Source of the DNA: Gammaproteobacteria bacterium
GTDB taxonomy: Bacteria; Pseudomonadota; Gammaproteobacteria; Pseudomonadales; Pseudohongiellaceae
DNA: 64,000 bases
Direction of reading: 5' to 3'
NCBI GenBank assembly: GCA_009692305.1
Contig: SHZK01000006.1
Coordinates: forward strand, 1 to 64,000
Below are positions 1 through 64,000 of this stretch, piece by piece. Made by a program: the position numbers and the translations under genes. Position 1 is the first letter of the stretch. Each line of letters starts with the position of its first letter. The notes under the pieces were generated by a model. The model was not told the DNA's origin. It saw only the letters and a program-made list of their open reading frames with translations, and did no database searches.

Positions 1-1
1 G

Positions 2-121
2 TTTGACTCGATTCAGGAAGTTCAGGACTATGCCACACAATGGCTTTGGTTCTACAACAATGAACGACCCAACAAGGCTAATGGTGGTTTTCCACCGAAA
101 CAAATGCTGATGGCAGCATGA
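2..121 (+). CDS. IS3-family transposase, C-terminal end (partial)
   Basis: The window opens inside a reading frame whose last 39 residues carry the terminal motif of IS3-type DDE transposases (WLWFYNNERPNKANGG, then FPPKQML). This is the end of the rve integrase core. The rest of the gene lies upstream of the window. After the stop, an AT-rich stretch ending around GGGATGATTACC near 150-162 may be the right end of the element; I cannot confirm it without the left end. Confidence 0.8.
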   Translation, partial: FDSIQEVQDYATQWLWFYNNERPNKANGGFPPKQMLMAA

Positions 122-370
122 CTTCTGCTTTTGAAATTAGTTAAAAAAGGGATGATTACCGTAGGAATGAAGCCGCCAAAACAATAAAAGCGATCAAGGA
201 TGAGGCATATTTGGGGGCATAAGTCACTATCCAGAAGATATAATTCTATTATTATCAGTTAGTTAATTAGGCTTTTAAGTAGACGCCACCCCGACCATTT
301 TGCCAAGGTCGGGTATATTCAGGTATGGTGGGAACAATATGACTGTTATCACGCGCGATCGGAGCACAAC
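122..370. other. Non-coding stretch after the IS3 end
   Basis: No plausible gene is seen here. It probably holds the right end of the insertion sequence (about 122-162) and the promoter of the next gene. A GGAG ribosome-binding site (about 360-363) precedes the ATG at 371. Confidence 0.4.
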
Positions 371-1333
371 ATGACAAAGCTGCTGAGACTTGTGGGATTT
401 GTTTTTTTCATTACTGGGACAGTTTCCGCCCAGACTCCGCTCACGGAACACGGTCAACCGGACCTGCAAGGTGTCTGGAACTTCGCTACCAATATTCCAA
501 TGGAGCGGCCCGCGGCATTCGCTGATCGGGCCTATCTCACCGAGGAAGATATCGCCGCTCTGGCGACTCGCACCGAGGCGGGACTGCAGGCCTTGAATGA
601 TGCCGGCGCCAATGGCTATAACACTTTCTGGCTGGAAATGGGCAGTGCCAGCGACAACCGTACGTCATTGATTACCTATCCCGAAAACGGGCGTCTGCCC
701 GCTATCCGCGAAGGTGCGCCGAGCATTAATGGCGGCCTCGGTCCTGATATCGACGGCGAACGCCCGGTGCGCTTCATCGTCGGCGGCATTGGCAAAGATG
801 GTCCGGAAGATCGCGGACTGTCAGAGCGCTGCCTGGTGGGCTTTAATGCCGGACCGCCATTCACGCCAAACCTGTATAACAACAACGTGCAGATTTTCCA
901 GAGCCGCGACTCAGTCGTGATCATGGCCGAGATGGTGCACACGGTTCGCATCGTACCTTTGGATGGACGCGCACCGCTCGATCCTGGCATCGAGCAATGG
1001 TCTGGCAGTTCGCGCGGCTATTGGGATGGTGAGACCCTGGTCGTAGAGACACGCAATTTCAATGGCATGACCCAAAGTTTTAGCGCCTATGGCACGTCGG
1101 AAGACAAGCTGCTCACCGAGCGCTTCACCCGCACCGACGCGCGCACTCTGGAATATGAATTCACCGTGGATGATCCCAGCACGTTTACCGACAAATTCAC
1201 CGCCATGATTCCGATGGCAAAAGTAGACGGTCTGCTTTATGAATACGCCTGCCACGAGGGCAACTACGGCATGACCAATTTATTGCGTGGCGCACGCATG
1301 GAAGAACAACGGGCAGCGGAAGGAACTCAATAG
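371..1333 (+). CDS. Secreted protein of an uncharacterised family (copy 1 of 3 in this window)
   Basis: This 320-residue protein has an N-terminal signal peptide (about residues 1-20, ending in VSAQ). I do not recognise a function. Two paralogues lie in the window at 59666-60721 and 63215-64000. All three share a start-proximal segment (G-x-PDLQG-W-N here and in copy 2), a central SERCLVGF/AERCLVGF/SERCIMGF segment, a WDGETLVVET-like segment, a TERFTR-like segment and a C-terminal YEYACHEGNYGM. The conserved single Cys-His pair at the end (ACHEGNY) and many acidic residues could bind a metal, but that is a guess. It appears to be monocistronic and is followed by a strong terminator. Confidence 0.75.
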   Translation: MTKLLRLVGFVFFITGTVSAQTPLTEHGQPDLQGVWNFATNIPMERPAAFADRAYLTEEDIAALATRTEAGLQALNDAGANGYNTFWLEMGSASDNRTSLITYPENGRLPAIREGAPSINGGLGPDIDGERPVRFIVGGIGKDGPEDRGLSERCLVGFNAGPPFTPNLYNNNVQIFQSRDSVVIMAEMVHTVRIVPLDGRAPLDPGIEQWSGSSRGYWDGETLVVETRNFNGMTQSFSAYGTSEDKLLTERFTRTDARTLEYEFTVDDPSTFTDKFTAMIPMAKVDGLLYEYACHEGNYGMTNLLRGARMEEQRAAEGTQ

Positions 1334-1352
1334 GCAGCGATACAAGCCAAGA

Positions 1353-1394
1353 GGGCAGGTCGGGATTAAATGCTAGTCCCGACCTGCCCTTTTT
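1353..1394 (+). terminator. Rho-independent terminator
   Basis: A perfect 13-bp stem (1353-1365 with 1377-1389, arms GGGCAGGTCGGGA and its complement) with an 11-nt loop is followed by TTTTTA. It serves the upstream secreted protein gene; there is no matching A-run for the opposite direction. Confidence 0.85.
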
Positions 1395-1396
1395 AT

Positions 1397-1885
1397 TTAG
1401 TGGTCGTGTCCGTGATGGTGCACATGGCCATGGGCAAGTTCCTGCTCTGTGCCAGCTCGTACTTCCACCACTTCCACCGAGAAATGCAGGGTCATTCCCG
1501 CCATGGGATGGTTCGCATCGATGGTGACATCGTCACCGGTAGCCTGCGTAACCCCCACCTGCTGTTGCCGTCCGCCCTCACCCTGAGCGACGAAGCTCAT
1601 GCCCGGCTTGATCGCATCTGCACTCTCAAACATGTCCTTCTTGATGACTTGCACTAACTCGGGCTTGCTTGCGCCATAAGCCTGATCCGGCGCAATCGTG
1701 ACATTAAATTTAGCGCCGCTGGCCTTGCCTGAAAGTTCGCGCTCCAGTCCTGGAATCAGGTTGTGGGCGCCATGCAGATACACCAGAGGTGAGCTGTCAA
1801 TGGAACTGTCCAGCACATCGCCGGCGTCATTTTTCAGGGTGTAGTGAATAGATACCACGCTATTCGCGCCAATCAGTAAAGTCAT
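1397..1885 (-). CDS. slyD: FKBP-type peptidyl-prolyl isomerase, SlyD-like
   Basis: This 162-residue protein follows the SlyD pattern. It has an FKBP domain (SIHYTLKNDAGDVLDSS near the start, PGLERELSGK), an inserted IF chaperone flap in the middle (about residues 70-120), then ANHPMAGMTLHFSVEVVEVR, and a histidine-rich tail HGHVHHHGHDH that binds nickel in SlyD proteins. It is expected to be a cytosolic proline isomerase and chaperone, possibly linked to nickel delivery. I chose the ATG at 1885 because GAGG stands just upstream; the frame is open for 13 more codons to 1924, but that extension (MARTQTQQATEDP) lies outside the FKBP fold. Confidence 0.9.
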   Translation of the reverse strand: MTLLIGANSVVSIHYTLKNDAGDVLDSSIDSSPLVYLHGAHNLIPGLERELSGKASGAKFNVTIAPDQAYGASKPELVQVIKKDMFESADAIKPGMSFVAQGEGGRQQQVGVTQATGDDVTIDANHPMAGMTLHFSVEVVEVRAGTEQELAHGHVHHHGHDH

Positions 1886-2153
1886 AGGATCCTCGGTGGC
1901 TTGCTGTGTTTGAGTTCGAGCCATAATTTTTTCGGGGACAAGGGTAAAAGATGTGTGACCAGATTAACAGGGCCAAACCGGTATCGCCCCGGCTTTGCCA
2001 AATTCTGCAGTAATTGAGGAATCTCGCCAGAATTTCGTAGAGGTACGCCAAGCACAAATATAAAGCTAATAAATATCAATAAGTTAAGAGATGGCACACT
2101 TGATGTAGCTGTATCGGGACGGGAATCAAATTACAGACAGGAGTGCACCCAGC

Positions 2154-2516
2154 ATGCCACCAATCAAATCTCCGCAGCCCGCACATTGGCTCACCAAATC
2201 GTGCTATCTGCTACTAATCACCGGCTTTGTAATATTGGGATTCATAGGATTGGTGCTGCCAATCATTCCAGGACTCGTATTTCTATTCCTCGCCGTATTG
2301 TTGCTAACCCGGATTTCCACGCGTGTTCATGCCTTCGCGGGTAGCAACAGCGGATTTCGTCATCTGCATCGACGCTGGCAGGCCATGAACCTGTTCCAAG
2401 TTACTGATAGGGTCAAGCTGGGTTTATGGTATTGCGCCGGAGCTACTATTCGTGGAATAGAGTCTGGGCTGAATTTTGTCCAGAATTGGCTGCGTTCGCG
2501 CTCGTCTCCTCGATAA
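2154..2516 (+). CDS. Small inner-membrane protein, DUF454/PGPGW-like
   Basis: The 120-residue protein has two hydrophobic segments, about residues 15-32 and 33-50, separated by LPIIPG, followed by a basic cytosolic tail. The GFIGLVLPIIPGLVFLFLAV pattern resembles the YbaN (DUF454) and PGPGW membrane families. The function of these families is not known to me. It is followed after 65 bp by the PLP enzyme on the same strand. Confidence 0.6.
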   Translation: MPPIKSPQPAHWLTKSCYLLLITGFVILGFIGLVLPIIPGLVFLFLAVLLLTRISTRVHAFAGSNSGFRHLHRRWQAMNLFQVTDRVKLGLWYCAGATIRGIESGLNFVQNWLRSRSSPR

Positions 2517-2581
2517 ACTTTTTGCTCTGGAATGAGAGAAGGACTATCCTCTTGCGAAAGGTCAATAACGAGGGGAATGTG

Positions 2582-3928
2582 ATGTCCAATATCGTCGGTC
2601 TGAATAGAAGAGCCTTTATCAAATCTGCCGGATTTACCGCACTCGCTGGTGCGACAGGGGTGATAGCCACTGGTTCCAATCAAGTCGCTGCCGCCAGCAG
2701 TTCCAGAATGGCAGGTGGCAAGTTTGATTTCGATACACCTTATAACCGGGTAGGTACCAACTGCTCCCGCTGGGATTCGCCACCGCTTAATTATCCTTCC
2801 GGCAATTTCCGTTATGGCATGGGCGTGGCAACCATGGATTTCGAAGCCGCTCCCTGTATTACCGAAGCACTGGAAGAAAGAGGCAAGCATCATGTTTGGG
2901 GTTACATGAGTAGCACCGATTCCCTGCGCGATGCGATCGTGCAATGGAACGGCAACCGCCACAAACTCGATATCGATCCGAAATCAGTAGTCATCTCCGC
3001 CGGCGTCTATCCCGGTATCATCGCCGCACTCCGTGCTTTTTCACCTGCTGGCAGCAAGGCCTTAATGCTGACGCCAACCTACGACGGCTTTCAGACTCAC
3101 TGTCGCCACACGAAGGTGCTAATCAGTGAAAGCCAAATGGCGTACAGGAATGGTCGTTTCGAAATTGACTGGGAAGATCTCGAGTCGAAGATGACTCCGG
3201 ACACCCGTTCCATGATCGTGTGCAATCCACAAAATCCTACCGGCAACGTGTGGACCCGTGATGAACTGATGCGCATCGGTCAGATGTGTCTGGAGCGCAA
3301 TATCATCGTGCTGTCAGACGAAATTCACTCCGACATTGTTCGACCCGGCCACAAATACGTGCCGTTTGCGAGTCTGGCGGACAAGGCTGTAGTCAATAAC
3401 AGTATCACCTTCAACGCCGTCAGCAAGACCTTTAACCTGGCTGGCATGAAAGTGGCTTACTACTACACCAGCAACCCTACTCTGCTCGGCCGCATCAATG
3501 ATTATCATCGAGCCGACCTGAATACTCTCGGCGTAGTTGCCAACGAAGCAGCCATGCGCCATGGGGCTGACTGGTTCGATCAGGCATTGGCGTACCTGCA
3601 TGAAAACCACACCTTCGCGGAAACTTACATCAAGCAGAATATTCCCCTGATTAAATTCCATAAGTCAGAAGGCACCTACCTGACCTGGCTGGATGTCAGT
3701 GCCGCGATGGAAAAGATCGGCGCGGCAGAAATGGCCAAGGCGCAAGCTAAGCGTAGCCCTGAGCACTACTTCCAGGATTGGCTCGTTGAAAATTCCGGCG
3801 TATACCTGAATCCTGGTTCCAACTACGGAGCAGGCGGCGAAGGCCACATGCGGATGAACCTGGCCTCCTCACGTTTAGTTTTGCAAGACGTGTTTGATGC
3901 AATGGCAGGGGCACTGAACAAAGTTTAA
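2582..3928 (+). CDS. Tat-exported PLP-dependent C-S lyase/aminotransferase, MalY/PatB-like
   Basis: A 448-residue fold-type I PLP enzyme. Residues 1-38 form a twin-arginine signal (NRRAFIK followed by an Ala/Gly-rich hydrophobic stretch). After it come the aminotransferase class I/II landmarks: NPQNPTG (about 215-221), LSDEIHSD (244-251), and the Schiff-base lysine in NAVSKTFNLAG (K282). The SDEIHSD and SKTFN patterns are those of the MalY/PatB cystathionine beta-lyase group. The start at 2582 is chosen because GAGGGG precedes it and it puts the RR motif near the N-terminus; the frame is open further upstream to 2426 but overlaps the previous gene. Tat export fits a protein that folds around PLP in the cytosol. 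The periplasmic substrate is unknown. Confidence 0.85.
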   Translation: MSNIVGLNRRAFIKSAGFTALAGATGVIATGSNQVAAASSSRMAGGKFDFDTPYNRVGTNCSRWDSPPLNYPSGNFRYGMGVATMDFEAAPCITEALEERGKHHVWGYMSSTDSLRDAIVQWNGNRHKLDIDPKSVVISAGVYPGIIAALRAFSPAGSKALMLTPTYDGFQTHCRHTKVLISESQMAYRNGRFEIDWEDLESKMTPDTRSMIVCNPQNPTGNVWTRDELMRIGQMCLERNIIVLSDEIHSDIVRPGHKYVPFASLADKAVVNNSITFNAVSKTFNLAGMKVAYYYTSNPTLLGRINDYHRADLNTLGVVANEAAMRHGADWFDQALAYLHENHTFAETYIKQNIPLIKFHKSEGTYLTWLDVSAAMEKIGAAEMAKAQAKRSPEHYFQDWLVENSGVYLNPGSNYGAGGEGHMRMNLASSRLVLQDVFDAMAGALNKV

Positions 3929-3942
3929 TTTTTGACCCTAAC

Positions 3943-3992
3943 AAAAAGGTGTCAGATTTATTTTAGGTAAATAAATCTGGCACCTTTTTTTT
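3943..3992. terminator. Bidirectional terminator built from a repeat
   Basis: A 15-bp stem (3948-3962 with 3970-3984, one G-U pair) is flanked by A5 on the left and T8 on the right, so it can end transcription on both strands. The half-motif ATAAATCTGGCACC recurs as ATAAATCAGACACC at 4411-4424 and ATAAATCCGACACC at 4435-4448. Confidence 0.8.
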
Positions 3993-4028
3993 ATTCTGTT
4001 TTGTTCTGAGTTCGCGACTAGAACGCGC

Positions 4029-4166
4029 CGGGTAAATGGGTTTTGTCACTTCAGCAGCGCGCACCCCTCCGGGGTTCCCTTCCTCGGTCGGAAGCCCAAA
4101 CTACGGTCTTCCTCGGTCAGTCGGTGCTGCGCTTTAATCGCTGATGTGACAATACCCATTCACCCG
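4029..4166. repeat. Large imperfect inverted repeat 1
   Basis: The arms 4029-4055 and 4140-4166 match in 24 of 27 positions when one is reverse-complemented. Inside them, GCGCGCAC near 4057-4064 faces GTGCTGCGC near 4124-4132. No reading frame of note is present. Together with the hairpin at 4245-4382 this fills most of a 500-bp gene-free gap. Confidence 0.75.
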
Positions 4167-4244
4167 ACGCTCGCAGTTCCCATCGCACATCCAAAAGTAT
4201 TTTTATCGAAGCAGTTATCACCGAATCCATCACTGCACTAAGGA

Positions 4245-4382
4245 GCCGGGGGCCAGCTTGTGGTTCGCTGCAATCAAAGACTGCGCCGACGGAGCGAAAA
4301 AGACCGCTTTACAGGGCTTTTTCGTGGAGGAGGTTACCCGGAGGGGCGCAGTCTGCAGCGGAACCACAAGCTGGCCCCCGGC
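4245..4382. repeat. Large inverted repeat 2
   Basis: The outer arms 4245-4271 and 4355-4382 are complementary except for a one-base bulge (arm begins GCCGGGGGCCAGCTTGTGG). A second paired segment follows inward (GACTGCGCC at 4279-4287 with GGCGCAGTC at 4345-4353), and the apical part holds GAAAAAG/GGCTTTTTC. The whole could fold into a hairpin of about 138 nt. I know no family for it. Confidence 0.8.
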
Positions 4383-4406
4383 GCCATTCGGAGTAATGAA
4401 TATACA

Positions 4407-4456
4407 GAAAATAAATCAGACACCATTACCTACAATAAATCCGACACCTTTTTAAT
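4407..4456. repeat. Direct repeat ATAAATC-N-GACACC, two copies
   Basis: Two 14-bp copies at 4411-4424 and 4435-4448 are 24 bp apart. A related copy forms one arm of the terminator at 3943-3992. The second copy encodes the last residues (KKVSDLL) and stop codon of the CoA-transferase gene. Confidence 0.7.
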
Positions 4457-5644
4457 TTCCGCCTCACTGTAGCCCAGGCTCAGTAAAACCTCCCGCGTAT
4501 GTTCCCCAAGTTGCGGCGCCGCCGTGGCATCCGCTTTTTGGTAAGAGCTCAATTGGAATGGAGAACTAACAACATGCATAGAGCCATGCTGTGGATGCTG
4601 CAGGGGTATGATGATGCCGTTAGCCAGTTTTTGTGGATCAGCCGCAGCTTCCGGATAAGTGGCCATAACTGCGTGGGGAATATCATGCAGTTCGAGCCGC
4701 GTTTGCCAGTGCGCAATGTCCTGGGTGGCGAAGGTATCGGTTAACAAGGCGATTAACGCAGCCATATTGGCCAGGCGGTCAGCGTGGGTGACAAAGCGCG
4801 TGTCGTCCAGCAGATCGAGGCGCGCGATGGCCTCACAGAACGGACGCCAGTCTTTCTCCACATTGACGATGCCCATCTTCAGCAGGCGCCCATCGCGGGA
4901 ACGATAATGCAACACAGTAAAACTATAGGCATTTTCGCGCGGGCGCTTTTCCTGAAACTCGGCATGGCTCAGTTGTGCCTGCAGCATGGTGGCATTGGCC
5001 CAGGTACCATTGGCGAGCAAAGAAGACGACACCTTGCAGCCAACATTCGTTTGTTGGCGTCTATATAAGGCAGTCATGATACCGGCGAACAGAGTCATGC
5101 CACTGGGATGATCACCGGCGCCAAACGGAAAACTATTTAACCAGCCTGTATACGGGAATGCCTGACCCTCGATGCCAGAGCGCGACCAGTAGCAGATGGT
5201 GTCATAGCCGGGTTTGTCTTTCTCGTCCCCGTGTTCCCCATAGGCAGTAGCGTGGGCATAGATCAAGCGTGAGTTAAGCGCCTTGAGATCGGTATAGTCC
5301 AGGCGTAATCGTACCAGTGCGGCTGGGCGCATATTGGTGATGAAAATATCGGCGGTGCTGACAAGTTTAAGCAGGGCGGCGTGACCGGCAGCGGTTTTCA
5401 GATCCAGCACAATGCTCTTTTTATTACGATTATCAGCCAGAAAAGTATAGGGCAGGTCTGACACTGGCATGCCCGGCAATTGATGATATTCGCGATTCAT
5501 ATCACCAATGTCGGGAGCCTCCACCTTGATCACTTCAGCGCCGAATTCGGCCAGCACCACCGCTGCGGCAGGGGCAAACACCATAGTGGCGAGTTCCACC
5601 ACCCGCAGATCGCCAAGCAAGGATTGATTGTTAGGTTGGTTCAT
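4430..5644 (-). CDS. Class III CoA-transferase, CaiB/BaiF family
   Basis: This 404-residue protein has the family start GDLRVVELATMVFAPAAA-LAEFGAEVIKVE, the catalytic aspartate in KPGYDTICYW (D148), and the C-terminal LGEHTREVLLSLGYSEAEI. Class III enzymes swap CoA between carboxylic acids through an aspartyl-CoA thioester. The substrate cannot be told from sequence. The last residues KKVSDLL and the stop are supplied by a dispersed repeat, so the native 3' end has been replaced. It stands alone, divergent from the amine dehydrogenase cluster. Confidence 0.9.
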   Translation of the reverse strand: MNQPNNQSLLGDLRVVELATMVFAPAAAVVLAEFGAEVIKVEAPDIGDMNREYHQLPGMPVSDLPYTFLADNRNKKSIVLDLKTAAGHAALLKLVSTADIFITNMRPAALVRLRLDYTDLKALNSRLIYAHATAYGEHGDEKDKPGYDTICYWSRSGIEGQAFPYTGWLNSFPFGAGDHPSGMTLFAGIMTALYRRQQTNVGCKVSSSLLANGTWANATMLQAQLSHAEFQEKRPRENAYSFTVLHYRSRDGRLLKMGIVNVEKDWRPFCEAIARLDLLDDTRFVTHADRLANMAALIALLTDTFATQDIAHWQTRLELHDIPHAVMATYPEAAADPQKLANGIIIPLQHPQHGSMHVVSSPFQLSSYQKADATAAPQLGEHTREVLLSLGYSEAEIKKVSDLL

Positions 5645-5967
5645 TGATCAGAGTCACACAGAAGTTTGTCAGGGTTGATTATAGAGCGCGATTGTACTGG
5701 TTCTTAAGGGTAACACCTTAAGTTTATTTCAAAATTACAAGGACCGGCTATACTCAGTTAGCCATACATCAAGCGCGATTCTCTGAGCTGGCCCGCTAAA
5801 ATTGCTCATGGTCGCGCACGCAATCTCCATAGCCAACCTGCTCGCCATAGTTGGCAGGTTTATAGCAAGCCATGGCAAGTTAACGGCAAATGGATTAGGC
5901 TTCTGAAAACAAACGGCTTTCGCGTGCTCTTGAGTACTCTCCACAGCACCCGACCAGGAGAATAGTA
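5645..5967. other. Divergent promoter region between the CoA-transferase and amine dehydrogenase genes
   Basis: No gene is seen. The region must hold the promoters for both directions. A small inverted repeat (CCAACCTGC near 5835 and TTGGCAGG near 5850) is present. AGGAG just upstream of 5968 is the ribosome-binding site of the large-subunit gene. Confidence 0.4.
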
Positions 5968-7095
5968 ATGCGCTTTATCACTAAAATGGCGCTGGTTCTG
6001 ATGTTTGCTGCACCACTTGTCCCGCGGCCTGGTTCAGCCCCGGCGCTGGCCCAGATTCCCCCGGAACAAACCTCTGTCGCAACTATGCCCGATGCTGGCC
6101 CCAACTGGTTTGTATCCAAGTCGGGCAGTGGGGCGCGGGTATTCAATGCCGAGAGCGGCGAGATGCAAGGCCAGTTGTCGCTGTCTGATTGGACCCCGGC
6201 AGTAACGATGTGGAATCCGCGCAAGGAGTTTTACGCAGCGGAATCCTATTTCGCCAGAGGTGCCCATGGCGAACGCACCGACATGGTGACAGTTTACGAT
6301 TACGCCAATCTTGCTCCCATTGCGGAAATCATCATCCCCAACCATATGGCACGTATCGCAATACGTGCGCACCTCGCGTTATTGAATAACGGTCGTCATT
6401 TGGTGGTGCACAACATAAATCCTGGTCATTCCGTTTCTATTGTTGATGTGCAGGATCGGATTTTTGTCTACGAGATTTCAACACCAGGATGTGCGGTGAA
6501 CCTGGCGGTTGCCCAGAATGATTTTCTGCAGATATGCGGCGACGGCACCTTGCAACTTATTCAGCTGGAGCTGAGTGGCTTCGAGGAAAATCGCGTCCGC
6601 AGCCCGGTGTTCTTCGACGTACAGGCCGATGCCGTATTCGATCGTGCCGCGCGCACTGCATCCGGCTGGTTGCTGGTCACCCATAGCGGAGTGCTGTTTG
6701 AAGTGAGCACCGATGATACGGAAATAAACATCAGCGAAGGCTGGAATATTCCCGAAGCCGCGGAGGAAGGGGAGGGCTGGCGCCCCGGTGGCCGTTCCGA
6801 ATTCCTGTCCGTGCATCACGCCTCCGGGCTGGCTTATATCGCCATGCATGAGGGTGGTATCGACACTCATCACGATCGCGGCACTGAAATCTGGGTGATT
6901 GATCTGGCAACCAAGCGTCTGCTGCATCGGCTGGAAATGGAGAAGCCGGTCAGTACGCTAATTGTTACGCAGGAAACGAATCCGAAATTGATTGTCGGTG
7001 TATTTGAAGGCAATACCGATGTGTATGACGCGTTCACCTTTAAGCTGGAGCGTTCGATCGAAGCGCCAGGCGCACAAATGTTCGAGGATTTCTGA
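5968..7095 (+). CDS. aauB: Amine dehydrogenase large (heavy) subunit, aromatic amine/methylamine dehydrogenase type
   Basis: The 375-residue precursor has a signal peptide (about 1-29, ending ALAQ) and then the seven-bladed beta-propeller of quinohemoprotein-like amine dehydrogenase heavy chains: WFVSKSGSGARVFNAESGE, GGRSEFLSVHHASGLAYIAMHEGG, THHDRGTEIWVIDLATKRLLHRLEM, and DVYDAFTFKLERSIEAPG at the end. Its length is close to that of MauB and AauB. It would form the periplasmic heterotetramer with the TTQ-bearing small subunit encoded three genes downstream. Gene order B-E-D-A followed by a small cytochrome c is that described for the aromatic amine dehydrogenase (aau) locus of Alcaligenes faecalis, rather than mau, where amicyanin follows. 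The true amine substrate is not proven. Confidence 0.88.
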   Translation: MRFITKMALVLMFAAPLVPRPGSAPALAQIPPEQTSVATMPDAGPNWFVSKSGSGARVFNAESGEMQGQLSLSDWTPAVTMWNPRKEFYAAESYFARGAHGERTDMVTVYDYANLAPIAEIIIPNHMARIAIRAHLALLNNGRHLVVHNINPGHSVSIVDVQDRIFVYEISTPGCAVNLAVAQNDFLQICGDGTLQLIQLELSGFEENRVRSPVFFDVQADAVFDRAARTASGWLLVTHSGVLFEVSTDDTEINISEGWNIPEAAEEGEGWRPGGRSEFLSVHHASGLAYIAMHEGGIDTHHDRGTEIWVIDLATKRLLHRLEMEKPVSTLIVTQETNPKLIVGVFEGNTDVYDAFTFKLERSIEAPGAQMFEDF

Positions 7096-7098
7096 GCA

Positions 7099-7695
7099 AT
7101 GCTCGATCCACTTATATTCCGCTTGATTGCCATGCTGTTCGCCTTGCTGCTTATCATGGCGGGTGCGCACAAACTGGGCGATCGCCTGCGCTTTCAGGGA
7201 ATATTGAGCAATTACCAGATACTGCCAGAGCATCTGGTCGGGCTGGTCAGTCGCATTGTTCCTGTGGTTGAAATCCTGATCGGGCTCGGTTGGGTGTTTG
7301 CCTGGAGAATTGAACTGGTGTCTGCAGCGACCGCCGCATTGCTAATGGCTTACGCCCTGGCTATGGGCATTAATCTGCTGCGCGGTCGCAGCTATATCGA
7401 TTGTGGCTGCGGATTCAATTCGGTGCGCACCAAGCACGCTAATGGCGACATCCAGCAGCTTTCTATGTGGCTGGTGTTTCGCAACCTCGCACTCATAGCC
7501 CTCGCAATCCTTGCCAATAGCGGGATTACACCGCGCAGCTTTGCTGCAGTCGATTATTTTTCCATCATCGCCGCAACGCTGGCTCTGGTATTCGCCTACA
7601 GCGCCTTTAATCAGTTGCTGGTGAATCACAACGCTATTAATTCGTGGCGCAAGCCTTTACTGCTGCGAGCGCAAGCCGGGAAGCACAATGACTGA
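7099..7695 (+). CDS. mauE: Methylamine utilisation protein MauE (small-subunit maturation)
   Basis: The 198-residue protein has four predicted membrane helices and a CGCG motif (YIDCGCGFNSV, about residues 97-107) typical of MauE. MauE with MauD is needed for export and disulfide formation of the TTQ small subunit, which carries many disulfides. It starts 3 bp after the heavy-chain stop and overlaps the mauD start by 8 bp, so translation is probably coupled. Confidence 0.88.
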   Translation: MLDPLIFRLIAMLFALLLIMAGAHKLGDRLRFQGILSNYQILPEHLVGLVSRIVPVVEILIGLGWVFAWRIELVSAATAALLMAYALAMGINLLRGRSYIDCGCGFNSVRTKHANGDIQQLSMWLVFRNLALIALAILANSGITPRSFAAVDYFSIIAATLALVFAYSAFNQLLVNHNAINSWRKPLLLRAQAGKHND

Positions 7696-8398
7696 CGCGC
7701 TGTTGGTATCCAATATCATTTTATGGATTGTAGTAGTCGGCCTGTCACTGCTGGTACTGGCACTCGCGCGCCAGGTCGGCATTCTGCATGAAAGAGTCGC
7801 GCCGGCGGGAGCGCTGCTGCCAACTTCCGGACCCAAGGTGGGCGAGTTGACGCAGGCTCTGGAACTTACCACTCTCGATGGGACACGACTCACCCTGGGC
7901 GGAGAAAATAGCGCCAGGCTTGCGACCTTTATCCTGTTTATCTCGCCCACTTGCCCGGTGTGCAAGGTATTGGTGCCAACCGCGAAGTCACTGATCAAAT
8001 CCGAGCAGTCACGCATACAGCTGGTGTTCGCCAGCGATGGAGCAGACACGGACCGGGAAATGACCCAGCACAAGTCCTACATCAAGGATCTTAAAATTAC
8101 CGACTACCCCTACATCATCTCGCAACAACTCGGCATGAGTTATGAGGTGAGCAAGCTGCCATTCGCGGTATTGATCGGCAGCGACGGCATCCTCAAGAGC
8201 AAGGGGCTGGTGAATACCCGCGAGCACATGGAGAGCCTGATTGAATCCATGGATTCGGAAATGGTCTCTATACAGGAATTTGTCGGACGCACGGAGCGTG
8301 CGCGCGGAGAAAATGCTGACGCTGATGCGCAGCACAAAACCGCAGCAGAAAAATCAGTCAAGGTGCACGAGCCAGCAACAGTGGAGCAATCGTCATGA
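7688..8398 (+). CDS. mauD: Methylamine utilisation protein MauD (thioredoxin-like disulfide protein)
   Basis: This 236-residue protein has one N-terminal membrane anchor (about 8-28) and a periplasmic thioredoxin fold with the active site SPTCPVCK (Cys89 and Cys92). MauD is thought to form or isomerise the disulfides of the amine dehydrogenase small subunit. The C-terminal 40 residues are polar and Ala/Glu-rich, beyond the usual family end. Its stop overlaps the small-subunit start (8395) by 4 bp. Confidence 0.9.
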   Translation: MTDALLVSNIILWIVVVGLSLLVLALARQVGILHERVAPAGALLPTSGPKVGELTQALELTTLDGTRLTLGGENSARLATFILFISPTCPVCKVLVPTAKSLIKSEQSRIQLVFASDGADTDREMTQHKSYIKDLKITDYPYIISQQLGMSYEVSKLPFAVLIGSDGILKSKGLVNTREHMESLIESMDSEMVSIQEFVGRTERARGENADADAQHKTAAEKSVKVHEPATVEQSS

Positions 8399-8931
8399 AT
8401 ATTGAACGTATAATCGATAGCGGCTACTACTGGATCGACGCCAGTGCACGGCGCACCAGCCTCGCCTTGGCGCGCAAATTATCGCGCCGGAATTTCCTGT
8501 CACGACTGGGCATGATGCTCGCTGGCGCGGCCGCGTTGCCGCTGTTACCAGTGTCTCGCTCCTTCGCCCAGAGTTCGGTGCTGGAGGTGGGTGACCCGCA
8601 GACTTGTGAATACTGGCGCTATTGCGCGATGAGTGGTTCGATCTGCGCCTGTTGTGGTGGCTCGGCCACAGCCTGTCCGCCTGGCACGGAACCCTCTCCA
8701 ATTTCCTGGGTTGGTACCTGCAATAATCCGGTGGATGGGCGCAACTACCTTATGTCCTATAATGATTGTTGTGGCAAGTCTGGCTGTGGCCGTTGTGGTT
8801 GTCATCGCACTGAAGGCGACAAGCCGGTCTACTTCAATAGCACGAGTAGCTCAGTGTTCTGGTGCTTTGGTGTGGAAAACACGAGCTACCATTGCACTGT
8901 ATCTTTGGTGCTGGGATCTACGGATCAATAG
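8395..8931 (+). CDS. aauA: Amine dehydrogenase small subunit, TTQ-bearing
   Basis: The 178-residue precursor has an unusually long leader with a twin-arginine motif (SRRNFLSRLG, about residues 30-39) and a mature cysteine-rich domain. The two tryptophans that become tryptophan tryptophylquinone are present: W105 in PISWVGTC and W156 in VFWCFG. The segment YNDCCG contains an aspartate (124) that aligns with the catalytic base of MADH/AADH. The end (YHCTVSLVLG) matches the family. Activity would deaminate a primary amine in the periplasm and pass electrons to a small c-type cytochrome or copper protein. No mauG, F, L, M or N gene for cofactor maturation is visible nearby. Confidence 0.92.
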   Translation: MNIERIIDSGYYWIDASARRTSLALARKLSRRNFLSRLGMMLAGAAALPLLPVSRSFAQSSVLEVGDPQTCEYWRYCAMSGSICACCGGSATACPPGTEPSPISWVGTCNNPVDGRNYLMSYNDCCGKSGCGRCGCHRTEGDKPVYFNSTSSSVFWCFGVENTSYHCTVSLVLGSTDQ

Positions 8932-8932
8932 A

Positions 8933-9370
8933 GTGACAAAGGGTAAGCGATTCACTACTGCAACGACGCTGGCGATGACTGCGTCACTGCTGGCACTACT
9001 CTCACCAGTTGCTGGCTTCGCCGCCAGCCCCCGCATAAATTATCTGCTGCATTGCAGTGGCTGCCATCTTCCCGGTGGCGAAGGCGCACCACCGAATGTG
9101 CCGTCGCTGCGCGGTGAACTGGGACGCATGTTGAGCGCACCAGCCATGCGTGCATACTTGGTGCGCGTACCGGGTTCGGCGCAATCCGCACTCAGTGATT
9201 CCGATCTGGCGGAGGTGGTTAACTGGATGCTGATGGAATTTAACGCCGACACGCTCCCGCCGGATTTCGAACTGCTCAGCACTGATGAGGTGAGCAATGC
9301 CCGCAAGGAAATTCTCGCCGACCCCTTACAATACCGGATTGCTCACTGGCGCAATTACAGCTTTGACTAG
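8933..9370 (+). CDS. Small periplasmic monohaem cytochrome c
   Basis: A 145-residue protein read from GTG at 8933, one base after the small-subunit stop. It has a signal peptide (about 1-31) and one haem-binding motif CSGCH (41-45), followed by an RGELGRM segment and two further methionines that could be the distal ligand. A cytochrome gene in this position matches orf-2 of the aau locus, so it is the likely electron acceptor of the amine dehydrogenase. The frame is open further upstream inside aauA, but a start there would not give a signal peptide. Confidence 0.85.
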   Translation: MTKGKRFTTATTLAMTASLLALLSPVAGFAASPRINYLLHCSGCHLPGGEGAPPNVPSLRGELGRMLSAPAMRAYLVRVPGSAQSALSDSDLAEVVNWMLMEFNADTLPPDFELLSTDEVSNARKEILADPLQYRIAHWRNYSFD

Positions 9371-9374
9371 TCGG

Positions 9375-9446
9375 ATGTCCTGCTGCTGCAGCGTGGAATA
9401 TTTAAAGAGTGCCTAACAACGCGTTGATCTGCCGGGTTAGTGCCGG
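9375..9446. repeat. 72-bp direct repeat, copy 1 (3' end of the TPR lipoprotein gene)
   Basis: On the minus strand this encodes PALTRQINALLGTL-stop, nearly the end of the lipoprotein encoded at 14021-14563 (PALSQQINALLGTL). The nucleotide match to 13996-14064 is about 85%, including non-coding bases past the stop. It is therefore a stray fragment of that gene, 4.6 kb away. Confidence 0.85.
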
Positions 9447-9458
9447 GAAATGAGAAAA

Positions 9459-9492
9459 TGGGGTCAAGAGAAACGGGGTCAAATCTTGCCCT
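9459..9492. repeat. REP-like element (TGGGGTCAAG ... GGGGTCAAATCTTGCC)
   Basis: Two GGGGTCAA half-sites lie just upstream of the RAYT gene. They belong to the dispersed GGGGTCA family seen throughout the window. Confidence 0.65.
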
Positions 9493-9551
9493 TTGCGTAA
9501 GCGCCATCTAATCTAAATTTCACAAAGATCAGAATAAAAGGAGAGCTATGG

Positions 9552-10397
9552 ATGGCTCGACAACTGAGATTGGAATTCGCGGGCGCGCTATATCATGTTA
9601 CCTCTCGTGGTAATCGACGTGAAGATATCTACGAATCTGACTTCGATAGAGGTCAATTTCTAATTGTCCTTGGCGAAGTTTGTAAGTGATTCAATTGGTA
9701 TTGTCATGCGTATTGCCTGATGGCGAACCATTACCATCTTCTGATTGAGACTCCCGACGGAAACCTGTCACGCGGTATGCGCCAGCTCAACGGTGTGTAC
9801 ACGCAGTATTTCAACCGCGCACATGGTCGGGTTGGTCATGTTTTACAAGGCCGCTATAAAGCAATCTTGATTGACAGGGATGGTTATCTGCTGGAACTAG
9901 CCCGTTACATCGTATTGAATCCAGTTCGCGCCTGTATGGTCAGATCTGCCAAAGACTGGCCTTGGAGTAGTTACCGAGCGACCGCTGGTCAGGCAATCTG
10001 CCCAGAATGGTTGCGAGTTGATTGGTTGCTGTCAGGCTTTGGGAAACAGAAATCCAACGCCATAGCTTCTTACTGTCGTTTTGTTATTGAAGGTAAACAT
10101 CGTCCATCACCCTGGCAGTTTTTGAAGAATCAGATTTATCTGGGTGATGAAGCGTTCGTTGAAAAAATGCTCCAGTGTATTAACGAAGACCGGGATCTTT
10201 CGGAGATGCCATCAAGTCAAAAGAGACCTGTACCAAAACGACTGAAAGAATATGAAGCTAGTGCTACAAGTCGTGACAAAGCGATCAAAGATGCTTATGC
10301 CAGCGGTGGATTTAGTATGAAAGAGATAGGTGAGCATTTTGGGCTGCACTATTCGCGGGTAAGCCGAACTCTGTCTAAGGCACAAGGCAAGACTTGA
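9552..10397 (+). pseudogene. REP-associated tyrosine transposase (RAYT, Y1_Tnp), interrupted by a stop codon
   Basis: Translated from ATG 9552, the frame gives MARQLRLEFAGALYHVTSRG, the typical RAYT start, but codon 46 is TGA (9687-9689). The same frame resumes with FNWYCHAYCLMANHYHLLIETP, which has the HUH pair (H-Y-H), then YIVLNPVRA with the likely catalytic tyrosine, and a C-terminal DnaA-like helix-turn-helix (SMKEIGEHFGLHYSRVSR). An ATG at 9720 could restart translation just before the HUH motif, but it would drop the first strand of the fold. CGA to TGA is the simplest origin of the stop. RAYTs mobilise REP palindromes, and such palindromes flank it on both sides. Confidence 0.88.
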
Positions 10398-10457
10398 CCC
10401 CTATGCTTCTTGCTGTTTATTGAAAAATCAAGTTAACTGACCCCTTGATTTTTGGCA
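10380..10457. repeat. REP-like element after the RAYT gene
   Basis: It contains CAAGACTTGACCCCTATG overlapping the RAYT stop, then GTTTATTGAAAAATCAAGTTAACTGACCCCTTGATTTTT. The segment from GTTTATTG to CCCCTTGATT recurs almost exactly at 13744-13786. Confidence 0.75.
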
Positions 10458-10564
10458 GTCTAAATCCGATTATTTCAGATTCCCACCCCCGCGCTAATCC
10501 TTTTCACCGTTCTTGGCGTATCTGCCTGTATGCTGCTCCTCTGTTACGGTTTTAGAGACATTCC

Positions 10565-11740
10565 TTGCGTGTAGCCCCAATCAAGCGCGTTGTACTGCTG
10601 GTGGTAGTGACACTTGCCCTCGGCGTGGGTTTGCTCCGCCTGTGGCAGGGCCCCGTGCTCCCGGGTTATCGCATCGAGTCGCTGCCGCTGGTGCAAACAC
10701 TGGTTGCCAGTGGCCGGGTGGTGTCGGTTTCGCGTGCGCAGATCGGCAGTGAAATTACCGGCGTGGTGCTGGAGCGCCGGGTGCAGGAAGGCGACCAGGT
10801 AGAGCCTGGGGATATTCTGCTGGTGTTGCGCGCCGATGATATTGAAGCGCAAGTGCGGCAGGCAGAGGCGGCAATCGCCCAACTGGAAACTACGACACGC
10901 CCCCAAGCCGCAGTAGCCATGGCCCGCGCCGAGACCCAATTGGAACAGGCCAGTCGTGAAACGGCGCGCCGGCGCGATCTGATCTTACGTGCGCTGTTGG
11001 CAACGGAAGTTCTGGAGCAAGCCGAGCAACAGGAAATACTTGCGCGTAATGCGCTGGAAACGGCGCGACTGACGGCCGCATCACTCGCGCCGGGCAAGGC
11101 CGAGGAAACCGTGCTGCGTGAACGTCTGCAAGCCTTGCAAGCCCAGCTCGCCAAAACCCTGGTGCGTGCCGAAGCGGCAGGCACCGTGCTGACCCGCAAC
11201 GCGGAACCCGGTGATCTGGTGCAACCCGGACGTGTGTTATTCACCATTGCCTTGAGTGGTCCGACAGAAATCCTGGCGCCGTTCGATGAAAAGAACCTGG
11301 CGCTGTTGGCCTTGCAACAAAATGCGCAGGTACTTGCTGACGCGTATCCAAATCTGCCGTTCCCCGCCACAGTCAACTTCATTGCGCCCGGCATCGATCC
11401 GCAACGTGGCACTGTCGATATCCGGCTGCTGGTGGAGCCAGTCCCGGCTTTCCTGCGTCAGGACATGACGGTGTCGGTGAATATTGAAACCGGGCGCCGT
11501 GACCAAGCAGTCGCTATTCCCAATGATGCCTTGGGCTCAGTACAAGGGAGTACCGCCCAGGTACTTGCGGTACGCGATGGCAAGGTGCAACGGCTGCCAG
11601 TGACACTGGGATTGCGCGGCTTGGCCATGTCGGAAATCGTTGCCGGGCTTGCAGCTGGTGACACGGTGCTGGCGGACGCCACACTTGCATTGGCGGATGG
11701 CAGCCGGGTACGCATTGCAGCATTGGCCTTGCCATTGTGA
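10565..11740 (+). CDS. Periplasmic adaptor (membrane fusion) protein of an ABC efflux system, MacA/HlyD-like
   Basis: The 391-residue protein has an N-terminal membrane anchor (about 8-25), a biotinyl-lipoyl-like half (GSEITGVVLERRVQEGDQVEPGDILLVL), a coiled-coil hairpin rich in Ala/Glu/Gln (about 95-200), the second lipoyl half (AEAAGTVLTRNAEPGDLVQPG) and a beta-barrel domain. The start is TTG at 10565; an in-frame TAG at 10553 leaves no room for another. It overlaps the permease gene by 4 bp, so the trio is one transcription unit. It would connect the inner-membrane ABC pump to an outer-membrane channel. The cargo is unknown. Confidence 0.85.
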   Translation: MRVAPIKRVVLLVVVTLALGVGLLRLWQGPVLPGYRIESLPLVQTLVASGRVVSVSRAQIGSEITGVVLERRVQEGDQVEPGDILLVLRADDIEAQVRQAEAAIAQLETTTRPQAAVAMARAETQLEQASRETARRRDLILRALLATEVLEQAEQQEILARNALETARLTAASLAPGKAEETVLRERLQALQAQLAKTLVRAEAAGTVLTRNAEPGDLVQPGRVLFTIALSGPTEILAPFDEKNLALLALQQNAQVLADAYPNLPFPATVNFIAPGIDPQRGTVDIRLLVEPVPAFLRQDMTVSVNIETGRRDQAVAIPNDALGSVQGSTAQVLAVRDGKVQRLPVTLGLRGLAMSEIVAGLAAGDTVLADATLALADGSRVRIAALALPL

Positions 11741-12960
11741 GCAAACAGTTGCGCCGCTTGTGGACCGAATGGACCATAGCGCTGAAATTTTTGCGCGAGG
11801 GGCGCGCGCAAACGGTGATGATCCTGATCGGCGTTGCTGTCGGTGTTGCGGTGATCGTGTTTGTTACTGCGCTGATCCAGGGACTGCAAACCAACCTCAT
11901 CGAACGCACACTGGGCACCCAGGCCCACATTCGCCTGCTACCGCCCGATGAAATCAATCTGCTGCTGCCCGCAGCCCAAGGCACAGTGCAATTGGTGCAG
12001 GAGGACAAGCGTGCACAGCGTCTGCGTTCCATCAACAACTGGCAGCAAGTCGCGGCGACGCTGGATCAGCTGCCGGCGCTTACAGCCGTATCCCCGGTAG
12101 TATCGGGGCCCGCATTTGCCCGCCGTGGCGATGCGCTGGAATCAGTGGCACTGGTGGGCGTTGATCTCGAGCGCTATCAACAGATTATTCCGCTGAGCAC
12201 TTATCTGCTTGAGGGGCAACTGCGCGTAGGTGCCGGCGATGCAATGATCGGCAAGCTGCTGGCCGAGAATCTGGGACTGCGTGTGGGCGACAAGCTGCGC
12301 CTGGAGACCGGACAACAGAGCGCTGCCATTGTAAATATCGCTGCCGTGTTCGAGCTGGGCGTGCGTGAACTGGATGCGCGCTATGTCTATCTGGATTTGA
12401 AACAAGCCCAGTCGTTGCTCAACCTGCCCGGTGGCATCACTGTGCTTGATCTCACCGTGGAAGAAATTTTTACGGCGCAAGCCATTGCGGCGCGGATTGC
12501 ACGCCTGACCGGTTTGAAAGCGGAAAGCTGGATGGAGACCAACGCCCAGTTGATGAGCGGGCTTACCGCACAGAGTATGTCCACCAACATAATTGTTGTG
12601 TTTGTGGCGTTGTCGGTGGCCTTCGGCATTGCCAGCGTACTGTCGGTGAGTGTGGTGCAGCGTACGCGCGAAATCGGCATTCTGCGTGCGACTGGCGCAA
12701 CCCGCCAACAGATACTGCGGATATTCCTGTTGCAAGGCGCTGTGTTCGGCTTGCTGGGGTCTGGTATCGGCATTGCTGCGAGTTATGCGCTGGTGTGGAT
12801 GTTCAACAACGCTGGTCCCGGCTTGTTCTACATTCCCATCTCCAGCACGCTGATCCTGTCATCGCTGCTGCTGGCAACAGTCACCGGAGTGATCGCGGCG
12901 GCGGTACCGTCGCGCCGTGCTGCCAGCCTCGATCCGGTGGAGGCCATACGTTATGTCTGA
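11737..12960 (+). CDS. ABC transporter permease, MacB/FtsX type
   Basis: A 407-residue protein with one N-terminal helix (about 27-50), a large periplasmic domain (MacB-type, about 51-280) and three C-terminal helices in an FtsX domain (ending [22 protein letters not shown]). This topology is that of MacB, LolC/E and DevC permeases. It starts at GTG 11737 overlapping the adaptor stop, and overlaps the ATPase start by 8 bp. Confidence 0.87.
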
Positions 12961-13669
12961 GCTTGGCCACGAAGTCTTGCGCCTGGTTGGGCTGCGCAAG
13001 TCCTACAACATCGGCCGCCCAAACGCAGCCGAAATACTGCATGGTTTGAATCTTGATATTGGCCGCCATGATTTTGCAGCGTTGATTGGCCCTTCAGGTT
13101 CCGGTAAAAGCACGCTGCTGAATATTCTTGGGCTGCTCGACAAACCCACCGCGGGCGAACTCTACCTGCTCGGCCAGGCAACCAGCACCATGGATGATGC
13201 CGGCCGCACTGCACTGCGTGGTGCCGCGATTGGCTTCGTGTTCCAGTTCCACCATCTGATCCAGGCCTTCAATACGCTCGAGAATGTGTTGATGCCGCTG
13301 ATGTTGGCGCAGGGCAAGCCGGACGCCGCCATGCTGGAACGGGCGCGCGCGCTGCTCGCCGCGGTGGGCTTGGAAAAGTATGAGCAAGCAAAACCCAACC
13401 AATTGTCCGGGGGCCAGCAACAACGTGTCGCCATTGCGCGTGCCCTGATTACCCAACCGGCCTTGCTGCTTGCAGACGAACCCACTGGCAACCTTGACAC
13501 GCACACTGCTGCAGAGGTGTTTGAGTTGTTTCGCCGCTTCAATCGTGAGTTTGGCTGCGCTGTGCTGCTGGTCACGCATGATCCGCGCTTGTCGGTCGCC
13601 TGCGACCGCACCATCAATTTGGTGGATGGCTTGATGGTCAGTGATACCCCCAACAGCGCGCAACAATAA
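12953..13669 (+). CDS. ABC transporter ATP-binding protein, LolD/MacB-ATPase type
   Basis: This 238-residue ATPase has Walker [11 protein letters not shown]-loop [17 protein letters not shown], signature LSGGQQQRV, Walker [13 protein letters not shown] and the H-loop VTHD. The FHHL...[11 protein letters not shown] pattern is that of the LolD/MacB group. The ATG at 12953 gives the normal LolD length; the frame is open to 12917 inside the permease gene. It completes a three-gene efflux unit whose products are adaptor, permease and ATPase. Confidence 0.92.
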
Positions 13670-13675
13670 GTGTCT

Positions 13676-13787
13676 GGAGGAATCAAGGAGGAATCAAGGA
13701 GGAATCAAGGGGTCAGGTAACTCGATTTTCCCATGGCTCCCCCTGTTTATTGAAAAATCAAGTTACCTGACCCCTTGATTCCAAGTC
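13676..13787. repeat. REP-like inverted repeat with a tandem 12-bp head
   Basis: Three tandem copies of GGAATCAAGGAG lead into AAGGGGTCAGGTAACTCGAT, and this faces ATCAAGTTACCTGACCCCTT at the right side, making a hairpin of about 80 nt. The right half is nearly identical to the repeat after the RAYT gene (10416-10456). A similar tandem head is present at 59547-59580. Confidence 0.8.
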
Positions 13788-13976
13788 AAAAGAGACCTGT
13801 ACCAAAACGACTGAAAGAATATGAAGCCAGTGCTACAAGTCGTGACGAAGCGATCATAGATGCTTATGCCAGCGGTGGATTTAGTATGAAAGAGATAGGT
13901 GAGCATTTTGGGCTGCACTATTCGCGGGTAAGCCGAATTCTGTCTAAGGCACAAGGCAAGACTTGACCCCTATGCT
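13783..13976 (+). pseudogene. RAYT C-terminal fragment (helix-turn-helix part only)
   Basis: About 190 bp are about 97% identical to 10211-10400, the end of the RAYT gene, and encode SQKRPVPKRLKEYEAS through the helix-turn-helix to SKAQGKT. The catalytic HUH domain is missing. The fragment begins directly at the end of a REP hairpin and ends with GACTTGACCCCTATGC, as the parent does. The high identity means the duplication is recent. Confidence 0.9.
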
Positions 13977-13995
13977 TTGACGCCTATGCCTTCCA

Positions 13996-14064
13996 GATGT
14001 CCTGCTACAGCGTGAACCTTTTAAAGCGTGCCTAACAACGCGTTGATCTGTTGGCTTAGTGCCG
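13996..14064. repeat. Direct repeat, copy 2 (within and beside the lipoprotein 3' end)
   Basis: This is the parent of the fragment at 9375-9446. It covers the last codons of the TPR lipoprotein gene and about 25 bp past its stop. The two copies bracket the RAYT gene, the ABC trio and the RAYT fragment. Confidence 0.85.
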
Positions 14065-14563
14065 GGTCGGAGGTGGAGAAACTCAGTGCGCGCCGCGCAA
14101 AGCCAGCGGCCTCAGATGCGCGTCCCTGTTGTGCACGAATCGATGCCAGTCGATACCACAGGAAGGCATCACGGGGTTCGATGCGCAGTGCCCGTTCCAC
14201 CAATGCCGCCGCCCGTTCCAGTTCGCCTTGTGCTACAGCGGTATCCACTTCCTCCAGCAGAATTGCCGACGCCGATTTTGGAATTACGGGAGCAGATGGA
14301 GTCGGGGTTACGTAGATCGAGCCATCCACAGACGGAGCCGCCTGCGGTGGAATTTCGTCACGCACACGCGATTCATCCAGGTCGGGGTTCGCAGCGCGTT
14401 CCATAGTGGCAGGTAGCACGGTAGTCGCAGTGCCGGTATTTGCAGCGCCGCCGCGAGCGCCACTGGGAGTTGAAGTGCTGCGGCGTGTTGGATAGTTTGT
14501 GCAGGCAGTGAGCGCGAGCAGGGAAAAAATCAGAACACCACGCATCAGTAAACGCAAATTCAT
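14021..14563 (-). CDS. TPR-containing lipoprotein
   Basis: The 180-residue protein has a lipobox (LLALTACTN, Cys21), a disordered Ser/Thr/Pro/Ala region (about 22-95) and one to two TPR repeats at the end (AAALVERALRIEPRDAFLWYRLASIRAQQGRASEAAGFARRAL). Its ATG overlaps the stop of the PBP1b gene by 4 bp, so the two are translationally coupled. A small lipoprotein next to PBP1b suggests a role as an outer-membrane partner or activator of the synthase, in the manner of LpoB, but there is no LpoB homology that I can see. Confidence 0.8.
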   Translation of the reverse strand: MNLRLLMRGVLIFSLLALTACTNYPTRRSTSTPSGARGGAANTGTATTVLPATMERAANPDLDESRVRDEIPPQAAPSVDGSIYVTPTPSAPVIPKSASAILLEEVDTAVAQGELERAAALVERALRIEPRDAFLWYRLASIRAQQGRASEAAGFARRALSFSTSDPALSQQINALLGTL

Positions 14564-16839
14564 CGACTCAGGCCTCGTACTCGTTCCAGGATATTCTGCA
14601 GCAGGGACTCGCTGCTTTCACAATTTACCGCAGACTCGGCCGGATGTTGCAGTTTGAACGGCAGGGACTTGAGGTGTTGACACTCCCGCAGCCTCGAATC
14701 AGTCACAGCCGTCGCACTCACGTCATGCCAGACGATATCTGGTGGTGACTGCGTGCGGCGTGGTGCAATGTTGAGACTGCCCATCACGTCGGTCCAAACA
14801 CGCAGTGCTCCAGAGGCGCCCGTGAGACCGCTTTCGCGATTGTCGTCATAGCCAAGCCACACCACACCGACCAGATCGTCACCATAACCGGCGAACCAAC
14901 TGTCACGTAGATCATTTGTGGTGCCGGTCTTTCCTGCCAGAGGCATTTGTGCCTCGAGCTGTCCCATCATGCCCTCGGCAGTGCCGCGGGTAAAAACTCC
15001 CTGCAATGCGTATTCGAGCAGGTACATCGAAGTTGGATCTACCACTTGCGAGGTTTCAATACCGTAACGTTCCAGTGGCGTCCCATCTCCGGAAGTGACA
15101 GCCGCTACCGCGCGCAGTGGCGAACGAAAGCCGTTGCTGGCCAGGGTTTGATACATCTGCGCGACTTCGATGGGGGTCATGTCAATGGCGCCGAGTAATA
15201 AGGAAGGATAGAGCGACACTGTTTTCCCATAACCAAGCCGTGTCATCACCTCTGCGACCTTGTCTACACCGACCCGCATGCCCAGATGCACAGTCGCCAG
15301 ATTCATGGAGCGTTCCAGCGCGTCGTAAAAATATACATCCCCATAAATCTTGTTTTCGTAGTTGCGTGGCGACCACTGCTGCCCAACGCCCAGCGGGACT
15401 GAGATGGGCGTATCCGACAGTACGGAAGCCAGTGAATAGTTGCCGGATTCAAGCGCCGCCAGATATACCATGGGCTTTGCCAATGAACCGATCGGACGCA
15501 CAGCCTGCAAGGCGCGATTGAATCCGGCATAGCCGCGCTGCCGTCCGCCGGCAATGGCCCTGATCTCGCCAGTGATGGTATCGGTGATCACCATCGCTGC
15601 TTCCAGATGGGCGGCATCAGTGCTGGCCGCGGCTCGTTCCACTGCCTTTACTGCGTCTTCGAGTCGCGCCTCCATGGTGTCCTGCGCGCGCAAGTCGAGC
15701 GTGGTGAAAATACGCAGACCTTCCGTGCGCAGCGCTTCCCGGTCGTAATCCTGCGCCAGCTCCTTGCCCACCAGTTCCATGAATGCCGGATAACCCCGGC
15801 GCTGACGCGATGAGCGCGTGCTGATATTCAGAGTCTCTGTGCGCGCCTGCTCATATTCAGGCTGGGTAATAAATTCTTGCGCTAACAGACTCGAGAGCAC
15901 GATATCGCGGCGCTGCAGTGCGCGCTCCGGGTAACGACGCGGATTGTAATAAGAGGCACCTTGCGACAAGCCAGCCAGCAAGGCGAGTTCGCCGAGGGAC
16001 AGTTCCGCCAACGGCCGCGCAAAATAATATTCAGCGGCCAGTCCGAATCCATGTATGGCGCGGTTGCCTTCCTGCCCCAGAAATACTTCATTCAAATACG
16101 CCGTCAGTATTTGTTCCTTGCTGAAATGCAAATCCAGAGAAACCGCCATAAGCGCTTCCCCGATTTTACGGCGCAGCGTTTGCTGGCGGGTGAGATACAG
16201 ATTCTTGATCAATTGCTGGGTAAGCGTGCTGCCGCCCTGCACAATTTCACCGGCACGTAGATTCGCCACCAGGGCGCGCATTATGCCCAGCGGATCGACG
16301 CCAAAGTGGCTGAAAAAGCGCTGATCCTCCACCGCGACCACGGCATTCACCAAGGCTGGGGGAAACTGGGTGAGGCTCATGGGCAGGCGATCTTCGCCGG
16401 TATCCGGGTTAATCTGGGCGATCTCGACCGGTTCCAGACGCACGAGGGGCAAGTCGTTGCTCTGATCTGTGAAGAGTGATCGCACCCGATCCTGATCAAA
16501 TGCAACGTTAAAGTTAACGGCAGGCTCCCTGCCATCCCAGAACTCAAAACCCCGGGTCCACAGCCGGACATGGGTTGAGCTTACCTGAAACTCCCCCGGC
16601 CCGGTGATATCCGCGGTATCGCGATAGCCCAGTCGCTGCAGATATGCAGTGAGGTCAGTCTGATTCAGGTGTGCGCCAGCATAGAGTTCCTGCGGACTGG
16701 CATACAGGCGCGCCGGTAACGCCCACTGCAAGGCATTGAAATCCCGTCTCACTGTTAGATCAATCCACAAACACCACAGGGTGATGATAAGCGCGCTGGC
16801 GATAACAAAGCGTTTAAGCCGCAACATATTTGTCGCCAT
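14560..16839 (-). CDS. mrcB: Penicillin-binding protein 1B, bifunctional transglycosylase-transpeptidase
   Basis: A 759-residue class A PBP. It has a short cytosolic tail, one membrane helix (about 9-29), a UB2H-like domain (about 50-120), the GT51 domain with catalytic E171 in EDQRFFSHFG and the QGGSTLTQQL motif, then the transpeptidase domain with SLAK (S452, K455), SMN (511-513) and KTGT (637-640). It polymerises and cross-links peptidoglycan. The first ATG at 16839 lies inside the upstream short gene; a second ATG four codons later (16827) is equally possible. The C-terminal 60 residues after the transpeptidase fold are poorly conserved and contain two cysteines. Confidence 0.95.
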   Translation of the reverse strand: MATNMLRLKRFVIASALIITLWCLWIDLTVRRDFNALQWALPARLYASPQELYAGAHLNQTDLTAYLQRLGYRDTADITGPGEFQVSSTHVRLWTRGFEFWDGREPAVNFNVAFDQDRVRSLFTDQSNDLPLVRLEPVEIAQINPDTGEDRLPMSLTQFPPALVNAVVAVEDQRFFSHFGVDPLGIMRALVANLRAGEIVQGGSTLTQQLIKNLYLTRQQTLRRKIGEALMAVSLDLHFSKEQILTAYLNEVFLGQEGNRAIHGFGLAAEYYFARPLAELSLGELALLAGLSQGASYYNPRRYPERALQRRDIVLSSLLAQEFITQPEYEQARTETLNISTRSSRQRRGYPAFMELVGKELAQDYDREALRTEGLRIFTTLDLRAQDTMEARLEDAVKAVERAAASTDAAHLEAAMVITDTITGEIRAIAGGRQRGYAGFNRALQAVRPIGSLAKPMVYLAALESGNYSLASVLSDTPISVPLGVGQQWSPRNYENKIYGDVYFYDALERSMNLATVHLGMRVGVDKVAEVMTRLGYGKTVSLYPSLLLGAIDMTPIEVAQMYQTLASNGFRSPLRAVAAVTSGDGTPLERYGIETSQVVDPTSMYLLEYALQGVFTRGTAEGMMGQLEAQMPLAGKTGTTNDLRDSWFAGYGDDLVGVVWLGYDDNRESGLTGASGALRVWTDVMGSLNIAPRRTQSPPDIVWHDVSATAVTDSRLRECQHLKSLPFKLQHPAESAVNCESSESLLQNILERVRGLSR

Positions 16840-17056
16840 TGGGGGCGCCCTCTTCGAAGGGGTGAATTACCAGCCATCCATCACCTTCAATTTGTACTTC
16901 CTTGAAGGTTAATCTGCCGCCGTCTCGAGTCACGCCTTCAGTGATGATCCAGTTCTTCTGGCCATTGCCGATCGATGGGCCTTGGGCCGCCGTGCTAACA
17001 CTGGTCAGGGCTATTGCGCCGCTAACGATGGCTATCAGTAGTTGAAATGTTTTCAT
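16814..17056 (-). CDS. Short secreted protein, possibly a truncated DUF7282-like domain
   Basis: The 80-residue protein has a signal peptide (about 1-23, ending STAAQ) and one short beta-rich segment, with EGVTRDGGRLTFKEVQIEG followed by DGWLVIHPFEEGAPNG. The wording resembles the first half of exported DUF7282-type domains, which usually go on much longer. It stops just after PNGDKYVAA, 26 bp inside the start of the PBP1b gene. It may be a native small protein or a gene truncated when the PBP1b gene was joined to it. Confidence 0.55.
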   Translation of the reverse strand: MKTFQLLIAIVSGAIALTSVSTAAQGPSIGNGQKNWIITEGVTRDGGRLTFKEVQIEGDGWLVIHPFEEGAPNGDKYVAA

Positions 17057-17415
17057 GGTAGTTGTTCCTGCCTTTTCGAATGGGATTTACCGTTCCTATC
17101 ATACAGACTTGCTGCACTGGCAGTCGCAGGATTTTCCGGACAACTTAATGGGTGATGCATCGCTCTATTAGCCTTAAGTAGTCAAAAGAGAAGCAGTGAT
17201 TTGAAGAAAGCGGTACCAGTTGCTGGCAACACTGAACAGCGAACCCGAACACTCTGATCCGCTGATACGATTGATGGTGTGGACCGGTGGTGTAAACTGA
17301 TGGTGTGGACATTCCCCAGTCGCAGGGCTACATTCCCAGCTTCCAGAGGTTACGAACCTCAATTATGCATTCATATACATATACATATACATATATATAG
17401 AAGGAAGAGAGAAAG
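17057..17415. other. Promoter region of the PQQ dehydrogenase with a microsatellite
   Basis: No gene is seen. TGATGGTGTGGAC occurs twice (near 17273 and 17298). A small perfect hairpin GAGGTT-ACG-AACCTC is at about 17346-17360. An ATACAT tandem repeat covers 17372-17398, directly before the AAGGAAGAGAG ribosome-binding site. Variation in that repeat could change promoter spacing. Confidence 0.45.
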
Positions 17416-19320
17416 ATGAACTTTCCCAAGAACCTGCTGTTACGCACACTGCTGTTCAGTGCCCCGCTCGCATTAATTTCAACCCAGCTCGGCGCCCAAG
17501 ATTGGCACAGCTACGGTGGTGACAACGGTTCCAGCAAGTACTCACCCCTGGATCAGATTAATGCCCAGAACGTAGGCAGCCTGGTCACTGCCTGGAGCTG
17601 GGATAGCGTAGACAACGCGACCGTTACGGCAAATCTGGTGGCTGGCAATAACGGCGCGGTGCCAGCTGGCTACAAGGCGACGCCGATAGTGGTGGATGGT
17701 GTGATGTATGTCTCCACTTCGTTCGGCCGCATCGTCGCGCTGGACGCCATCAGCGGTAACCAGCTCTGGTCTTACGATACCCGCTCCTGGGAAGCCGGCC
17801 GACCGTTCAATCTCGGTTACAATACGCGCGGCGTGGCGTATTGGGCACAAGGCCAGAAGAAACGGCTGTTCTTCGCTACCTATGATGCGTACCTGTATTC
17901 AGTCGACGCCGAGACCGGCCAGCTTGATGGCAGCTTCGGCAGCGAAGGCAGGATTGATCTCACCCAAGGTCTGGGGCGCGAATTCAATCGACGGGAATAC
18001 GGCGTTATTTCACCGCCGCTGGTAACTAACAATAAAGTCATTGTGAATTCAGCCATATCTGACGGGCCCAGCTCCCTGGAAATGCCGCCTGGTAATGTGC
18101 GAGCGTTCAACCCCGAAACTGGCGCGGTGGAGTGGATGTTTCTCACTATCCCGCCAGCGGGCGAATTCGGCAATGACACCTGGCAAGACGGTTCCTGGGA
18201 ATATACCGGCAATACCAACTCCTGGACTATCATGAGTTCCGACGATGAGTTGGGCATAGTCTATATCCCGATTGGCACACCTACTAACGACTGGTATGGT
18301 GGCAAGCGCCTCGGCGACAATCTCTTCGCTGAAAGTCTGGTGGCGTTGAGCGTCGCAACGGGCGAGAGAATCTGGCATTTCCAGATGGTGCATCATGGTC
18401 TGTGGGATTACGACTTGCCGGCGGCACCAACATTGGTAGATATAAATGTGAACGGCCGTGCGATCAAAGCGGTGGCGCAGATATCGAAACAGGGTTTTAC
18501 CTATGTGTTCGATCGCGTCACTGGTGAGCCAGTCTGGCCCATCGAAGAAAGACCGGTAGGGCAGAGCAGCGTGCCAGGTGAAGTTGCTGCCATGACGCAA
18601 CCATTTCCTACCAAGCCAGCTCCCTTCGAGCCACAAGGTATCAGTGATGAAACGCTGATCGATTTTTCGCCCGAACTGCGTAATGAAGCATTGCAGATTA
18701 TCGAACAGTTTGATTACGGCCCACTGTTTACTCCTCCTTCACTGCGCGGAACCATTCAGTTTCCCGGCTGGGGCGGCGGCGCTGAATGGCATGGCGCGGC
18801 CTTTGATCCCGAGACCGGACTATATTACATACCGTCAGCCTCCGCACCGATTGTCGTGCAATTACGCGAGGCCGCGCGCGAGCGCGCAGAGATGGGCTAT
18901 GTGCGCGGTGGTGCGCAAAACGTGGGCGGACCACAGGGCTTACCCCTGACCAAGCCGCCCTACAGCCGCATTACTGCCATTGACCTGAATACCGGCGAGC
19001 ATCAATGGATGGTGCCCCACGGCGAAGGTGAGCGTCAGGAAATTATCGCCATGGGAATTCTGGACCCCGGTCCGGTTGGTAGTCAGAGCAGAACCGGCCC
19101 GGTGCTGACGCGCACACTGCTGTTTCTGGCGCAGCGCGACGGCGAGAGAAATCTGCTACGCGCCTTCGACAAGGCCACTGGTGCGATTGTGCATGAGATT
19201 GAATTACCACTTCCGCCAGCCGGTACGCCCATGACCTACATGGCGAATGGCAAGCAGTACATCAGTATTGCAGTAGGCGGTGGCGCAGATTCAAAGTTGG
19301 TGACACTGTCGTTGCCCTGA
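17416..19320 (+). CDS. PQQ-dependent dehydrogenase, membrane-glucose-dehydrogenase-like, exported
   Basis: The 634-residue precursor has a signal peptide (about 1-27) and an eight-bladed quinoprotein propeller: WHSYGGDNGSSKYSPLDQIN at the start, repeated ALDA-x-(S/T)G-x-x-W blades, WHFQMVHHGLWDYDLPAAPTLVDI, VFDRVTGEPVWPIEERPV, and GTPMTYMANGKQYISIAVGG at the end. The WDYDLPAAP and EPVWPIEERPVP-like segments are those of the glucose/quinate/shikimate dehydrogenase branch. It has no membrane domain and no haem domain. It is followed, convergently, by a B-box zinc protein remnant and a pilin; the second quinoprotein at 56253 has the same neighbours. Confidence 0.88.
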   Translation: MNFPKNLLLRTLLFSAPLALISTQLGAQDWHSYGGDNGSSKYSPLDQINAQNVGSLVTAWSWDSVDNATVTANLVAGNNGAVPAGYKATPIVVDGVMYVSTSFGRIVALDAISGNQLWSYDTRSWEAGRPFNLGYNTRGVAYWAQGQKKRLFFATYDAYLYSVDAETGQLDGSFGSEGRIDLTQGLGREFNRREYGVISPPLVTNNKVIVNSAISDGPSSLEMPPGNVRAFNPETGAVEWMFLTIPPAGEFGNDTWQDGSWEYTGNTNSWTIMSSDDELGIVYIPIGTPTNDWYGGKRLGDNLFAESLVALSVATGERIWHFQMVHHGLWDYDLPAAPTLVDINVNGRAIKAVAQISKQGFTYVFDRVTGEPVWPIEERPVGQSSVPGEVAAMTQPFPTKPAPFEPQGISDETLIDFSPELRNEALQIIEQFDYGPLFTPPSLRGTIQFPGWGGGAEWHGAAFDPETGLYYIPSASAPIVVQLREAARERAEMGYVRGGAQNVGGPQGLPLTKPPYSRITAIDLNTGEHQWMVPHGEGERQEIIAMGILDPGPVGSQSRTGPVLTRTLLFLAQRDGERNLLRAFDKATGAIVHEIELPLPPAGTPMTYMANGKQYISIAVGGGADSKLVTLSLP

Positions 19321-19331
19321 TAGCTGAGATT

Positions 19332-19943
19332 TTATTGCAGCCCAATCGGGTCTGGGTCCAGATTGGTGACGAAGATTTCGCTATAGCCATATAGCTGCGG
19401 ATTGGCATGAGAAATTCGCAGCGTGTCGCCGTCGCGCTGTAACAGATTGGAACCGGCTGGTGCTGCACACTGCAGAGCCATGTCAGGTTCCTGCCCGGTG
19501 GCCATCTGCTCTCCCAGTTGCCTGAAGATGAGCAGGCATTGCACGAAGGTAATCACTGCTTCTTCCCGTGCTCGTGTTGGCGACTACGCCACTTCGATAA
19601 CGGGATTGGAGTAAAAGTACAGCGGCACGCCGATGCTGGCCAACAACAACACGCCGCAAACCCATTTGATCCATGTAATAACCGTTGTGCCCGCGCGCGC
19701 CGCTGTTGGCTCGTTCGTTACAGCGACGATCTGCGTGGCAGGCGCGACCGGCTTGCGCAATTGTTCCGACCTGGCGCGCACCAATTGCGCGGTCTCATGG
19801 CTCGCAGCACAGCGCTCACAACGTACGCCATCATCACCGAAGCGCGAGCACATACCGCACAGCGGCGTAGCGCAACTCTTGCAGATTGCGATTGCTGGAG
19901 CATTGGGATGATTGCGACAAAAGCCGGCTTGCGTCACGAACAC
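19332..19943 (-). pseudogene. B-box/zinc-ribbon membrane protein, interrupted by an amber codon (paralogue of 55409-55996)
   Basis: Codons 1-119 give a zinc-binding N-terminus (CRNHPNAPAIAICKSCATPLCGMC, then GVRCERCAASH) and a membrane helix. Codon 120 is TAG (19584-19586). The same frame continues without a shift for 83 codons and matches the C-terminal domain of the intact paralogue (CLLIFRQLGEQMATGQEPD against CRLVFEEIGYMLSRGQTPD; RISHANPQLYGY against RVSHPNPGAYGM). So one point mutation splits an otherwise whole gene. The function of the family is unknown to me; it sits next to a prepilin-like gene in both loci. Confidence 0.85.
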
Positions 19944-19971
19944 CTCGCCCCTGGGAATTTACCGCTGCGCA

Positions 19972-20391
19972 CTAGCAATAACCGAGATTCTTGCAGGAGC
20001 CGGCTTCAATCCATTGAATCGGAGGTGTGGCGCTCTGGGCGGTGAGGGTGTAAGTCACGCCGGCGAGCGCGGTGCGATCGGGGCGCCACTCCACATAGAT
20101 GACCCCATCCCAGGTGCTGACGAAATTGGAGTTCTGGGTAAACCATCTGGACCGAGGAATGCCGTTCGTTCCGGAGTCCATATCGCCGACGCTATCTACC
20201 AGCCCGCGAAATACCGCGATTTCCACAGCATTCTTGAAGGTAGTAGTCATCAGAATCGATTCTGAAAAGCGGGCGCGATCGCGATAGCGTGTGTACGCCG
20301 GCAAAGCCACTGAGGCCAAAACTCCCATGATGGCAACGACGATCATCAATTCAATGAGGGTAAAGCCTTCTGGTCTGGACCCGATGTGCAT
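19972..20391 (-). CDS. Type IV pilin-like (prepilin) protein
   Basis: A 139-residue protein with a prepilin leader MHIGSRPEG cut before [24 protein letters not shown], the class III signal and helix of type IV pilins and pseudopilins. The globular part ends in a disulfide pair (GSCKNLGYC). It is close in sequence to the pilin at 54966-55397 (both have YTLTAQ...PPIQW and a C-terminal cysteine pair). Unlike the other copy, this gene is intact. It lies upstream of the interrupted B-box gene on the same strand with a 28-bp gap. Confidence 0.88.
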
Positions 20392-20659
20392 AAAAGTCTT
20401 TATTGGTTTGCTTCGTCAGGATTATAAAGCGGCTTGCGGGCAGGAATAGGGGTAGGGAGGCTTATTTTTTGATAAGGAAGGGGTACTGCAGCCATCGCTT
20501 ATGAACTTTCCATTTCGCAGCAAAATTTTCAGGCTGCCGGCAGTTTTGCTTGGGCGAGATTCGATAGGATTAGATAGAAATAGATAAAAATAGATAAATA
20601 GACAAGTAACCCAGTAGTATCAGGCTCTTTGACGAGCAGCGCATTTTGGAGAAGCTAGA
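20392..20659. other. Intergenic region with an AGATA-rich repeat
   Basis: No gene is seen. TAGATAGAAATAGATAAAAATAGATAAATAGA at about 20570-20602 (positions only approximate) is a degenerate tandem of ATAGATAAA. It lies between the divergent pilin and His-rich genes and probably contains both promoters. Confidence 0.4.
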
Positions 20660-21037
20660 ATGAACACAGTAATTAAATTCGGCCGCACATTAACCCTCAT
20701 GGCAGGAACTGTTGTTATCGTAATCCTGCTGCAAGGCACGGCGGTAGCACAGGACCATCCTCCAGTTACTCCCGGCAATGCGGGTGCGGCGCACGGCGCA
20801 ACTCACGGCGATGCTGCTGGACAGGGCGCAGCGCACTGGGCTGAGCATGGTGCCGTTCATGGCGCTGAGCATGGGGCTGAACATGGCGCGGCACATGGTG
20901 CTGAACATGGGGCCGAGCATGCTGCTGAACATGGCGCAGCACATGGTGATGCTGGTGCAGCTCATGGCGCGGGCGGTGGCGCGGGTCATGGCAATGCTGG
21001 TGCAGCACACGGCGCCGGTGGCGTGAATCCGCACTAG
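20660..21037 (+). CDS. Secreted low-complexity His/Ala/Gly/Glu repeat protein
   Basis: The 125-residue protein has a signal peptide (about 1-31, ending AVAQ). The mature part is almost only H, A, G and E, arranged as repeats of AEHGA or GAEH/GAAHG (about residues 55-98), then a Gly-rich AAHGAGG part. About 20 histidines spaced every three to five residues would bind divalent metals such as nickel, zinc or copper. I know no named family. The repeats at the DNA level (GGCGCTGAGCATGG and variants) make length variation likely. Confidence 0.75.
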   Translation: MNTVIKFGRTLTLMAGTVVIVILLQGTAVAQDHPPVTPGNAGAAHGATHGDAAGQGAAHWAEHGAVHGAEHGAEHGAAHGAEHGAEHAAEHGAAHGDAGAAHGAGGGAGHGNAGAAHGAGGVNPH

Positions 21038-21052
21038 GAAAAAATCAACACT

Positions 21053-21078
21053 ACCCCAGTAAAGTCTGACCCCATTTA
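21053..21078. repeat. REP-like half element (GTCTGACCCCATTTACT)
   Basis: A single TGACCCC half-site lies between the His-rich gene and the convergent hydrolase gene. Confidence 0.5.
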
Positions 21079-22059
21079 CTAGAGCGGGTTGGCGCGGATG
21101 AATTCAATAATCACTTGCGCCAACTCCTCGCCTTTTTGTTCCTGCAGAAAATGCCCTGCACCTGTAATAGTGGTATGGGCCTGACCCTTGGCGCCAGGTA
21201 TGGACTCCTGAAACAGGATATCGCCGCCGGCGGTAATCGCATCACCATCACTGAATGCAGTCAGAAATGGCTTCTGCCATTGTCGAAAAATTTCCCATGC
21301 AGCTCGATTCTCAGCGGCACCGGGATAATCAGCTGAAATAGGAACACGTTGCGGCATGATCAGCGGACCGGCTTTGTAACTGGGGTCCGGGTAGGGCGCA
21401 TCGTAGGCATCTTTTACCGAAGGATCGCCAACGCTGTTCGCGATCAAGGTGCCGGTGGGAATATCACCGCGGTCGATCATGGCCTGATTAGCTTGCTTCC
21501 ACTGCATGAAGGCTGACGATTCGGAAATATCCCGATCCGTACCTGTAGGCAGTCCGGTATTCGCCACCACCACGCGAGCGAAGCGCTCGGCGTTTTCCGC
21601 TACCACGCGCAGGCCAATCAGGCCGCCCCAATCCTGGCCCACAAATGTAACGTTGGTGAGCTCAAGTGCTTCCACCAAAGCCGCCTGCGTGTCCACATGA
21701 AACTGATAGGTGTGTACATCCATGCTGGTTGGTTTATCCGAGCGACCAAAGCCAATCAGATCCGGCACGATGGTGCGGTAACCGGCGGCAGTCAGCACTG
21801 GAATCATCTTGCGATAGAGATAAGACCAGGACGGCTCACCATGTAACATGAGTATTACTTCGCCGTCGGCGGGGCCGTCGTCCAGATAGTGAACTCGATA
21901 ACCAGCGACAAGGGCGTAGTTGGGTGAGAAATTATATCCGGGCAGATTTTCGAAACGGCTGTTGGGAGTGCGTAACACGCCTGGACGAACTTCGTCGGCC
22001 AGCGTGGTACTTGCGAGAATCGAGCTGACCAGCAGCAGAGCTGAAGAATATTTTTTCAT
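21079..22059 (-). CDS. Exported alpha/beta hydrolase, haloalkane dehalogenase-like
   Basis: A 326-residue protein with a signal peptide (about 1-21). The fold carries the dehalogenase marks: oxyanion motif HGEPSWSYLYRKM (73-85), nucleophile D143 in VGQDWGG with the halide-stabilising W144 next to it, an acid in FSDGDAITAGG, and the base histidine in GAGHFLQEQ. HGEPSW and QDWGG are typical of haloalkane dehalogenase subfamily I (DhlA-like). Periplasmic export is uncommon for this family. Close relatives include epoxide hydrolases, so the substrate remains open. Confidence 0.82.
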   Translation of the reverse strand: MKKYSSALLLVSSILASTTLADEVRPGVLRTPNSRFENLPGYNFSPNYALVAGYRVHYLDDGPADGEVILMLHGEPSWSYLYRKMIPVLTAAGYRTIVPDLIGFGRSDKPTSMDVHTYQFHVDTQAALVEALELTNVTFVGQDWGGLIGLRVVAENAERFARVVVANTGLPTGTDRDISESSAFMQWKQANQAMIDRGDIPTGTLIANSVGDPSVKDAYDAPYPDPSYKAGPLIMPQRVPISADYPGAAENRAAWEIFRQWQKPFLTAFSDGDAITAGGDILFQESIPGAKGQAHTTITGAGHFLQEQKGEELAQVIIEFIRANPL

Positions 22060-22082
22060 TGAGATTCCGGTTAATTCGCCAA

Positions 22083-22445
22083 TTATTGTGCAACGGTGTC
22101 GCGGCGTTTATGTATGTCCCACCATAGCCAGAATGTCACTCCCGCAATAATGGTTCCAGCTGGAAAGGTAAATACATTCCATGCGATATATGACCAGAGC
22201 ACAAATTTGAGAATGGTGTTTGCGCTGGTGAGACCTTTGTAGGCGCCATAGCAGAACAGTGCCCACAGCACTAAAAATGGAACTAGTGTTACAAAAAATG
22301 CGGTCCATGCATTTTCGGATGTAAACGCAGCGGCATAAAGCGCGGCTCCGCCAATGGTCAGAATTCCCAGGACAGCATTAAGGGAAAACACAGCCTGGGC
22401 CACGCGGACGCGTTCATGCCTGGGCCATATCAGGATCGAACTCAA
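22083..22445 (-). CDS. Small membrane protein of unknown function
   Basis: The 120-residue protein has three predicted helices (about 24-42, 48-70, 82-110) and no motif I recognise. It lies between the hydrolase and a large TPR-like gene on the same strand with gaps of about 20 bp, so the three may be co-transcribed. Confidence 0.6.
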   Translation of the reverse strand: MSSILIWPRHERVRVAQAVFSLNAVLGILTIGGAALYAAAFTSENAWTAFFVTLVPFLVLWALFCYGAYKGLTSANTILKFVLWSYIAWNVFTFPAGTIIAGVTFWLWWDIHKRRDTVAQ

Positions 22446-22467
22446 TTTAGAGGTCTGTCCCAGATAG

Positions 22468-24078
22468 CTACCTGCTGCTGCGCGCCGCTTCGAGTTCCGG
22501 GCGGCCGGACTGGTCGCCGTTCTTCGCGATCTGCGTTAGTTGCATTCTGAATTCAGCAGCGGCAGCGGCATTACCGGACTGCTCTGCGGCAACAGCGGCC
22601 AGCGCCGTGGCGCGGAAGCGGTGACGCTCTTTATCCAGAGTGGCTTGAAATGCTGTCAGTGCTGCGGCCGGCTGTTGCAACTCCAGCAACATCTCGCCGA
22701 GCATTTCCCGCGCCGGAGCCAGCGGGCCGGGAGAGATGGCAGCTTTGTCAGTTTTGTCTTCTGCGTCAGCGGCGGCGCTGAGACGTGCCAGTCCCGCGTC
22801 ACGGGAACCACGAGCAAACTCAGTCCAGGCCTGCGCGATCTCGCGCTGAATGCGCACCAGCTCAGTCCAGTAAGGATCACGTGCTGCTTCAAGCTTTGCA
22901 CGCAATGCTTCCAGCGCAGCGATATCAATGTCGGCGGCGTCGGGCTGGCCCGAACGGGCCGCACCAACAGCGCGCGCGAAATGGCTCATGGCGTTAACTT
23001 GAGGGAATGCAGTAGAGCGTACACTGAGTGCGGCCGCATCACTCCACGCGCTGTGCTCCATCACATAGCGCGCTGGAATAGCAGCTGCTGCAAAGAATGC
23101 GGAGACTGGCGGTGCCGCACCACCCATCACCGACTGATCAAGTTGCGCCAGCACTCGCGGGGCCTCGTCGACAGCGGCACGCGCCGCCTGATCCTGGCCG
23201 GTCTGCAAGTAAGCGTAAACAGTATAATCCATGGCGTGAAGTGCTTCGGCGGCAGAACCATCCCGCAGCGCGGATGCGGCCGATTGCAGGTTCGTGTCGA
23301 TAGACTCCTGCCACAAGCCTACTCGCGTAAAAGTATGAGACGGCATGTGCAGCGCATGGGGCGCCGCCGGAGCGATGGAGGCATAGCGCTGCGCCGCATT
23401 GAGGCCACGGTCCGCGAGGGTCGGAGTGTCATAGGCATGAATCAGGTAGTGCGCAAGGCCGGGATGCTCAGGATCGTTGATAAATAAAGGTTCGAGAATT
23501 GCTGATGCTTGCAGCTGCTTGGCAAAGGTCTTGTCAGTTGGCGACGCCATCTGGCTTACCGCCAAAGCGTAGAATGTGACTGCTTCGCGATCGTCCGGAT
23601 AGGTGGTTTGCAAGGTCGCCATGGCGGCTTCATAAGCGCCACCTCGGGTCGCGTGATCCCGTGTCGAAGTCGATTCATACAATTTACCAACGGCTTCCAG
23701 ATAGGCGCGCTCCCGCGGAGTTGGCGCGCCTGTTGAGAGGCCTTGCGCAACAGCCGCTCCTCCGTTTTCCAGCAACGGCCCGGTCTTGATGCCACCAAAA
23801 GGATTGCCCCAATGGGTTAAGGCGATGCCCCAGTAAGCGATTGCGCAATTGGGATCTTCCGCCAGCACACCCTCAAAGGCCTGTTTCGCCGTACCAAATG
23901 AGAATGAGTGCAGTAGCGCAACTGCGCGGTCGAAGGCATCACCAACTGCGGGTTGGCAGGAATTTTCGAAATGTACCTGGCCCAGTTTTTCAGGAGCAGA
24001 GTGTTGATGATCGTCCTTTGGCTGCGCTGCCGCGACGGTCGCGGCGAACAGAAAAACGCTTGGGAGTAGTTGTTTCAT
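22468..24078 (-). CDS. Exported TPR-like protein of unknown function
   Basis: A 536-residue protein with a signal peptide (about 1-18). The mature part is alpha-helical with a TPR character (FDRAVALLHSFSFGTAKQAFEGVLAEDPNCAIAYWGIALTHWGNPF, and EMLLELQQPAAALTAFQATLDKE near the end). Histidines cluster at HALHMPSHTFTRVGLW and at the mature N-terminus (DDHQHSAPEK). This architecture is common among exported proteins of marine and soil bacteria without a known role. Confidence 0.7.
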   Translation of the reverse strand: MKQLLPSVFLFAATVAAAQPKDDHQHSAPEKLGQVHFENSCQPAVGDAFDRAVALLHSFSFGTAKQAFEGVLAEDPNCAIAYWGIALTHWGNPFGGIKTGPLLENGGAAVAQGLSTGAPTPRERAYLEAVGKLYESTSTRDHATRGGAYEAAMATLQTTYPDDREAVTFYALAVSQMASPTDKTFAKQLQASAILEPLFINDPEHPGLAHYLIHAYDTPTLADRGLNAAQRYASIAPAAPHALHMPSHTFTRVGLWQESIDTNLQSAASALRDGSAAEALHAMDYTVYAYLQTGQDQAARAAVDEAPRVLAQLDQSVMGGAAPPVSAFFAAAAIPARYVMEHSAWSDAAALSVRSTAFPQVNAMSHFARAVGAARSGQPDAADIDIAALEALRAKLEAARDPYWTELVRIQREIAQAWTEFARGSRDAGLARLSAAADAEDKTDKAAISPGPLAPAREMLGEMLLELQQPAAALTAFQATLDKERHRFRATALAAVAAEQSGNAAAAAEFRMQLTQIAKNGDQSGRPELEAARSSR

Positions 24079-24381
24079 GGCACTATCCTTCTCTTATATA
24101 TGTACGGTCAAACTGGATAAAGAATTGTGGATAAAGCTGCAACGGGAACTGATCTCATTGATTGCAAAGCTTGGCATTGCAGCAAACCATTGCCATCAAT
24201 AGATCCAAAAGCTTACGGGAAATTACCCCGAATCCCTCTTTAGTTCAATCACTCTGCAAGCCGCTCGAGCGAGCCACTATAGCCCGCCTGCCCACGGTAT
24301 GGTGCCTGGTTGCAATTCGCCGGCAATCAAACCATTCTGTCTGGCTGCGTTGCATACATAAACCAAGTCACCAATCACGCC
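24079..24381. other. Divergent intergenic region
   Basis: I see no gene and no clear repeat. The sequence must contain the promoters for the TPR-like protein and the pseudouridine synthase. Confidence 0.35.
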
Positions 24382-25293
24382 ATGAGCATCTCCAAATATT
24401 CTTCAAAACTCAGCCTGCCACAGATAAACCCTGGTGTAGCCACCGTGCTGGAATATCTTGTCGCCAGATTTCCAGACATCGACGCCGACGCCTGGCGCCA
24501 GCGCATGACAGAAGGCAGGGTGCATTGGCATGACGGCACAGTAATTACAGCGAGCACCGCTTATCAGGCACAGCAGCGCGTCTACTATTACCGCGAAGTG
24601 GATAGCGAGCCGGTGATTCCGTTCGCCGAGGAAATACTCTTCCAGAACGCGCATATTCTGGTGGCCTATAAACCGCATTTCCTGGCAGTAACACCGGGAG
24701 GCATCTGGGTTAATGAATGCCTGCAAAACAGATTGCGCAGGAAAACCGGACTGGATGATTTGCAGGCCATGCATCGACTCGACAGAGCAACGGCGGGATT
24801 GGTGTTGTTTTCAATCAACCCACAAACCCGTCAGCACTACCACGATCTATTCAAAACCCGGCAAATACATAAAACCTATCACGCCATTGCCGCAGTCAAG
24901 GCAGCAGAAAATCTGACAGGCGGGGAATGGCATATCAAGAATCGTATGGAACGTTCGCCGATCCGTTTTCGCATGCAGATTGTAGCTGGTGTAGCGAATA
25001 GCTATTCCGTGATTCGCTGTCTTGAGCATCGCTCTGACAAGGCACTATTCGAGCTCAACCCCATCACTGGCAAGACCCATCAGCTGCGAGTCCATATGCA
25101 AGCCCAGGGATGGCCTGTTATGCACGACAAGTACTATCCCGTACTGCAGGAAAAATCTGCGGACGATTTTGAGCGGCCGCTGCAATTGGTGGCAACAGGA
25201 CTGCGGTTTGTTGATCCGCTGTCTCGAGAGCTGCAGGTGTTTAGCAGTGCAGTTGGATTGGTAATAAATGGGGTCAGAGTAAAAATACAGTAG
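24382..25293 (+). CDS. Pseudouridine synthase, RluA family
   Basis: The protein of 303 residues has the RluA-family catalytic motif AMHRLDRATAGLVLFS (D134), a preceding AYKPHFLAVTPGG segment, and the NPITGKTHQLRVHMQAQGWPVMHDKYYP motif. It isomerises uridine in tRNA or rRNA; TruC and RluA are the closest types by length and motif. I prefer the ATG at 24382; neither it nor the TTG at 24310 has a good ribosome-binding site. The last residues (INGVRVKIQ) and the stop come from a REP-like repeat, so the original end is lost or extended. Confidence 0.82.
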   Translation: MSISKYSSKLSLPQINPGVATVLEYLVARFPDIDADAWRQRMTEGRVHWHDGTVITASTAYQAQQRVYYYREVDSEPVIPFAEEILFQNAHILVAYKPHFLAVTPGGIWVNECLQNRLRRKTGLDDLQAMHRLDRATAGLVLFSINPQTRQHYHDLFKTRQIHKTYHAIAAVKAAENLTGGEWHIKNRMERSPIRFRMQIVAGVANSYSVIRCLEHRSDKALFELNPITGKTHQLRVHMQAQGWPVMHDKYYPVLQEKSADDFERPLQLVATGLRFVDPLSRELQVFSSAVGLVINGVRVKIQ

Positions 25294-25422
25294 TATTAGG
25301 TCGCTGCTTATTGGCATCCGTTGCGCCTTAAATCATGGACTAATGATTGGTTATAGTGCAAGTGAGCGAAACGCGGTTACCGTCCAAAATAAACTACTGT
25401 ATTTTTACTCTGACCCCCATTT
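25266..25422. repeat. REP-like inverted repeat pair (AAATGGGGTCAGAGTAAAAA...)
   Basis: The arms 25266-25294 and 25393-25422 are complementary over about 29 bases with one extra C. The left arm encodes the end of the pseudouridine synthase; the right arm ends beside the stop codon of the convergent methyltransferase. About 98 bp separate the arms. Confidence 0.8.
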
Positions 25423-26200
25423 ATTCATTTATTAAGTTATTGGCGTCTCCGGCTTTCTTGGCAGAGAACCGTAAGCGCACATAATCAGCGCGCCAATTGC
25501 CATTGGCATCGCACAGCACACTACGCAGTGCTTCGACGACTTCAGCAATAAGACGCTGCCTGTTGCTCGCTGGCAAGGCGGCGGTGTAGGGTTGTGCAAA
25601 TGTCTCTAGCCATCCGCCCACATCTCCGGGCAACAAGGTTGGGCGGGGAATAAGCTCCATGGTGAGTACTTTGAAGCCGCTTGCTTCGAGCAGCTCGCTG
25701 TATTCTTTGGGACGCGGGAAAAACCAGGGACTAGTGACCGCCATGCCTCTTGCGGAAAGCGCGGATTCGAGCGCGGTGACAATGGCGGCAACATTACCGT
25801 AACCACCAAATTCACCGACGAAGCGCCCTCCGGGTTTGAGCGCGCGCCATACGCCAGCAATAACGCCCTCTGGATTCTTCATCCAGTGCAAGGCAGCGTT
25901 GGAAAACACCGCATCAAATTCGTAGGCGAATTGCAGTGATTCCCCAGCCACGACACGGGCATCCAAACCTAGCGACTTGGCTGCATTTATCATGGCAGCG
26001 CTTGAGTCAACGCCAACTACCGCGCAGCCAAGTTCAACCAGTTTGATGGTGAGCGCCCCGTCCCCGCATCCGAGATCGAGGATGCGCTCGCCCGCTTGCG
26101 GCGCCAGCAACTCCACGATGGGCATACCGAGATCGGAGACGAACCTGGCATTCCTGGCGTATTGCGCCGGATTCCAATTTTGAGTGTTGGATGATGACAT
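25421..26200 (-). CDS. SAM-dependent methyltransferase, Tam/UbiE-like
   Basis: A class I methyltransferase of 259 residues with motif I ERILDLGCGDGALTIKL, acidic motif VVGVDSSAAMI, and FSNAALHWMKNPEGVIAGVWRALKPGGRFVGEFGG. The W-N-P-A-Q-Y start and HWMKNPE segment resemble trans-aconitate methyltransferase-like enzymes. The start at 26200 (MSSSN) is preferred; an upstream ATG at 26218 would add six residues. The substrate is not known. Confidence 0.8.
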   Translation of the reverse strand: MSSSNTQNWNPAQYARNARFVSDLGMPIVELLAPQAGERILDLGCGDGALTIKLVELGCAVVGVDSSAAMINAAKSLGLDARVVAGESLQFAYEFDAVFSNAALHWMKNPEGVIAGVWRALKPGGRFVGEFGGYGNVAAIVTALESALSARGMAVTSPWFFPRPKEYSELLEASGFKVLTMELIPRPTLLPGDVGGWLETFAQPYTAALPASNRQRLIAEVVEALRSVLCDANGNWRADYVRLRFSAKKAGDANNLINE

Positions 26201-26232
26201 GGAGCAACCTAAGGGCAAAAACAGCAGCCCAT

Positions 26233-26486
26233 TTATGCATCCGCTTGGTTTTGCTTGTTAGCAGCTAGTGCTTCAAGGCGTTCCGCAAGCCAAATCTTAA
26301 TAATAGACTGACGAGTTACTCCGACCTTGCCAGCTTCTTTATCAAGGGAGTCAATCATCCAGGCAGGAAAATCAACATTCACTCGTCGTTGGGTTTGATT
26401 ATGACGCTTGATAGTGGATAAATCCAGATCATCCAGCATATCGCTTTTCCCATCATCAATTTTTTATCTATCGCTTTAGCTTTCAT
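26233..26486 (-). pseudogene. brnA: BrnA-type antitoxin, N-terminus frameshifted
   Basis: The frame 26233-26439 encodes LDDLDLSTIKRHN followed by RRVNVDFPAWMIDSLD and VTRQSIIKIWLAERL, the ribbon-helix-helix domain of BrnA antitoxins. Upstream, ATG 26486 starts MKAKAIDKKL in another frame; one missing base near the A6 run (about 26462-26468) would restore a continuous MKAKAIDKK...DMLDDLDLS protein. The RHH domain could still be made from ATG 26439. It overlaps the end of the toxin gene in the usual way. Confidence 0.78.
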
Positions 26487-26739
26487 AACGCTCTACCTCA
26501 GTTTGGCGTGAGCGTCTCACAGAAATTATTCGAATTTTCTCATTCCGATAAGTAACAATTGCTGACCAATATTTTTTGGAAATCATGCCTATAAGCAGAT
26601 ACCGGGGCTCGTCATCCGATTAGACTTGTACTTCAAGCAGATCAGGATCGTTCCACAATTTTTGAGCCAGCACGAAATCAATACCGTGCTTTTCACGGTT
26701 AGATTGGCTCTTATCAGGGTCGAATTCGAAAGCGTGCAT
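26476..26739 (-). pseudogene. brnT: BrnT-type toxin, interrupted by a stop codon
   Basis: From ATG 26739 the frame reads MHAFEFDPDKSQSNREKHGIDF, the BrnT ribonuclease start, and ends RIISVRRSRQTEVERYES, the BrnT end. Codon 40 is TAA (26620-26622), between LEVQV and SDDEPRYLLIG. Length (87 codons) and both ends are intact, so the single stop inactivates the toxin. Toxin-antitoxin pairs are frequent in integron cassette arrays, which fits the neighbourhood. Confidence 0.85.
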
Positions 26740-26760
26740 TGGTATAGAAAATATACCAAT
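26738..26760. promoter_or_regulatory. Palindromic operator at the brnTA start
   Basis: ATTGGTATA and its exact complement TATACCAAT are separated by five bases, overlapping the toxin start codon. BrnA antitoxins autorepress through such palindromes, so this is the probable operator. Confidence 0.6.
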
Positions 26761-26867
26761 AATATCCCTATTGCCAGAGAGCCAGGATCGACAGTGGACT
26801 GCTAAAGGGCGGTTCAGCTGCGCGGGTCAGCTGCGCCACCCTGCGAACTCCGACCCTCATTGCCTGG

Positions 26868-27239
26868 TCACTTTGGGTTCTTACGGGAAAGCAGTAACTG
26901 TTCCGCCAAGTCGGTGATCACCCATTCCTGCTCGATAAGTTCCCCATTAAACTGACTCACTACCATATCTCGCCAGACTAGCTTGCGGCCGCTCCCAGGA
27001 AATCCCTTGAAAGCCCCTGAATGGACAGCAGTCATTGTTCTTTGCCAGGCAATTTTGTCTGCCCCTTCGAGCAACACCTCTACCTTGATCTCGATGTTCG
27101 AGAATGCACTCAGTAACGCACTCAGGGTGCTCTCAACTGCGGAATGTCCGCCAACAAGCTTTTTGCCAGTAAGGTGTACAGAGTAGTCCGGCGAAAAATA
27201 CTTTGGCATTGCCTTCAGGTTGCCGCTTGCGATGAGACG
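26868..27239 (-). pseudogene. SnoaL-like (NTF2-fold) protein lacking its N-terminus
   Basis: The frame encodes LIASGNLKAMPKYFSPDYSVHLTGKK, then SNIEIKVEVLLEGADKIAWQ, GFPGSGRKLVWRDMVVSQFNG and ELIEQEWVITDL, the pattern of SnoaL/ester-cyclase-like proteins. The first helix of the fold is missing because the frame begins inside a glyoxalase fragment. An internal ATG at 27209 could start a protein of 113 residues, but this also lacks the first helix. Confidence 0.6.
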
Positions 27240-27442
27240 CTCTCGGTTTCAAAGTAGATTACACAGCCATTATTTCCGTGCGTCTGCTCAGTCTTGTGAA
27301 TAGAAAATGTTGCTTCGCCTTGCGGACACTCGAACCTGGCATAATGGTCAGCCTCCACAATTTGGATAAATCCCATTTTCTTGTAGAACGCTACTGACTC
27401 CGCGATATTGATGGCAGGAAGTGTTACCTGATTGAGATTCAC
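27215..27442 (-). pseudogene. Glyoxalase/bleomycin-resistance-like fold, C-terminally truncated
   Basis: The 75-residue frame begins as a VOC-family protein (MNLNQVTLPAINIAESVAFYKKMGF, HYARFECPQGEATFSIHKTEQ, GCVIYFETES) and then runs into the SnoaL-like gene, ending SSQAAT. Half of the usual 120-130 residues is missing. A deletion seems to have joined the first half of this gene to the later part of the SnoaL gene. Confidence 0.7.
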
Positions 27443-27508
27443 AATATATTTTCCGTTCTAGCCATGACTCAACACCAAAATCAAAGAGCTCAGAGTATCT
27501 TTATTTCG

Positions 27509-27550
27509 CGGCAATCACTGGATCAAGTTACCTTGACTCCTTTGATTTTG
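27509..27550. repeat. REP-like half element
   Basis: GCAATCACTGGATCAAGTTACCTTGACTCCTTTGATT. The GCAATCACTGGATCAA core is shared with the loops of the repeats near 59604 and 60866. Confidence 0.6.
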
Positions 27551-27554
27551 AAAC

Positions 27555-27968
27555 TTACTCGACTGGATTGCTGACACTTTCAATTTGACGCTTAACAGAC
27601 ATTGGGTCGTCAATGCCCTTGAACTCGAAATCGCTAATGCCGTGACCGGTGATCTTGATGGTGCCAAATCCGAAGATGCGCCCAAAGATGCCTTGGTTGA
27701 TTTCCACCGTTTCGATGGATTTGAGTTTCATTTCTTGTGTCTTTCGACTGATGATCCCGGTTTTAATTATCACGCGCTTGTTGGTGACGCCTTGCTCCGT
27801 GAACTTAAGCCGCAGGAATTCGTAGATGGCAAGGAGCCACGTAATACCAAGCGTTACAATGCCGAGGATTATCCACATGACCATTGGAATCCAAGAAAAC
27901 CAATGATACTTGAAAACGCCCTCGACCTGTTCGCCGGTCGACAACGACTGTTCAATATAAGACGGCAT
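27555..27968 (-). CDS. Membrane protein with a bacterial PH domain
   Basis: A 137-residue protein with two membrane helices (about 27-53) and a C-terminal bacterial PH domain (YEFLRLKFTEQGVTNKRVIIKTGIISRKTQEMKLKSIETVEINQGIFGRIFGFGTIKITG), the YdbT/DUF304 type. This looks intact. The role of such proteins is not established. It lies between two REP-like elements in the decayed region. Confidence 0.8.
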   Translation of the reverse strand: MPSYIEQSLSTGEQVEGVFKYHWFSWIPMVMWIILGIVTLGITWLLAIYEFLRLKFTEQGVTNKRVIIKTGIISRKTQEMKLKSIETVEINQGIFGRIFGFGTIKITGHGISDFEFKGIDDPMSVKRQIESVSNPVE

Positions 27969-28030
27969 AACACTCCCTCGTGGTATTGTGAGTACTATCT
28001 ATCAAAACAACAGCAAATTGAGGCAAATTG

Positions 28031-28094
28031 AGGGTCAGGTCTTGATTTTTGCCTATGCGATCAATTACCAGGGCAAAAGGCAAGACCTGACCCT
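28031..28094. repeat. REP-like hairpin (AGGGTCAGGTCTTG)
   Basis: Perfect 14-bp arms at 28031-28044 and 28081-28094, with a second inner pairing TTTTTGCC/GGCAAAAGG. It can fold into a hairpin of 64 nt. Confidence 0.8.
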
Positions 28095-28126
28095 CGGATT
28101 TACGCTCTTTGATTTACCCCTGTGAT

Positions 28127-28765
28127 TTATTGAACGGCGGAAGTCGTCGAAGCGGACGCCGCAACCGCCGACCCAGTTCCATATTCCGGCACGTTGCGCT
28201 GGAAAACCCGCCAATAGTGCCACTCCTCCGTGACGATTTCGTTGCCGTCGGTACCTGCTTCTTTCACGATGGAGTCTCTCTCCCCTCGTAATCGGGCAAC
28301 CTCATCCCGGTCTTGGACCAATGCCACTGTCATTTCGTAGATCTTTCCGTCAATCTTCAGGCGCACGCGCGGATCGCGCTCGACGTTTCTCCACCACGCC
28401 TTGGAGTAGGGGAACTGCTTGTTCAATCGGAATGTTTGCGCACTCGACTGCAGGTAGAGTTCGTCGCCACGTGGCACTAGTAGCACAGTGACGGAGTGGG
28501 GGATACCGTACCAGGTTCGAGTCTCAAGCTCGGTTGCGTTCGGGCCGAAGGGGTCACCGAACTGATTGACCCAGTCCCAATTCGTCACCGCCTCCTGGAC
28601 AACCTCCCCCGCCAGCCACAATCCCGGTCTGGCCGACCGGCCGGATTTGGCGTATTCCTCGGCACTGGGATGTCCCGGCGAGAGCCCGGTCACGCGCAGT
28701 GTCAAGAGTGCCCCCACCACGAGGACCCCGATCACCAGCAAGCTAATCTTCAATGACTTCATCAT
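28127..28765 (-). CDS. Membrane-anchored protein with a PNPOx/F420-nitroreductase-like split barrel
   Basis: The 212-residue protein has one N-terminal membrane helix (about 5-25). The rest contains TRTWYGIPHSVTVLLVPRGDELYLQSS, WWRNVERDPRVRLKIDGKIYEMTVALV and VTEEWHYWRVFQ, a pattern of small flavin/deazaflavin-binding split-barrel proteins. The family call is by general resemblance and not certain. It overlaps by 23 bp the end of the readthrough frame of the truncated methyltransferase upstream. Confidence 0.55.
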   Translation of the reverse strand: MMKSLKISLLVIGVLVVGALLTLRVTGLSPGHPSAEEYAKSGRSARPGLWLAGEVVQEAVTNWDWVNQFGDPFGPNATELETRTWYGIPHSVTVLLVPRGDELYLQSSAQTFRLNKQFPYSKAWWRNVERDPRVRLKIDGKIYEMTVALVQDRDEVARLRGERDSIVKEAGTDGNEIVTEEWHYWRVFQRNVPEYGTGSAVAASASTTSAVQ

Positions 28766-28789
28766 CTTTGTTCTCCCACAAAAGAAAAA

Positions 28790-28823
28790 GGGACGGAGGG
28801 ATTACTTTTAATCCCTCCGTCCC
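28790..28823. repeat. Hairpin repeat GGGACGGAGGGATTA, copy 1
   Basis: Perfect 15-bp arms (28790-28804, 28809-28823) with a 4-nt loop. The identical arms recur at 29404-29438, and half of the motif (TTTAATCCCTCCGTC) at about 47700-47715. It interrupts the methyltransferase gene. Confidence 0.85.
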
Positions 28824-29252
28824 CTTTAATTCTTCAGCCGCGTCCTGCGACCGCAGGGCGCGAACTGGTTGAGCTGTATAAGGTGGTGCGAGCGCTCGAT
28901 GCCAATCCTGTGCCTTGAAGTCGGCTTTGACAAATCTTGCCGCCTCGAATCCCGCAAGGCGTTTCTGGCTCAGCTCAAGCATGTGCTCTGAAAAATCGAG
29001 AAGCGTGTAGCTTTCCAGATTCGGGCAGCTTTGGAGAACGAAATCAGCTAGGTAGCCAGGCCCCGCCCCGAGCTCGAGCACTCTCGCTCCAGGCGGAAGA
29101 GTACTGACAAGATTAGCGAATCGTTGACGCATAGGATCGCGCCAGGGTTTGCCAACTTCACAGGCCGACACCCAAGCACCGGCCTGCTTGGCGTCGTGGA
29201 AGTCGACACCGGGTGGAACGTCTATTTGCGGATCGGTGTAGTGGATGGCCAT
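28824..29252 (-). pseudogene. SAM-dependent methyltransferase, C-terminally truncated
   Basis: The frame from ATG 29252 encodes a class I methyltransferase N-terminus: RVLELGAGPGYLADFVL (motif I), YTLLDFSEHMLELSQKRL and ARFVKADFKAQDW. It then runs into AQPVRALRSQDAAEEL and through the GGGACGG hairpin to a stop at 28743. About 125 residues remain of a protein that should be about 190 or more. The gene begins 10 bp after a GTTAGGC core, as integron cassette genes do. Confidence 0.75.
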
Positions 29253-29262
29253 GAGATGGAAT

Positions 29263-29309
29263 GCCTAACAGTCTATAAAAAGAGCCTTCGGCCTTTTTAA
29301 AATATTAGA
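29263..29309. other. Possible degenerate attC site
   Basis: On the minus strand a GTTAGGC core (29263-29269, exact GTTRRRY) precedes the truncated methyltransferase. About 40 bp away ATTAGAA could be the remnant of the other core. Between them a hairpin AAAAAGAGCC/GGCCTTTTT could also act as a terminator. At 47 bp it is shorter than a normal attC. Confidence 0.4.
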
Positions 29310-29403
29310 AGGCATACCCTATTTTTTTTGACTGAGTTGAATCTACTCCACAACCCACTGTTTTGACTAGCGTTTAATGGAACAGATAGTTTAGCGAGAA
29401 AAG

Positions 29404-29438
29404 GGGACGGAGGGATTAAAAAATAATCCCTCCGTCCC
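29404..29438. repeat. Hairpin repeat GGGACGGAGGGATTA, copy 2
   Basis: The same 15-bp perfect arms as at 28790-28823, but with an A5 loop in place of CTTT. It lies inside the remnant of a small cassette gene and supplies its stop codon. Confidence 0.85.
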
Positions 29439-29517
29439 TTTTAATTCCAAAGCCGATTATAGAAAGGAGCACAAGCCCAAGAAGGATGCGGAGTGCTTTC
29501 TGGAATTTCTCTTTCAT
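29416..29517 (-). pseudogene. Remnant of a small membrane-protein cassette gene
   Basis: From ATG 29517 the frame encodes MKEKFQKALRILLGLVLLSI-IGFGIKR, a single N-terminal helix, then enters the GGGACGG hairpin and stops at 29416. It begins 12 bp after the GTTAGAG core that ends the attC site, so it was probably the second cassette of the integron and has been cut by the repeat. Confidence 0.55.
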
Positions 29518-29529
29518 CTTGCTAGTACG

Positions 29530-29631
29530 CTCTAACGCCGCTGCCAAGGGGCCAAGTGAAGCTGTCATGACTTTTGCGCCAGCAAAAGGCATGACAGCTT
29601 TGCTTTATCACTCTTGGGCACCTTGTTAGCG
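29530..29631. other. Integron attC recombination site
   Basis: The 102-bp imperfect palindrome is bounded by CTCTAAC (29530-29536) and GTTAGCG (29625-29631). The inner part pairs well: AAGCTGTCATG (29559-29569) with CATGACAGCTT (29590-29600), and flanking CCAAGTGA with TCACTCTTGG. Read on the minus strand its first core is CGCTAAC. The boundary core in front of the cassette gene is GTTAGCG (30011-30017), its exact complement, as expected for one mobile cassette. The stop codon of the cassette gene lies within the first core. Confidence 0.85.
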
Positions 29632-30000
29632 ATTCTCTGCACTTTTGCTCAAGTTCGTGGCGCGACCAAAAACTAGAAAGTAGCCCGCCGGGATAATGGC
29701 CACGATGTTAAGGACTCCGATGAACGCGAATAGTCCTGGCGACCCCAGCACATACAAACCTATTGGGAGAATTGAACCCAGTGACGCCAGCAGCTGACCC
29801 ATCCCGCTTCCCTTCATCGAAGCAAATACTCCGAAAAGAGCAACCAAGATCATGACCATGCCAGGAATGGTAATCGTCTCGCCCGTACTGGCATAGGGAT
29901 TAAAAAACCAGAGCACAATCCACAGGACTAAGGATGACGTCCATATGCTCACGCCAGCAATTCGCCACAGCTTATCTCGACGATCAGTAGCCATGCTCAA
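29626..30000 (-). CDS. Integron cassette gene: small four-helix membrane protein
   Basis: The 124-residue protein has four predicted helices (about 13-33, 45-60, 68-86, 90-112) and no motif I know. It fills a 386-bp cassette between GTTAGCG cores at 30011-30017 and the attC at 29530-29631. Its orientation, facing away from the integrase, is that of cassettes inserted at attI. It is the only apparently complete cassette left next to the integrase. Confidence 0.75.
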   Translation of the reverse strand: MSMATDRRDKLWRIAGVSIWTSSLVLWIVLWFFNPYASTGETITIPGMVMILVALFGVFASMKGSGMGQLLASLGSILPIGLYVLGSPGLFAFIGVLNIVAIIPAGYFLVFGRATNLSKSAENR

Positions 30001-30344
30001 TCCGTGGGCTCGCTAACATTTGATTAGTAAGTCCACTCACTAATTCCTTGTTGCATACCACGAAGTCTATAACTCAACCCCTTGCCTCACAAGACAATAA
30101 ATCCTCATTTCGGGGTTTAGCATTCCCTGGATAGCGTGCTGAGGATTATTCCTGCGTCCCCCTAACTGGTGAATTCTGTGTCCTCGTAATTGGGGCTCGT
30201 CAGAACTATGCGATTGATATTTCTCAATTTGGACAACTCAATCCCCGGATAGCGTGCGGTTGCTTATTGAATTAGCGTGCATTCTTGACCGGTGGGTATT
30301 CCTGATCTATTTCTGTAGTAGATGTATTGCAAAAGGAGATTCCA
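30001..30344. promoter_or_regulatory. Probable attI region upstream of the integron integrase
   Basis: It contains the cassette boundary core CGCTAAC (30011-30017) and three copies of an AGCGTGC motif: GGATAGCGTGC at 30129-30139 and 30247-30257, and TTAGCGTGC at 30272-30280. Direct repeats beside the insertion point are a feature of attI sites, where they bind the integrase. AAAGGAG stands just before the integrase start. No other gene is seen. Confidence 0.5.
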
Positions 30345-31050
30345 GTGGCCAGTCCATTTATTCAGTCGATCCGGGACGACATGCGCTAGCGTGGCTATGC
30401 GCTCAAGACGGAAAAGAGCTATCTAACCTGGATCACCGCGTACATCAGGTTTCATCGCAACAGGCATCCGCAGGAGATGGGGTCAGATGAGATCAAGTCG
30501 TTTCTGAGTTGGCTGGCGGTGGATCGCCATGTCGCGGTGAATACTCAAAAAGTGGCGCTGAATTCGCTGGCGTATCTGTATCAGAAATTCCTCAAGCGGG
30601 AGTTGGGCGAGTTAGGATTTGCTCTTGCGAAAAGGCAGCGCCATCTTCCCATAGTGCTTTCTCGGGATGAAGTGGGAAGCATTCTTTCCTGCCTGTCTGG
30701 TCGCAACCGTCTGATCATTCAGATAATGTATGGTAGCGGACTGCGCGTTAATGAATGTCTTCGATTGCGCATACAGGATCTGGATCTTCAACATCTATCT
30801 TTGACGATTCACGATGGCAAGGGGCACAAGGATCGCAAAACCCTGCTGGGCATGTCGCTGTTGCCCGCCCTGAATGCTGCCGTGCGAATGGCAATCCGGG
30901 TACAGGCCGAGGGCAATATTCAGGTTGCTGGGCCACAATGACGTGAGTACGACACAGATTTACACGCATGTTTTGGGCAAGCATTTCGCTGGCACTGCCA
31001 ATCCGCTGGACCGGCTGGCAGTTCCACCCACACCAAACGATCCAAGCTGA
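30345..31050 (+). pseudogene. intI: Integron-type tyrosine recombinase (IntI-like), degenerate
   Basis: From GTG 30345 the frame encodes SPFIQSIRDDMR, a TAG at codon 15 (30387-30389), then RGYALKTEKSYLTWITAYIRFH and the SAM-like N-domain, ILSCLSGRNRLIIQIMYGSGLRVNECLRLRIQDLD (first catalytic arginine) up to VQAEGNIQ. There a deletion of roughly 90 codons removes the integron-specific insert and the HxxR box. The sequence resumes, in another frame, with [24 protein letters not shown], holding the catalytic tyrosine, and stops at 31048-31050. HFAGT and [16 protein letters not shown] are typical of IntI. The enzyme cannot be active. Confidence 0.88.
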
Positions 31051-31065
31051 CTTGCAACCCGGCGC

Positions 31066-32268
31066 TCAAGCCCGACTCAACACCCGACCCAGCTCCACCA
31101 AACTCGCTAGGTTATGACTGCTGCGAAAATCATCCACCCACGGCAGCATTGCCTTAATGCCCTTGGCCCGCGCCTCAAATCCTTCATAGCGGAGTAGTGG
31201 ATTCAACCAGATCAAGCGCTTGGTAGATTTGGACAGCCGCTCCATCTGTCCCTCCAATCCGGCAGCCTCATCCCGGTCCAGGCCGTCTGATATGATGAGT
31301 GTTATGGCCGCTTGGCCCAGCACGCGGCGTGACCACCTGGCATTAAACTCTTTCAGGCAAGCGCCGATGCGCGTACCGCCGGCCCAGTCATTCACCGCCG
31401 CCGCCACATTATCCAGCGCCACATCTACATCACGATGTCGCAGGTGGCGGCTGATGTTGGTGAGGCGGGTGGCAAACACGAAGGTGTGGACGCGGTCGCG
31501 GTCGTTGGTGACCGCGTGCATGAAGTGCAGGAACATGCGTGAGTATCGATTCATGGAACCGGAGATGTCGCACAGGATAACAAGTGTTGGATGGCGGCGT
31601 CTTGGTCGCTTGAATTTCAGGGGGATGGCGTTGCCCGCGCGCAACGAGGCGCGCAGGGTGGTGCGCATGTCGATCTGCGCGCCGCGGTTGTCCCTGGTAA
31701 AGCGCCGTGTGGGTACGTCCATGATGGGCAGGCGCAATTGGGCTATCGCTTTCTTCGCCGCGACCAGTTCGGCGGCGGTCATTTGTTCGAAGTCGATTTT
31801 TTGCAGGACTTCTCGTTTTGAATAAGTGAATGCTGCGTCCAGTTCTACTTCATCAGATTTTGGCTCCTGGTGTTCTTTGCCTGAGTCAGTCCCCATCGCA
31901 TCCGCCAGCCGCCGGCTCATTTCCTGAAAATCCTGTTCGTGCTCGACGCGCACAGTGGGCAACATGGCCGACATCAATCGCTCCATGATGCGCGGATTGC
32001 GCCAGAAGATGTGAAAGGCCTGATCGAACAGGCTGCGCTGGTCGGCGCGGTTCACGAACAGCGCGAACATGCACCAGTAGAAGTCTTCTCTGAGTCCAAT
32101 GCCGAGGGTCTTCACCGCGGTGACGGCATCCAGCACCCGGTCGGGGCCGACCGGCATGCCGGCGGAGCGCAGTAGGCGCGCGAAGTAGAGGATGTTTTCG
32201 GCCATGCGGCCATCGGGGTAATCGAAGTTATGAGGGGTCGAGTCTGCTTCGATCATATCGACGCCCAT
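31066..32268 (-). CDS. coxE: CoxE-like protein with a von Willebrand A domain
   Basis: A 400-residue protein of the CoxE family. The N-terminal half is helical (FARLLRSAGMPVGPDRVLDAV, RADQRSLFDQAFHIFW). The C-terminal half is a VWA domain with a MIDAS motif DISGSMNRYS, GGTRIGACLKEFN and IISDGLDRDE. In Oligotropha carboxidovorans CoxE acts with the AAA ATPase CoxD in assembling the Cu-S-Mo site of CO dehydrogenase. It is the last gene of the cox-like operon and lies 3 bp after coxD. Confidence 0.88.
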   Translation of the reverse strand: MGVDMIEADSTPHNFDYPDGRMAENILYFARLLRSAGMPVGPDRVLDAVTAVKTLGIGLREDFYWCMFALFVNRADQRSLFDQAFHIFWRNPRIMERLMSAMLPTVRVEHEQDFQEMSRRLADAMGTDSGKEHQEPKSDEVELDAAFTYSKREVLQKIDFEQMTAAELVAAKKAIAQLRLPIMDVPTRRFTRDNRGAQIDMRTTLRASLRAGNAIPLKFKRPRRRHPTLVILCDISGSMNRYSRMFLHFMHAVTNDRDRVHTFVFATRLTNISRHLRHRDVDVALDNVAAAVNDWAGGTRIGACLKEFNARWSRRVLGQAAITLIISDGLDRDEAAGLEGQMERLSKSTKRLIWLNPLLRYEGFEARAKGIKAMLPWVDDFRSSHNLASLVELGRVLSRA

Positions 32269-32271
32269 AAA

Positions 32272-33201
32272 CTAAGTTCTGCCTGAGTCCAGCCTGGCAA
32301 GTTCCTGCTTCACCTGCTCCAGCAATTGTGCCGCCTCGCTGCCGCGAATCTTCGCGATATCGTCCTGGTATTTCAGCAACGCGCCTAACGTGTTGTCGAT
32401 GGTGTCGCCATCCAGTGCCACTTTGTCCAGTTGCGTCAGTGCATCGGCCCAGTCAAGCGTCTCAGCCACGCCGGGCAACTTGAACAAATCCTGTTCCCGG
32501 AGTTTCTGCACGAAGGCGACCAGTTGCTGGCTTAACTGCCGATTGATGCCGGGCAGTTTGGTGGTGACGATCTGCAATTCTCTGGCGGCAGTGGGGTAGT
32601 CCACCCAGTGATACAGGCAGCGCCGCTTCAGCGCGTCGTGAATCTCGCGCGTGCGGTTGGAGGTGATGATGACGATGGGCGGATGTGCTGCTTTGATGGT
32701 GCCGATTTCGGGAATGGTGATCTGGTAGTCCGACAGGATTTCCAGCAGATAGGCCTCGAACGGTTCGTCAGTGCGGTCCAGTTCGTCGATCAATAATACG
32801 GGTGGTCCATTTTCGTCGCTGCGCAGCGCCTGTAGTAAAGGCCGCTCGATCAGGAAGTCTTTCGACATTACATCCATCGCCAGCTTGTCGCGGTCCACCT
32901 TGCCTGCCGCTTCTGCGAGACGAATCTCGATCATCTGTCTGGAATAGTTCCATTCGTATACCGCTGAGGATACGTCCAGACCTTCATAGCATTGCAATCG
33001 CACGAGGCGGCGGCCGAGTGCCTTCGATAGGACCTTCGCGATCTCGGTCTTGCCGACACCGGCTTCGCCTTCCAGAAACAAGGGGCGGCCCATTCTTAAT
33101 GCGAGGAACAAGGTGGTGGCGAGACTGCGGTCGGCGATGTAGTCGCCCTGGTTTAACAGGGCGAGGGTGTCTTCGATGGTGGCGGGTAAGGCAGAACTCA
33201 T
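32272..33201 (-). CDS. coxD: MoxR-family AAA+ ATPase, CoxD-like
   Basis: The 309-residue ATPase has Walker A EGEAGVGKTE, Walker B PVLLIDELDRTDEPFEAYLLEILSD, sensor 1 IVIITSNRTREI and the arginine-rich LKRRCLYHWVDYP. It matches MoxR/CoxD chaperone-like ATPases that work with VWA proteins on metal-enzyme maturation. The start at 33201 (MSSALPAT) gives the usual length; the frame is open to 33240 within coxM. Confidence 0.9.
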   Translation of the reverse strand: MSSALPATIEDTLALLNQGDYIADRSLATTLFLALRMGRPLFLEGEAGVGKTEIAKVLSKALGRRLVRLQCYEGLDVSSAVYEWNYSRQMIEIRLAEAAGKVDRDKLAMDVMSKDFLIERPLLQALRSDENGPPVLLIDELDRTDEPFEAYLLEILSDYQITIPEIGTIKAAHPPIVIITSNRTREIHDALKRRCLYHWVDYPTAARELQIVTTKLPGINRQLSQQLVAFVQKLREQDLFKLPGVAETLDWADALTQLDKVALDGDTIDNTLGALLKYQDDIAKIRGSEAAQLLEQVKQELARLDSGRT

Positions 33202-33223
33202 GACGTAGCTTGAAAGTCCTGCG

Positions 33224-34018
33224 CTATTTACACGCTTCAACAGCGCGCTGCGTCATCACTTTCACCAGATGGGCGCGGTACTCGGCGCTGGCGTGAATGT
33301 CGGCGTTCATTTTATCCACTGGCATTATTACCTTGTCCACTGCAGCGGTGGAGAATTCTTTGTTCAAGGCTTCCTCCAGACGCATGCCGCGATGGGCGCA
33401 GGGTGTGGCACCGGTTATGCCGATGCGCACGCCGTCATTCGTCTTTGCCAGGAACACGCCGACGATGGCATAGCGCGAGGCCGGGTTTTCAAACTTCATA
33501 TAGGCGGCGGCTTTTGGTTTGGTAAAACTGACGGAGATGATCAGTTCGTCCTCGGCCAGCGCGGTCTCGAACATGCCGGTGAAGAATTCATCGCCGTCGA
33601 TCTCGCCTTTGCTGGTATTAATAGTGGCGCCGAGTGCGATCACCGCGGCCGGGTAATCTGCGGCGGGGTCGTTGTTGGCGATGGAGCCGCCGATGGTGCC
33701 GCGATTGCGCACGGCGGGATCACCGATGTTGCCGGCGAGTTTCGCCAGCGCGGGCAGCAGTCTCTGCACATCCTTCGAAGCCGCGACTGCGGCGTGGGTG
33801 GTCATAGCGCCGATGGTAATCGTGTCGCCTTTCACCGTAATGCCTAGAAGTTCCTTGATGCCGCCGAGATCAATGACATCGGACGGGCTGGCGAGGCGAT
33901 GCTTCATGGTGGGCAGCATGGTCATGCCGCCAGCCACGAACTTGCCATCGCTGGCTTTGCGCAGTGCCTTGATGGCGTCGTCGACGCTGCCGGGTTTGTG
34001 ATAATTAAAGTCGTACAT
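33224..34018 (-). CDS. coxM: Molybdenum hydroxylase FAD-binding medium subunit, CoxM-like
   Basis: The 264-residue protein starts [19 protein letters not shown] and has the two FAD loops ([15 protein letters not shown] and [29 protein letters not shown]). The second loop has the form typical of the form II (BMS) CO-dehydrogenase group. It carries electrons from the iron-sulfur subunit to quinone or another acceptor. It lies between coxL and coxD on the minus strand. Confidence 0.9.
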
Positions 34019-34046
34019 GGTTCAGTCCTCGTGTTCTGTTGCGGGC

Positions 34047-36439
34047 TCAGGCCGCTTTTTGTCCAGGTCGCTGTTGTGCATGGGCAGCGCGCCAAACATT
34101 TTCCGGCGTCGCTGGCATGTCGATGTGTTTTATCCCAAGAGCATTTGCTATGGCGTTGATTACCGCCGGTGGTGCGCCGATGGCGCCGGCTTCACCGCAG
34201 CCTTTCACGCCGAGGGGATTGTGTATGGGTACTGTGGGTGCATAGTCCACATCGAAGCTCGGCACGTTGTCGGCGCGGGGCATGGCGTAATCCATGAAGG
34301 ACGCCGTCAGCAGTTGGCCTTCGCTGTCGTAGCGGCAGCCTTCCAGCAGCGCCTGACCGATGCCGTGTACGATGCCGCCATGTACCTGGCCTTCCACAAT
34401 CATCGGGTTCACCAGACGGCCGAAGTCATCTACGGCGGAGTATTTCACGATCTCTACCTCGCCAGTGTCCAGGTCTACTTCCACTTCACACACGTGGGTG
34501 CCGGCCGGGAAGGAAAAGTTTAAGGGGTCGAAGAAGGCATTCTCATCGAAGCCCGGTTCGAGTCCCGCAGGATAACTGTGAGGCACGTAGGCATTGAACG
34601 CGACCGCGGCGATGTTCATCGCCTTGTCAGTGCCGGCCACGCTGAAGTTGCCATTGGCGAATTCGATATCGCCCTCGGCGGCTTCCAGGGCATGGGCCGC
34701 GATCTTCTTGCCCTTGGCAATTAATTTCTCGCAGGCTTTGGCAATGGCGACGCCGCCGACCGCGAGTGAGCGCGAGCCGTAAGTGCCCATGCCGAACTGG
34801 GTCTTTGCCGTGTCGCCGTGAATTACTTCGACGTTTTCGATGGGCACACCCAGCAACTCATTTATTAGTTGCGCGAACGTGGTCTCATGACCCTGGCCGT
34901 GGGAATGGGTGCCGGTAAACACCTGCACATTGCCGGTGGGATTGAAGCGCACCTGGGCGCTCTCCCATAAACCGACGCCACCGCCGAGCTGGCCCACCGC
35001 TGCCGACGGCGCGATGCCGCAGGCTTCGACATAGGAAGAGAGGCCGATGCCGCGCCGCTTGCCGCGCGCTTTCGCTGCCTGCGCGCGGGCGGGAAAGCCT
35101 TTGTAGTCGGCCAGTATCAGGGCTTTGTCGAGCGCTTCCTCGTAGTCGCCGCTGTCATAACACTGGACAACGGGTGTCTGGTAGGGGAACGCATCCTTGG
35201 GAATAAAATTCTTGCGGCGGATTTCTGCCGGGTCCATGTTCATGTCGGCGGCGCAGACGTCTACCAGTCTTTCCAGCAGGTAAGTCGCTTCCGGGCGACC
35301 GGCACCGCGACTCGCATCCACCGGCGAGGTGTTCGTGTACACGGCTTTTACTTCGGAATAAATCAGCGGCGTGCGGTATTGGCCTGCCAACAGAAAGGCG
35401 TAGAGATAACTCGGTACCATGGTGGCGAAGGTGGACAGATAGGCGCCAAGGTTCGCATTCGTCATTACGCGCAGCGCGAGGAAGTTGCCGTCCTTGTCCA
35501 TGGCCATCTCGGCTTTCGACACATGATCGCGGCCGTGGGCATCGGACAGGAAGGCCTCGGTGCGATCGGCAGTCCATTTCACCGGGCGCTGGACTTTGCG
35601 GCAGGCCCAGCCGACGACCAGTTCTTCGGCGTAGATAAAAATCTTCGCGCCGAAGCCGCCGCCGACATCAGGCCCGACCACGCGCAACTTGTGTTCCGGT
35701 GCGAGCTGGTTAAATGCGCTCAGCACTAGACGATGCACGTGAGGATTCTGCGTAGTGACGTGAAGCGTGATTTCTTCGGTACCGGTGTTGTACTCGCCGA
35801 GTGCCGCGCGCGGCTCCATCGGGTTTGTCACCATGCGGTTGTTCACCAGATCGAGGCTCGAGACTTTGTGTGCCTTCGCGAAGGTGGCTTCGACGGCGGC
35901 CTTGTCACCGAACGGCCAGTTAAAGCACATATTATTCGGAGCGACGTCGTGAATCTGTTGTTGTCCCGCATCGGTGGCGTGGGCGGTGCTCGTCACGGCG
36001 GGCAGTATGCCGTAGTCGACCTCTACCAGTTCGGCGCTATCGCGCGCCTGTGCATAGGTCTCGGCAATAACAATCGCCACATGGTCACCGACGTAATTGA
36101 CTTTGCCTTGCGCCAGGGCAGGGTGCACCGCGGCGCGATGGGGTTGGCCGTCGTCGCTGGTCACGGTAACGCCACAGATCAGCGGTCCGATGCCATCGCC
36201 GGCGAGATCGGTGCCGGTTAGCACAGCGACGACGCCGGGGGCGGCGCGGGCGGCGTCGGTCTTTATACTATTAATGGTGGCGTGAGCGTGGGGTGAACGC
36301 ACGAACACGGCGTGGGTTTGGCCGGCGACGTTGATGTCATCGGTGTAGCGGCCCTTGCCGATCAGAAAGCGGCGGTCTTCCTTGCGTAGTACGCTGGCAC
36401 CGATGCCGGTTCCAGCTGCAGATCCGGATTGAGTGGCGC

Positions 36440-36443
<4 letters not shown>
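34047..36443 (-). CDS. coxL: Molybdenum hydroxylase large subunit, form II CO-dehydrogenase-like (copy 1)
   Basis: A 798-residue protein of the xanthine oxidase/CODH family with [23 protein letters not shown] at the start, [11 protein letters not shown], the conserved glutamate in [14 protein letters not shown] and a long [27 protein letters not shown] tail. The diagnostic active-site loop reads [14 protein letters not shown]. Form I CODH has AYxCSFR; form II has AYRGAGR; here serine replaces the tyrosine. The cysteine that carries the copper in true CODH is therefore absent, and CO oxidation cannot be assumed. Substrates of form II enzymes are not settled. It overlaps coxS by 4 bp. Confidence 0.88.
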
Positions 36444-36916
<473 letters not shown>

Positions 36917-37084
36917 CTGCGACCTCCTTTGGGCGCGTCTGTTACCGAACCGGTTAGCGGGAGGGCAGGCAGGCGCTTGTTCTTGTTGTCCACTAAGTCG
37001 TGCACTTATCCGTTTGACGGCCCGACAGTGTCAGAGATTGCCGCGGCCGGGTCAAGCGCCGCGCGGCTCGAAGATGGCATGTCT

Positions 37085-37666
37085 TCAGGTAAGTAGCAGG
37101 TAGACGAGGACGGCGGCACAGCCGCCTGAAAGAGCCCATAGCCAGGTGGGTAATTTGGCGTCGGAGCCGGCTTTGGCGGCAGCTGTTTGCGCATCTGCCG
37201 GATCGGCAACGCGCTCCAGCAGCGTCGGATTCGCCGCCAGCTCACTAAACTTGCCGAAGAATTCATCCGCCAGTTTTTTCGCGGTGCCATCGATCAGGCG
37301 ACCACCCAATTGTGCCAGCTTGCCGCCGACATTGGCCTTGGCGTGATAGGCGAGAATGGTGTCATTGCCATCTGCGCGCAGGGAGACTGCGGCACTGCCA
37401 TTGGCAAAGCCGGCAGCACCACCCTGACCCTCGGCGACGATGATGTAGCTGTTGGGGGCATCGATGTCGGTGAGGGTGACATCGAATTTGAACTTCGCTT
37501 TTACCGGGCCCACCTTGGTGGTGATCGCGGCCTTGAAACTGGTGGGGCTGGTCGCTTCCAGTTCATCGCAACCTGGTATGGCTGCTCTCAGTGTCGCCAC
37601 GTCATTCAGCGCTGCCCAAACCTGCTCGCGGCTGGCCGCGATGCGATGTTCGACGTTCATTTCCAT
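37085..37666 (-). CDS. coxG: CoxG-like SRPBCC protein with a C-terminal membrane anchor
   Basis: A 193-residue protein: an SRPBCC/CoxG fold ([70 protein letters not shown]), a short Ala-rich linker, and a C-terminal hydrophobic anchor ([18 protein letters not shown]). CoxG is thought to tether CO dehydrogenase to the cytoplasmic membrane. It is the first gene of the minus-strand operon. Confidence 0.9.
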
Positions 37667-38029
37667 GTCTTGTAATCCTGCAAGTCCTTAGGGGACATCT
37701 ATAAAAGTACAATTTAACCGCAAGTCCTTAATTCTCCTAATTGCTCGTTAAATTGTGGGTGTCTCTATCTTTTCTCCTATCTTTTTTCTATCTTTTTTTC
37801 CTTTTTAGTTGCCGAACCCTGCGGTCATGTTCGGCGCCAGCGTTTATGACGAGGCCGATTGCAGCCATGCCAGTGCGGGAGATGCAGAGAAGGGGCTGAC
37901 AAGTCTGGCCCGTAGCATCCAATAGTTCGTCTATTTGGCATTTTGTTGTAGTTCCCTGCTGGCTCTCTGGCGGTTTTTCTTTTACTTTGAGGGGCACGAG
38001 TCTTTCATTGAATCCATAAGAGAAAAAGT
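37667..38029. promoter_or_regulatory. Divergent promoter region between the two coxL loci
   Basis: No gene is seen. ACAATTTAAC (37709-37718) and its complement GTTAAATTGT (37747-37756) form a 10-bp inverted repeat with 28 bp between. GCAAGTCCTTA occurs at 37680-37690 and 37720-37730. A long pyrimidine-rich tract follows (about 37760-37806). These are candidate sites for a regulator shared by the divergent operons. Confidence 0.4.
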
Positions 38030-40339
38030 ATGCAGAAGTTCGGCATCGGTCAGGCAGTCACCCGCATCGAAGACAGGCGTCTCACCACTGGCCAGGGCCG
38101 CTTCATTGATGACATAACACTCGCCAATGAGACTTGTGCGGTATTCGTGCGCTCACCCCACGCCCACGCCCTCATTAAATCCATTGATACCGAAGCCGCC
38201 CGCAGCATGCCCGGTGTGCTGGGTATTTATACGGTAGCCGACCTGCAAGCAGCCAACATCGGCAATGTGCCCTGTCTGGCCGCGGTAGCAAATACAGATG
38301 GTTCCGCATTTGTGGTGCCTCCCCGACCGGCATTGGCGGCAGGACGTGTGCGCCATGTTGGAGATGCGGTCGCCATGGTAGTGGCCGAGACGCCGCTGCA
38401 AGCGCGGGATGCAGCCGAAGCGGTTTGGGTAGATTACGAAAGCCTGGCGGCGGTGGCGGATACCAAGGGCGCATTGGCCGCTGCTGCACCGCAAGTTTGG
38501 GAGCAGGCTGCCAACAATTGCGCATTTGATTGGGCCACCGGTGATGCAGTTGCAGTCGCGCAAGCCATGCAAGGCGCGGCGCATGTGGTGGAGTTGGAGT
38601 TGGTTAACAATCGGGTTATTCCCACCTCCATAGAAACCCGCGGCGCCATCGCGTCACTGGAAGCCAAGACCGGCCGGCTGGTGCTGCATGTTTCCTGCCA
38701 GGGCGTGCACCTCATGCGCCGGATATTGGCCAATGATATTTTCAAAGTGCCGGAAGCCGACTTGCACATACTGTGCGACGACGTCGGCGGCGGTTTCGGC
38801 ATGAAGATCTTCCTGTTTCCGGAATACGTTGTGACCTTGTTTGCGGCGCGCGCACTGGGGCGGCCGGTGAAATGGATATCCGATCGTAGTGAAGCCTTCG
38901 TCAGCGACAGTCATGGTCGTGACAATGTCACCCGCATGCGACTGGCGCTGGACAGGGACGCCAACATACTCGGGCTGAAGGTGAATACGATTGCGAACCT
39001 CGGCGCCTACCTGTCCAACTTCGCGCCGTTCGTAGCCACTGCGGCTGGTGCGGCGATGCTGGTTGGTTGCTACCGGGTTCCCTGCGCACACGTGACGGTG
39101 CAGGGTGTATTCACCAACACCGCGCCGGTAGATGCCTATCGTGGCGCCGGGCGACCCGAGGCAATCTATGCCATAGAAAGATTGATGGATGTAGCGGCTT
39201 ATGACCTCGGCATTACCCCAGATGAAATGAGGCGGCGGAATTTCATTCCGCCCGAGGCGATGCCCTATGACACTTGTTTGGGTGCAACCTATGATTCGGG
39301 TGAGTTCGGCAAGAATCTCGCGGATGCCCTGATACTGGCGCATTGGAATGACTTCGAGACACGGCGCGCGGCAGCGCTACAGTGCGGCAAATTGCGCGGT
39401 ATCGGTTTGGCCTGTTACATCGAACGCTGCGCCGGTGGCGCGCCGGAGCAGGCCCGACTGCAAGTAGCTGGTGATGGCCATATCACCTTGTACATCGGCA
39501 CTCAAATCAACGGACAGGGACATGAGACGGCGTTTCGGCAAATTATTTGCGAAAGGCTCGGCGTGGAATTTTCAGACATAACAATTGTTCAAGGGGACTC
39601 CGACCAGGTTGCCTCAGGTGGTGGCACCATGGGTTCACGCTCGGTGCCGGTAGGCGGCGCCGCGATTGGCATGGCCGCCGTGAAACTGATAGAAGCTGCC
39701 AAACAAAAGGCGGCGGAAATGCTGGAGGCAGGAGTCGGGGATGTGGAATTCAGCGACGGCATGTTTCGCATCGTCGGTACTGATCGCAGCCAGAGTTTCA
39801 AGAGCGTGGCGCAAGCCGCAGCACCCTCCAATGGCGGTGCCAGCTTCGATGAGGCAGATACTTTTGCGCCGGGTTCTTCGACGTTTCCCAACGGTACGCA
39901 CATCTGCGAATTGGAAATCGACAAGGTCACGGGCGCGATTGTCGTGGTGGACTACTCGGTGGTGGATGATTTTGGCAAGGTGATCAATCCCTTGTTGCTG
40001 GAAGGACAGGTGCATGGCGGTATCGGGCAAGGTCTCGGACAGGCGTTGCTGGAACATTGCTGTTATGATCCCGAGTCGGGGCAATTGCTGTCGGCGACGT
40101 TCATGGATTACACCATGCCACGCGCGGCGCATTTTCCCCCGATCCGGTTTCAACGTAACGAAGTGCCGTGCAAGACCAACCCACTGGGCATCAAGGGGGC
40201 AGGCGAAGCCGGTGCCATTGGCGCGCCGCCAGCCATCATCAATGCGATTGTGAATGCCCTGCGTGACCATAACGTGCGCCATGTGAACATGCCGATGACG
40301 ACGGGCAGGATGTGGGAATTGTTGCAGGCGTCCGCGTAA
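38030..40339 (+). CDS. Molybdenum hydroxylase large subunit, form II CO-dehydrogenase-like (copy 2, no S/M partners)
   Basis: This 769-residue paralogue of the product at 34047 has GIGQAVTRIEDRRLTTGQGRFIDDI, DDVGGGFGMKIF, the loop [14 protein letters not shown] (a standard form II motif) and [14 protein letters not shown] with the conserved glutamate. No small or medium subunit gene follows it; the only such genes in the window belong to the divergent operon. It may borrow those subunits or use others elsewhere. It leads a plus-strand run with an SDR, an MFS transporter, an NHL protein and an MDR reductase, which looks like a catabolic operon. Confidence 0.87.
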   Translation: MQKFGIGQAVTRIEDRRLTTGQGRFIDDITLANETCAVFVRSPHAHALIKSIDTEAARSMPGVLGIYTVADLQAANIGNVPCLAAVANTDGSAFVVPPRPALAAGRVRHVGDAVAMVVAETPLQARDAAEAVWVDYESLAAVADTKGALAAAAPQVWEQAANNCAFDWATGDAVAVAQAMQGAAHVVELELVNNRVIPTSIETRGAIASLEAKTGRLVLHVSCQGVHLMRRILANDIFKVPEADLHILCDDVGGGFGMKIFLFPEYVVTLFAARALGRPVKWISDRSEAFVSDSHGRDNVTRMRLALDRDANILGLKVNTIANLGAYLSNFAPFVATAAGAAMLVGCYRVPCAHVTVQGVFTNTAPVDAYRGAGRPEAIYAIERLMDVAAYDLGITPDEMRRRNFIPPEAMPYDTCLGATYDSGEFGKNLADALILAHWNDFETRRAAALQCGKLRGIGLACYIERCAGGAPEQARLQVAGDGHITLYIGTQINGQGHETAFRQIICERLGVEFSDITIVQGDSDQVASGGGTMGSRSVPVGGAAIGMAAVKLIEAAKQKAAEMLEAGVGDVEFSDGMFRIVGTDRSQSFKSVAQAAAPSNGGASFDEADTFAPGSSTFPNGTHICELEIDKVTGAIVVVDYSVVDDFGKVINPLLLEGQVHGGIGQGLGQALLEHCCYDPESGQLLSATFMDYTMPRAAHFPPIRFQRNEVPCKTNPLGIKGAGEAGAIGAPPAIINAIVNALRDHNVRHVNMPMTTGRMWELLQASA

Positions 40340-40376
40340 ACAAAAATACGGTCAAACAGACCGACAAAGGAGAGGT

Positions 40377-41246
40377 CTGGGTAAAGTAGCATTAGTCACA
40401 GGCACATCAACTGGTGTCGGTTTACATTTATCAGTCATGCTTGCGCAGCAGGGCTATACCACCTATGCAACGATGCGCAATCTATCGAAGCAAGATGCGC
40501 TGCTGAAGCTGGCGAAGGAAGCCGGCGTCAAGATCAAACTGAAAGCGCTGGACGTGCAGGACTCCGCCAGTGTGCAGAACTGTGTAAATGAAATACTCGC
40601 CGAGGCGGGTGGCATCGATTTACTGGTGAACAATGCCGGAGCCGGTTTCGTGCGCACCACCGAGCAGGCGACAGAAGCAGAAATCCAGTGGGTGCTGGAT
40701 GTGAACTTCATGGGCGTGGTGCGTTGCACCAAGGCCGTAATTGCCCACATGCGGGAAAAGCGCAGCGGCTATATTATCAATGTAACGTCGGTGGGCGGTC
40801 TGGTGGGGCAACCTTTCAACGAATTCTACTGCGGTGCCAAATTTGCCGTGGAAGGTTATACCGAATCCCTGGCCAGCTATGTGCAACCGAAGTTTGGCAT
40901 CAACTTCACCTGTGTCGAACCCGGCGGCATCACCACTGAATTTGCCAACAGTGTATTCAGCCAACTGCATAGCACCGGCGGTATGCTGGAAGACGAATAC
41001 AAACCAATTTTGCAGCAATATATAGGAGCTGCACAGGCGCGCCGCGCTGCGCAAGGCGATGCCGGAGTATTTCAAACAGCGGAACAAGTGGCGCAGGTTA
41101 TTGTCGATTGTGCCAACAATCCGCAGCCACCCATAAGAGTACGCACGTCCGCTTGGGCAGAGAATTTCTGTCAACTTAAAACCGGGCTCGATCCAGACGG
41201 CAGGAAGTTGCAGGCACTGGTTCTGAAAAATGTATTGGGCGAATGA
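40377..41246 (+). CDS. Short-chain dehydrogenase/reductase, probable CTG start
   Basis: The SDR of 289 residues has the cofactor motif TGTSTGVG, the NNAG motif, and catalytic S-Y-K in INVTSVGG and EFYCGAKFAVEGYTESLA. The first ATG (40437) falls after the TGxxxGxG motif. The only suitable upstream codon after the preceding stop is CTG at 40377, which stands 3-5 bp after AAGGAGAGG and yields GKVALVTGTSTGVG, a normal SDR start. So I place the start at CTG. The substrate is unknown; it is likely to act with the neighbouring molybdenum hydroxylase and MDR enzymes. Confidence 0.82.
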   Translation: MGKVALVTGTSTGVGLHLSVMLAQQGYTTYATMRNLSKQDALLKLAKEAGVKIKLKALDVQDSASVQNCVNEILAEAGGIDLLVNNAGAGFVRTTEQATEAEIQWVLDVNFMGVVRCTKAVIAHMREKRSGYIINVTSVGGLVGQPFNEFYCGAKFAVEGYTESLASYVQPKFGINFTCVEPGGITTEFANSVFSQLHSTGGMLEDEYKPILQQYIGAAQARRAAQGDAGVFQTAEQVAQVIVDCANNPQPPIRVRTSAWAENFCQLKTGLDPDGRKLQALVLKNVLGE

Positions 41247-41256
41247 GAGGTAGAGC

Positions 41257-42582
41257 ATGAACGAACCAGGCACATCAAATCCTGCGGAAGAGCAAACACC
41301 ACCAGCGGTTAGCAATCCTTACACAACCGCAAAAGCCAGAAACTACGCGCTCGGCATTCTCACTGTTGTCTACAGTTTCAATTTCATAGACCGGCAGTTG
41401 TTATCTATCCTGCAAGAGTCGATCAAGCTGGAGTTGTCCCTGTCTGACAGCCAGTTAGGTCTGCTGACCGGTTTTGCCTTCGCCATGTTCTATGTCACTG
41501 CCGGTATACCCATTGCGCACTGGGCGGATCGGGGCAATCGACGCAATATTGTTGCGCTCGCCATCGGTGTCTGGAGTTTTATGACAGCGATCAGCGGCTT
41601 CGTACAAAATTACACGCAGCTGTTACTCGCGCGTATCGGTGTTGGTATCGGAGAGGGGGGTGGCAGTCCGTCCTCACACTCCATCGTGTCTGATATTTTC
41701 CCGCCGGCGAGACGCGCCACTGCACTTTCGATTTATTCAACTGGCGTCAACATCGGCATTTTGTTTGGTTTCCTGTTTGGTGGCTGGCTCAATCAATTCT
41801 TCGGCTGGCGCGTAGCTTTTGTAGTGGTTGGCCTGCCGGGAATACTGATTGCATTCCTGATTCGCAAAACTCTACCTGAGCCAATCCGTGGCCTGAATGA
41901 AAATAAACAAGTGCCCGCCACGCTGGTCCCTTTTGCCGATGTAGTGGCACTGCTCTGGAGCCGACGCTCGTTCCGGCACATGGCGCTCGCTGCCGGTCTC
42001 AATGCCTTCGCCGCTTATGGCACACTGAACTGGTTGGCGTCCTTCTTCATTCGCAGTCATGGCATGACCACTGGTGAGTTGGGTACCTGGCTGGCAATGT
42101 CGACAGGATTATTCGGTGCCATCGGCGTATTCGCCGGTGGTGTAATAGCCGACAAGCTGGCCCCACGAGACAAGCGCTGGTATGTGTGGTTGCCGGCTAT
42201 TGCCGGGTTTATCAGTTTACCCTGCATGCTGGTGGTGTATTTGACCTCAAGCCAGTACACCGCGCTGATTTTCGCGTTTGTTCCTGGCTTGCTGTTTAAC
42301 GTATATCTGGGAACCACCATTGCCACGTCCCACGCACTGGTGGGACAACGCATGCGCGCTACTGCATCGGCAATTTTATTTCTGATATTGAATATTATTG
42401 GTCTCGGTCTTGGCCCCTGGTCAATCGGCATGTTCAGCGACTATCTGCAACCAACTCTGGGTGCCGAGTCGCTGCGTTATGCCATGGTGGCGCTGATTCC
42501 AACTGTACTATTCTGGTCATCGTGCCATTTCCTTCTGGCTTCGACCAGTTTGCGCGCTGATCTGGCGGCGTCGCCAGACTAG
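41257..42582 (+). CDS. MFS transporter (organic acid/sugar-acid type)
   Basis: The 441-residue protein has 12 predicted helices and MFS motifs: FNFIDRQLLSILQESIKLELSLSDSQLGLLTGFAFAMFY at helix 1-2, the loop 2-3 motif HWADRGNRRNI, and VGIGEGGGSPSSHSIVSDIFPPARRATALSIY. This wording is that of spinster-like/aromatic-acid MFS carriers common in marine proteobacteria. It starts 10 bp after the SDR and probably imports the substrate of the operon. Confidence 0.88.
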   Translation: MNEPGTSNPAEEQTPPAVSNPYTTAKARNYALGILTVVYSFNFIDRQLLSILQESIKLELSLSDSQLGLLTGFAFAMFYVTAGIPIAHWADRGNRRNIVALAIGVWSFMTAISGFVQNYTQLLLARIGVGIGEGGGSPSSHSIVSDIFPPARRATALSIYSTGVNIGILFGFLFGGWLNQFFGWRVAFVVVGLPGILIAFLIRKTLPEPIRGLNENKQVPATLVPFADVVALLWSRRSFRHMALAAGLNAFAAYGTLNWLASFFIRSHGMTTGELGTWLAMSTGLFGAIGVFAGGVIADKLAPRDKRWYVWLPAIAGFISLPCMLVVYLTSSQYTALIFAFVPGLLFNVYLGTTIATSHALVGQRMRATASAILFLILNIIGLGLGPWSIGMFSDYLQPTLGAESLRYAMVALIPTVLFWSSCHFLLASTSLRADLAASPD

Positions 42583-42603
42583 TTGATCAAAAGAGATAAC
42601 TAT

Positions 42604-43617
42604 ATGAAAAAGATTATGCTCATCGCGATTGTCTTGACTGCCACAGCGACTGCCGTTGCTCAGGAGAATCCCTATCAGGTGATCTATCACTGGGGTGTAT
42701 TACCCGATGGCCGACCCATGGGCGTCGTCACTGGCGTACATCCTGATCCGGATGGCAAACACATCTGGGTGCTGGAGCGGTGCAGTGAAAACCAGTGTGC
42801 CGGCTCAGACCTGCATCCGCTGCACAAGCTGGATATGGAAGGTAATACGGTACAGAGCATCGGTGCTGGCCTGTTCGCATGGCCCCACGGTTTTGATATT
42901 GATGCGGAAGGCAATATCTGGATCACCGAAGGCGCGCCGGCAGGTGATCCACGCGGTGAGCCTGGCTTTGAACGCGGCATGGGCCATCAGGTAATCAAGA
43001 TCAATCAGAGTGGAGAAGTGTTGATGCGCCTCGGTGAAGCCGGCGTGGCAGGTGTGGATGCGGATCACTTCAATGGTCCGGCGGCGGTACTGATCGCACC
43101 CAATGGCGAAATCTGGGTGGCAGACGGTCATCGCGGCGGCAACAATCGCATCATGAAATTCTCTGCCAGCGGCGAATTGCTTTTGCAACTCGGTGGCGGC
43201 ATCGAAGACACCAGTCTCGAGAGCAGCCGCTTCAACGATCCCCATGACATGAAGATGGATTCACAGGGCCGCTTGTTCGTCGCTGACCGGGGCAATAACC
43301 GCATCCAGATTTTTAATCAGAACGGTGAATTGCTGGACATCTGGACGCAGTACGGTCGGCCCAGCGGCATTTGGATCGACGCCAACGACAAAATCTTTGT
43401 GGCTGACGGCATGTCGGGCGAACAGTGGAATCGGGGTTGGGAGCGCGGCATTCGAATCGGTGATGCGAAGACTGGTTATGTCACCGAGTTTATTCCCGAC
43501 TATGAAATTGTGAATGGCAGCGGCATCGAGTTTCTGGCATCGGATGACGCGGGCAATATCTACGCTGGGCAAGTGGGCCGGCAGCGGTTTGAGAAATACG
43601 TGCGCGTGCGGCCCTAA
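42604..43617 (+). CDS. Exported NHL-repeat beta-propeller protein
   Basis: A 337-residue precursor with a signal peptide (about 1-20, ATAVAQ) and at least four NHL blades (FAWPHGFDIDAEGNIWITE, FNGPAAVLIAPNGEIWVADG, FNDPHDMKMDSQGRLFVADRGNNRIQIFN, RPSGIWIDANDKIFVADG). Similar proteins are related to the lyase domain of peptidylglycine amidation enzymes, but no catalytic assignment is possible. The ATG at 42604 is chosen over a TTG at 42583 as it directly starts the signal peptide. Confidence 0.82.
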   Translation: MKKIMLIAIVLTATATAVAQENPYQVIYHWGVLPDGRPMGVVTGVHPDPDGKHIWVLERCSENQCAGSDLHPLHKLDMEGNTVQSIGAGLFAWPHGFDIDAEGNIWITEGAPAGDPRGEPGFERGMGHQVIKINQSGEVLMRLGEAGVAGVDADHFNGPAAVLIAPNGEIWVADGHRGGNNRIMKFSASGELLLQLGGGIEDTSLESSRFNDPHDMKMDSQGRLFVADRGNNRIQIFNQNGELLDIWTQYGRPSGIWIDANDKIFVADGMSGEQWNRGWERGIRIGDAKTGYVTEFIPDYEIVNGSGIEFLASDDAGNIYAGQVGRQRFEKYVRVRP

Positions 43618-43618
43618 T

Positions 43619-43666
43619 CTTACTCATATTTAATCTTACTCATATTTAAACTTGCTCATATAAAGA
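43619..43666. repeat. Tandem 16-bp repeat, three copies
   Basis: CTTACTCATATTTAAT is present three times in a row with one to five changes, directly before the MDR gene. It covers the whole gap between the two genes. Confidence 0.75.
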
Positions 43667-43674
43667 GAAACTAT

Positions 43675-44808
43675 ATGTCATCGAATACCACCTATCTGCA
43701 AATGTTCTCCACTGTTTCTGCAGCCGGAGAGCTGCGCCTCGAGCTGGTCGAGAAAGCCATACCCAAACCCGAGGCGAGTCAGGTGCTGGTAAGAATTGAA
43801 GCGACTCCGATAAATCCGTCTGATCAGGGCGTCATGTTTGGCATGTCAGATATTGGCGCGGGCAAGTCCTCTGGCATCGGTAAAAATCCGGTATTTACTG
43901 CGCCTGTTTCCGAACAAGGCTTGCGTGTGATGAAAGCGCGAGTGGGTCAGACACTTGCTGTCGGCAACGAAGGCGCGGGCACGGTAGTGGCGACCGGTAC
44001 CAGTGAGTTGGCGCAGAGTCTGGCCGGAAAGATTGTCGCAGTAATGGGAGGCAGCATGTATGGGCAGTATCGCTGCGTCGAGGCGGCGGCCTGTCTGCCA
44101 CTGTTGGCAGGTCACACAGCCAAAGATGGCGCGTCTTGTTTCGTCAATCCATTAACGGCGCTGTGCATGATTGAGACCATGAAACTGGAAGGTCATACGG
44201 CACTTGTGCATACCGCCGCCGCGTCAAATCTTGGCCAGATGCTGGTTCGAATTTGCCAGGCTGATGGTGTTGCGCTGGTAAACATCGTGCGCTCCGAACA
44301 GCAGGCTAAATTACTGCGCGACATGGGCGCTAAATATGTGGTGAATAGTAGCAAGGATAGTTTCATGACTGACCTGACCGATGCGATTCATGCTACCGGT
44401 GCCACGCTTGCCTTCGATGCTACCGGTGGTGGCATGCTGGCTTCTAACATTCTCTCTTGTATGGAATCTGCTGCGGCGCGCACACCTGGCGCGTACAGCA
44501 TTTACGGATCAGTTAAACACAAGCAAGTGTATCTCTATGGCGGGCTGGATACTTCGGTGACCACGCTTAACCGCGGCTACGGCATGGCGTGGGGAGTTGG
44601 CGGCTGGTTATTGCCCAACTTTCTGGCCAAAGCCGGCATGGAAGTGGCCGCACGCCTGCGCACTCGCGTCGCCAAAGAACTGAAGACCAACTTTGCCAGT
44701 CACTATACAAACGAAATTTCTCTGACAGAAGCGTTACAGGCGGACACCGTGCGCCAGTATTACGCGAAGCATACTGGTGAGAAATATTTGATTTGTCCGC
44801 AGCGGTAA
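43675..44808 (+). CDS. Medium-chain dehydrogenase/reductase, quinone-oxidoreductase-like
   Basis: A 377-residue MDR protein with a GroES-like N-domain (VLVRIEATPINPSDQGVMFG, VGNEGAGTVVATG) and a Rossmann domain (LVHTAAASNLGQMLVRICQADGVALVNIVRSEQQAKLLRDMGAKYVVN). It has no zinc-ligand set, so it is likely an NADPH enone/quinone reductase rather than an alcohol dehydrogenase. It is the last plus-strand gene of the presumed catabolic operon. Confidence 0.84.
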   Translation: MSSNTTYLQMFSTVSAAGELRLELVEKAIPKPEASQVLVRIEATPINPSDQGVMFGMSDIGAGKSSGIGKNPVFTAPVSEQGLRVMKARVGQTLAVGNEGAGTVVATGTSELAQSLAGKIVAVMGGSMYGQYRCVEAAACLPLLAGHTAKDGASCFVNPLTALCMIETMKLEGHTALVHTAAASNLGQMLVRICQADGVALVNIVRSEQQAKLLRDMGAKYVVNSSKDSFMTDLTDAIHATGATLAFDATGGGMLASNILSCMESAAARTPGAYSIYGSVKHKQVYLYGGLDTSVTTLNRGYGMAWGVGGWLLPNFLAKAGMEVAARLRTRVAKELKTNFASHYTNEISLTEALQADTVRQYYAKHTGEKYLICPQR

Positions 44809-44849
44809 TTGCGCGGCGCGGTATTTGCGCAGTGCAACAATGCCTGCGC

Positions 44850-45884
44850 TCAGGCAATGCCCGCGCCAGCGACACCAACATACACTGAAAACAAGGACTG
44901 ACTCGCCGTCATAAACAAGCGGTTGCGGCGCGTGCCACCAAAGCAGACATTCGCGCAGCGCTCGGGCAGGCGAATGACACCGATGGTGACGCCATCCGGC
45001 GCTACGATTTGCACACCAGGCAAGGCGCCGGCCCAGACGTTGCCATCTACATCGCAGCGAATGCCGTCTGCAGCAGAACGTACCTGCGTGTCGCCGGGCA
45101 TCGTGAGCTTGCAAAGGCTGCGACCATTGCGCAGCTCGGTGCCAGCTACATCGAATACCCAGATGTCACGCTCGCCACCGGTGTCGGCAATATACAGACG
45201 ACTGTAGTCGGGCGAGAAGCAAAGTCCATTCGGTGCGCCGGGCATATCAGTTACCATCTGGATATCACCACTGCTACCATCGACCCGATAGACTGCATTC
45301 GGTAATTCAGAGTCGGCGCGATTGCCTTCATAGTTGCCGCGGATGCCGTAAGGTGGATCGGTGAACCAGATGCTGCCATCCGGATGCACGACCACATCGT
45401 TCGGTGAATTCAGTCGCTTGCCCTCAAACGAATCGGCAATAACTGTCACTGCGCCTGAATGCTCATAGCGCGCGACGCGGCGGCCGCCATGTTCGCAGGC
45501 CAGCTGCCGGCCCTCATTATCGAAGGTGTTGCCGTTGCTGTGACCGGACGGGTTGCGAAACTCGGTGACGTGTCCATCCTCTTCCAGCCAGCGCATTTGT
45601 CGATTGTTCGGTATATCACTCCATACCAGGTAGCGCCCCGAACCATTCCACGCCGGACCCTCCGCCCAGAAGGTGCCGGTGTAATGGCGTTGCAGTGGTG
45701 TGTTGAACAGGATATAGCGCTGAAAACGCGGGTCCAGCGCGATCAGGTCCGGGTCGGGATAGGGCAGCGGGTTGGTGCCTGACCAGTCGCGGGCCTGATA
45801 CGGAGGCAGCGTGGATTGAGCATATCCGATTGCAGGCAGGCACGCCGCAGTGAGGGAGGCTGACAGAAAAGTTCTACGCTTCAT
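44850..45884 (-). CDS. SMP-30/gluconolactonase-like protein with Tat-type signal
   Basis: The 344-residue precursor begins MKRRTFLSASLTAACLPAIGYAQ, a twin-arginine-like leader. The rest is a six-bladed SMP-30/regucalcin propeller: WAEGPAWNGSGRYLVWSDIPNNRQMRW, NGNTFDNEGRQLACEHGGRRVAR, LNSPNDVVVHPDGSIWFTDPPYG, and GAPNGLCFSPDYSRLYIADTG with the usual metal-binding Glu, Asn and Asp positions. The family hydrolyses lactones such as gluconolactone. It is convergent with the MDR gene. Confidence 0.87.
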   Translation of the reverse strand: MKRRTFLSASLTAACLPAIGYAQSTLPPYQARDWSGTNPLPYPDPDLIALDPRFQRYILFNTPLQRHYTGTFWAEGPAWNGSGRYLVWSDIPNNRQMRWLEEDGHVTEFRNPSGHSNGNTFDNEGRQLACEHGGRRVARYEHSGAVTVIADSFEGKRLNSPNDVVVHPDGSIWFTDPPYGIRGNYEGNRADSELPNAVYRVDGSSGDIQMVTDMPGAPNGLCFSPDYSRLYIADTGGERDIWVFDVAGTELRNGRSLCKLTMPGDTQVRSAADGIRCDVDGNVWAGALPGVQIVAPDGVTIGVIRLPERCANVCFGGTRRNRLFMTASQSLFSVYVGVAGAGIA

Positions 45885-45916
45885 GGTTTACACCTCTGCT
45901 TTGATTATTTTATTTT

Positions 45917-47449
45917 TTACTTACGCTGCCGCGTCGAGACGAAATAGAAAATCAATCCCGTCGCGATAATGCCGATGCCGAACAAACCTTCTACCGGCCT
46001 GGAGAGCAATACAAACCACAGAGTCCATCCAGTAAGTGTCAGGAAGATCAGCGGTGGCAATGGATACAAAAATGTCTTGTAGGGGCGTGGCAGGCACGGT
46101 TGTCGCCAGCGTAGTACAAATATGCCGAGTACGGTGGCAAAGCTGTTCAGCGCCAGCGTGAATCCGGCGAACACGAGTATGGATTCAAAGGTGGAGGACA
46201 GAATGAACAACATGGCGATACCGGACTGCGTATAGATCGCAATCGCCGGCACCCCATGCTGATTCTGTTTGCCAAGAAATTTCAATGACGGAAAGTCTTC
46301 GCCGATTACCTGTATTACCCGCGGCCCAGCCATCGTCATGGCGCTGACGGTAGAGATGAGCAGCAGGGCCAGCACGAGGCCGGTGAAGCGCCCGCCGATG
46401 TCACCGAACGCGGCCTCCGCTGCGATATAGCCCACTTCTACCTGGCCCACCATCGCATCCATGGAAGCAGTGTGGAGAAAAGTGATATTAAGAATCAGGT
46501 ACAGCAGCATCACAGTCACGGTGCCAGTGACCAGAATCCAGGGCAAAGTGCCTTGCGGGTTCTCCAGCTCACCACTCAGATAGGTGGCGGAATTCCAACC
46601 GCTATAGGCGAAGCTGACATAGATGAGTGAAACCGCGAACGCGCTGCTGGTGAGCAGCGCGCCATCGCCGGCAACAGGCAAGAAATTTACCGGTTGCGGC
46701 ATGTCCACCCATATAAAGGCAGCGCTGCTGAACAGGACTATGATGCCAATCTTCAGCACGGTAAATACCATCTGCACGCTACCGCTGTTGCGACGATTGG
46801 TGGCGTGAATGAGCGTCAATATTATCAGCAGACTTGCTGCCAGTAATTTTTCCATCACGGCGCCCTGATCACCTGGCAGCACTGTTAGTGCGTACGCCGC
46901 GAAGGTCATTGCTGCCAGGGCGGTCGGTCCGGCGAAACCAATGGTAGCGGAGACCCAGCCGGAGACAAATCCGGCGGCCGGGTGATAGATGCGTGTCAGG
47001 AAATTGTATTCTCCGCCCGATCGCGGTAAGGCGGCGCCGAGTTCGGCGTAGGTCAATGCTCCGCACAGGGCCGCTATGCCGCCCACTGCCCATAACATCA
47101 ACAGCACGAAGCCAGAACGAATATCGAGCAATTGAAAGCCGAGGCTTGTGAATACCCCGGTGCCAATCATATTGGCGATGACGACGGCGGTAACGGTCAG
47201 ATAGCGAAATTTTGTGGGAGCCATGAGTGCCTGTGCTGCAACCTGAATTCCGGGAATAGCTGCGGCACAGTCTAGCACAGGCGTTTCAGTAGCGGCGCCA
47301 GTACCTGCCTGGTGGTGCGTGGACATCATTATGGGATTGGCACACAATTCAATGGCAGGTAATGTACCTGCCACCAGCGCTGCTGCAGGCAGCGCAATGA
47401 ATGGCAGAATGCTGCCCAGAATCTGTGGCAATAAAGTTGTAAGTTTCAT
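45917..47449 (-). CDS. Amino-acid permease (APC family) with an N-terminal extension
   Basis: The 510-residue protein contains an APC permease core from about residue 80 (TVTAVVIANMIGTGVFTSLGFQL, then about 12 helices, GEYNFLTRIYHPAAGFVSGWVS). The 76 residues before it hold a separate hydrophobic stretch and a polar linker, which is odd for the family. ATG at 47221 (MAPTKFRYL) would give a normal permease of 434 residues and may be the true start. It is 32 bp from the SMP-30 gene on the same strand. Confidence 0.82.
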   Translation of the reverse strand: MKLTTLLPQILGSILPFIALPAAALVAGTLPAIELCANPIMMSTHHQAGTGAATETPVLDCAAAIPGIQVAAQALMAPTKFRYLTVTAVVIANMIGTGVFTSLGFQLLDIRSGFVLLMLWAVGGIAALCGALTYAELGAALPRSGGEYNFLTRIYHPAAGFVSGWVSATIGFAGPTALAAMTFAAYALTVLPGDQGAVMEKLLAASLLIILTLIHATNRRNSGSVQMVFTVLKIGIIVLFSSAAFIWVDMPQPVNFLPVAGDGALLTSSAFAVSLIYVSFAYSGWNSATYLSGELENPQGTLPWILVTGTVTVMLLYLILNITFLHTASMDAMVGQVEVGYIAAEAAFGDIGGRFTGLVLALLLISTVSAMTMAGPRVIQVIGEDFPSLKFLGKQNQHGVPAIAIYTQSGIAMLFILSSTFESILVFAGFTLALNSFATVLGIFVLRWRQPCLPRPYKTFLYPLPPLIFLTLTGWTLWFVLLSRPVEGLFGIGIIATGLIFYFVSTRQRK

Positions 47450-47651
47450 CTATGTCGCCTCCGCATTGATCTCTGATGTTATGTTTGATACATGACATGA
47501 CGGTGATAAATTGAATGCAGCAAGTCGACGCGGCACGGATACGCCGGGCTGATGCTTGTAAAGCGTGACCCCGGCTAACCTGAATTGAAGGTTGAATCCA
47601 AGGTGTGGATCTGCTGAATAATGCTCACCAGTTTTCGCCCAGCTGGCAGGG

Positions 47652-47815
47652 CACCAGGGCAGGGCACCAGGGTCAAGTCTTGCCTTTTGCTGGGTAAAAA
47701 TTTAATCCCTCCGTCATCTTAGTTCCTAAGGCACAAAGCAAGACTTGACTCCTATGACGAGGCACAAAGCAAGACTTGACCCCTATGATGTTTGACCCTA
47801 TGACGTTGTCACCTT
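47652..47815. repeat. REP-like cluster
   Basis: At least four GGGTCAA/TTGACCC half-sites are packed here. AGGCACAAAGCAAGACTTGA occurs twice, and matches the end of the RAYT gene region (GGCACAAGGCAAGACTTGACCCCTATG). Confidence 0.75.
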
Positions 47816-47877
47816 TGGCCCGCTTTGACCTACCAAATCCGGTAAGTATTTTTATAGCATTGAATTTCTGGCGAGCT

Positions 47878-47927
47878 GTATATCTGGTAGGGTATATCTG
47901 GAAGGGTGTATATCCTGGGAGGTATAT
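47878..47927. repeat. Tandem 14-bp repeat before the lipoprotein gene
   Basis: GTATATCTGGTAGG, GTATATCTGGAAGG and GTGTATATCCTGGG stand in a row and run into the AGG ribosome-binding site of the next gene. Copy-number change here would alter its expression signals. Confidence 0.6.
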
Positions 47928-48227
47928 ATGAAGCATGAATTGGGCAAACAGCTGTTGCTGCTGCTGGCCTGCGGCCTGCTTGCCGCCTGCGCTACCGACG
48001 GGATTACTCCCAGGCCGCGACTGCCTACTGATGCTGAAATTGAACAATACAATGCGGTGGCGCCCCACGAGGAAAAGATCGTGTGTCGCATGGAAAAAGA
48101 GCTGGGCAGTCGCTTCAAGCGCCGGGTTTGCTATCGGCAGGGTTACCTGGATTCGATGGAGAAACAGGGGCAAGCGGTAGTTGATGCCATGCGCGCGGAT
48201 GGCTTGCTGGACAATCCGCTGCATTGA
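47928..48227 (+). CDS. Small lipoprotein of unknown function
   Basis: The 99-residue protein has a lipobox GLLAACAT (Cys at about 21). The mature part is polar with two cysteines (KIVCRMEKELGSRFKRRVCYRQGY). The RMEK-x-x-GS-x-x-x-x-R-x-C wording resembles short exported proteins seen in Xanthomonadales and other gammaproteobacteria, function unknown. Confidence 0.7.
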   Translation: MKHELGKQLLLLLACGLLAACATDGITPRPRLPTDAEIEQYNAVAPHEEKIVCRMEKELGSRFKRRVCYRQGYLDSMEKQGQAVVDAMRADGLLDNPLH

Positions 48228-48344
48228 TACACGGTCAGTTGCAGACATGCTTTGGCACACATTGCCAGGCAAAATTGTGTGAACTGCATGCCGGGATCGT
48301 GGCAAACTTATGGGTAGCGGTTCTTTAAAGGGCACAGGCGCGAT

Positions 48345-49211
48345 ATGGGTATGACTACACGAGTGGCAAGGCACTGTTTACTACCTCTGGCAACACTGGC
48401 GGCAGCGGCGTTCGCGCCGGCAGTGACCGCACAGGATATTGCCATTACGCATTGTGCAGGTGCCTGCCCGCAATATACTTCCGCGCCAGCAGCAACCCGG
48501 GCCAAAACGGTAGTACACCATGTGTTTGCCGCGGGTCTGAACCAGGACACCGGCCTCGCTGACTGGGTGGCCTATCGCCTGACCAGCGACGCCGTTGGAG
48601 TTGCCTCATTGTTGCCACGCAGCTGGCAGCCGGACCGATTGGTTAAATTCTCCGATGCAGCCGAACCCATTGATATTAATTCCTCCGTGTATTCCCTGGC
48701 GGATATTGCCAGCACCGGCAATCCTTATTATGGCAGTGATCGCGAAGTCGCGGCCCACACCGTGGAACGCGCGCGCCTGGCACCTATTACCAGTTTTGCT
48801 AACACACCTTATTGGTCGGACCTGAATAATCTGACCAATATGGTGCCCATGGCCAACCCGCTGCGCCTCGGTGCCTGGTTGCAACTGGAGCAGGCACTGA
48901 ATGAATTCGTCATCAGTGAAGAGGAGTTGTACGTGGTGAGCGGTCCCTTGTTTTTGATTAATCAACCGCTGACTGCAGTGACTGGTAGCGGGGTCGATTT
49001 TGGACCGGCCGCTTATTACAAGCTCGTGATCAGTAACTCGGGCCTGGCCGCCTTCGTGTTTCCGGAAAATCTGCCGCAGCAAACTGCATACTGCAGCCAG
49101 CAGGCGAGTCTGGAACAGATTGAGCAGATGACCGGCCTGATAATGTTCCCCGGGCGGGACATTCTCCCTTCAGCGAAGTTGCTGACCAGTCTTGGTTGTT
49201 CAGGAAATTAG
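48345..49211 (+). CDS. DNA/RNA non-specific endonuclease-fold protein, catalytic histidine missing
   Basis: The 288-residue exported protein (signal about 1-29) has the fold of NucA/EndoG nucleases: NQDTGLADWVAYRLT, then YYGSDREVAAHTVERARLAPITSFA, LNNLTNMVPMANPLRLGAWLQLEQAL, and VSGPLF. In active members the central motif is DRGH; here it is ERAR. The asparagine and the W-x-x-LE segment that follow are present. It therefore looks like a non-catalytic member or a pseudoenzyme. It converges with the ABC exporter operon, overlapping by 4 bp at the stops. Confidence 0.75.
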   Translation: MGMTTRVARHCLLPLATLAAAAFAPAVTAQDIAITHCAGACPQYTSAPAATRAKTVVHHVFAAGLNQDTGLADWVAYRLTSDAVGVASLLPRSWQPDRLVKFSDAAEPIDINSSVYSLADIASTGNPYYGSDREVAAHTVERARLAPITSFANTPYWSDLNNLTNMVPMANPLRLGAWLQLEQALNEFVISEEELYVVSGPLFLINQPLTAVTGSGVDFGPAAYYKLVISNSGLAAFVFPENLPQQTAYCSQQASLEQIEQMTGLIMFPGRDILPSAKLLTSLGCSGN

Positions 49212-51097
49212 CCAACCAGCGCCAGTTCCGGTTCGGAAAACTGTGACAGGAACAACTTGTAGTAGAAACCCTGTTGCGCCATCAGTTCGGCGTGCGTGCC
49301 CTGTTCGATAATCCTGCCCTTGTCCATCACCAGAATCTTCTCGGCATCCTGAATCGTGGACAGTCGATGGGCGATAACGAAACTGGTGCGATTCTTCATC
49401 AGTTTTTTCATCGCCTGCTGAATCTGCATTTCAGTGCGCGTGTCCACGTTGGACGTCGCCTCATCCAGAATCAGAATGTCGGGATTCGTCAGAATCGCGC
49501 GGGCAATCGTCAGCAATTGTTTCTGGCCCTGGGAGATGTTGCTGAATTCTTCGTTAAGCACCGTGTCGTAACCATCGGGCAGTGTGCGCACGAAGTGATC
49601 AGCATGCGCAGCAGTGGCCGCGGCCATTACTTGAGCACGACTCGCATCGGGTCGACCGAAGGCGATGTTGTCGTAGATGGTGCCACCAAACAGCCAGGTA
49701 TCCTGCAACACCATGCCGAACTTGCTGCGCAGTTCCGAGCGGGACAGGGAGGCGGCAGCTTGACCATCGATCGTGATGCCACCGCCATCCAGTTCATAGA
49801 AGCGCATTAATAAATTTACCAGCGTGGTCTTGCCGGCACCGGTAGGTCCGACAATGGCGACGATGTGTCGCGGTTTCACGTCCAGCGACAGGCCTTCGAG
49901 CAGCGGTTGGTCGGCCTGGTAGCGGAATGAAATATTATGCAATTGCACGGCACCACGCAGTTCGTTCTCATCATGTGGTTTCGGTGTGAACCGGGTCAGC
50001 ACGGGGTCCAGTTCTTCCTTCTCATCGAGAATTTCAAACACGCGCTCGGCGCAGGCGATCGTGCTCTGCAATACGTTCGCAATATTCGCGGTTTGCAAGA
50101 TTGGCTGCGTGAATGAGCGAGAGTACTGAATGAAGGCGACGATGCTGCCGACAGACAGGCGCCCACTGGTAATCCACAAGCCACCGATAACGGCGATAAG
50201 CACGTAGCCGAGGTTGGAGATAAAACTCATTGCCGGGAAAATAATGCCGGAGATAAAGTTCGCGCGTTGGTAGGCGGCGGCGTGCTCACTGTTGATCTGC
50301 TGGAAGCGCTCGATCGATACCCGTTCATAGCCGAAGGCCTTCACCACCACCTGACCGGAGAACATCTCCTCGACGTGGCCCGACAGCAAACCCAGCTGCT
50401 TCTGTTGTGCGCTGAAATGTGGCTGCGACTTCTTCGCGATGAAAACGGTGGCGACACCATACAACGGTAGTGTGGCAATCACGACCAAGGTGAGCGCCGG
50501 GCTGATTGTCAACATCATGATGATGAAGCCTATGAGCTGGATCACCGAGGTGATCGCCTGCGTGGCACTTTGTTGCAGCGTCGTGGAAATCGTGTCGAGG
50601 TCATTGGTGACCCGCGACAGGATATCGCCGTGGGAGTGCGTGTCGTAATAGGACAGGGGCAGGCGCCGCAGCTTGGCGGCGGTGGCGTCGCGCATGGCTT
50701 CGACCGCGCGCTGGGAAACGCTGGCCATGATCCACTGCGTGCAAAACATGAAGACGGAGGACAGCAGGTAAAAACCGAGCAGCCACAACAGCACCGCGTT
50801 GATGGCGCCGTAGTCGAAGTCTGCTGCCTGTCCGCCAAAGCGCTGCATCAGGGTGCCAGTGATAAGGTCGATGGCCCGACCGACCAGCTTCGGACTGGCG
50901 ATGGTAAAGCCGGTGCTGAGTATCGCCAGCAGCAGTACGCTGCTGAGTCGACCTTGAAAAGGCCGGAACCAGGTGAGCAGACGTTTGAAGGTAGGCCCGA
51001 ATCGTTTGGCCTTGACGGTGGGTTGCCCGAGCGTACCCATCGGACCCCGATTCATGAACGCAGGTGGTGGTGCAGACTGGCGTTTGGTTTCGCTCAT
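49208..51097 (-). CDS. ABC exporter half-transporter with consensus ATP site residues
   Basis: A 629-residue protein: an N-terminal extension (about 1-40), six helices, and an ATPase domain with Walker A GPTGAGKTT, signature NISQGQKQ, Walker B ILILDEATSNVD with catalytic glutamate, and H-loop IAHRLST. The SQGQ signature and intact E/H are those of the TM288/LmrD-type partner of a heterodimeric exporter. It starts in a 4-bp overlap with the stop of its partner. Confidence 0.9.
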   Translation of the reverse strand: MSETKRQSAPPPAFMNRGPMGTLGQPTVKAKRFGPTFKRLLTWFRPFQGRLSSVLLLAILSTGFTIASPKLVGRAIDLITGTLMQRFGGQAADFDYGAINAVLLWLLGFYLLSSVFMFCTQWIMASVSQRAVEAMRDATAAKLRRLPLSYYDTHSHGDILSRVTNDLDTISTTLQQSATQAITSVIQLIGFIIMMLTISPALTLVVIATLPLYGVATVFIAKKSQPHFSAQQKQLGLLSGHVEEMFSGQVVVKAFGYERVSIERFQQINSEHAAAYQRANFISGIIFPAMSFISNLGYVLIAVIGGLWITSGRLSVGSIVAFIQYSRSFTQPILQTANIANVLQSTIACAERVFEILDEKEELDPVLTRFTPKPHDENELRGAVQLHNISFRYQADQPLLEGLSLDVKPRHIVAIVGPTGAGKTTLVNLLMRFYELDGGGITIDGQAAASLSRSELRSKFGMVLQDTWLFGGTIYDNIAFGRPDASRAQVMAAATAAHADHFVRTLPDGYDTVLNEEFSNISQGQKQLLTIARAILTNPDILILDEATSNVDTRTEMQIQQAMKKLMKNRTSFVIAHRLSTIQDAEKILVMDKGRIIEQGTHAELMAQQGFYYKLFLSQFSEPELALVG

Positions 51098-52818
51098 GCC
51101 ACGTCCTCCACGCCAAGTTGTGAAGCGACAATTTCCTGATAGGTCTGGCAGGTCTGCAGCAATTCCTGATGGGTGCCGCGTCCTACAATCATGCCTTCGT
51201 CCATCACCAGAATCTGGTCGGCGTCCATTACGGTGCCGATACGCTGGGCGACAATGATGATGGTGGCATCCCGTCCCTCACGCTTGAGTGCCGCGCGCAG
51301 TTTCGCATCAGTGGCGAAATCCAGCGCCGAAAAGCAGTCATCAAACAGATAAATCTCGGCATTGCGGGTCAAGGCACGGGCAATTGCCAGGCGCTGCTTC
51401 TGGCCACCGGACAGATTGCGCCCGCCTTGCTGCAAATCATGTTCCCAGACACCCTCCAGTTCCTTGATGAAAGGCAGTGCTTGCGCAGTGCTGGCCGCAT
51501 GCTCCAGTTGTGAGTCATTTGCGGCGGCATTTGCCACCAGCAAATTGCGTCTTACCGAGCCGCTGAACAAGGTTGACTGCTGCGGTACATAAGCAATGCG
51601 TTCGCGCAATTCAGCTTGCACGTATTTGCTGGTTACCACGCCGCCGACTTCGATGTGGCCGCTTTCGACATCGTAGAAGCGGGGAATCATGCGCACGAGT
51701 GTGGACTTGCCGGCGCCGGTGGAGCCGATGATGGCGGTGACCTTGCCAGGCTCGGCGCGAAAACTGATGTCCTTCAGTGCGAGAACTTCCGCGCCAGGGT
51801 AGCGGAAATTCACTCCTTTGAATTCAACCACAGCCGGTGCGATGGAACGCTGCGGCTCGGTCGGATCAACAATACCCGGCTGCATCTGTAACACTTCATC
51901 TATGCGCACCGCTGCAGCCTGTGCACGCGGCAGAATGTTGAACATCATCGACATCATCATGAAGCCAAACAGTATCTGCATCGCGTATTGCGTGAACGCA
52001 ATCAAGCTGCCGAGTTGCAGGGTGCCTGCCTCGATACGAATAAAGCCGAACCATAACACCGCGAGCGAGGTCAGGTTCATGATCAGCATCAGTCCCGGCA
52101 TCATGAATGCCATGAGTCGATTCACCTCGATATAGGTATCCGCGAGTTCATGACTCGCCGAATGAAAGCGTTGCTGTTCATGATCGACGCGATTGAAGGC
52201 GCGAATCACGCGTACGCCACCCAGCGTTTCCCGCAAGGTCACGTTCAGGCGATCAATCTTGATCTGGATGGACGCATACAGCGGAATTGCCTTGTTGGCG
52301 ATGAACAGCACCAGCGCAATCAGTACCGGTACTGCCACTGCCAGCACCCAGGTCAACTGCGGATCTTTCGAATACGCCATGATGATGCCGCCGAGCGCCA
52401 TCATCGGCGCCATCAGCAGCATACGGGCAATAACGATCGTGACCATCTGCACCTGGGTAATGTCGTTGGTGGCGCGGGTGATCAAAGTCGAAGAACCAAA
52501 TTGATCGAATTCATGCAAAGAAAAACCGGAGACTTTGGAGAACACGGCGTTCCGCAGGTTTCGACCGAAACCACTGGCTACCCGTGCCGAGATCCAGCTC
52601 GACACAACAGCACAGCTAATGCTCAGCACAGTAATCAACAGCATGTAGCCGCCGATGCGCAAGATATAGTCGGTGTCGCCGCGCAGCACGCCCTGGTCGA
52701 TGATGTCTGCCATCAGGGTTGGCAGGAACAGGTCAGCCAGTACCTGGAAAAAAACCAGTACCATCAATAGCGCGATAGACCAGCGCCAAGGTTGCAGAAA
52801 GCGGAATATTTTTAGCAT
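51094..52818 (-). CDS. ABC exporter half-transporter with a degenerate ATP site
   Basis: The 574-residue partner has Walker A GSTGAGKST and a standard LSGGQKQR signature, but Walker B reads IYLFDDCFSALD, with Asp for the catalytic Glu, and the H-loop reads VAQRIGT, with Gln for His. This is the set of changes seen in TM287/LmrC-type subunits. The two proteins should form one asymmetric multidrug-type exporter in the inner membrane. It lies directly downstream of the marR gene, overlapping it by 7 bp. Confidence 0.9.
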   Translation of the reverse strand: MLKIFRFLQPWRWSIALLMVLVFFQVLADLFLPTLMADIIDQGVLRGDTDYILRIGGYMLLITVLSISCAVVSSWISARVASGFGRNLRNAVFSKVSGFSLHEFDQFGSSTLITRATNDITQVQMVTIVIARMLLMAPMMALGGIIMAYSKDPQLTWVLAVAVPVLIALVLFIANKAIPLYASIQIKIDRLNVTLRETLGGVRVIRAFNRVDHEQQRFHSASHELADTYIEVNRLMAFMMPGLMLIMNLTSLAVLWFGFIRIEAGTLQLGSLIAFTQYAMQILFGFMMMSMMFNILPRAQAAAVRIDEVLQMQPGIVDPTEPQRSIAPAVVEFKGVNFRYPGAEVLALKDISFRAEPGKVTAIIGSTGAGKSTLVRMIPRFYDVESGHIEVGGVVTSKYVQAELRERIAYVPQQSTLFSGSVRRNLLVANAAANDSQLEHAASTAQALPFIKELEGVWEHDLQQGGRNLSGGQKQRLAIARALTRNAEIYLFDDCFSALDFATDAKLRAALKREGRDATIIIVAQRIGTVMDADQILVMDEGMIVGRGTHQELLQTCQTYQEIVASQLGVEDVA

Positions 52819-53285
52819 GCAGTGGTTTCCGAGTGTTCCAGATGGTCGGCGGCGGCCAGCAACAGATTGGTGAAGTGTTTTGACTCTTTTGGTCCAAGCC
52901 GGGTAACGAGTTGGCTGAATTGATTCGCGAAATCATCGCGCACTTTCGCCAGGAATTTTTTGCCGCCGTTGGTCAGGGTCACCAGCACGACACGTCGGTC
53001 GGTGTCGTCATGCTTGCGCACGACGAAGGCTTGTTGTTCCAGACGGCGCAGTTGTTGGGCGACATTGCCCGCCGTTACTCGCAGTCGTTTGGCCAGCTCG
53101 GAAGGGCGTGCCCCGTCTGGTTCGGGCCAGTGCTTCAGCAACCACAACAGATGCCATTCCGCCTGGCTCAACTTGCCGTTCGATATCATTTTGTTGCCGG
53201 CAATGGTGGCACGGGTGAAACGCCGGGTGGCGGCGAGCAGTGCGTCGGTTGGGGAAACAGCATTGGTTTTACGAGAGTGTGGCAT
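52812..53285 (-). CDS. MarR-family transcriptional regulator
   Basis: The 157-residue protein has the winged-helix core of MarR proteins (SQAEWHLLWLLKHWPEPDGARPSELAKRLRVTAGNVAQQLRRLEQQAFVVRKHDDTDRRVVLVTLTNGGKKFL). It is first in an operon with the ABC exporter pair and probably represses it in the absence of a ligand. A palindrome at 53338-53352 in front of it could be the operator. Confidence 0.9.
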   Translation of the reverse strand: MPHSRKTNAVSPTDALLAATRRFTRATIAGNKMISNGKLSQAEWHLLWLLKHWPEPDGARPSELAKRLRVTAGNVAQQLRRLEQQAFVVRKHDDTDRRVVLVTLTNGGKKFLAKVRDDFANQFSQLVTRLGPKESKHFTNLLLAAADHLEHSETTAC

Positions 53286-53337
53286 GACTGGATTTACGCG
53301 ACTCGACCGACAGTTGCGCTAATATAGCAGGTGAATA

Positions 53338-53352
53338 GTTTAGTAGCTAAAC
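53338..53352. promoter_or_regulatory. Possible MarR operator (GTTTAG-TAG-CTAAAC)
   Basis: A perfect 6-bp inverted repeat with a 3-bp spacer is about 53 bp upstream of the marR start. MarR proteins bind such short palindromes. No other palindrome is seen in the gap. Confidence 0.55.
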
Positions 53353-53380
53353 AATAAAGTCGGGATAAATTGCAGACAAG

Positions 53381-53424
53381 AAAAAGCCAGGGTAGCAGTA
53401 CGTGAATGTACTCTTACCCTGGCT
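53381..53424 (-). terminator. Rho-independent terminator
   Basis: A 17-position stem (53385-53401 with 53408-53424, two mismatches) with a 6-nt loop is followed on the minus strand by a T-run (A5 on the plus strand at 53381-53385). It ends the transcript of the cytochrome/copper protein gene. Confidence 0.8.
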
Positions 53425-53448
53425 GGTGTTTCAGGCAAATTGAATCAG

Positions 53449-54816
53449 CTAGTTGCCAGCGACAGCGCGATCTTCCTTGGTCTTGCGCTCCGCTGCCATG
53501 GTTTCGTAGCCAGCATCGTCAAGATGAGTCACGGCTATCCAGGCGTGGGACATTTCATCACCAGTGCGACTGCCGTCGAATACCCACTGATCCGGATCAG
53601 GATTGTTAGGGTTGTCGGCGGTATTGTCGTACCACTGCTTGATTACCAGTACGGCACCAGCTGGTACCAATGGCGCTTCATCGGGTGAGTAGATGTGGCT
53701 GTGATGCCAGGTTGCGCTCCAGTTGGACACCTGGCTGATTTGCGTGGTGCGACCGGTTTCCGGATAGAAAATTTCCAGAGAAGCGGCATTCATGCGCAGG
53801 TGCCCATGGGGCTGGTAGCTGTCGATGCGCACTGGATGGTCAAAGGAATGGAATCCTTGAGTCATGGTGTAGCCATTCGGTGGAATCACCAGGAAATTGT
53901 TCTCATAACCTTCACGCATCAGGTAGGCGCGCAGATCCTGTTTGTAGGGCTTGGACTGCTCGATGAAGTCTTCATCATGAAACCAGATAGCCAGTTCCAC
54001 CACGTTGTCTTCGATCATGGTGCCATTAGCGGAAGGGCCAACGCCGCCAGGGAACATATGAATGTCCCAGTGCACGCGTGCGTCTTTCGGTAAAGTGCGG
54101 CACACGCCGTCCGGCATTAACTCGCCCCATTTACCCATGGCGTATTCAGTCAGGTAGCCGTAAGCCTCGTAATCACCATTTTCATCGGGTACCAGGATAT
54201 CGGTGTTGGCGTGATGCACAACGGCGCGGGCGTCACCACGCGGTTTGACCTGGGCAGCCTTGATGCAACGGTCCTGGGTCAGACCGGTTTCAACGTAGTG
54301 TTTGCTCCACAGGTCATTGCCGTTGGCGGGAATGTCGATAGCAACTGAAGGAATAATCAGGCTGGGTGCGCCCAGTTCGGCGGCAAAGGTCCAGGCGTTG
54401 GGATCGGGCAGGTTTGCCGGGGGTGGGACCACGTCCACATCACCCAGCGGTGAGCCCTGATTTACCCAGGCGACTACCGTATCGATTTCAGCTTGCTCCA
54501 GCCGCCAGTCACCCGTGAGGTTCTGCAGGCCAATGCCATGGTCATAGGCATAGGGTGGCATTTCCCGGTTCGCCACTTTGTACTGGATCAGTGGTGCCCA
54601 CGGGCGTACTTGTTCAAAGTTGGTCAGTTGCATGGGGCCTATGCCACCTTCACGATGACATACCACACAATTCTCATTCAGGATCTTGGCGACGTGAGAG
54701 TTATAAGTGATGGCATCGTCCTGGGCGCTGGCAGTGCCAATGCACAAAAGTGACACCAACCCGGTTACCAGGGTAAAGCTCAATCTGATATTTGCTGTGT
54801 TCAGCCATGTATGCAT
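53449..54816 (-). CDS. Exported c-type cytochrome fused to a copper type II monooxygenase-like domain
   Basis: A 455-residue precursor with a signal peptide (about 1-31), a haem motif CVVCH (50-54) in a short cytochrome-like domain (KILNENCVVCHREGGIGPM), and a C-terminal part with paired histidines: VVHHAN (201-202), HWDIHMFPGG (249, 253), QPHGHLRMNA (337, 339) and WHHSHIY (370-373). This arrangement resembles ascorbate-dependent copper monooxygenases (PHM/DBM-like). The copper part is my reading from the motifs, and hydroxylase activity is not shown. Confidence 0.68.
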   Translation of the reverse strand: MHTWLNTANIRLSFTLVTGLVSLLCIGTASAQDDAITYNSHVAKILNENCVVCHREGGIGPMQLTNFEQVRPWAPLIQYKVANREMPPYAYDHGIGLQNLTGDWRLEQAEIDTVVAWVNQGSPLGDVDVVPPPANLPDPNAWTFAAELGAPSLIIPSVAIDIPANGNDLWSKHYVETGLTQDRCIKAAQVKPRGDARAVVHHANTDILVPDENGDYEAYGYLTEYAMGKWGELMPDGVCRTLPKDARVHWDIHMFPGGVGPSANGTMIEDNVVELAIWFHDEDFIEQSKPYKQDLRAYLMREGYENNFLVIPPNGYTMTQGFHSFDHPVRIDSYQPHGHLRMNAASLEIFYPETGRTTQISQVSNWSATWHHSHIYSPDEAPLVPAGAVLVIKQWYDNTADNPNNPDPDQWVFDGSRTGDEMSHAWIAVTHLDDAGYETMAAERKTKEDRAVAGN

Positions 54817-54965
54817 GATTACTCCGTACTCGAGAGCGTAGCGAATGAGGATGAGACCCGGGAATACTAAAGGACGGTTCCAGAAATGTCCATGAGGAAA
54901 GCAGCCTTGCAGGACACCTCAGGGGACTGAATTCAGCTGTTTGCGAGAACTATCCCGCGAATGGT

Positions 54966-55397
54966 TTAGCAGAAGCCGCGGGATAGGCAGTTGCCACCCT
55001 CAACCCATTGAATCGGTGGCTCGAAGTTTTGCGCGGTTAAGGTGTAGTTGGTGCCATCGAGTGCGCTACCGTCGTTTTTCCAGGTTACCCTGATCTCGCC
55101 GGAGTGCACATGGATGCCATGGGTGGTTTCAGTCCGTTCCTGCGCGAATGGAATACCATTTTCGCCTTCCTGGATGGCATCCATATCGGCAAGTCGGCCA
55201 GCCTGCACCGCGATGACAATGAAATTCTGGTGCACACTGAGCGCCAGCAAGGCTTCGGTGAATGCCGCCCGATTGCGATAGGTCTGATACGCGGGTAATG
55301 CCACTGCGGCGAGTATGCCGAGGATTGCTACCACGATCATGAGTTCGATCAGAGTAAAACCCCGATTGTGCTTTTGTGCGAAGCGTCAGCAAGTCAT
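54966..55397 (-). pseudogene. Type IV pilin-like protein, interrupted by an early stop (paralogue of 19972-20391)
   Basis: The frame encodes [33 protein letters not shown] and ends [14 protein letters not shown] followed by a cysteine pair (NCLSRGFC). The only ATG in frame before the prepilin site is at 55397, giving M-T-C, then TGA at codon 4 (55386-55388), then [15 protein letters not shown]. No ATG, GTG or TTG lies between the stop and the prepilin cleavage site. CGA to TGA would explain it. So this copy cannot make a normal prepilin unless the stop is read through. Confidence 0.82.
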
Positions 55398-55408
55398 GAC
55401 AGCAAGCA

Positions 55409-55996
55409 TTACTCGAATACCACTTCGTGGGAATTATTGGGCACGTAAATTGCAACCATGCCATACGCGCCAGGATTGGGATGCGACACCCGCACCACAT
55501 CGCCTGTGGTTGCAATGACGTTCGGACCATTCGATTGTGGGCAGCGCACCGATTGATCGGGAGTCTGGCCGCGCGACAGCATGTAGCCTATTTCCTCAAA
55601 TACCAGGCGGCAGTCTTCCAGCGCCTGCTCAGATGCGCGGGCGGCGGCCACTGCCGGGTCAAATTCAAACACAGTGGGATAGGCATAAAGCATCAATGAG
55701 AAAAACAGCATCGATGCCGCGCCGCCGATGCCCAGCCAGATGATGCCGCGGTCCCGCGTATCCCTGGTTTTGGCGACGGGTATGTTGGTGGTTTCCACCA
55801 TAGTGGAGGGACGACTATCGTCCTTCTTGAATAAATCCGACTTGGCAGTGACGAAGCGTTCAGACTCAATGGCTTTGGCGCATTTTTCGCAATAGACCCC
55901 GATTTCGGAAAAATTCGAGCACATACCGCACAGCTGTTTGTCACAGCGGCTGCAAGATTCAATGCTGGGGGCATTTGGATGGTTGTAACAGGCCAA
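55409..55996 (-). CDS. B-box/zinc-ribbon membrane protein (intact copy)
   Basis: The 195-residue protein has an N-terminal double zinc-binding motif (CYNHPNAPSIESCSRCDKQLCGMC, GVYCEKCAKAIESERF) of the B-box type, a linker, one membrane helix (about 90-112), and a periplasmic C-domain with two cysteines (ALEDCRLVFEEIG, VRCPQSNGPN) ending in RVSHPNPGAYGMVAIYVP. The broken paralogue is at 19332-19943. In both loci it neighbours a pilin-like gene and a PQQ dehydrogenase gene. A role in pilus assembly or an envelope complex is only a guess. Confidence 0.72.
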   Translation of the reverse strand: MACYNHPNAPSIESCSRCDKQLCGMCSNFSEIGVYCEKCAKAIESERFVTAKSDLFKKDDSRPSTMVETTNIPVAKTRDTRDRGIIWLGIGGAASMLFFSLMLYAYPTVFEFDPAVAAARASEQALEDCRLVFEEIGYMLSRGQTPDQSVRCPQSNGPNVIATTGDVVRVSHPNPGAYGMVAIYVPNNSHEVVFE

Positions 55997-56252
55997 GGTA
56001 CGTTCCTTTCATTTCAAGCTGGCTGATTCTAACAGCAGCTCTCAATAATCGGCGAGTTTAAAAAGTAAAAGTGCGGAAGCCGCCACATTTTTTTCCGTGA
56101 ATTTTTGCCAGCCGCCTGAATTGTTCCGCTTATGCAATCTCGCTATATTTTTCATTGCAATCCAATTAGTCTTGAGCGTTGATCTTCGAGCTTGCGGTAA
56201 CAGGTAATTAGAAGCGCAGTGAACCGAAATCTAATAACAAGAGAGCAGATAT

Positions 56253-58049
56253 ATGCACAAGCAACTGCACGAACAGCGTTCATATAGTTTGCAGGTGCGA
56301 CTCCTGCTTCTGTTGGGATATGTCCTGTGTGGCGCGGCCACGGCGCAGGCCCCAGCCACCTTTCCACCAGTGACCGATGCCATGCTGCAAAATCCCGCCG
56401 CGTCCGATTGGCTGATGTGGCGCAGGACTCTGGATAGCTGGGGTTACAGCCCGCTGGACCAGATCGACCGCAACAACGTCGACCAGCTGCGCCTGGTGTG
56501 GACGCGCAATCTGGCAACCGGCACCGGCGAGATTACGCCACTCGCCTATAACGGTGTGCTCTACATTCCCCAGGCGAATGACGTCATTGAGGCGCTCGAT
56601 GCCATTACCGGCGACCTGATCTGGCAATATCGCCGCGCCATTCCGGAGGGGCTGTACGAGCAGGTCGGCGGCAATGCCGCGAACAATCGCAACCTCGCCA
56701 TATATGCCAACCTAATTATCAATACCAGTGATGACAACTTCGTGTTTGCGCTCGATGCGCAGACCGGTGCGACGGTGTGGGAAACGCAGATCTTTGACTA
56801 CAAGGTCCATGCCGCCACGCACAGCTCGGGACCGATCATTGCTGATGGTCGCGTTATCAGCGGCCGCAGTTGCCGACCCTGGGGTGGACCGGATGCCTGT
56901 GTCATTGCCGCGCACGATGCCTTAACCGGTGCCGAACTGTGGCGGCGTCGATTGATTCCTGCCCCAGGTGAACCCGGCGATGAGACCTGGGGTGATGTGC
57001 CTTTCGAGGGCCGCCAGCATGTCGGCTCATGGATGGTGCCGAGTTACGACCCGGAACTTAAATTGATCATCCTCGGTACCTCGGTGACTTCACCGGCACC
57101 AAAATTCTTCCTCGGCGGTCCGGAAAATACCCACCTCTATCACAACTCGACTTTGGCACTGGATGTCGAGACCGGGGAGATCAGGTGGCATTACCAGCAT
57201 CTGGTGGATAACTGGGATCTGGATCATCCGTTTGAACGCTTGCTGGTGGAGACACGCGTCACGCCCGATCCGGCTGCGGTTAGCTGGATCAATCCGAACC
57301 TGCGCGCGGGTGAGGTGCGCAAGGTAATAACAGGCATTCCTGGGAAGACCGGCATCGTCTATACGCTCGACCTTGCTACGGGTGAATTCCTGTGGGCGAC
57401 ACCTACAGTGTTCCAGAATGTGATCAACGAGATTGATGGCGCGACCGGCGCCGTGACAGTAAATCCCGAAGTCGTGTTCCGCGAATCCGAACAGATAGTA
57501 TTTGTGTGTCCAACCTGGACCGGCGGCAAGGATTGGGAGGCCGGGGCCTATAGCCCGCTAACAAATATGATGTATTACCCGCTGCGTAACACTTGTGCCC
57601 AGATGATTGCCACGGCAAATTTCGAGAGTGACACAGTGCAGACCCTGACCGATGGGCAAGGCGGGCTCCCGAACTATTCGCTCGCCGCGCGTCATCAGAT
57701 CGCACCGGGTACGGAAAATCTTGGCACTGTGCGTGCGATCTCGGCGGAGACCGGTGTCACCAAATGGTTGTTTGAGCAACGCGCCGGCACCATGTCACTG
57801 GCGGCGACCGGTGGTGGTCTTGTATTCGGTGGGGATTCGAACGGGCGCTTCCGCGCCCATGACCATGACACAGGAGAAGTGTTATGGGAGATTAATCTTG
57901 GCTCATCGGTGAGCGGCTATCCGGTGACGTATTCAGTCAATGGTAAACAGTATGTGGCGGTGAACACCGGCGGTGGTCAGATCAACCTGACACCGGAGTT
58001 GCAGCCAAGCAGGGGCACCAATCTGTTTGTGTTTGCGTTGCCGGATTAG
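56253..58049 (+). CDS. PQQ-dependent dehydrogenase, exported (copy 2)
   Basis: The 598-residue precursor has a signal peptide (about 1-32) and an eight-bladed quinoprotein fold: WLMWRRTLDSWGYSPLDQIDRNNVDQLRLVWTRNL, ALDAITGDLIWQYRR, GRSCRPWGGPDACVIAAHDALTG, HLVDNWDLDHPFERLL, and GYPVTYSVNGKQYVAVNTGG. It has no haem domain. It belongs to a different branch from the quinoprotein at 17416, being closer to alcohol-dehydrogenase-type quinoproteins. AAGAGAG precedes the ATG. Confidence 0.86.
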   Translation: MHKQLHEQRSYSLQVRLLLLLGYVLCGAATAQAPATFPPVTDAMLQNPAASDWLMWRRTLDSWGYSPLDQIDRNNVDQLRLVWTRNLATGTGEITPLAYNGVLYIPQANDVIEALDAITGDLIWQYRRAIPEGLYEQVGGNAANNRNLAIYANLIINTSDDNFVFALDAQTGATVWETQIFDYKVHAATHSSGPIIADGRVISGRSCRPWGGPDACVIAAHDALTGAELWRRRLIPAPGEPGDETWGDVPFEGRQHVGSWMVPSYDPELKLIILGTSVTSPAPKFFLGGPENTHLYHNSTLALDVETGEIRWHYQHLVDNWDLDHPFERLLVETRVTPDPAAVSWINPNLRAGEVRKVITGIPGKTGIVYTLDLATGEFLWATPTVFQNVINEIDGATGAVTVNPEVVFRESEQIVFVCPTWTGGKDWEAGAYSPLTNMMYYPLRNTCAQMIATANFESDTVQTLTDGQGGLPNYSLAARHQIAPGTENLGTVRAISAETGVTKWLFEQRAGTMSLAATGGGLVFGGDSNGRFRAHDHDTGEVLWEINLGSSVSGYPVTYSVNGKQYVAVNTGGGQINLTPELQPSRGTNLFVFALPD

Positions 58050-58070
58050 CGATCACTGACCCCATTGATT
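58048..58070. repeat. REP-like half element
   Basis: CACTGACCCCATTGATTAG lies between the PQQ dehydrogenase stop and the trkH stop. The trkH stop codon is at its edge. Confidence 0.55.
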
Positions 58071-59523
58071 AGTAACGCCAGAACAGAGGGGAAAATAATG
58101 CCAAAACAGTGAAATACTCTAAACGACCAAGAACCATGGCGGCTGATAATATCCAAATGCCCACATCACTTACCGGCTGAAAATTATTTAGCAGCGCACC
58201 AAAAGCGGGACCAGTCAAATTCAGGCTCGCGGCAGTAGCCGAAATAGACTCAAGAAAACCCAAGCCGGTCGCCATCAACAGCAGCGTAACAACTATCGAA
58301 CTGAGCGCGGCGAAGGTCATAAACCCCATCACAGCTTCTCTTACCGAGGGCCCAACCGCTTTACCATTATAAAAAATTGAAAATAAGCCGCGCGGATGTA
58401 CCAACCGATAGAACTGTAGACGCATCATCTTGAACGTCAAAATATTTCGTACGATTTTGTTACCACCCGCAGTGGAGCCGGCACAGCCACCCAGGTAAGC
58501 AACAAAAATAAGGAGCAGTATTGTCGGCTGAGGCCACTGGCTCATATCTGCGGCAACAAAACCCGTACTGGTAATGAACGAAATCAACATAAAAAAAGCA
58601 TAACTCAAGGATTCGCCGAAACTCTCGTAAACTTCCATTAGAAAAAGGTAAACGGCGAGCGCCAACCCCAAAAAAGCGATGATCAGCAAAAATGTTCGGG
58701 TCTCGTCATCGCGCCAATAGGGCCTGAATGATTTTCGGTGCAGTACCACATAGTGCAGTGCAAAATTGAACGCACCCAACAACATGAATACGTTGGCTAT
58801 GGCCAGCAGTAAGTGGCTCTCAAAAAATCCCATACTACTATCGTGAGGTGAGAATCCCCCTGTCGCCACTGCAGCGAAGCTGTGGCCAATTGCGTCAAAA
58901 GCCGACATTCCGCCAAAATAGAATGACAATGCACACAGCGCTGTTAATAAGAGATAGATGTACCAGAGGTAGTGCGCCGTTTTGGCCACGCGCGGCGCCA
59001 GTTTGTCGTCTTTAATCGGGCCGGGAGTCTCCGCCTTCAGCAAGCGCATATCGCCGACGTCCAGCATCGGCAAGACGGCCACCACAAAAATCACGACGCC
59101 GAGCCCGCCTATAAAATTGAGGAATTGGCGATACATCAAAAAACTTTTGGGCATGGAATCCAAGCCCGTCAGAATCGTAGATCCGGTGGTGGTTAAGCCG
59201 CTGACCGATTCAAATACCGCGTCAGAAAAATTAACGCCAGTAATGAAATAAATGGGTAGCGCCCCTAAAAGCCCCATCACCACCCAGGTTAAAGTGGCAA
59301 ACAACAGCGCATCGCGAAACGAAATGCGACTGAAGCCGGCGGTACGCCGAAACGCCAATACAATCATCGCGGCCGCCATGGTGGCCAAACCTGTTTTAAA
59401 GAAGACGGTGCTCAAGTTATCGTCAAACAGGGAAAGAGAAAGCACGCCAAAAATGACTTGGACAAATCCCATCCACAGCGTGGGGATCGCCAATAAACGT
59501 ATCGTATTTTCTAAATTGACCAT
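58069..59523 (-). CDS. trkH: Trk-type potassium uptake protein TrkH
   Basis: A 484-residue membrane protein with the four selectivity-filter-like loops of TrkH (SVSGLTTTGSTIL, FAAVATGGFSPHDSSMG, SFITSTGFVAADMSQW, SLNLTGPAFG) and the K-conserving NFIGGLGVVIFVVAVLPMLDVGDMRLLKAETPGP segment. It moves potassium inward with the cytosolic regulator TrkA, which is not in the window. Confidence 0.95.
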   Translation of the reverse strand: MVNLENTIRLLAIPTLWMGFVQVIFGVLSLSLFDDNLSTVFFKTGLATMAAAMIVLAFRRTAGFSRISFRDALLFATLTWVVMGLLGALPIYFITGVNFSDAVFESVSGLTTTGSTILTGLDSMPKSFLMYRQFLNFIGGLGVVIFVVAVLPMLDVGDMRLLKAETPGPIKDDKLAPRVAKTAHYLWYIYLLLTALCALSFYFGGMSAFDAIGHSFAAVATGGFSPHDSSMGFFESHLLLAIANVFMLLGAFNFALHYVVLHRKSFRPYWRDDETRTFLLIIAFLGLALAVYLFLMEVYESFGESLSYAFFMLISFITSTGFVAADMSQWPQPTILLLIFVAYLGGCAGSTAGGNKIVRNILTFKMMRLQFYRLVHPRGLFSIFYNGKAVGPSVREAVMGFMTFAALSSIVVTLLLMATGLGFLESISATAASLNLTGPAFGALLNNFQPVSDVGIWILSAAMVLGRLEYFTVLALFSPLFWRY

Positions 59524-59533
59524 AGCGGGTTGT

Positions 59534-59658
59534 GAATCAAAAGGGTCAGAATCAAAGGAGAATCAAAGGAGAATCAAAGGGGTCAGAGTACCTTGATTTC
59601 AGCGCAATCACTGGATCAAGTTACTCTGACCCCTTTAATTCGCAAGACTTGACCCCGG
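59534..59658. repeat. REP-like hairpin with tandem 11-bp head
   Basis: Three tandem AATCAAAGGAG-like units lead into AAAGGGGTCAGAGTACCTTGAT, which pairs with ATCAAGTTACTCTGACCCCTTT after a loop holding GCAATCACTGG. CAAGACTTGACCCC follows. The arrangement mirrors that at 13676-13787. Confidence 0.8.
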
Positions 59659-59665
59659 TGTTTGC

Positions 59666-60721
59666 TTAATTGCTGGTTCCATAAGTAGGCGCATAGGGAA
59701 CACCATCTGTTTCGGCACGGCGTGCACCAGCAAGAATGCCGGGCATTGCGTAATTGCCTTCATGACAGGCGTATTCAAATACTTTTTCATCGGTGCGACT
59801 CATGGGTAATTCGCCACTCCAGCTCTGCGAATAATTCTCCGGATCATTGACCGTAAACTGATAGAGAATCACATCATCACTCACGCGTGTGAAACGCTCT
59901 GTCACATGCATGGTGGTAGAACCGATAAACCGATGGGTCAGGGAAGAGCGCATACTTTCCTGAGGATGAAAACCGGTGGTTTCAACGACCAGCGTGTTGC
60001 CTTCATAGCGGCCAATGGAATCGCCCATCCACTCGTTAAAAGGCGGGTCGCGGAACTGCCCGTCCAAGCGAATAATTCGAGCATCGTGGTTCATCTCTGC
60101 CAGCAGCATGACATGGTCTTTGGTCTGCACGATCTGCGTCAGATTATTGTAGGCAACAGGTAGCTTGGGTGGCCCGGCCGTGGAACCAAAACCAACGAGA
60201 CAGCGTTCAGCCAGGGGCCTGACTTCGGGACCGTCATAGGTTTCACGCATCTGCATATCAGCAGCAAAATTGCCGCGGCCTGACTCGCTGAAAGGTAATT
60301 TACCGTCAGCAGGATCGACCAGAATTGAGGAGCGGATTTCACCGTTGACAACAGCCAGGCGATTGCCCGGATCCATCCAGAAATTGTTATAACCGCCCAC
60401 ATTGACGCCGGGGCGTGGCGCTTCCCGTTCGGGATCACTGGGTGCGTCACTGGCTTCGTTACGCGTGTCTATCATCGCTTCAAACTGCATGGCTTCTTCG
60501 CTGGAGAGAACCAGTCTGCCGTTATAACGATCCGGACGCTCCAACACCGTCTGCGATGCTATATTCCAGTTACCCTGCAGATCCGGAATTCCCCATTCTG
60601 TCAGTGGCGGGGTGTAGCTGTTCTGCGCCAGCACTGACATGGAAAAAAACACAGTCGCTGTAAGTGGCAATGAACGTACAAGTTCAGCCGCGCGGATTAT
60701 TTTTGGTATTGATGTCAACAT
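59666..60721 (-). CDS. Secreted protein of an uncharacterised family (copy 2 of 3)
   Basis: The 351-residue precursor has a leader of about 32 residues (ending SVLAQN). It shares with copy 1 (371-1333) the start LTEWGIPDLQGNWNIASQTVLERP, the GGYNNFWMDPG segment, AERCLVGFGSTAGPPKLP-AYNN, RYEGNTLVVETTGF, VTERFTRVSDDVILYQFTVND and YACHEGNYAMPGILAGARR. The function is unknown. It stands alone between two REP-like clusters. Confidence 0.75.
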   Translation of the reverse strand: MLTSIPKIIRAAELVRSLPLTATVFFSMSVLAQNSYTPPLTEWGIPDLQGNWNIASQTVLERPDRYNGRLVLSSEEAMQFEAMIDTRNEASDAPSDPEREAPRPGVNVGGYNNFWMDPGNRLAVVNGEIRSSILVDPADGKLPFSESGRGNFAADMQMRETYDGPEVRPLAERCLVGFGSTAGPPKLPVAYNNLTQIVQTKDHVMLLAEMNHDARIIRLDGQFRDPPFNEWMGDSIGRYEGNTLVVETTGFHPQESMRSSLTHRFIGSTTMHVTERFTRVSDDVILYQFTVNDPENYSQSWSGELPMSRTDEKVFEYACHEGNYAMPGILAGARRAETDGVPYAPTYGTSN

Positions 60722-60840
60722 AGAAATTCACTCATCACTAAAGCATGTATATTGATGCACGTGCTGTTACTACCGCTTCAGGTTGGCAGTCTAACTGCCT
60801 GATCTGTCACTTGCCAGTGTATGTTATCGTGCTAAAAGAG

Positions 60841-60900
60841 GAATCGGGGGTCAGGCCTTGCATGGCAATCACTGGATCAAATTACTCTGACCCCATTGAT
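60841..60900. repeat. REP-like inverted pair
   Basis: GGGGTCAGGCCTTG on the left and AAATTACTCTGACCCC on the right enclose GCAATCACTGGATCAA, the same core found at 27512 and 59604. Confidence 0.7.
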
Positions 60901-60940
60901 TGATTATTGATTTTTCTGGGACTCATTAAGGAGACAAAAG

Positions 60941-61252
60941 ATGTCAGATGTTGCTGTATACATGGTGGTGAATTTGCACGTCACCGACGCCTCGAGCTAC
61001 CGCCAATATGAAAAAGGCTTCTTCCCGATACTGAAGCGATATGGCGGGGAGTTCGTAACCTACGACGACAACGCCTCGACACTGGAAGGTGTTTGACCAC
61101 GCACAGGCCGCATGATCCTTTTTAAGTTTCCGTCCGAAGTAAAGGCCCGTGCCTGGTATGCCCACCCCGAGTACCAGGCGCTGTCCGCACATCGGCGTGC
61201 GGGCACGAGGCTGGAGTTTCTGACGATGCTGCGGGGGCTGCCGCCGCGCTGA
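60941..61252 (+). pseudogene. DUF1330 family protein, interrupted by a stop codon
   Basis: From ATG 60941 (after AAGGAG) the frame encodes a normal DUF1330 protein of 103 residues: YMVVNLHVTDASSYRQYEKGF, LKRYGGEFVTYDD, PRTGRMILFKFPSEVKARAWYAHPEYQALSAHRRAGTRLEFL. Codon 52 is TGA (61094-61096), where relatives would have an arginine or similar (EGV-stop-PRTGRMIL). I see no hairpin after this TGA, so I read it as a nonsense mutation and not selenocysteine. Confidence 0.8.
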
Positions 61253-61288
61253 ACGACTGTGCGCAGCCGCGCTTGTCCTGCATTCATC

Positions 61289-61546
61289 TTGCTCCGGGCG
61301 CAGGAAATCTTCCATGGCTGCCGCGTCGAATTGATCCAGAAAGTGCAGGTCGACACCTGCCGACAAGCCCTTGCCCGCACCCCGCAGGATTATCACCCGC
61401 ACCGAAGTGTCGGCATCAGCTAGGCGCAAGGCGGCGTGGTACTCGCGCGTCGATTTTTCATCGATCAGGTTCAGCGGTGGACGGTCGAGCACGATCTCGG
61501 CGATGCCGGCAGCCACGCTATAGTTGAGGGTGTCAAAGGTGGTCAT
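61289..61546 (-). pseudogene. Enoyl-CoA hydratase/isomerase, N-terminal fragment
   Basis: From ATG 61546 the frame encodes VAAGIAEIVLDRPPLNLIDEKSTREYHAALRLADADTSVRVIILRGAGKGLSAGVDLHFLDQF, the first third of a crotonase-fold protein including the AG-x-D oxyanion segment. After about 86 codons the homology ends (FLRPEQ) and the frame runs on antisense to the DUF1330 gene to 60944. The rest of the gene has been lost. It begins 31 bp after the UGSC gene on the same strand, so it was once part of that operon. A 15-bp tandem (GTCAAAGGTGGTCAT) is present around its start. Confidence 0.78.
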
Positions 61547-61577
61547 GTCAAAGGTGGTCACGTCAAAGTTAGCTGCG

Positions 61578-62105
61578 TCATTTTCTCTGTAATACCAGCG
61601 CGTCGATGGCATCGAGCGTGGTGCTGGCGTGTGCATCAAGTTCAGCGCTGGTGGCGCTGCTAACGGGATGCTCGATGATCGCGAATCCGTAACCGGACAT
61701 GCCCAGCACGCGCGCCATCAATTCTGCCGCACTGACAAACTTCGATGTCATCACACCCACCGCCGGAGTGCCGATGCGTTCGCAGCTGATCGCGTCATGC
61801 AGACTGCATGACGAGCAACTGCCTCAGTCACCGAGACCGGTAATAGCCAGATCCCAGTCTCTGGCCGCGTCAATGAAATCCTGTTGCGCCGGGGCGCTGT
61901 AGTTTGACTTGGAGCGCAGCACGACTTCGGCAACCTGCCAGCGCTCTTTCAGCAGACGCTCGAGATGGGCGAAGAATACCGGCGTGCCTTCCTTGCCGTT
62001 GGAGATGAAGCCGACTCTCTTGCCTTTCAAGGAACTGATTCCTTTCGCTGGTTGAATTTCCTGCAGGTTGGATTCGCTGGTGGGGTCCAATACCTGAATT
62101 GTCAT
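61578..62105 (-). CDS. UGSC-motif protein, probable selenoprotein (in-frame TGA read as Sec94)
   Basis: One continuous frame of 175 codons runs from ATG 62105 to the stop at 61578 with a single TGA at codon 94 (61824-61826). The residues around it read ITGLGD-U-GSCSSCSLHDAISCERIGTPAVGV. The UGSC/CGSC family has selenocysteine or cysteine in exactly this place, as I remember from selenoproteome surveys of marine metagenomes. Before it lies an alpha/beta segment (LKGKRVGFISNGKEGTPVFFAHLERLL); after it VGVMTSKFVSAAELMARVLG. Ignoring the TGA would cut the protein just before its only motif. A SECIS-like hairpin follows at once. Function is unknown; the Sec with nearby cysteines suggests redox or selenol chemistry. 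The selA, B, C and D genes are not in the window. Confidence 0.85.
61782..61826 (-). promoter_or_regulatory. Bacterial SECIS-like hairpin directly after the Sec TGA
   Basis: After the TGA (61824-61826) and one base, GCAGTTG (61816-61822) pairs with CAGCTGC (61782-61788, one G-U). Inside, CGTCATGCA (61805-61813) pairs perfectly with TGCATGACG (61793-61801) around a GTC loop (61802-61804). The distance from TGA to the loop is 19 nt, within the range for bacterial SECIS. The apex GCA-GUC-UGC is much like that of E. coli fdhF (GCAG-GUC-UGC). The bulged U known from fdhF is not obvious here. Confidence 0.78.
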
Positions 62106-62174
62106 AGTGAAAAGTCTTCCAATTATTTATCTGTGTAATTCATGTTAGCGTTTGCATTATGTTAGCCAAGTTGC

Positions 62175-63215
62175 CTAACAATCGATACATACACCGATGC
62201 CGGTTGTGACCGCTTGACTCTTGGTGCCGAGCCACGGCGGGATGATGGCGCCAAAACCACCGGCGGGGCCGCCTGCCGCGACGACCAGCAGGTGGGCGGG
62301 CGAGGGTAGCGCGCTGTATTCCACATCACCCTTGTCCCGAATCACCGAGCCTTTGCCGACGCTGGCCCATTCGGCGCGCGTTATGCGGGCTTTACGGAAA
62401 AGATACTCCGCGACATCAGCCTTCGACCAGCCTGCGTTCTGCAAATGATCGCGATGTTGTTTGGGTATCACGACCACATAGTTGCCGGACCAGATCGAGT
62501 AATTACGCATATTGGCCCGCATCTCGGCGGCGTAGGTGTCCAGAATCTCCTCCGGCACGGTGGTCCACTCATTCATGATCTGGCGCGGAGCCCCGGCGGC
62601 AAGTACCGTGACTGCAGATGCTGCGCGCGGGATGCCGCGTAATTCCGCCAGAGACTGCCAGCTCGATCCTTCCTCGTCCTCGGCAATGCAATAACTGATC
62701 TTGCCGGGATGGCCGAGGGTGGAACGGTCAATGGCGCCGGGACTGACTTCGAGAATATTTATTAATCCGAGACGTATGGCGCGACCAATCACTGAAGTGG
62801 CGCGATCGCTGCTGCCGAGCACATTGAATTCACAGCCCGCGTTAATCTCTTTGCGAATGGGTCCGTTGAGGATGAGCAGTACGGCGCAGCCACCGGTACT
62901 GGCGGTGGCGCCGTGCAATAGAAACTCCGGTCGCAGCATGCCGGTCCAGGCGGTAACGACAGCGGGAAAGTGCAATGGCAGACAACCCGCCATCACCGCG
63001 TTGATCGCGAGCTTCTCGGCGATAATGGGTCGTTCGCGGACGGGTTCGATGCCGATGAGGGCATCGGCTTGCAGATTCGCCCACTCGAGGCAGGCGTTCA
63101 CAGCAGCGGGCGTTGGTGGCACCACAGGAAAACCATCGGTCCAGCCACGACTGTGATAAAACTCCTGCGCGTCAGACCAGCAATCGAGTTCGTAGTGTCT
63201 GGATGTGAGCGCCAT
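62175..63215 (-). CDS. Protein of unknown function, operon partner of the UGSC protein, C-terminal CxxC tail
   Basis: A 346-residue protein without signal peptide. The start is FYHSRGWTDGFPVVPPTPAAV; other notable parts are INAVMAGCLPLHFPAVVTAW, LHGATASTGGCAVLLILNGPI, GRAIRLGLINI and LLVVAAGGPAGGFGAIIPPWLG. It ends exactly at GVCIDC, a dithiol tail like those that serve as redox ends in other proteins. I know no reaction for it. It lies 69 bp upstream of the UGSC gene on the same strand, and its ATG overlaps the stop of the secreted-family gene (TAATG). I suggest that it works with the selenoprotein. Confidence 0.7.
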   Translation of the reverse strand: MALTSRHYELDCWSDAQEFYHSRGWTDGFPVVPPTPAAVNACLEWANLQADALIGIEPVRERPIIAEKLAINAVMAGCLPLHFPAVVTAWTGMLRPEFLLHGATASTGGCAVLLILNGPIRKEINAGCEFNVLGSSDRATSVIGRAIRLGLINILEVSPGAIDRSTLGHPGKISYCIAEDEEGSSWQSLAELRGIPRAASAVTVLAAGAPRQIMNEWTTVPEEILDTYAAEMRANMRNYSIWSGNYVVVIPKQHRDHLQNAGWSKADVAEYLFRKARITRAEWASVGKGSVIRDKGDVEYSALPSPAHLLVVAAGGPAGGFGAIIPPWLGTKSQAVTTGIGVCIDC

Positions 63216-64000
63216 TAATCCTGTTGACCGGGCAGTCCCTGTGCTTCCAGGCGGCGCCAGCCTCCGAGAATTCCCGCCATCGCGTAGTTGCCTTCATGAC
63301 AGGCGTATTCGTAAATCGGTTCTTCGGTTCGAACCATCGGAAACATTACTGTCCAGGGTGCAGTCCACGTAGTGGGATCGGTGATGGTGAATTCATAACC
63401 CAGTGTGTCGGCATCGATGAGCCAGAATTTTTCAAGCAGGTGCATATTCTCACTGGAGTTACCGAAAGCTGTTTCGCGGGCGAAGTGTTTCGTTTCAACG
63501 ATCAGGGTATCGCCTTCCCAGCGCCCGACAGAATCACCCTCCCACTTGCGCGGCTGCTGCCGAAATTCCGTTGTATACATTTTCACGGGACGAATGTTAT
63601 GCACCATCTCGTTGTGGATGAGCACATGATCGGCGGTCTGGATCAACTGCACATTATTGTTATAAGCACTCGGTATCATGGGCGGGCCGGAGTTAAAACC
63701 CATGATGCAGCGTTCCGACAGCGGCCGCACTTCCACACCAGCAGCCAACTGCGCCTCGTCTCTTCTGATGGCGTTTTTCGCCTCGGCGGCAGCGGTTAAA
63801 GCCGGAATGCGGCCGTTTTCTGGCGCAGTTACCAGCGAGGTGCGTCTGTCTCCGAGAATATCCGCACCGCGGTCATACCAGAATTCGTTATAGTCTCCGG
63901 TAGTCGAGGTATCGGTGAAGTTATCCCGGTCCCGTCGTTCCCGTTCCTCAAGCTCAAACTGCGCGGCTTCTTCGGCGGTGAGCGTCGCCTTGTTGCCAAG
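63215..64000 (-). CDS. Secreted protein of an uncharacterised family (copy 3 of 3), 5' end outside the window
   Basis: The frame is open from the window edge and covers at least 261 residues: LTAEEAAQFELEERERRDRDNFTDTSTTGDYNEFWYDRG, RTSLVTAPENGRIPAL, VRPLSERCIMGFNSGPPMIPSAYNNNVQLIQTADHVLIHNEMVHNIRPV, RWEGDTLIVETKHF and YEYACHEGNYAMAGILGGWRR. It is a paralogue of the proteins at 371 and 59666. Here it is the first known gene of the operon with the CxxC-tail protein and the UGSC selenoprotein. The start codon and signal peptide are beyond position 64000. Confidence 0.78.
   Translation of the reverse strand, partial: LGNKATLTAEEAAQFELEERERRDRDNFTDTSTTGDYNEFWYDRGADILGDRRTSLVTAPENGRIPALTAAAEAKNAIRRDEAQLAAGVEVRPLSERCIMGFNSGPPMIPSAYNNNVQLIQTADHVLIHNEMVHNIRPVKMYTTEFRQQPRKWEGDSVGRWEGDTLIVETKHFARETAFGNSSENMHLLEKFWLIDADTLGYEFTITDPTTWTAPWTVMFPMVRTEEPIYEYACHEGNYAMAGILGGWRRLEAQGLPGQQD

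Follow-up and report, generated by a model that had tools for sequence, protein, structure and literature searches.

UGSC proteins were on record as a selenoprotein family by 2008 at the latest (PMC2398784), and the family recurs in the accessible text of later selenoprotein papers (PMC13188914, PMC9402790, PMC5029168, PMC9312934, PMC7539508); a 2026 review, in its accessible part, places UGSC among the selenoproteins whose functions are largely uncharacterised (PMC13188914). A literature search that took in few of the subscription journals returned no functional study of UGSC, as judged by title or by the start of the abstract. Excerpts of this literature mention UGSC fused to a domain called Unknown_1, which may be the partner described below; that remark aside, these excerpts do not describe the partner pair, the partner dithiol or the operon of the second gene type (operon B) for UGSC. 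Two described groups share its selenocysteine motif. UxxC is given as the usual redox motif of thioredoxin-like selenoproteins (Prx-like and Trx-like) in an excerpt of PMC2398784, and a UxxC(xxC) motif is carried by GrdB/PrdB (PF07355), the selenoproteins of glycine, betaine and D-proline reductase; GrdB itself has UxxCxxC and acts with other subunits (excerpt of PMC13188914). By its listings, a search on aerobic glycine-reductase-like systems returned nothing on UGSC.

The window analysed here is a 64,000-nucleotide stretch of a gammaproteobacterial contig. The frame at 61581-62105 (-), closed by a TGA stop at 61578-61580, encodes 175 residues with a single internal TGA, in the context GLGD-U-GSCSSCSLHD (Table 1). 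The initial annotation had seen a TGA exactly at the U of a UGSC motif, within an otherwise continuous frame of 175 codons that standard gene finders would split; codon 94 is indeed that TGA, and ORF calling under translation table 11 broke the frame into ORFs of 93 and 60 amino acids. The read-through protein matched Pfam family PF24696 over residues 4-170 (E 4.3e-47; 160.9 bits against a gathering cut-off of 25). With the NCBIfam model NF041046, 'UGSC family (seleno)protein', it scored 122.2 bits and missed the cut-off of 125 by 2.8 bits; a second UGSC gene in the same assembly, on contig C56 and likewise with a TGA, passed at 134.2 bits. The window gene is referred to here as type A and the C56 paralogue as type B. 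The window protein resembles the known family (PF24696/NF041046) in sequence family, Sec position, motif and Sec/Cys exchange, and differs in being of type A, distinct from the type B paralogue that passes the cut-off. We regard it as virtually certain that the frame encodes a UGSC-family selenoprotein with TGA as its selenocysteine codon; since the UGSC family is already known, no new selenoprotein family is claimed. What is added to it is a co-occurring partner, the dithiol of that partner and a predicted fold.

Table 1. Features of the UGSC locus, in window coordinates
Feature	Position	Strand	Basis or remark
UGSC-family selenoprotein gene, 175 codons and stop	61578..62105	(-)	ATG at 62105; PF24696, NF041046
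TGA, codon 94, assigned as selenocysteine	61824..61826	(-)	conservation; selA, selB, selC and selD in the assembly
UxxCxxC motif (U94, C97, C100)	61806..61826	(-)	alignments and AlphaFold model
Whole predicted hairpin, outer and inner stems	61782..61822	(-)	fold and pair counts; in this register the outer stem is not conserved
Inner hairpin, SECIS-like, with 9-bp stem and GUC loop (61802-61804)	61793..61813	(-)	seven apical pairs conserved
Partner gene, 346 aa	62175..63215	(-)	directly upstream of UGSC, 69-nt gap; without a family model
Partner dithiol, C-terminal CIDC (CxDC)	62178..62189	(-)	Cx[DN]C tail in type A partners

For conservation of codon 94, one genome for each of 84,980 species was scanned and 486 places were confirmed as encoding a relative; the best 80 of the 486 were kept as named loci, which favours close relatives. 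Codon 94 was TGA in all 80 of these best-scoring loci, which by record title come for the most part from Gamma- and Alphaproteobacteria. The same was found in 100 of 100 distinct genes (87 type A and 13 type B) collected with a pattern in which codon 94 was free and GSCxxC was required. This pattern leaves out the divergent gene of genome G141, and the genes of G282 and G415 were obtained later; these three divergent members have Cys at codon 94 (GNCGSC, SDCGSC and VHCGSC for G141, G282 and G415, respectively), and the G415 gene also looks broken. No selB was matched at E <= 1e-60 in the three genomes with Cys-type members. Aligned as the initial annotation had proposed, the relatives therefore have either Sec or Cys at codon 94, as expected of [UC]GSC proteins, and the alignment remains conserved downstream of the TGA. 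Several short UGSC matches among 146 related genomes do not extend to codon 94 and were left out of this Sec/Cys evidence. The third Cys of UxxCxxC is missing from the UGSC proteins of G141 (GSCTGW) and of contig C7 of G129 (GSCTTG), the latter gene keeping its TGA.

The source assembly (3.08 Mb in 60 contigs, 94% complete, 1% contamination) contains all four genes of the selenocysteine machinery, for which a search elsewhere in the genome had been advised. These are selB (375 bits, cut-off 242; C1:515-2431), the tRNA-Sec gene selC (64.9 bits, cut-off 47; C1:5082-5173; called tRNA-SeC with anticodon TCA by ARAGORN), selA (578 bits, cut-off 268; contig C43) and selD (294 bits, cut-off 125; contig C56). 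Neither finding that the initial annotation had named as contrary evidence, a lack of selB/selC or relatives with neither Cys nor Sec at codon 94, was obtained. In the set of 146 relatives, 77 of the 86 genomes with UGSC gave a selB match, as did 7 of the 60 without it, a cross-table drawn up by reading the result lists. Of the nine genomes that have UGSC but gave no selB match at E <= 1e-60, eight carry TGA-type genes (G001, G007, G015, G032, G039, G058, G060 and G089); selB was likely missed in these eight, given their completeness of 65-94% and the scoring of no more than the best 8 candidates per genome (the best 3 in a set of 398 genomes spread over the phylum). In two genomes selB lies close to UGSC, within about 1.5 kb in G086 (G086:C2:725700-729502) and within about 2.5 kb in G448 (G448:C31:5009-9163). 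The selD match of the source assembly (C56:56608-57528) is inside a 757-aa frame; the part of this frame given to NCBIfam also matched an oxidoreductase/SelD-related fusion model, below its cut-off, and the N-terminal part resembles an NADH dehydrogenase-type oxidoreductase. The frame is probably an Ndh-SelD fusion.

Directly downstream of the TGA the RNA is predicted to form a hairpin with a 9-bp inner stem, a 7-bp outer stem and a GUC loop that begins 19 nt after the TGA. Folding of this region, a check suggested with the original observation, gave a minimum free energy of -23.5 kcal/mol (z -2.50), with 2 of 200 dinucleotide shuffles as stable, and against synonymous recodings that hold the protein constant the hairpin had z -2.95 (p 0.005). 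Pair counts over the 100 genes, types A and B pooled, showed that the seven apical pairs form in 98-100 of the 100, one of them varying between G-U, A-U and G-C, that the two lower inner-stem pairs form in 63-64, and that the seven outer-stem pairs, in this register, form in anything from 6 to 96. The two-tier hairpin described by the initial annotation was thus exact in geometry and fold, with only its apex conserved across the 100 genes; a stem-loop with a conserved apical loop directly after the UGA, as in selenoprotein genes, is present, and its outer stem is not conserved. In the synonymous recoding analysis, type B hairpins had a mean z of -2.54, 11 of 13 being at p <= 0.05; type A hairpins had a mean z of -1.44, with 36 of 87 at p <= 0.05 and the other 51 of 87 not unusually stable. 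Five control windows from the same genes, with 60 recodings each against 200 for the hairpins, gave mean z values of +0.06 to -0.47, and between 4 and 14 of about 100 reached p <= 0.05.

Serine codons within the hairpin were compared as well. In type A, all 87 genes have AGT for the serine at U+7 and TCG or TCA for the one at U+5, and 82 of the 87 have AGC or AGT for the one at U+2. Over both types, the loop serine at U+7 is AGT in all 98 of the 100 genes that have Ser there; among 1,092 serine codons that lie elsewhere than in the hairpin, AGT makes up 12.9%. Where U+7 is Cys, as in two genes, the codon is TGT, and therefore the GU of the loop is kept despite the change of amino acid. Judged from these sequence comparisons, the hairpin apex is selected as RNA, beyond the demands of the protein. 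An Rfam search around the gene returned no SECIS model at E <= 5, only chance-level matches. The apex had been likened to that of fdhF, and the sequences bear this out: the E. coli fdhF stretch TGCAGGTCTGCA, found in annotated fdhF genes, and the window stretch TGCAGTCTGCA both have the apical TGCAG(G)TCTGCA, and by hand count their GTC is equally spaced from the TGA. The fdhF SECIS has a four-base loop and a bulged U; the window hairpin, in contrast, has a three-base loop and no bulge in its upper stem.

For the UGSC protein, an AlphaFold model built from a 10-sequence alignment (pLDDT 85.5) showed a beta-alpha-beta-alpha-beta arrangement, U94 at the start of a helix, and then beta-alpha-beta-alpha. 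The helix spans residues 95-110 and follows strand 86-90, so that the motif sits at a helix N-terminus after the third beta strand. A Foldseek search with this model gave 1,852 matches at E <= 10; the 50 listed are mainly alpha/beta proteins with a query TM of 0.31 to 0.56, most of whose domains we take to be Rossmann- or flavodoxin-like. The fold is accordingly predicted to be Rossmann-like. In thioredoxin the motif comes directly after the first core strand; by its predicted topology and by the 50 listed matches, among which thioredoxin is absent, the UGSC protein would lie outside that fold. A weak partial match to isochorismatase in a PDB search with a UGSC alignment (E 0.048) vanished with a larger alignment and was put down to chance.

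The gene directly upstream seems new. Its 346-aa product had no match in Pfam, NCBIfam or PHROGs, and searching the PDB by sequence returned nothing. The partner model was of good predicted quality (pLDDT 86.5, pTM 0.89), and its comparison with solved structures by Foldseek gave no convincing match (best E 1.1e-3, TM 0.26); fumarate hydratase and cyclic amide hydrolase, which appeared in this search, were rejected at a TM of about 0.2. One member of the pair is truncated by standard ORF calling, and the other is without a model in the libraries scanned.

A homologue of this partner is adjacent to and upstream of UGSC in 75 of the 80 named loci (the best 80 of 486). In three of the remaining five it lies 2.2-3.8 kb upstream, and in two, L075 and L068, it was not found within the flanks examined; the L075 sequence begins 702 bases before the UGSC match, at a contig end. 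L068 probably corresponds to a contig of G063 that has the partner 6.7 kb upstream, outside the examined flank. Cultured environmental alphaproteobacteria with the pair include Acidisphaera sp. S103 and Desertibaculum subflavum (loci L105 and L113). When UGSC and the partner were searched for independently, both were found in the same 86 of the 146 relatives, the two genome lists being compared by reading them. In the 398 genomes spread over the phylum, both were found in the same 5, and neither was found in the other 393. The two genome sets overlap in part and are counted separately, and the partner search alignment includes sequences from some of the genomes searched. Gene order is reversed in the distant members of G141, G415 and one G279 locus, where the two genes are still adjacent. 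From co-occurrence and adjacency, it is very likely that UGSC and its partner form a functional pair. Two loci of reversed order represent additional kinds of UGSC locus: in the G279 locus (G279:C1:4572241-4574632) U-GSCSSW is followed by two partner-like matches, and on contig C7 of G129 HU-GSCTTG is followed by a partner without CxxC.

Partners of the two types differ in where a dithiol is found. In type A, each of the 74 adjacent partners that exceed 200 aa ends in Cx[DN]C, a count that leaves out one of the 75 adjacent partners, L091, with a split frame. Type B partners have no CxDC tail; their N-terminal domain instead contains CPTC, seen in 11 of 12 frames, and the remaining frame is a clipped copy of one already counted. 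In one copy this domain matched Thioredoxin_2 at E 1.1e-5, with 26.2 bits against a cut-off of 27; for the copy encoded in the window genome the match was weak, at E 0.0047. When the latter copy was compared with the PDB by phmmer, 9 of the 10 listed matches were thioredoxins, thioredoxin-like proteins or a designed thioredoxin, all weak (best E 0.11). The partners of G141 and of contig C7 of G129 contain no CxxC and also lack a CxDC tail; the G093 partner likewise lacks the tail but contains a single internal CEIC. It would appear from the alignments that type A and type B partners, and these only, supply the Sec protein with a dithiol, through two distinct architectures; the missing third Cys in the UGSC proteins of G141 and contig C7 of G129 fits a dithiol relay limited to these two types.

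Beyond the pair itself, clustering of neighbours in type A loci gave no constant neighbours and no single pathway. The variable neighbours, labelled from sequence without a family call, include enoyl-CoA hydratase-like proteins in 14 of 63 loci, luciferase-like monooxygenases in 7 and CoA transferase-like proteins in 6. For type B, twelve loci were examined, and the thioredoxin-partner frame groups with the others in 11 of them. A thiolase follows UGSC in 9 of the 12; these 9 also encode parts of an ABC importer of branched-chain or urea type, namely its binding protein and one permease, and 8 have a second permease. All nine come from the window's own genus, which contributes no other locus to the twelve; L140, L142 and L181, from outside this genus, are without thiolase, binding protein and permeases. 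The type B operon of the window genome includes Thiolase_N, Thiolase_C, Peripla_BP_6, BPD_transp_2 and UrtD/UrtE-like ATPases, and type B thiolase scores as an ordinary acetyl-CoA acyltransferase.

The explanation that best covers these results, and which we hold to be moderately probable as a whole, is a recoded UGSC selenoprotein acting in a two-subunit reductase with its upstream partner. The parts of it backed by the comparisons above are the recoding machinery, the conserved Sec codon, the selected hairpin apex and the exact genomic pairing. SelB with Sec-tRNA and the apical hairpin would recode the UGA at codon 94. The UGSC selenoprotein would probably be one subunit and the upstream 346-aa protein the other, as co-occurrence and adjacency suggest. 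Sec94, at the helix N-terminus of the predicted Rossmann-like domain, would attack the substrate or accept its leaving group, and Cys97 or Cys100 would then resolve the intermediate to give a selenenyl sulfide. The partner dithiol would in turn reduce the UxxCxxC centre in types A and B, presumably through the C-terminal CxDC tail in type A and, in type B, through the fused thioredoxin-like CPTC domain. Such a system would likely serve in the reductive processing of a small metabolite. A dithiol relay from partner to Sec centre in types A and B is tentatively put forward at slightly less than even confidence, lowered from slightly above even because divergent partners have no dithiol pair of either kind. 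Entry of the metabolite into CoA metabolism is doubtful, and was downgraded from a somewhat less doubtful standing because the company of thiolase and importer was seen inside one genus only. With a partner that co-occurs exactly and a candidate electron relay, what was an 'unknown redox protein' becomes a defined pair of proteins, open to purification and to trials with candidate substrates.

Three other explanations were weighed against this reductase. UGSC could be a thioredoxin-like selenoprotein whose neighbour is incidental, which the shared UxxC redox motif favours; the AlphaFold model, however, has three strands before the Sec and a predicted Rossmann-like topology unlike that of thioredoxin-like selenoproteins, the 50 listed Foldseek matches (of 1,852) are mostly other alpha/beta proteins, and the co-occurrence of UGSC and partner, exact in both genome sets, argues against an incidental neighbour. 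We consider this explanation unlikely. That the in-frame TGA reflects a nonsense mutation, a sequencing error or a pseudogene would account for the frame being split by standard ORF calling, and is practically negligible given a TGA at codon 94 in all 80 named loci, mainly of Gamma- and Alphaproteobacteria, conservation that persists past the TGA, and the presence of the Sec machinery. The conserved codon and the machinery likewise support the earlier judgement that Sec insertion is far likelier than a nonsense mutation.

UGSC and its partner might instead be an analogue or distant relative of glycine, betaine or D-proline reductase (GrdB/PrdB), the Sec cleaving a C-N or similar bond of an imported compound with electrons donated by thioredoxin, and a thiolase finally transferring the acyl group to CoA. 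A grd operon encodes a thioredoxin, a UxxCxxC protein and an acyl-transferring protein, and operon B in the window's genus combines a thioredoxin-like domain with a thiolase and an importer; in hhalign, moreover, the U and the UxxC Cys of UGSC fall on those of PF07355-type selenoproteins from related genomes. Against this, neither of two hhalign tests was significant: P was 0.072 with an alignment that included one PF07355-type protein (L157) with a spurious read-through tail, and 0.11 with that protein left out, and in this second test a score of 18.4, within the range of the shuffles, compares with a mean of 13.9 (sd 2.4, maximum 19.6) for 60 column shuffles. UGSC also differs in its neighbour gene and in Pfam, where it matches PF24696 alone and not PF07355 (GRDB) at E <= 0.001, and the type B thiolase, ordinary by score, is absent outside the genus. 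Homology to GrdB/PrdB was accordingly set aside, and the reading, retained as a rival only, is rather improbable. Equally improbable is its fullest form, a new two-subunit selenoenzyme class of aerobic marine and soil proteobacteria, similar to glycine/D-proline reductase, that would reductively cleave an imported nitrogen compound. The substrate would possibly be a quaternary or cyclic nitrogen compound, electrons would arrive through the dithiol that the partner carries in its CxDC tail or fused thioredoxin domain, and a thiolase would, in some lineages, pass the carbon skeleton to CoA.

PF07355 was found in 17 of the 146 relatives and not in the window's own genome. Genes of this GrdB/PrdB-like type, at L158, L163 and other loci of related genomes, have an in-frame TGA in a UPxC or similar motif in 13 of 14 cases, and the PF07355-type protein of L157 has Cys in place of Sec.

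Two further observations concern the surroundings of the pair in the window. The proteins encoded at 59666-60721 (-) and 63215-64000 (-), neither with a significant Pfam match, are alike by eye and lie on either side of a stretch that holds the UGSC pair and an enoyl-CoA hydratase-like frame. This frame, at 60944-61567 (-) just 3' of UGSC, matches only a 61-residue N-terminal part of ECH_1 and looks truncated or frameshifted.
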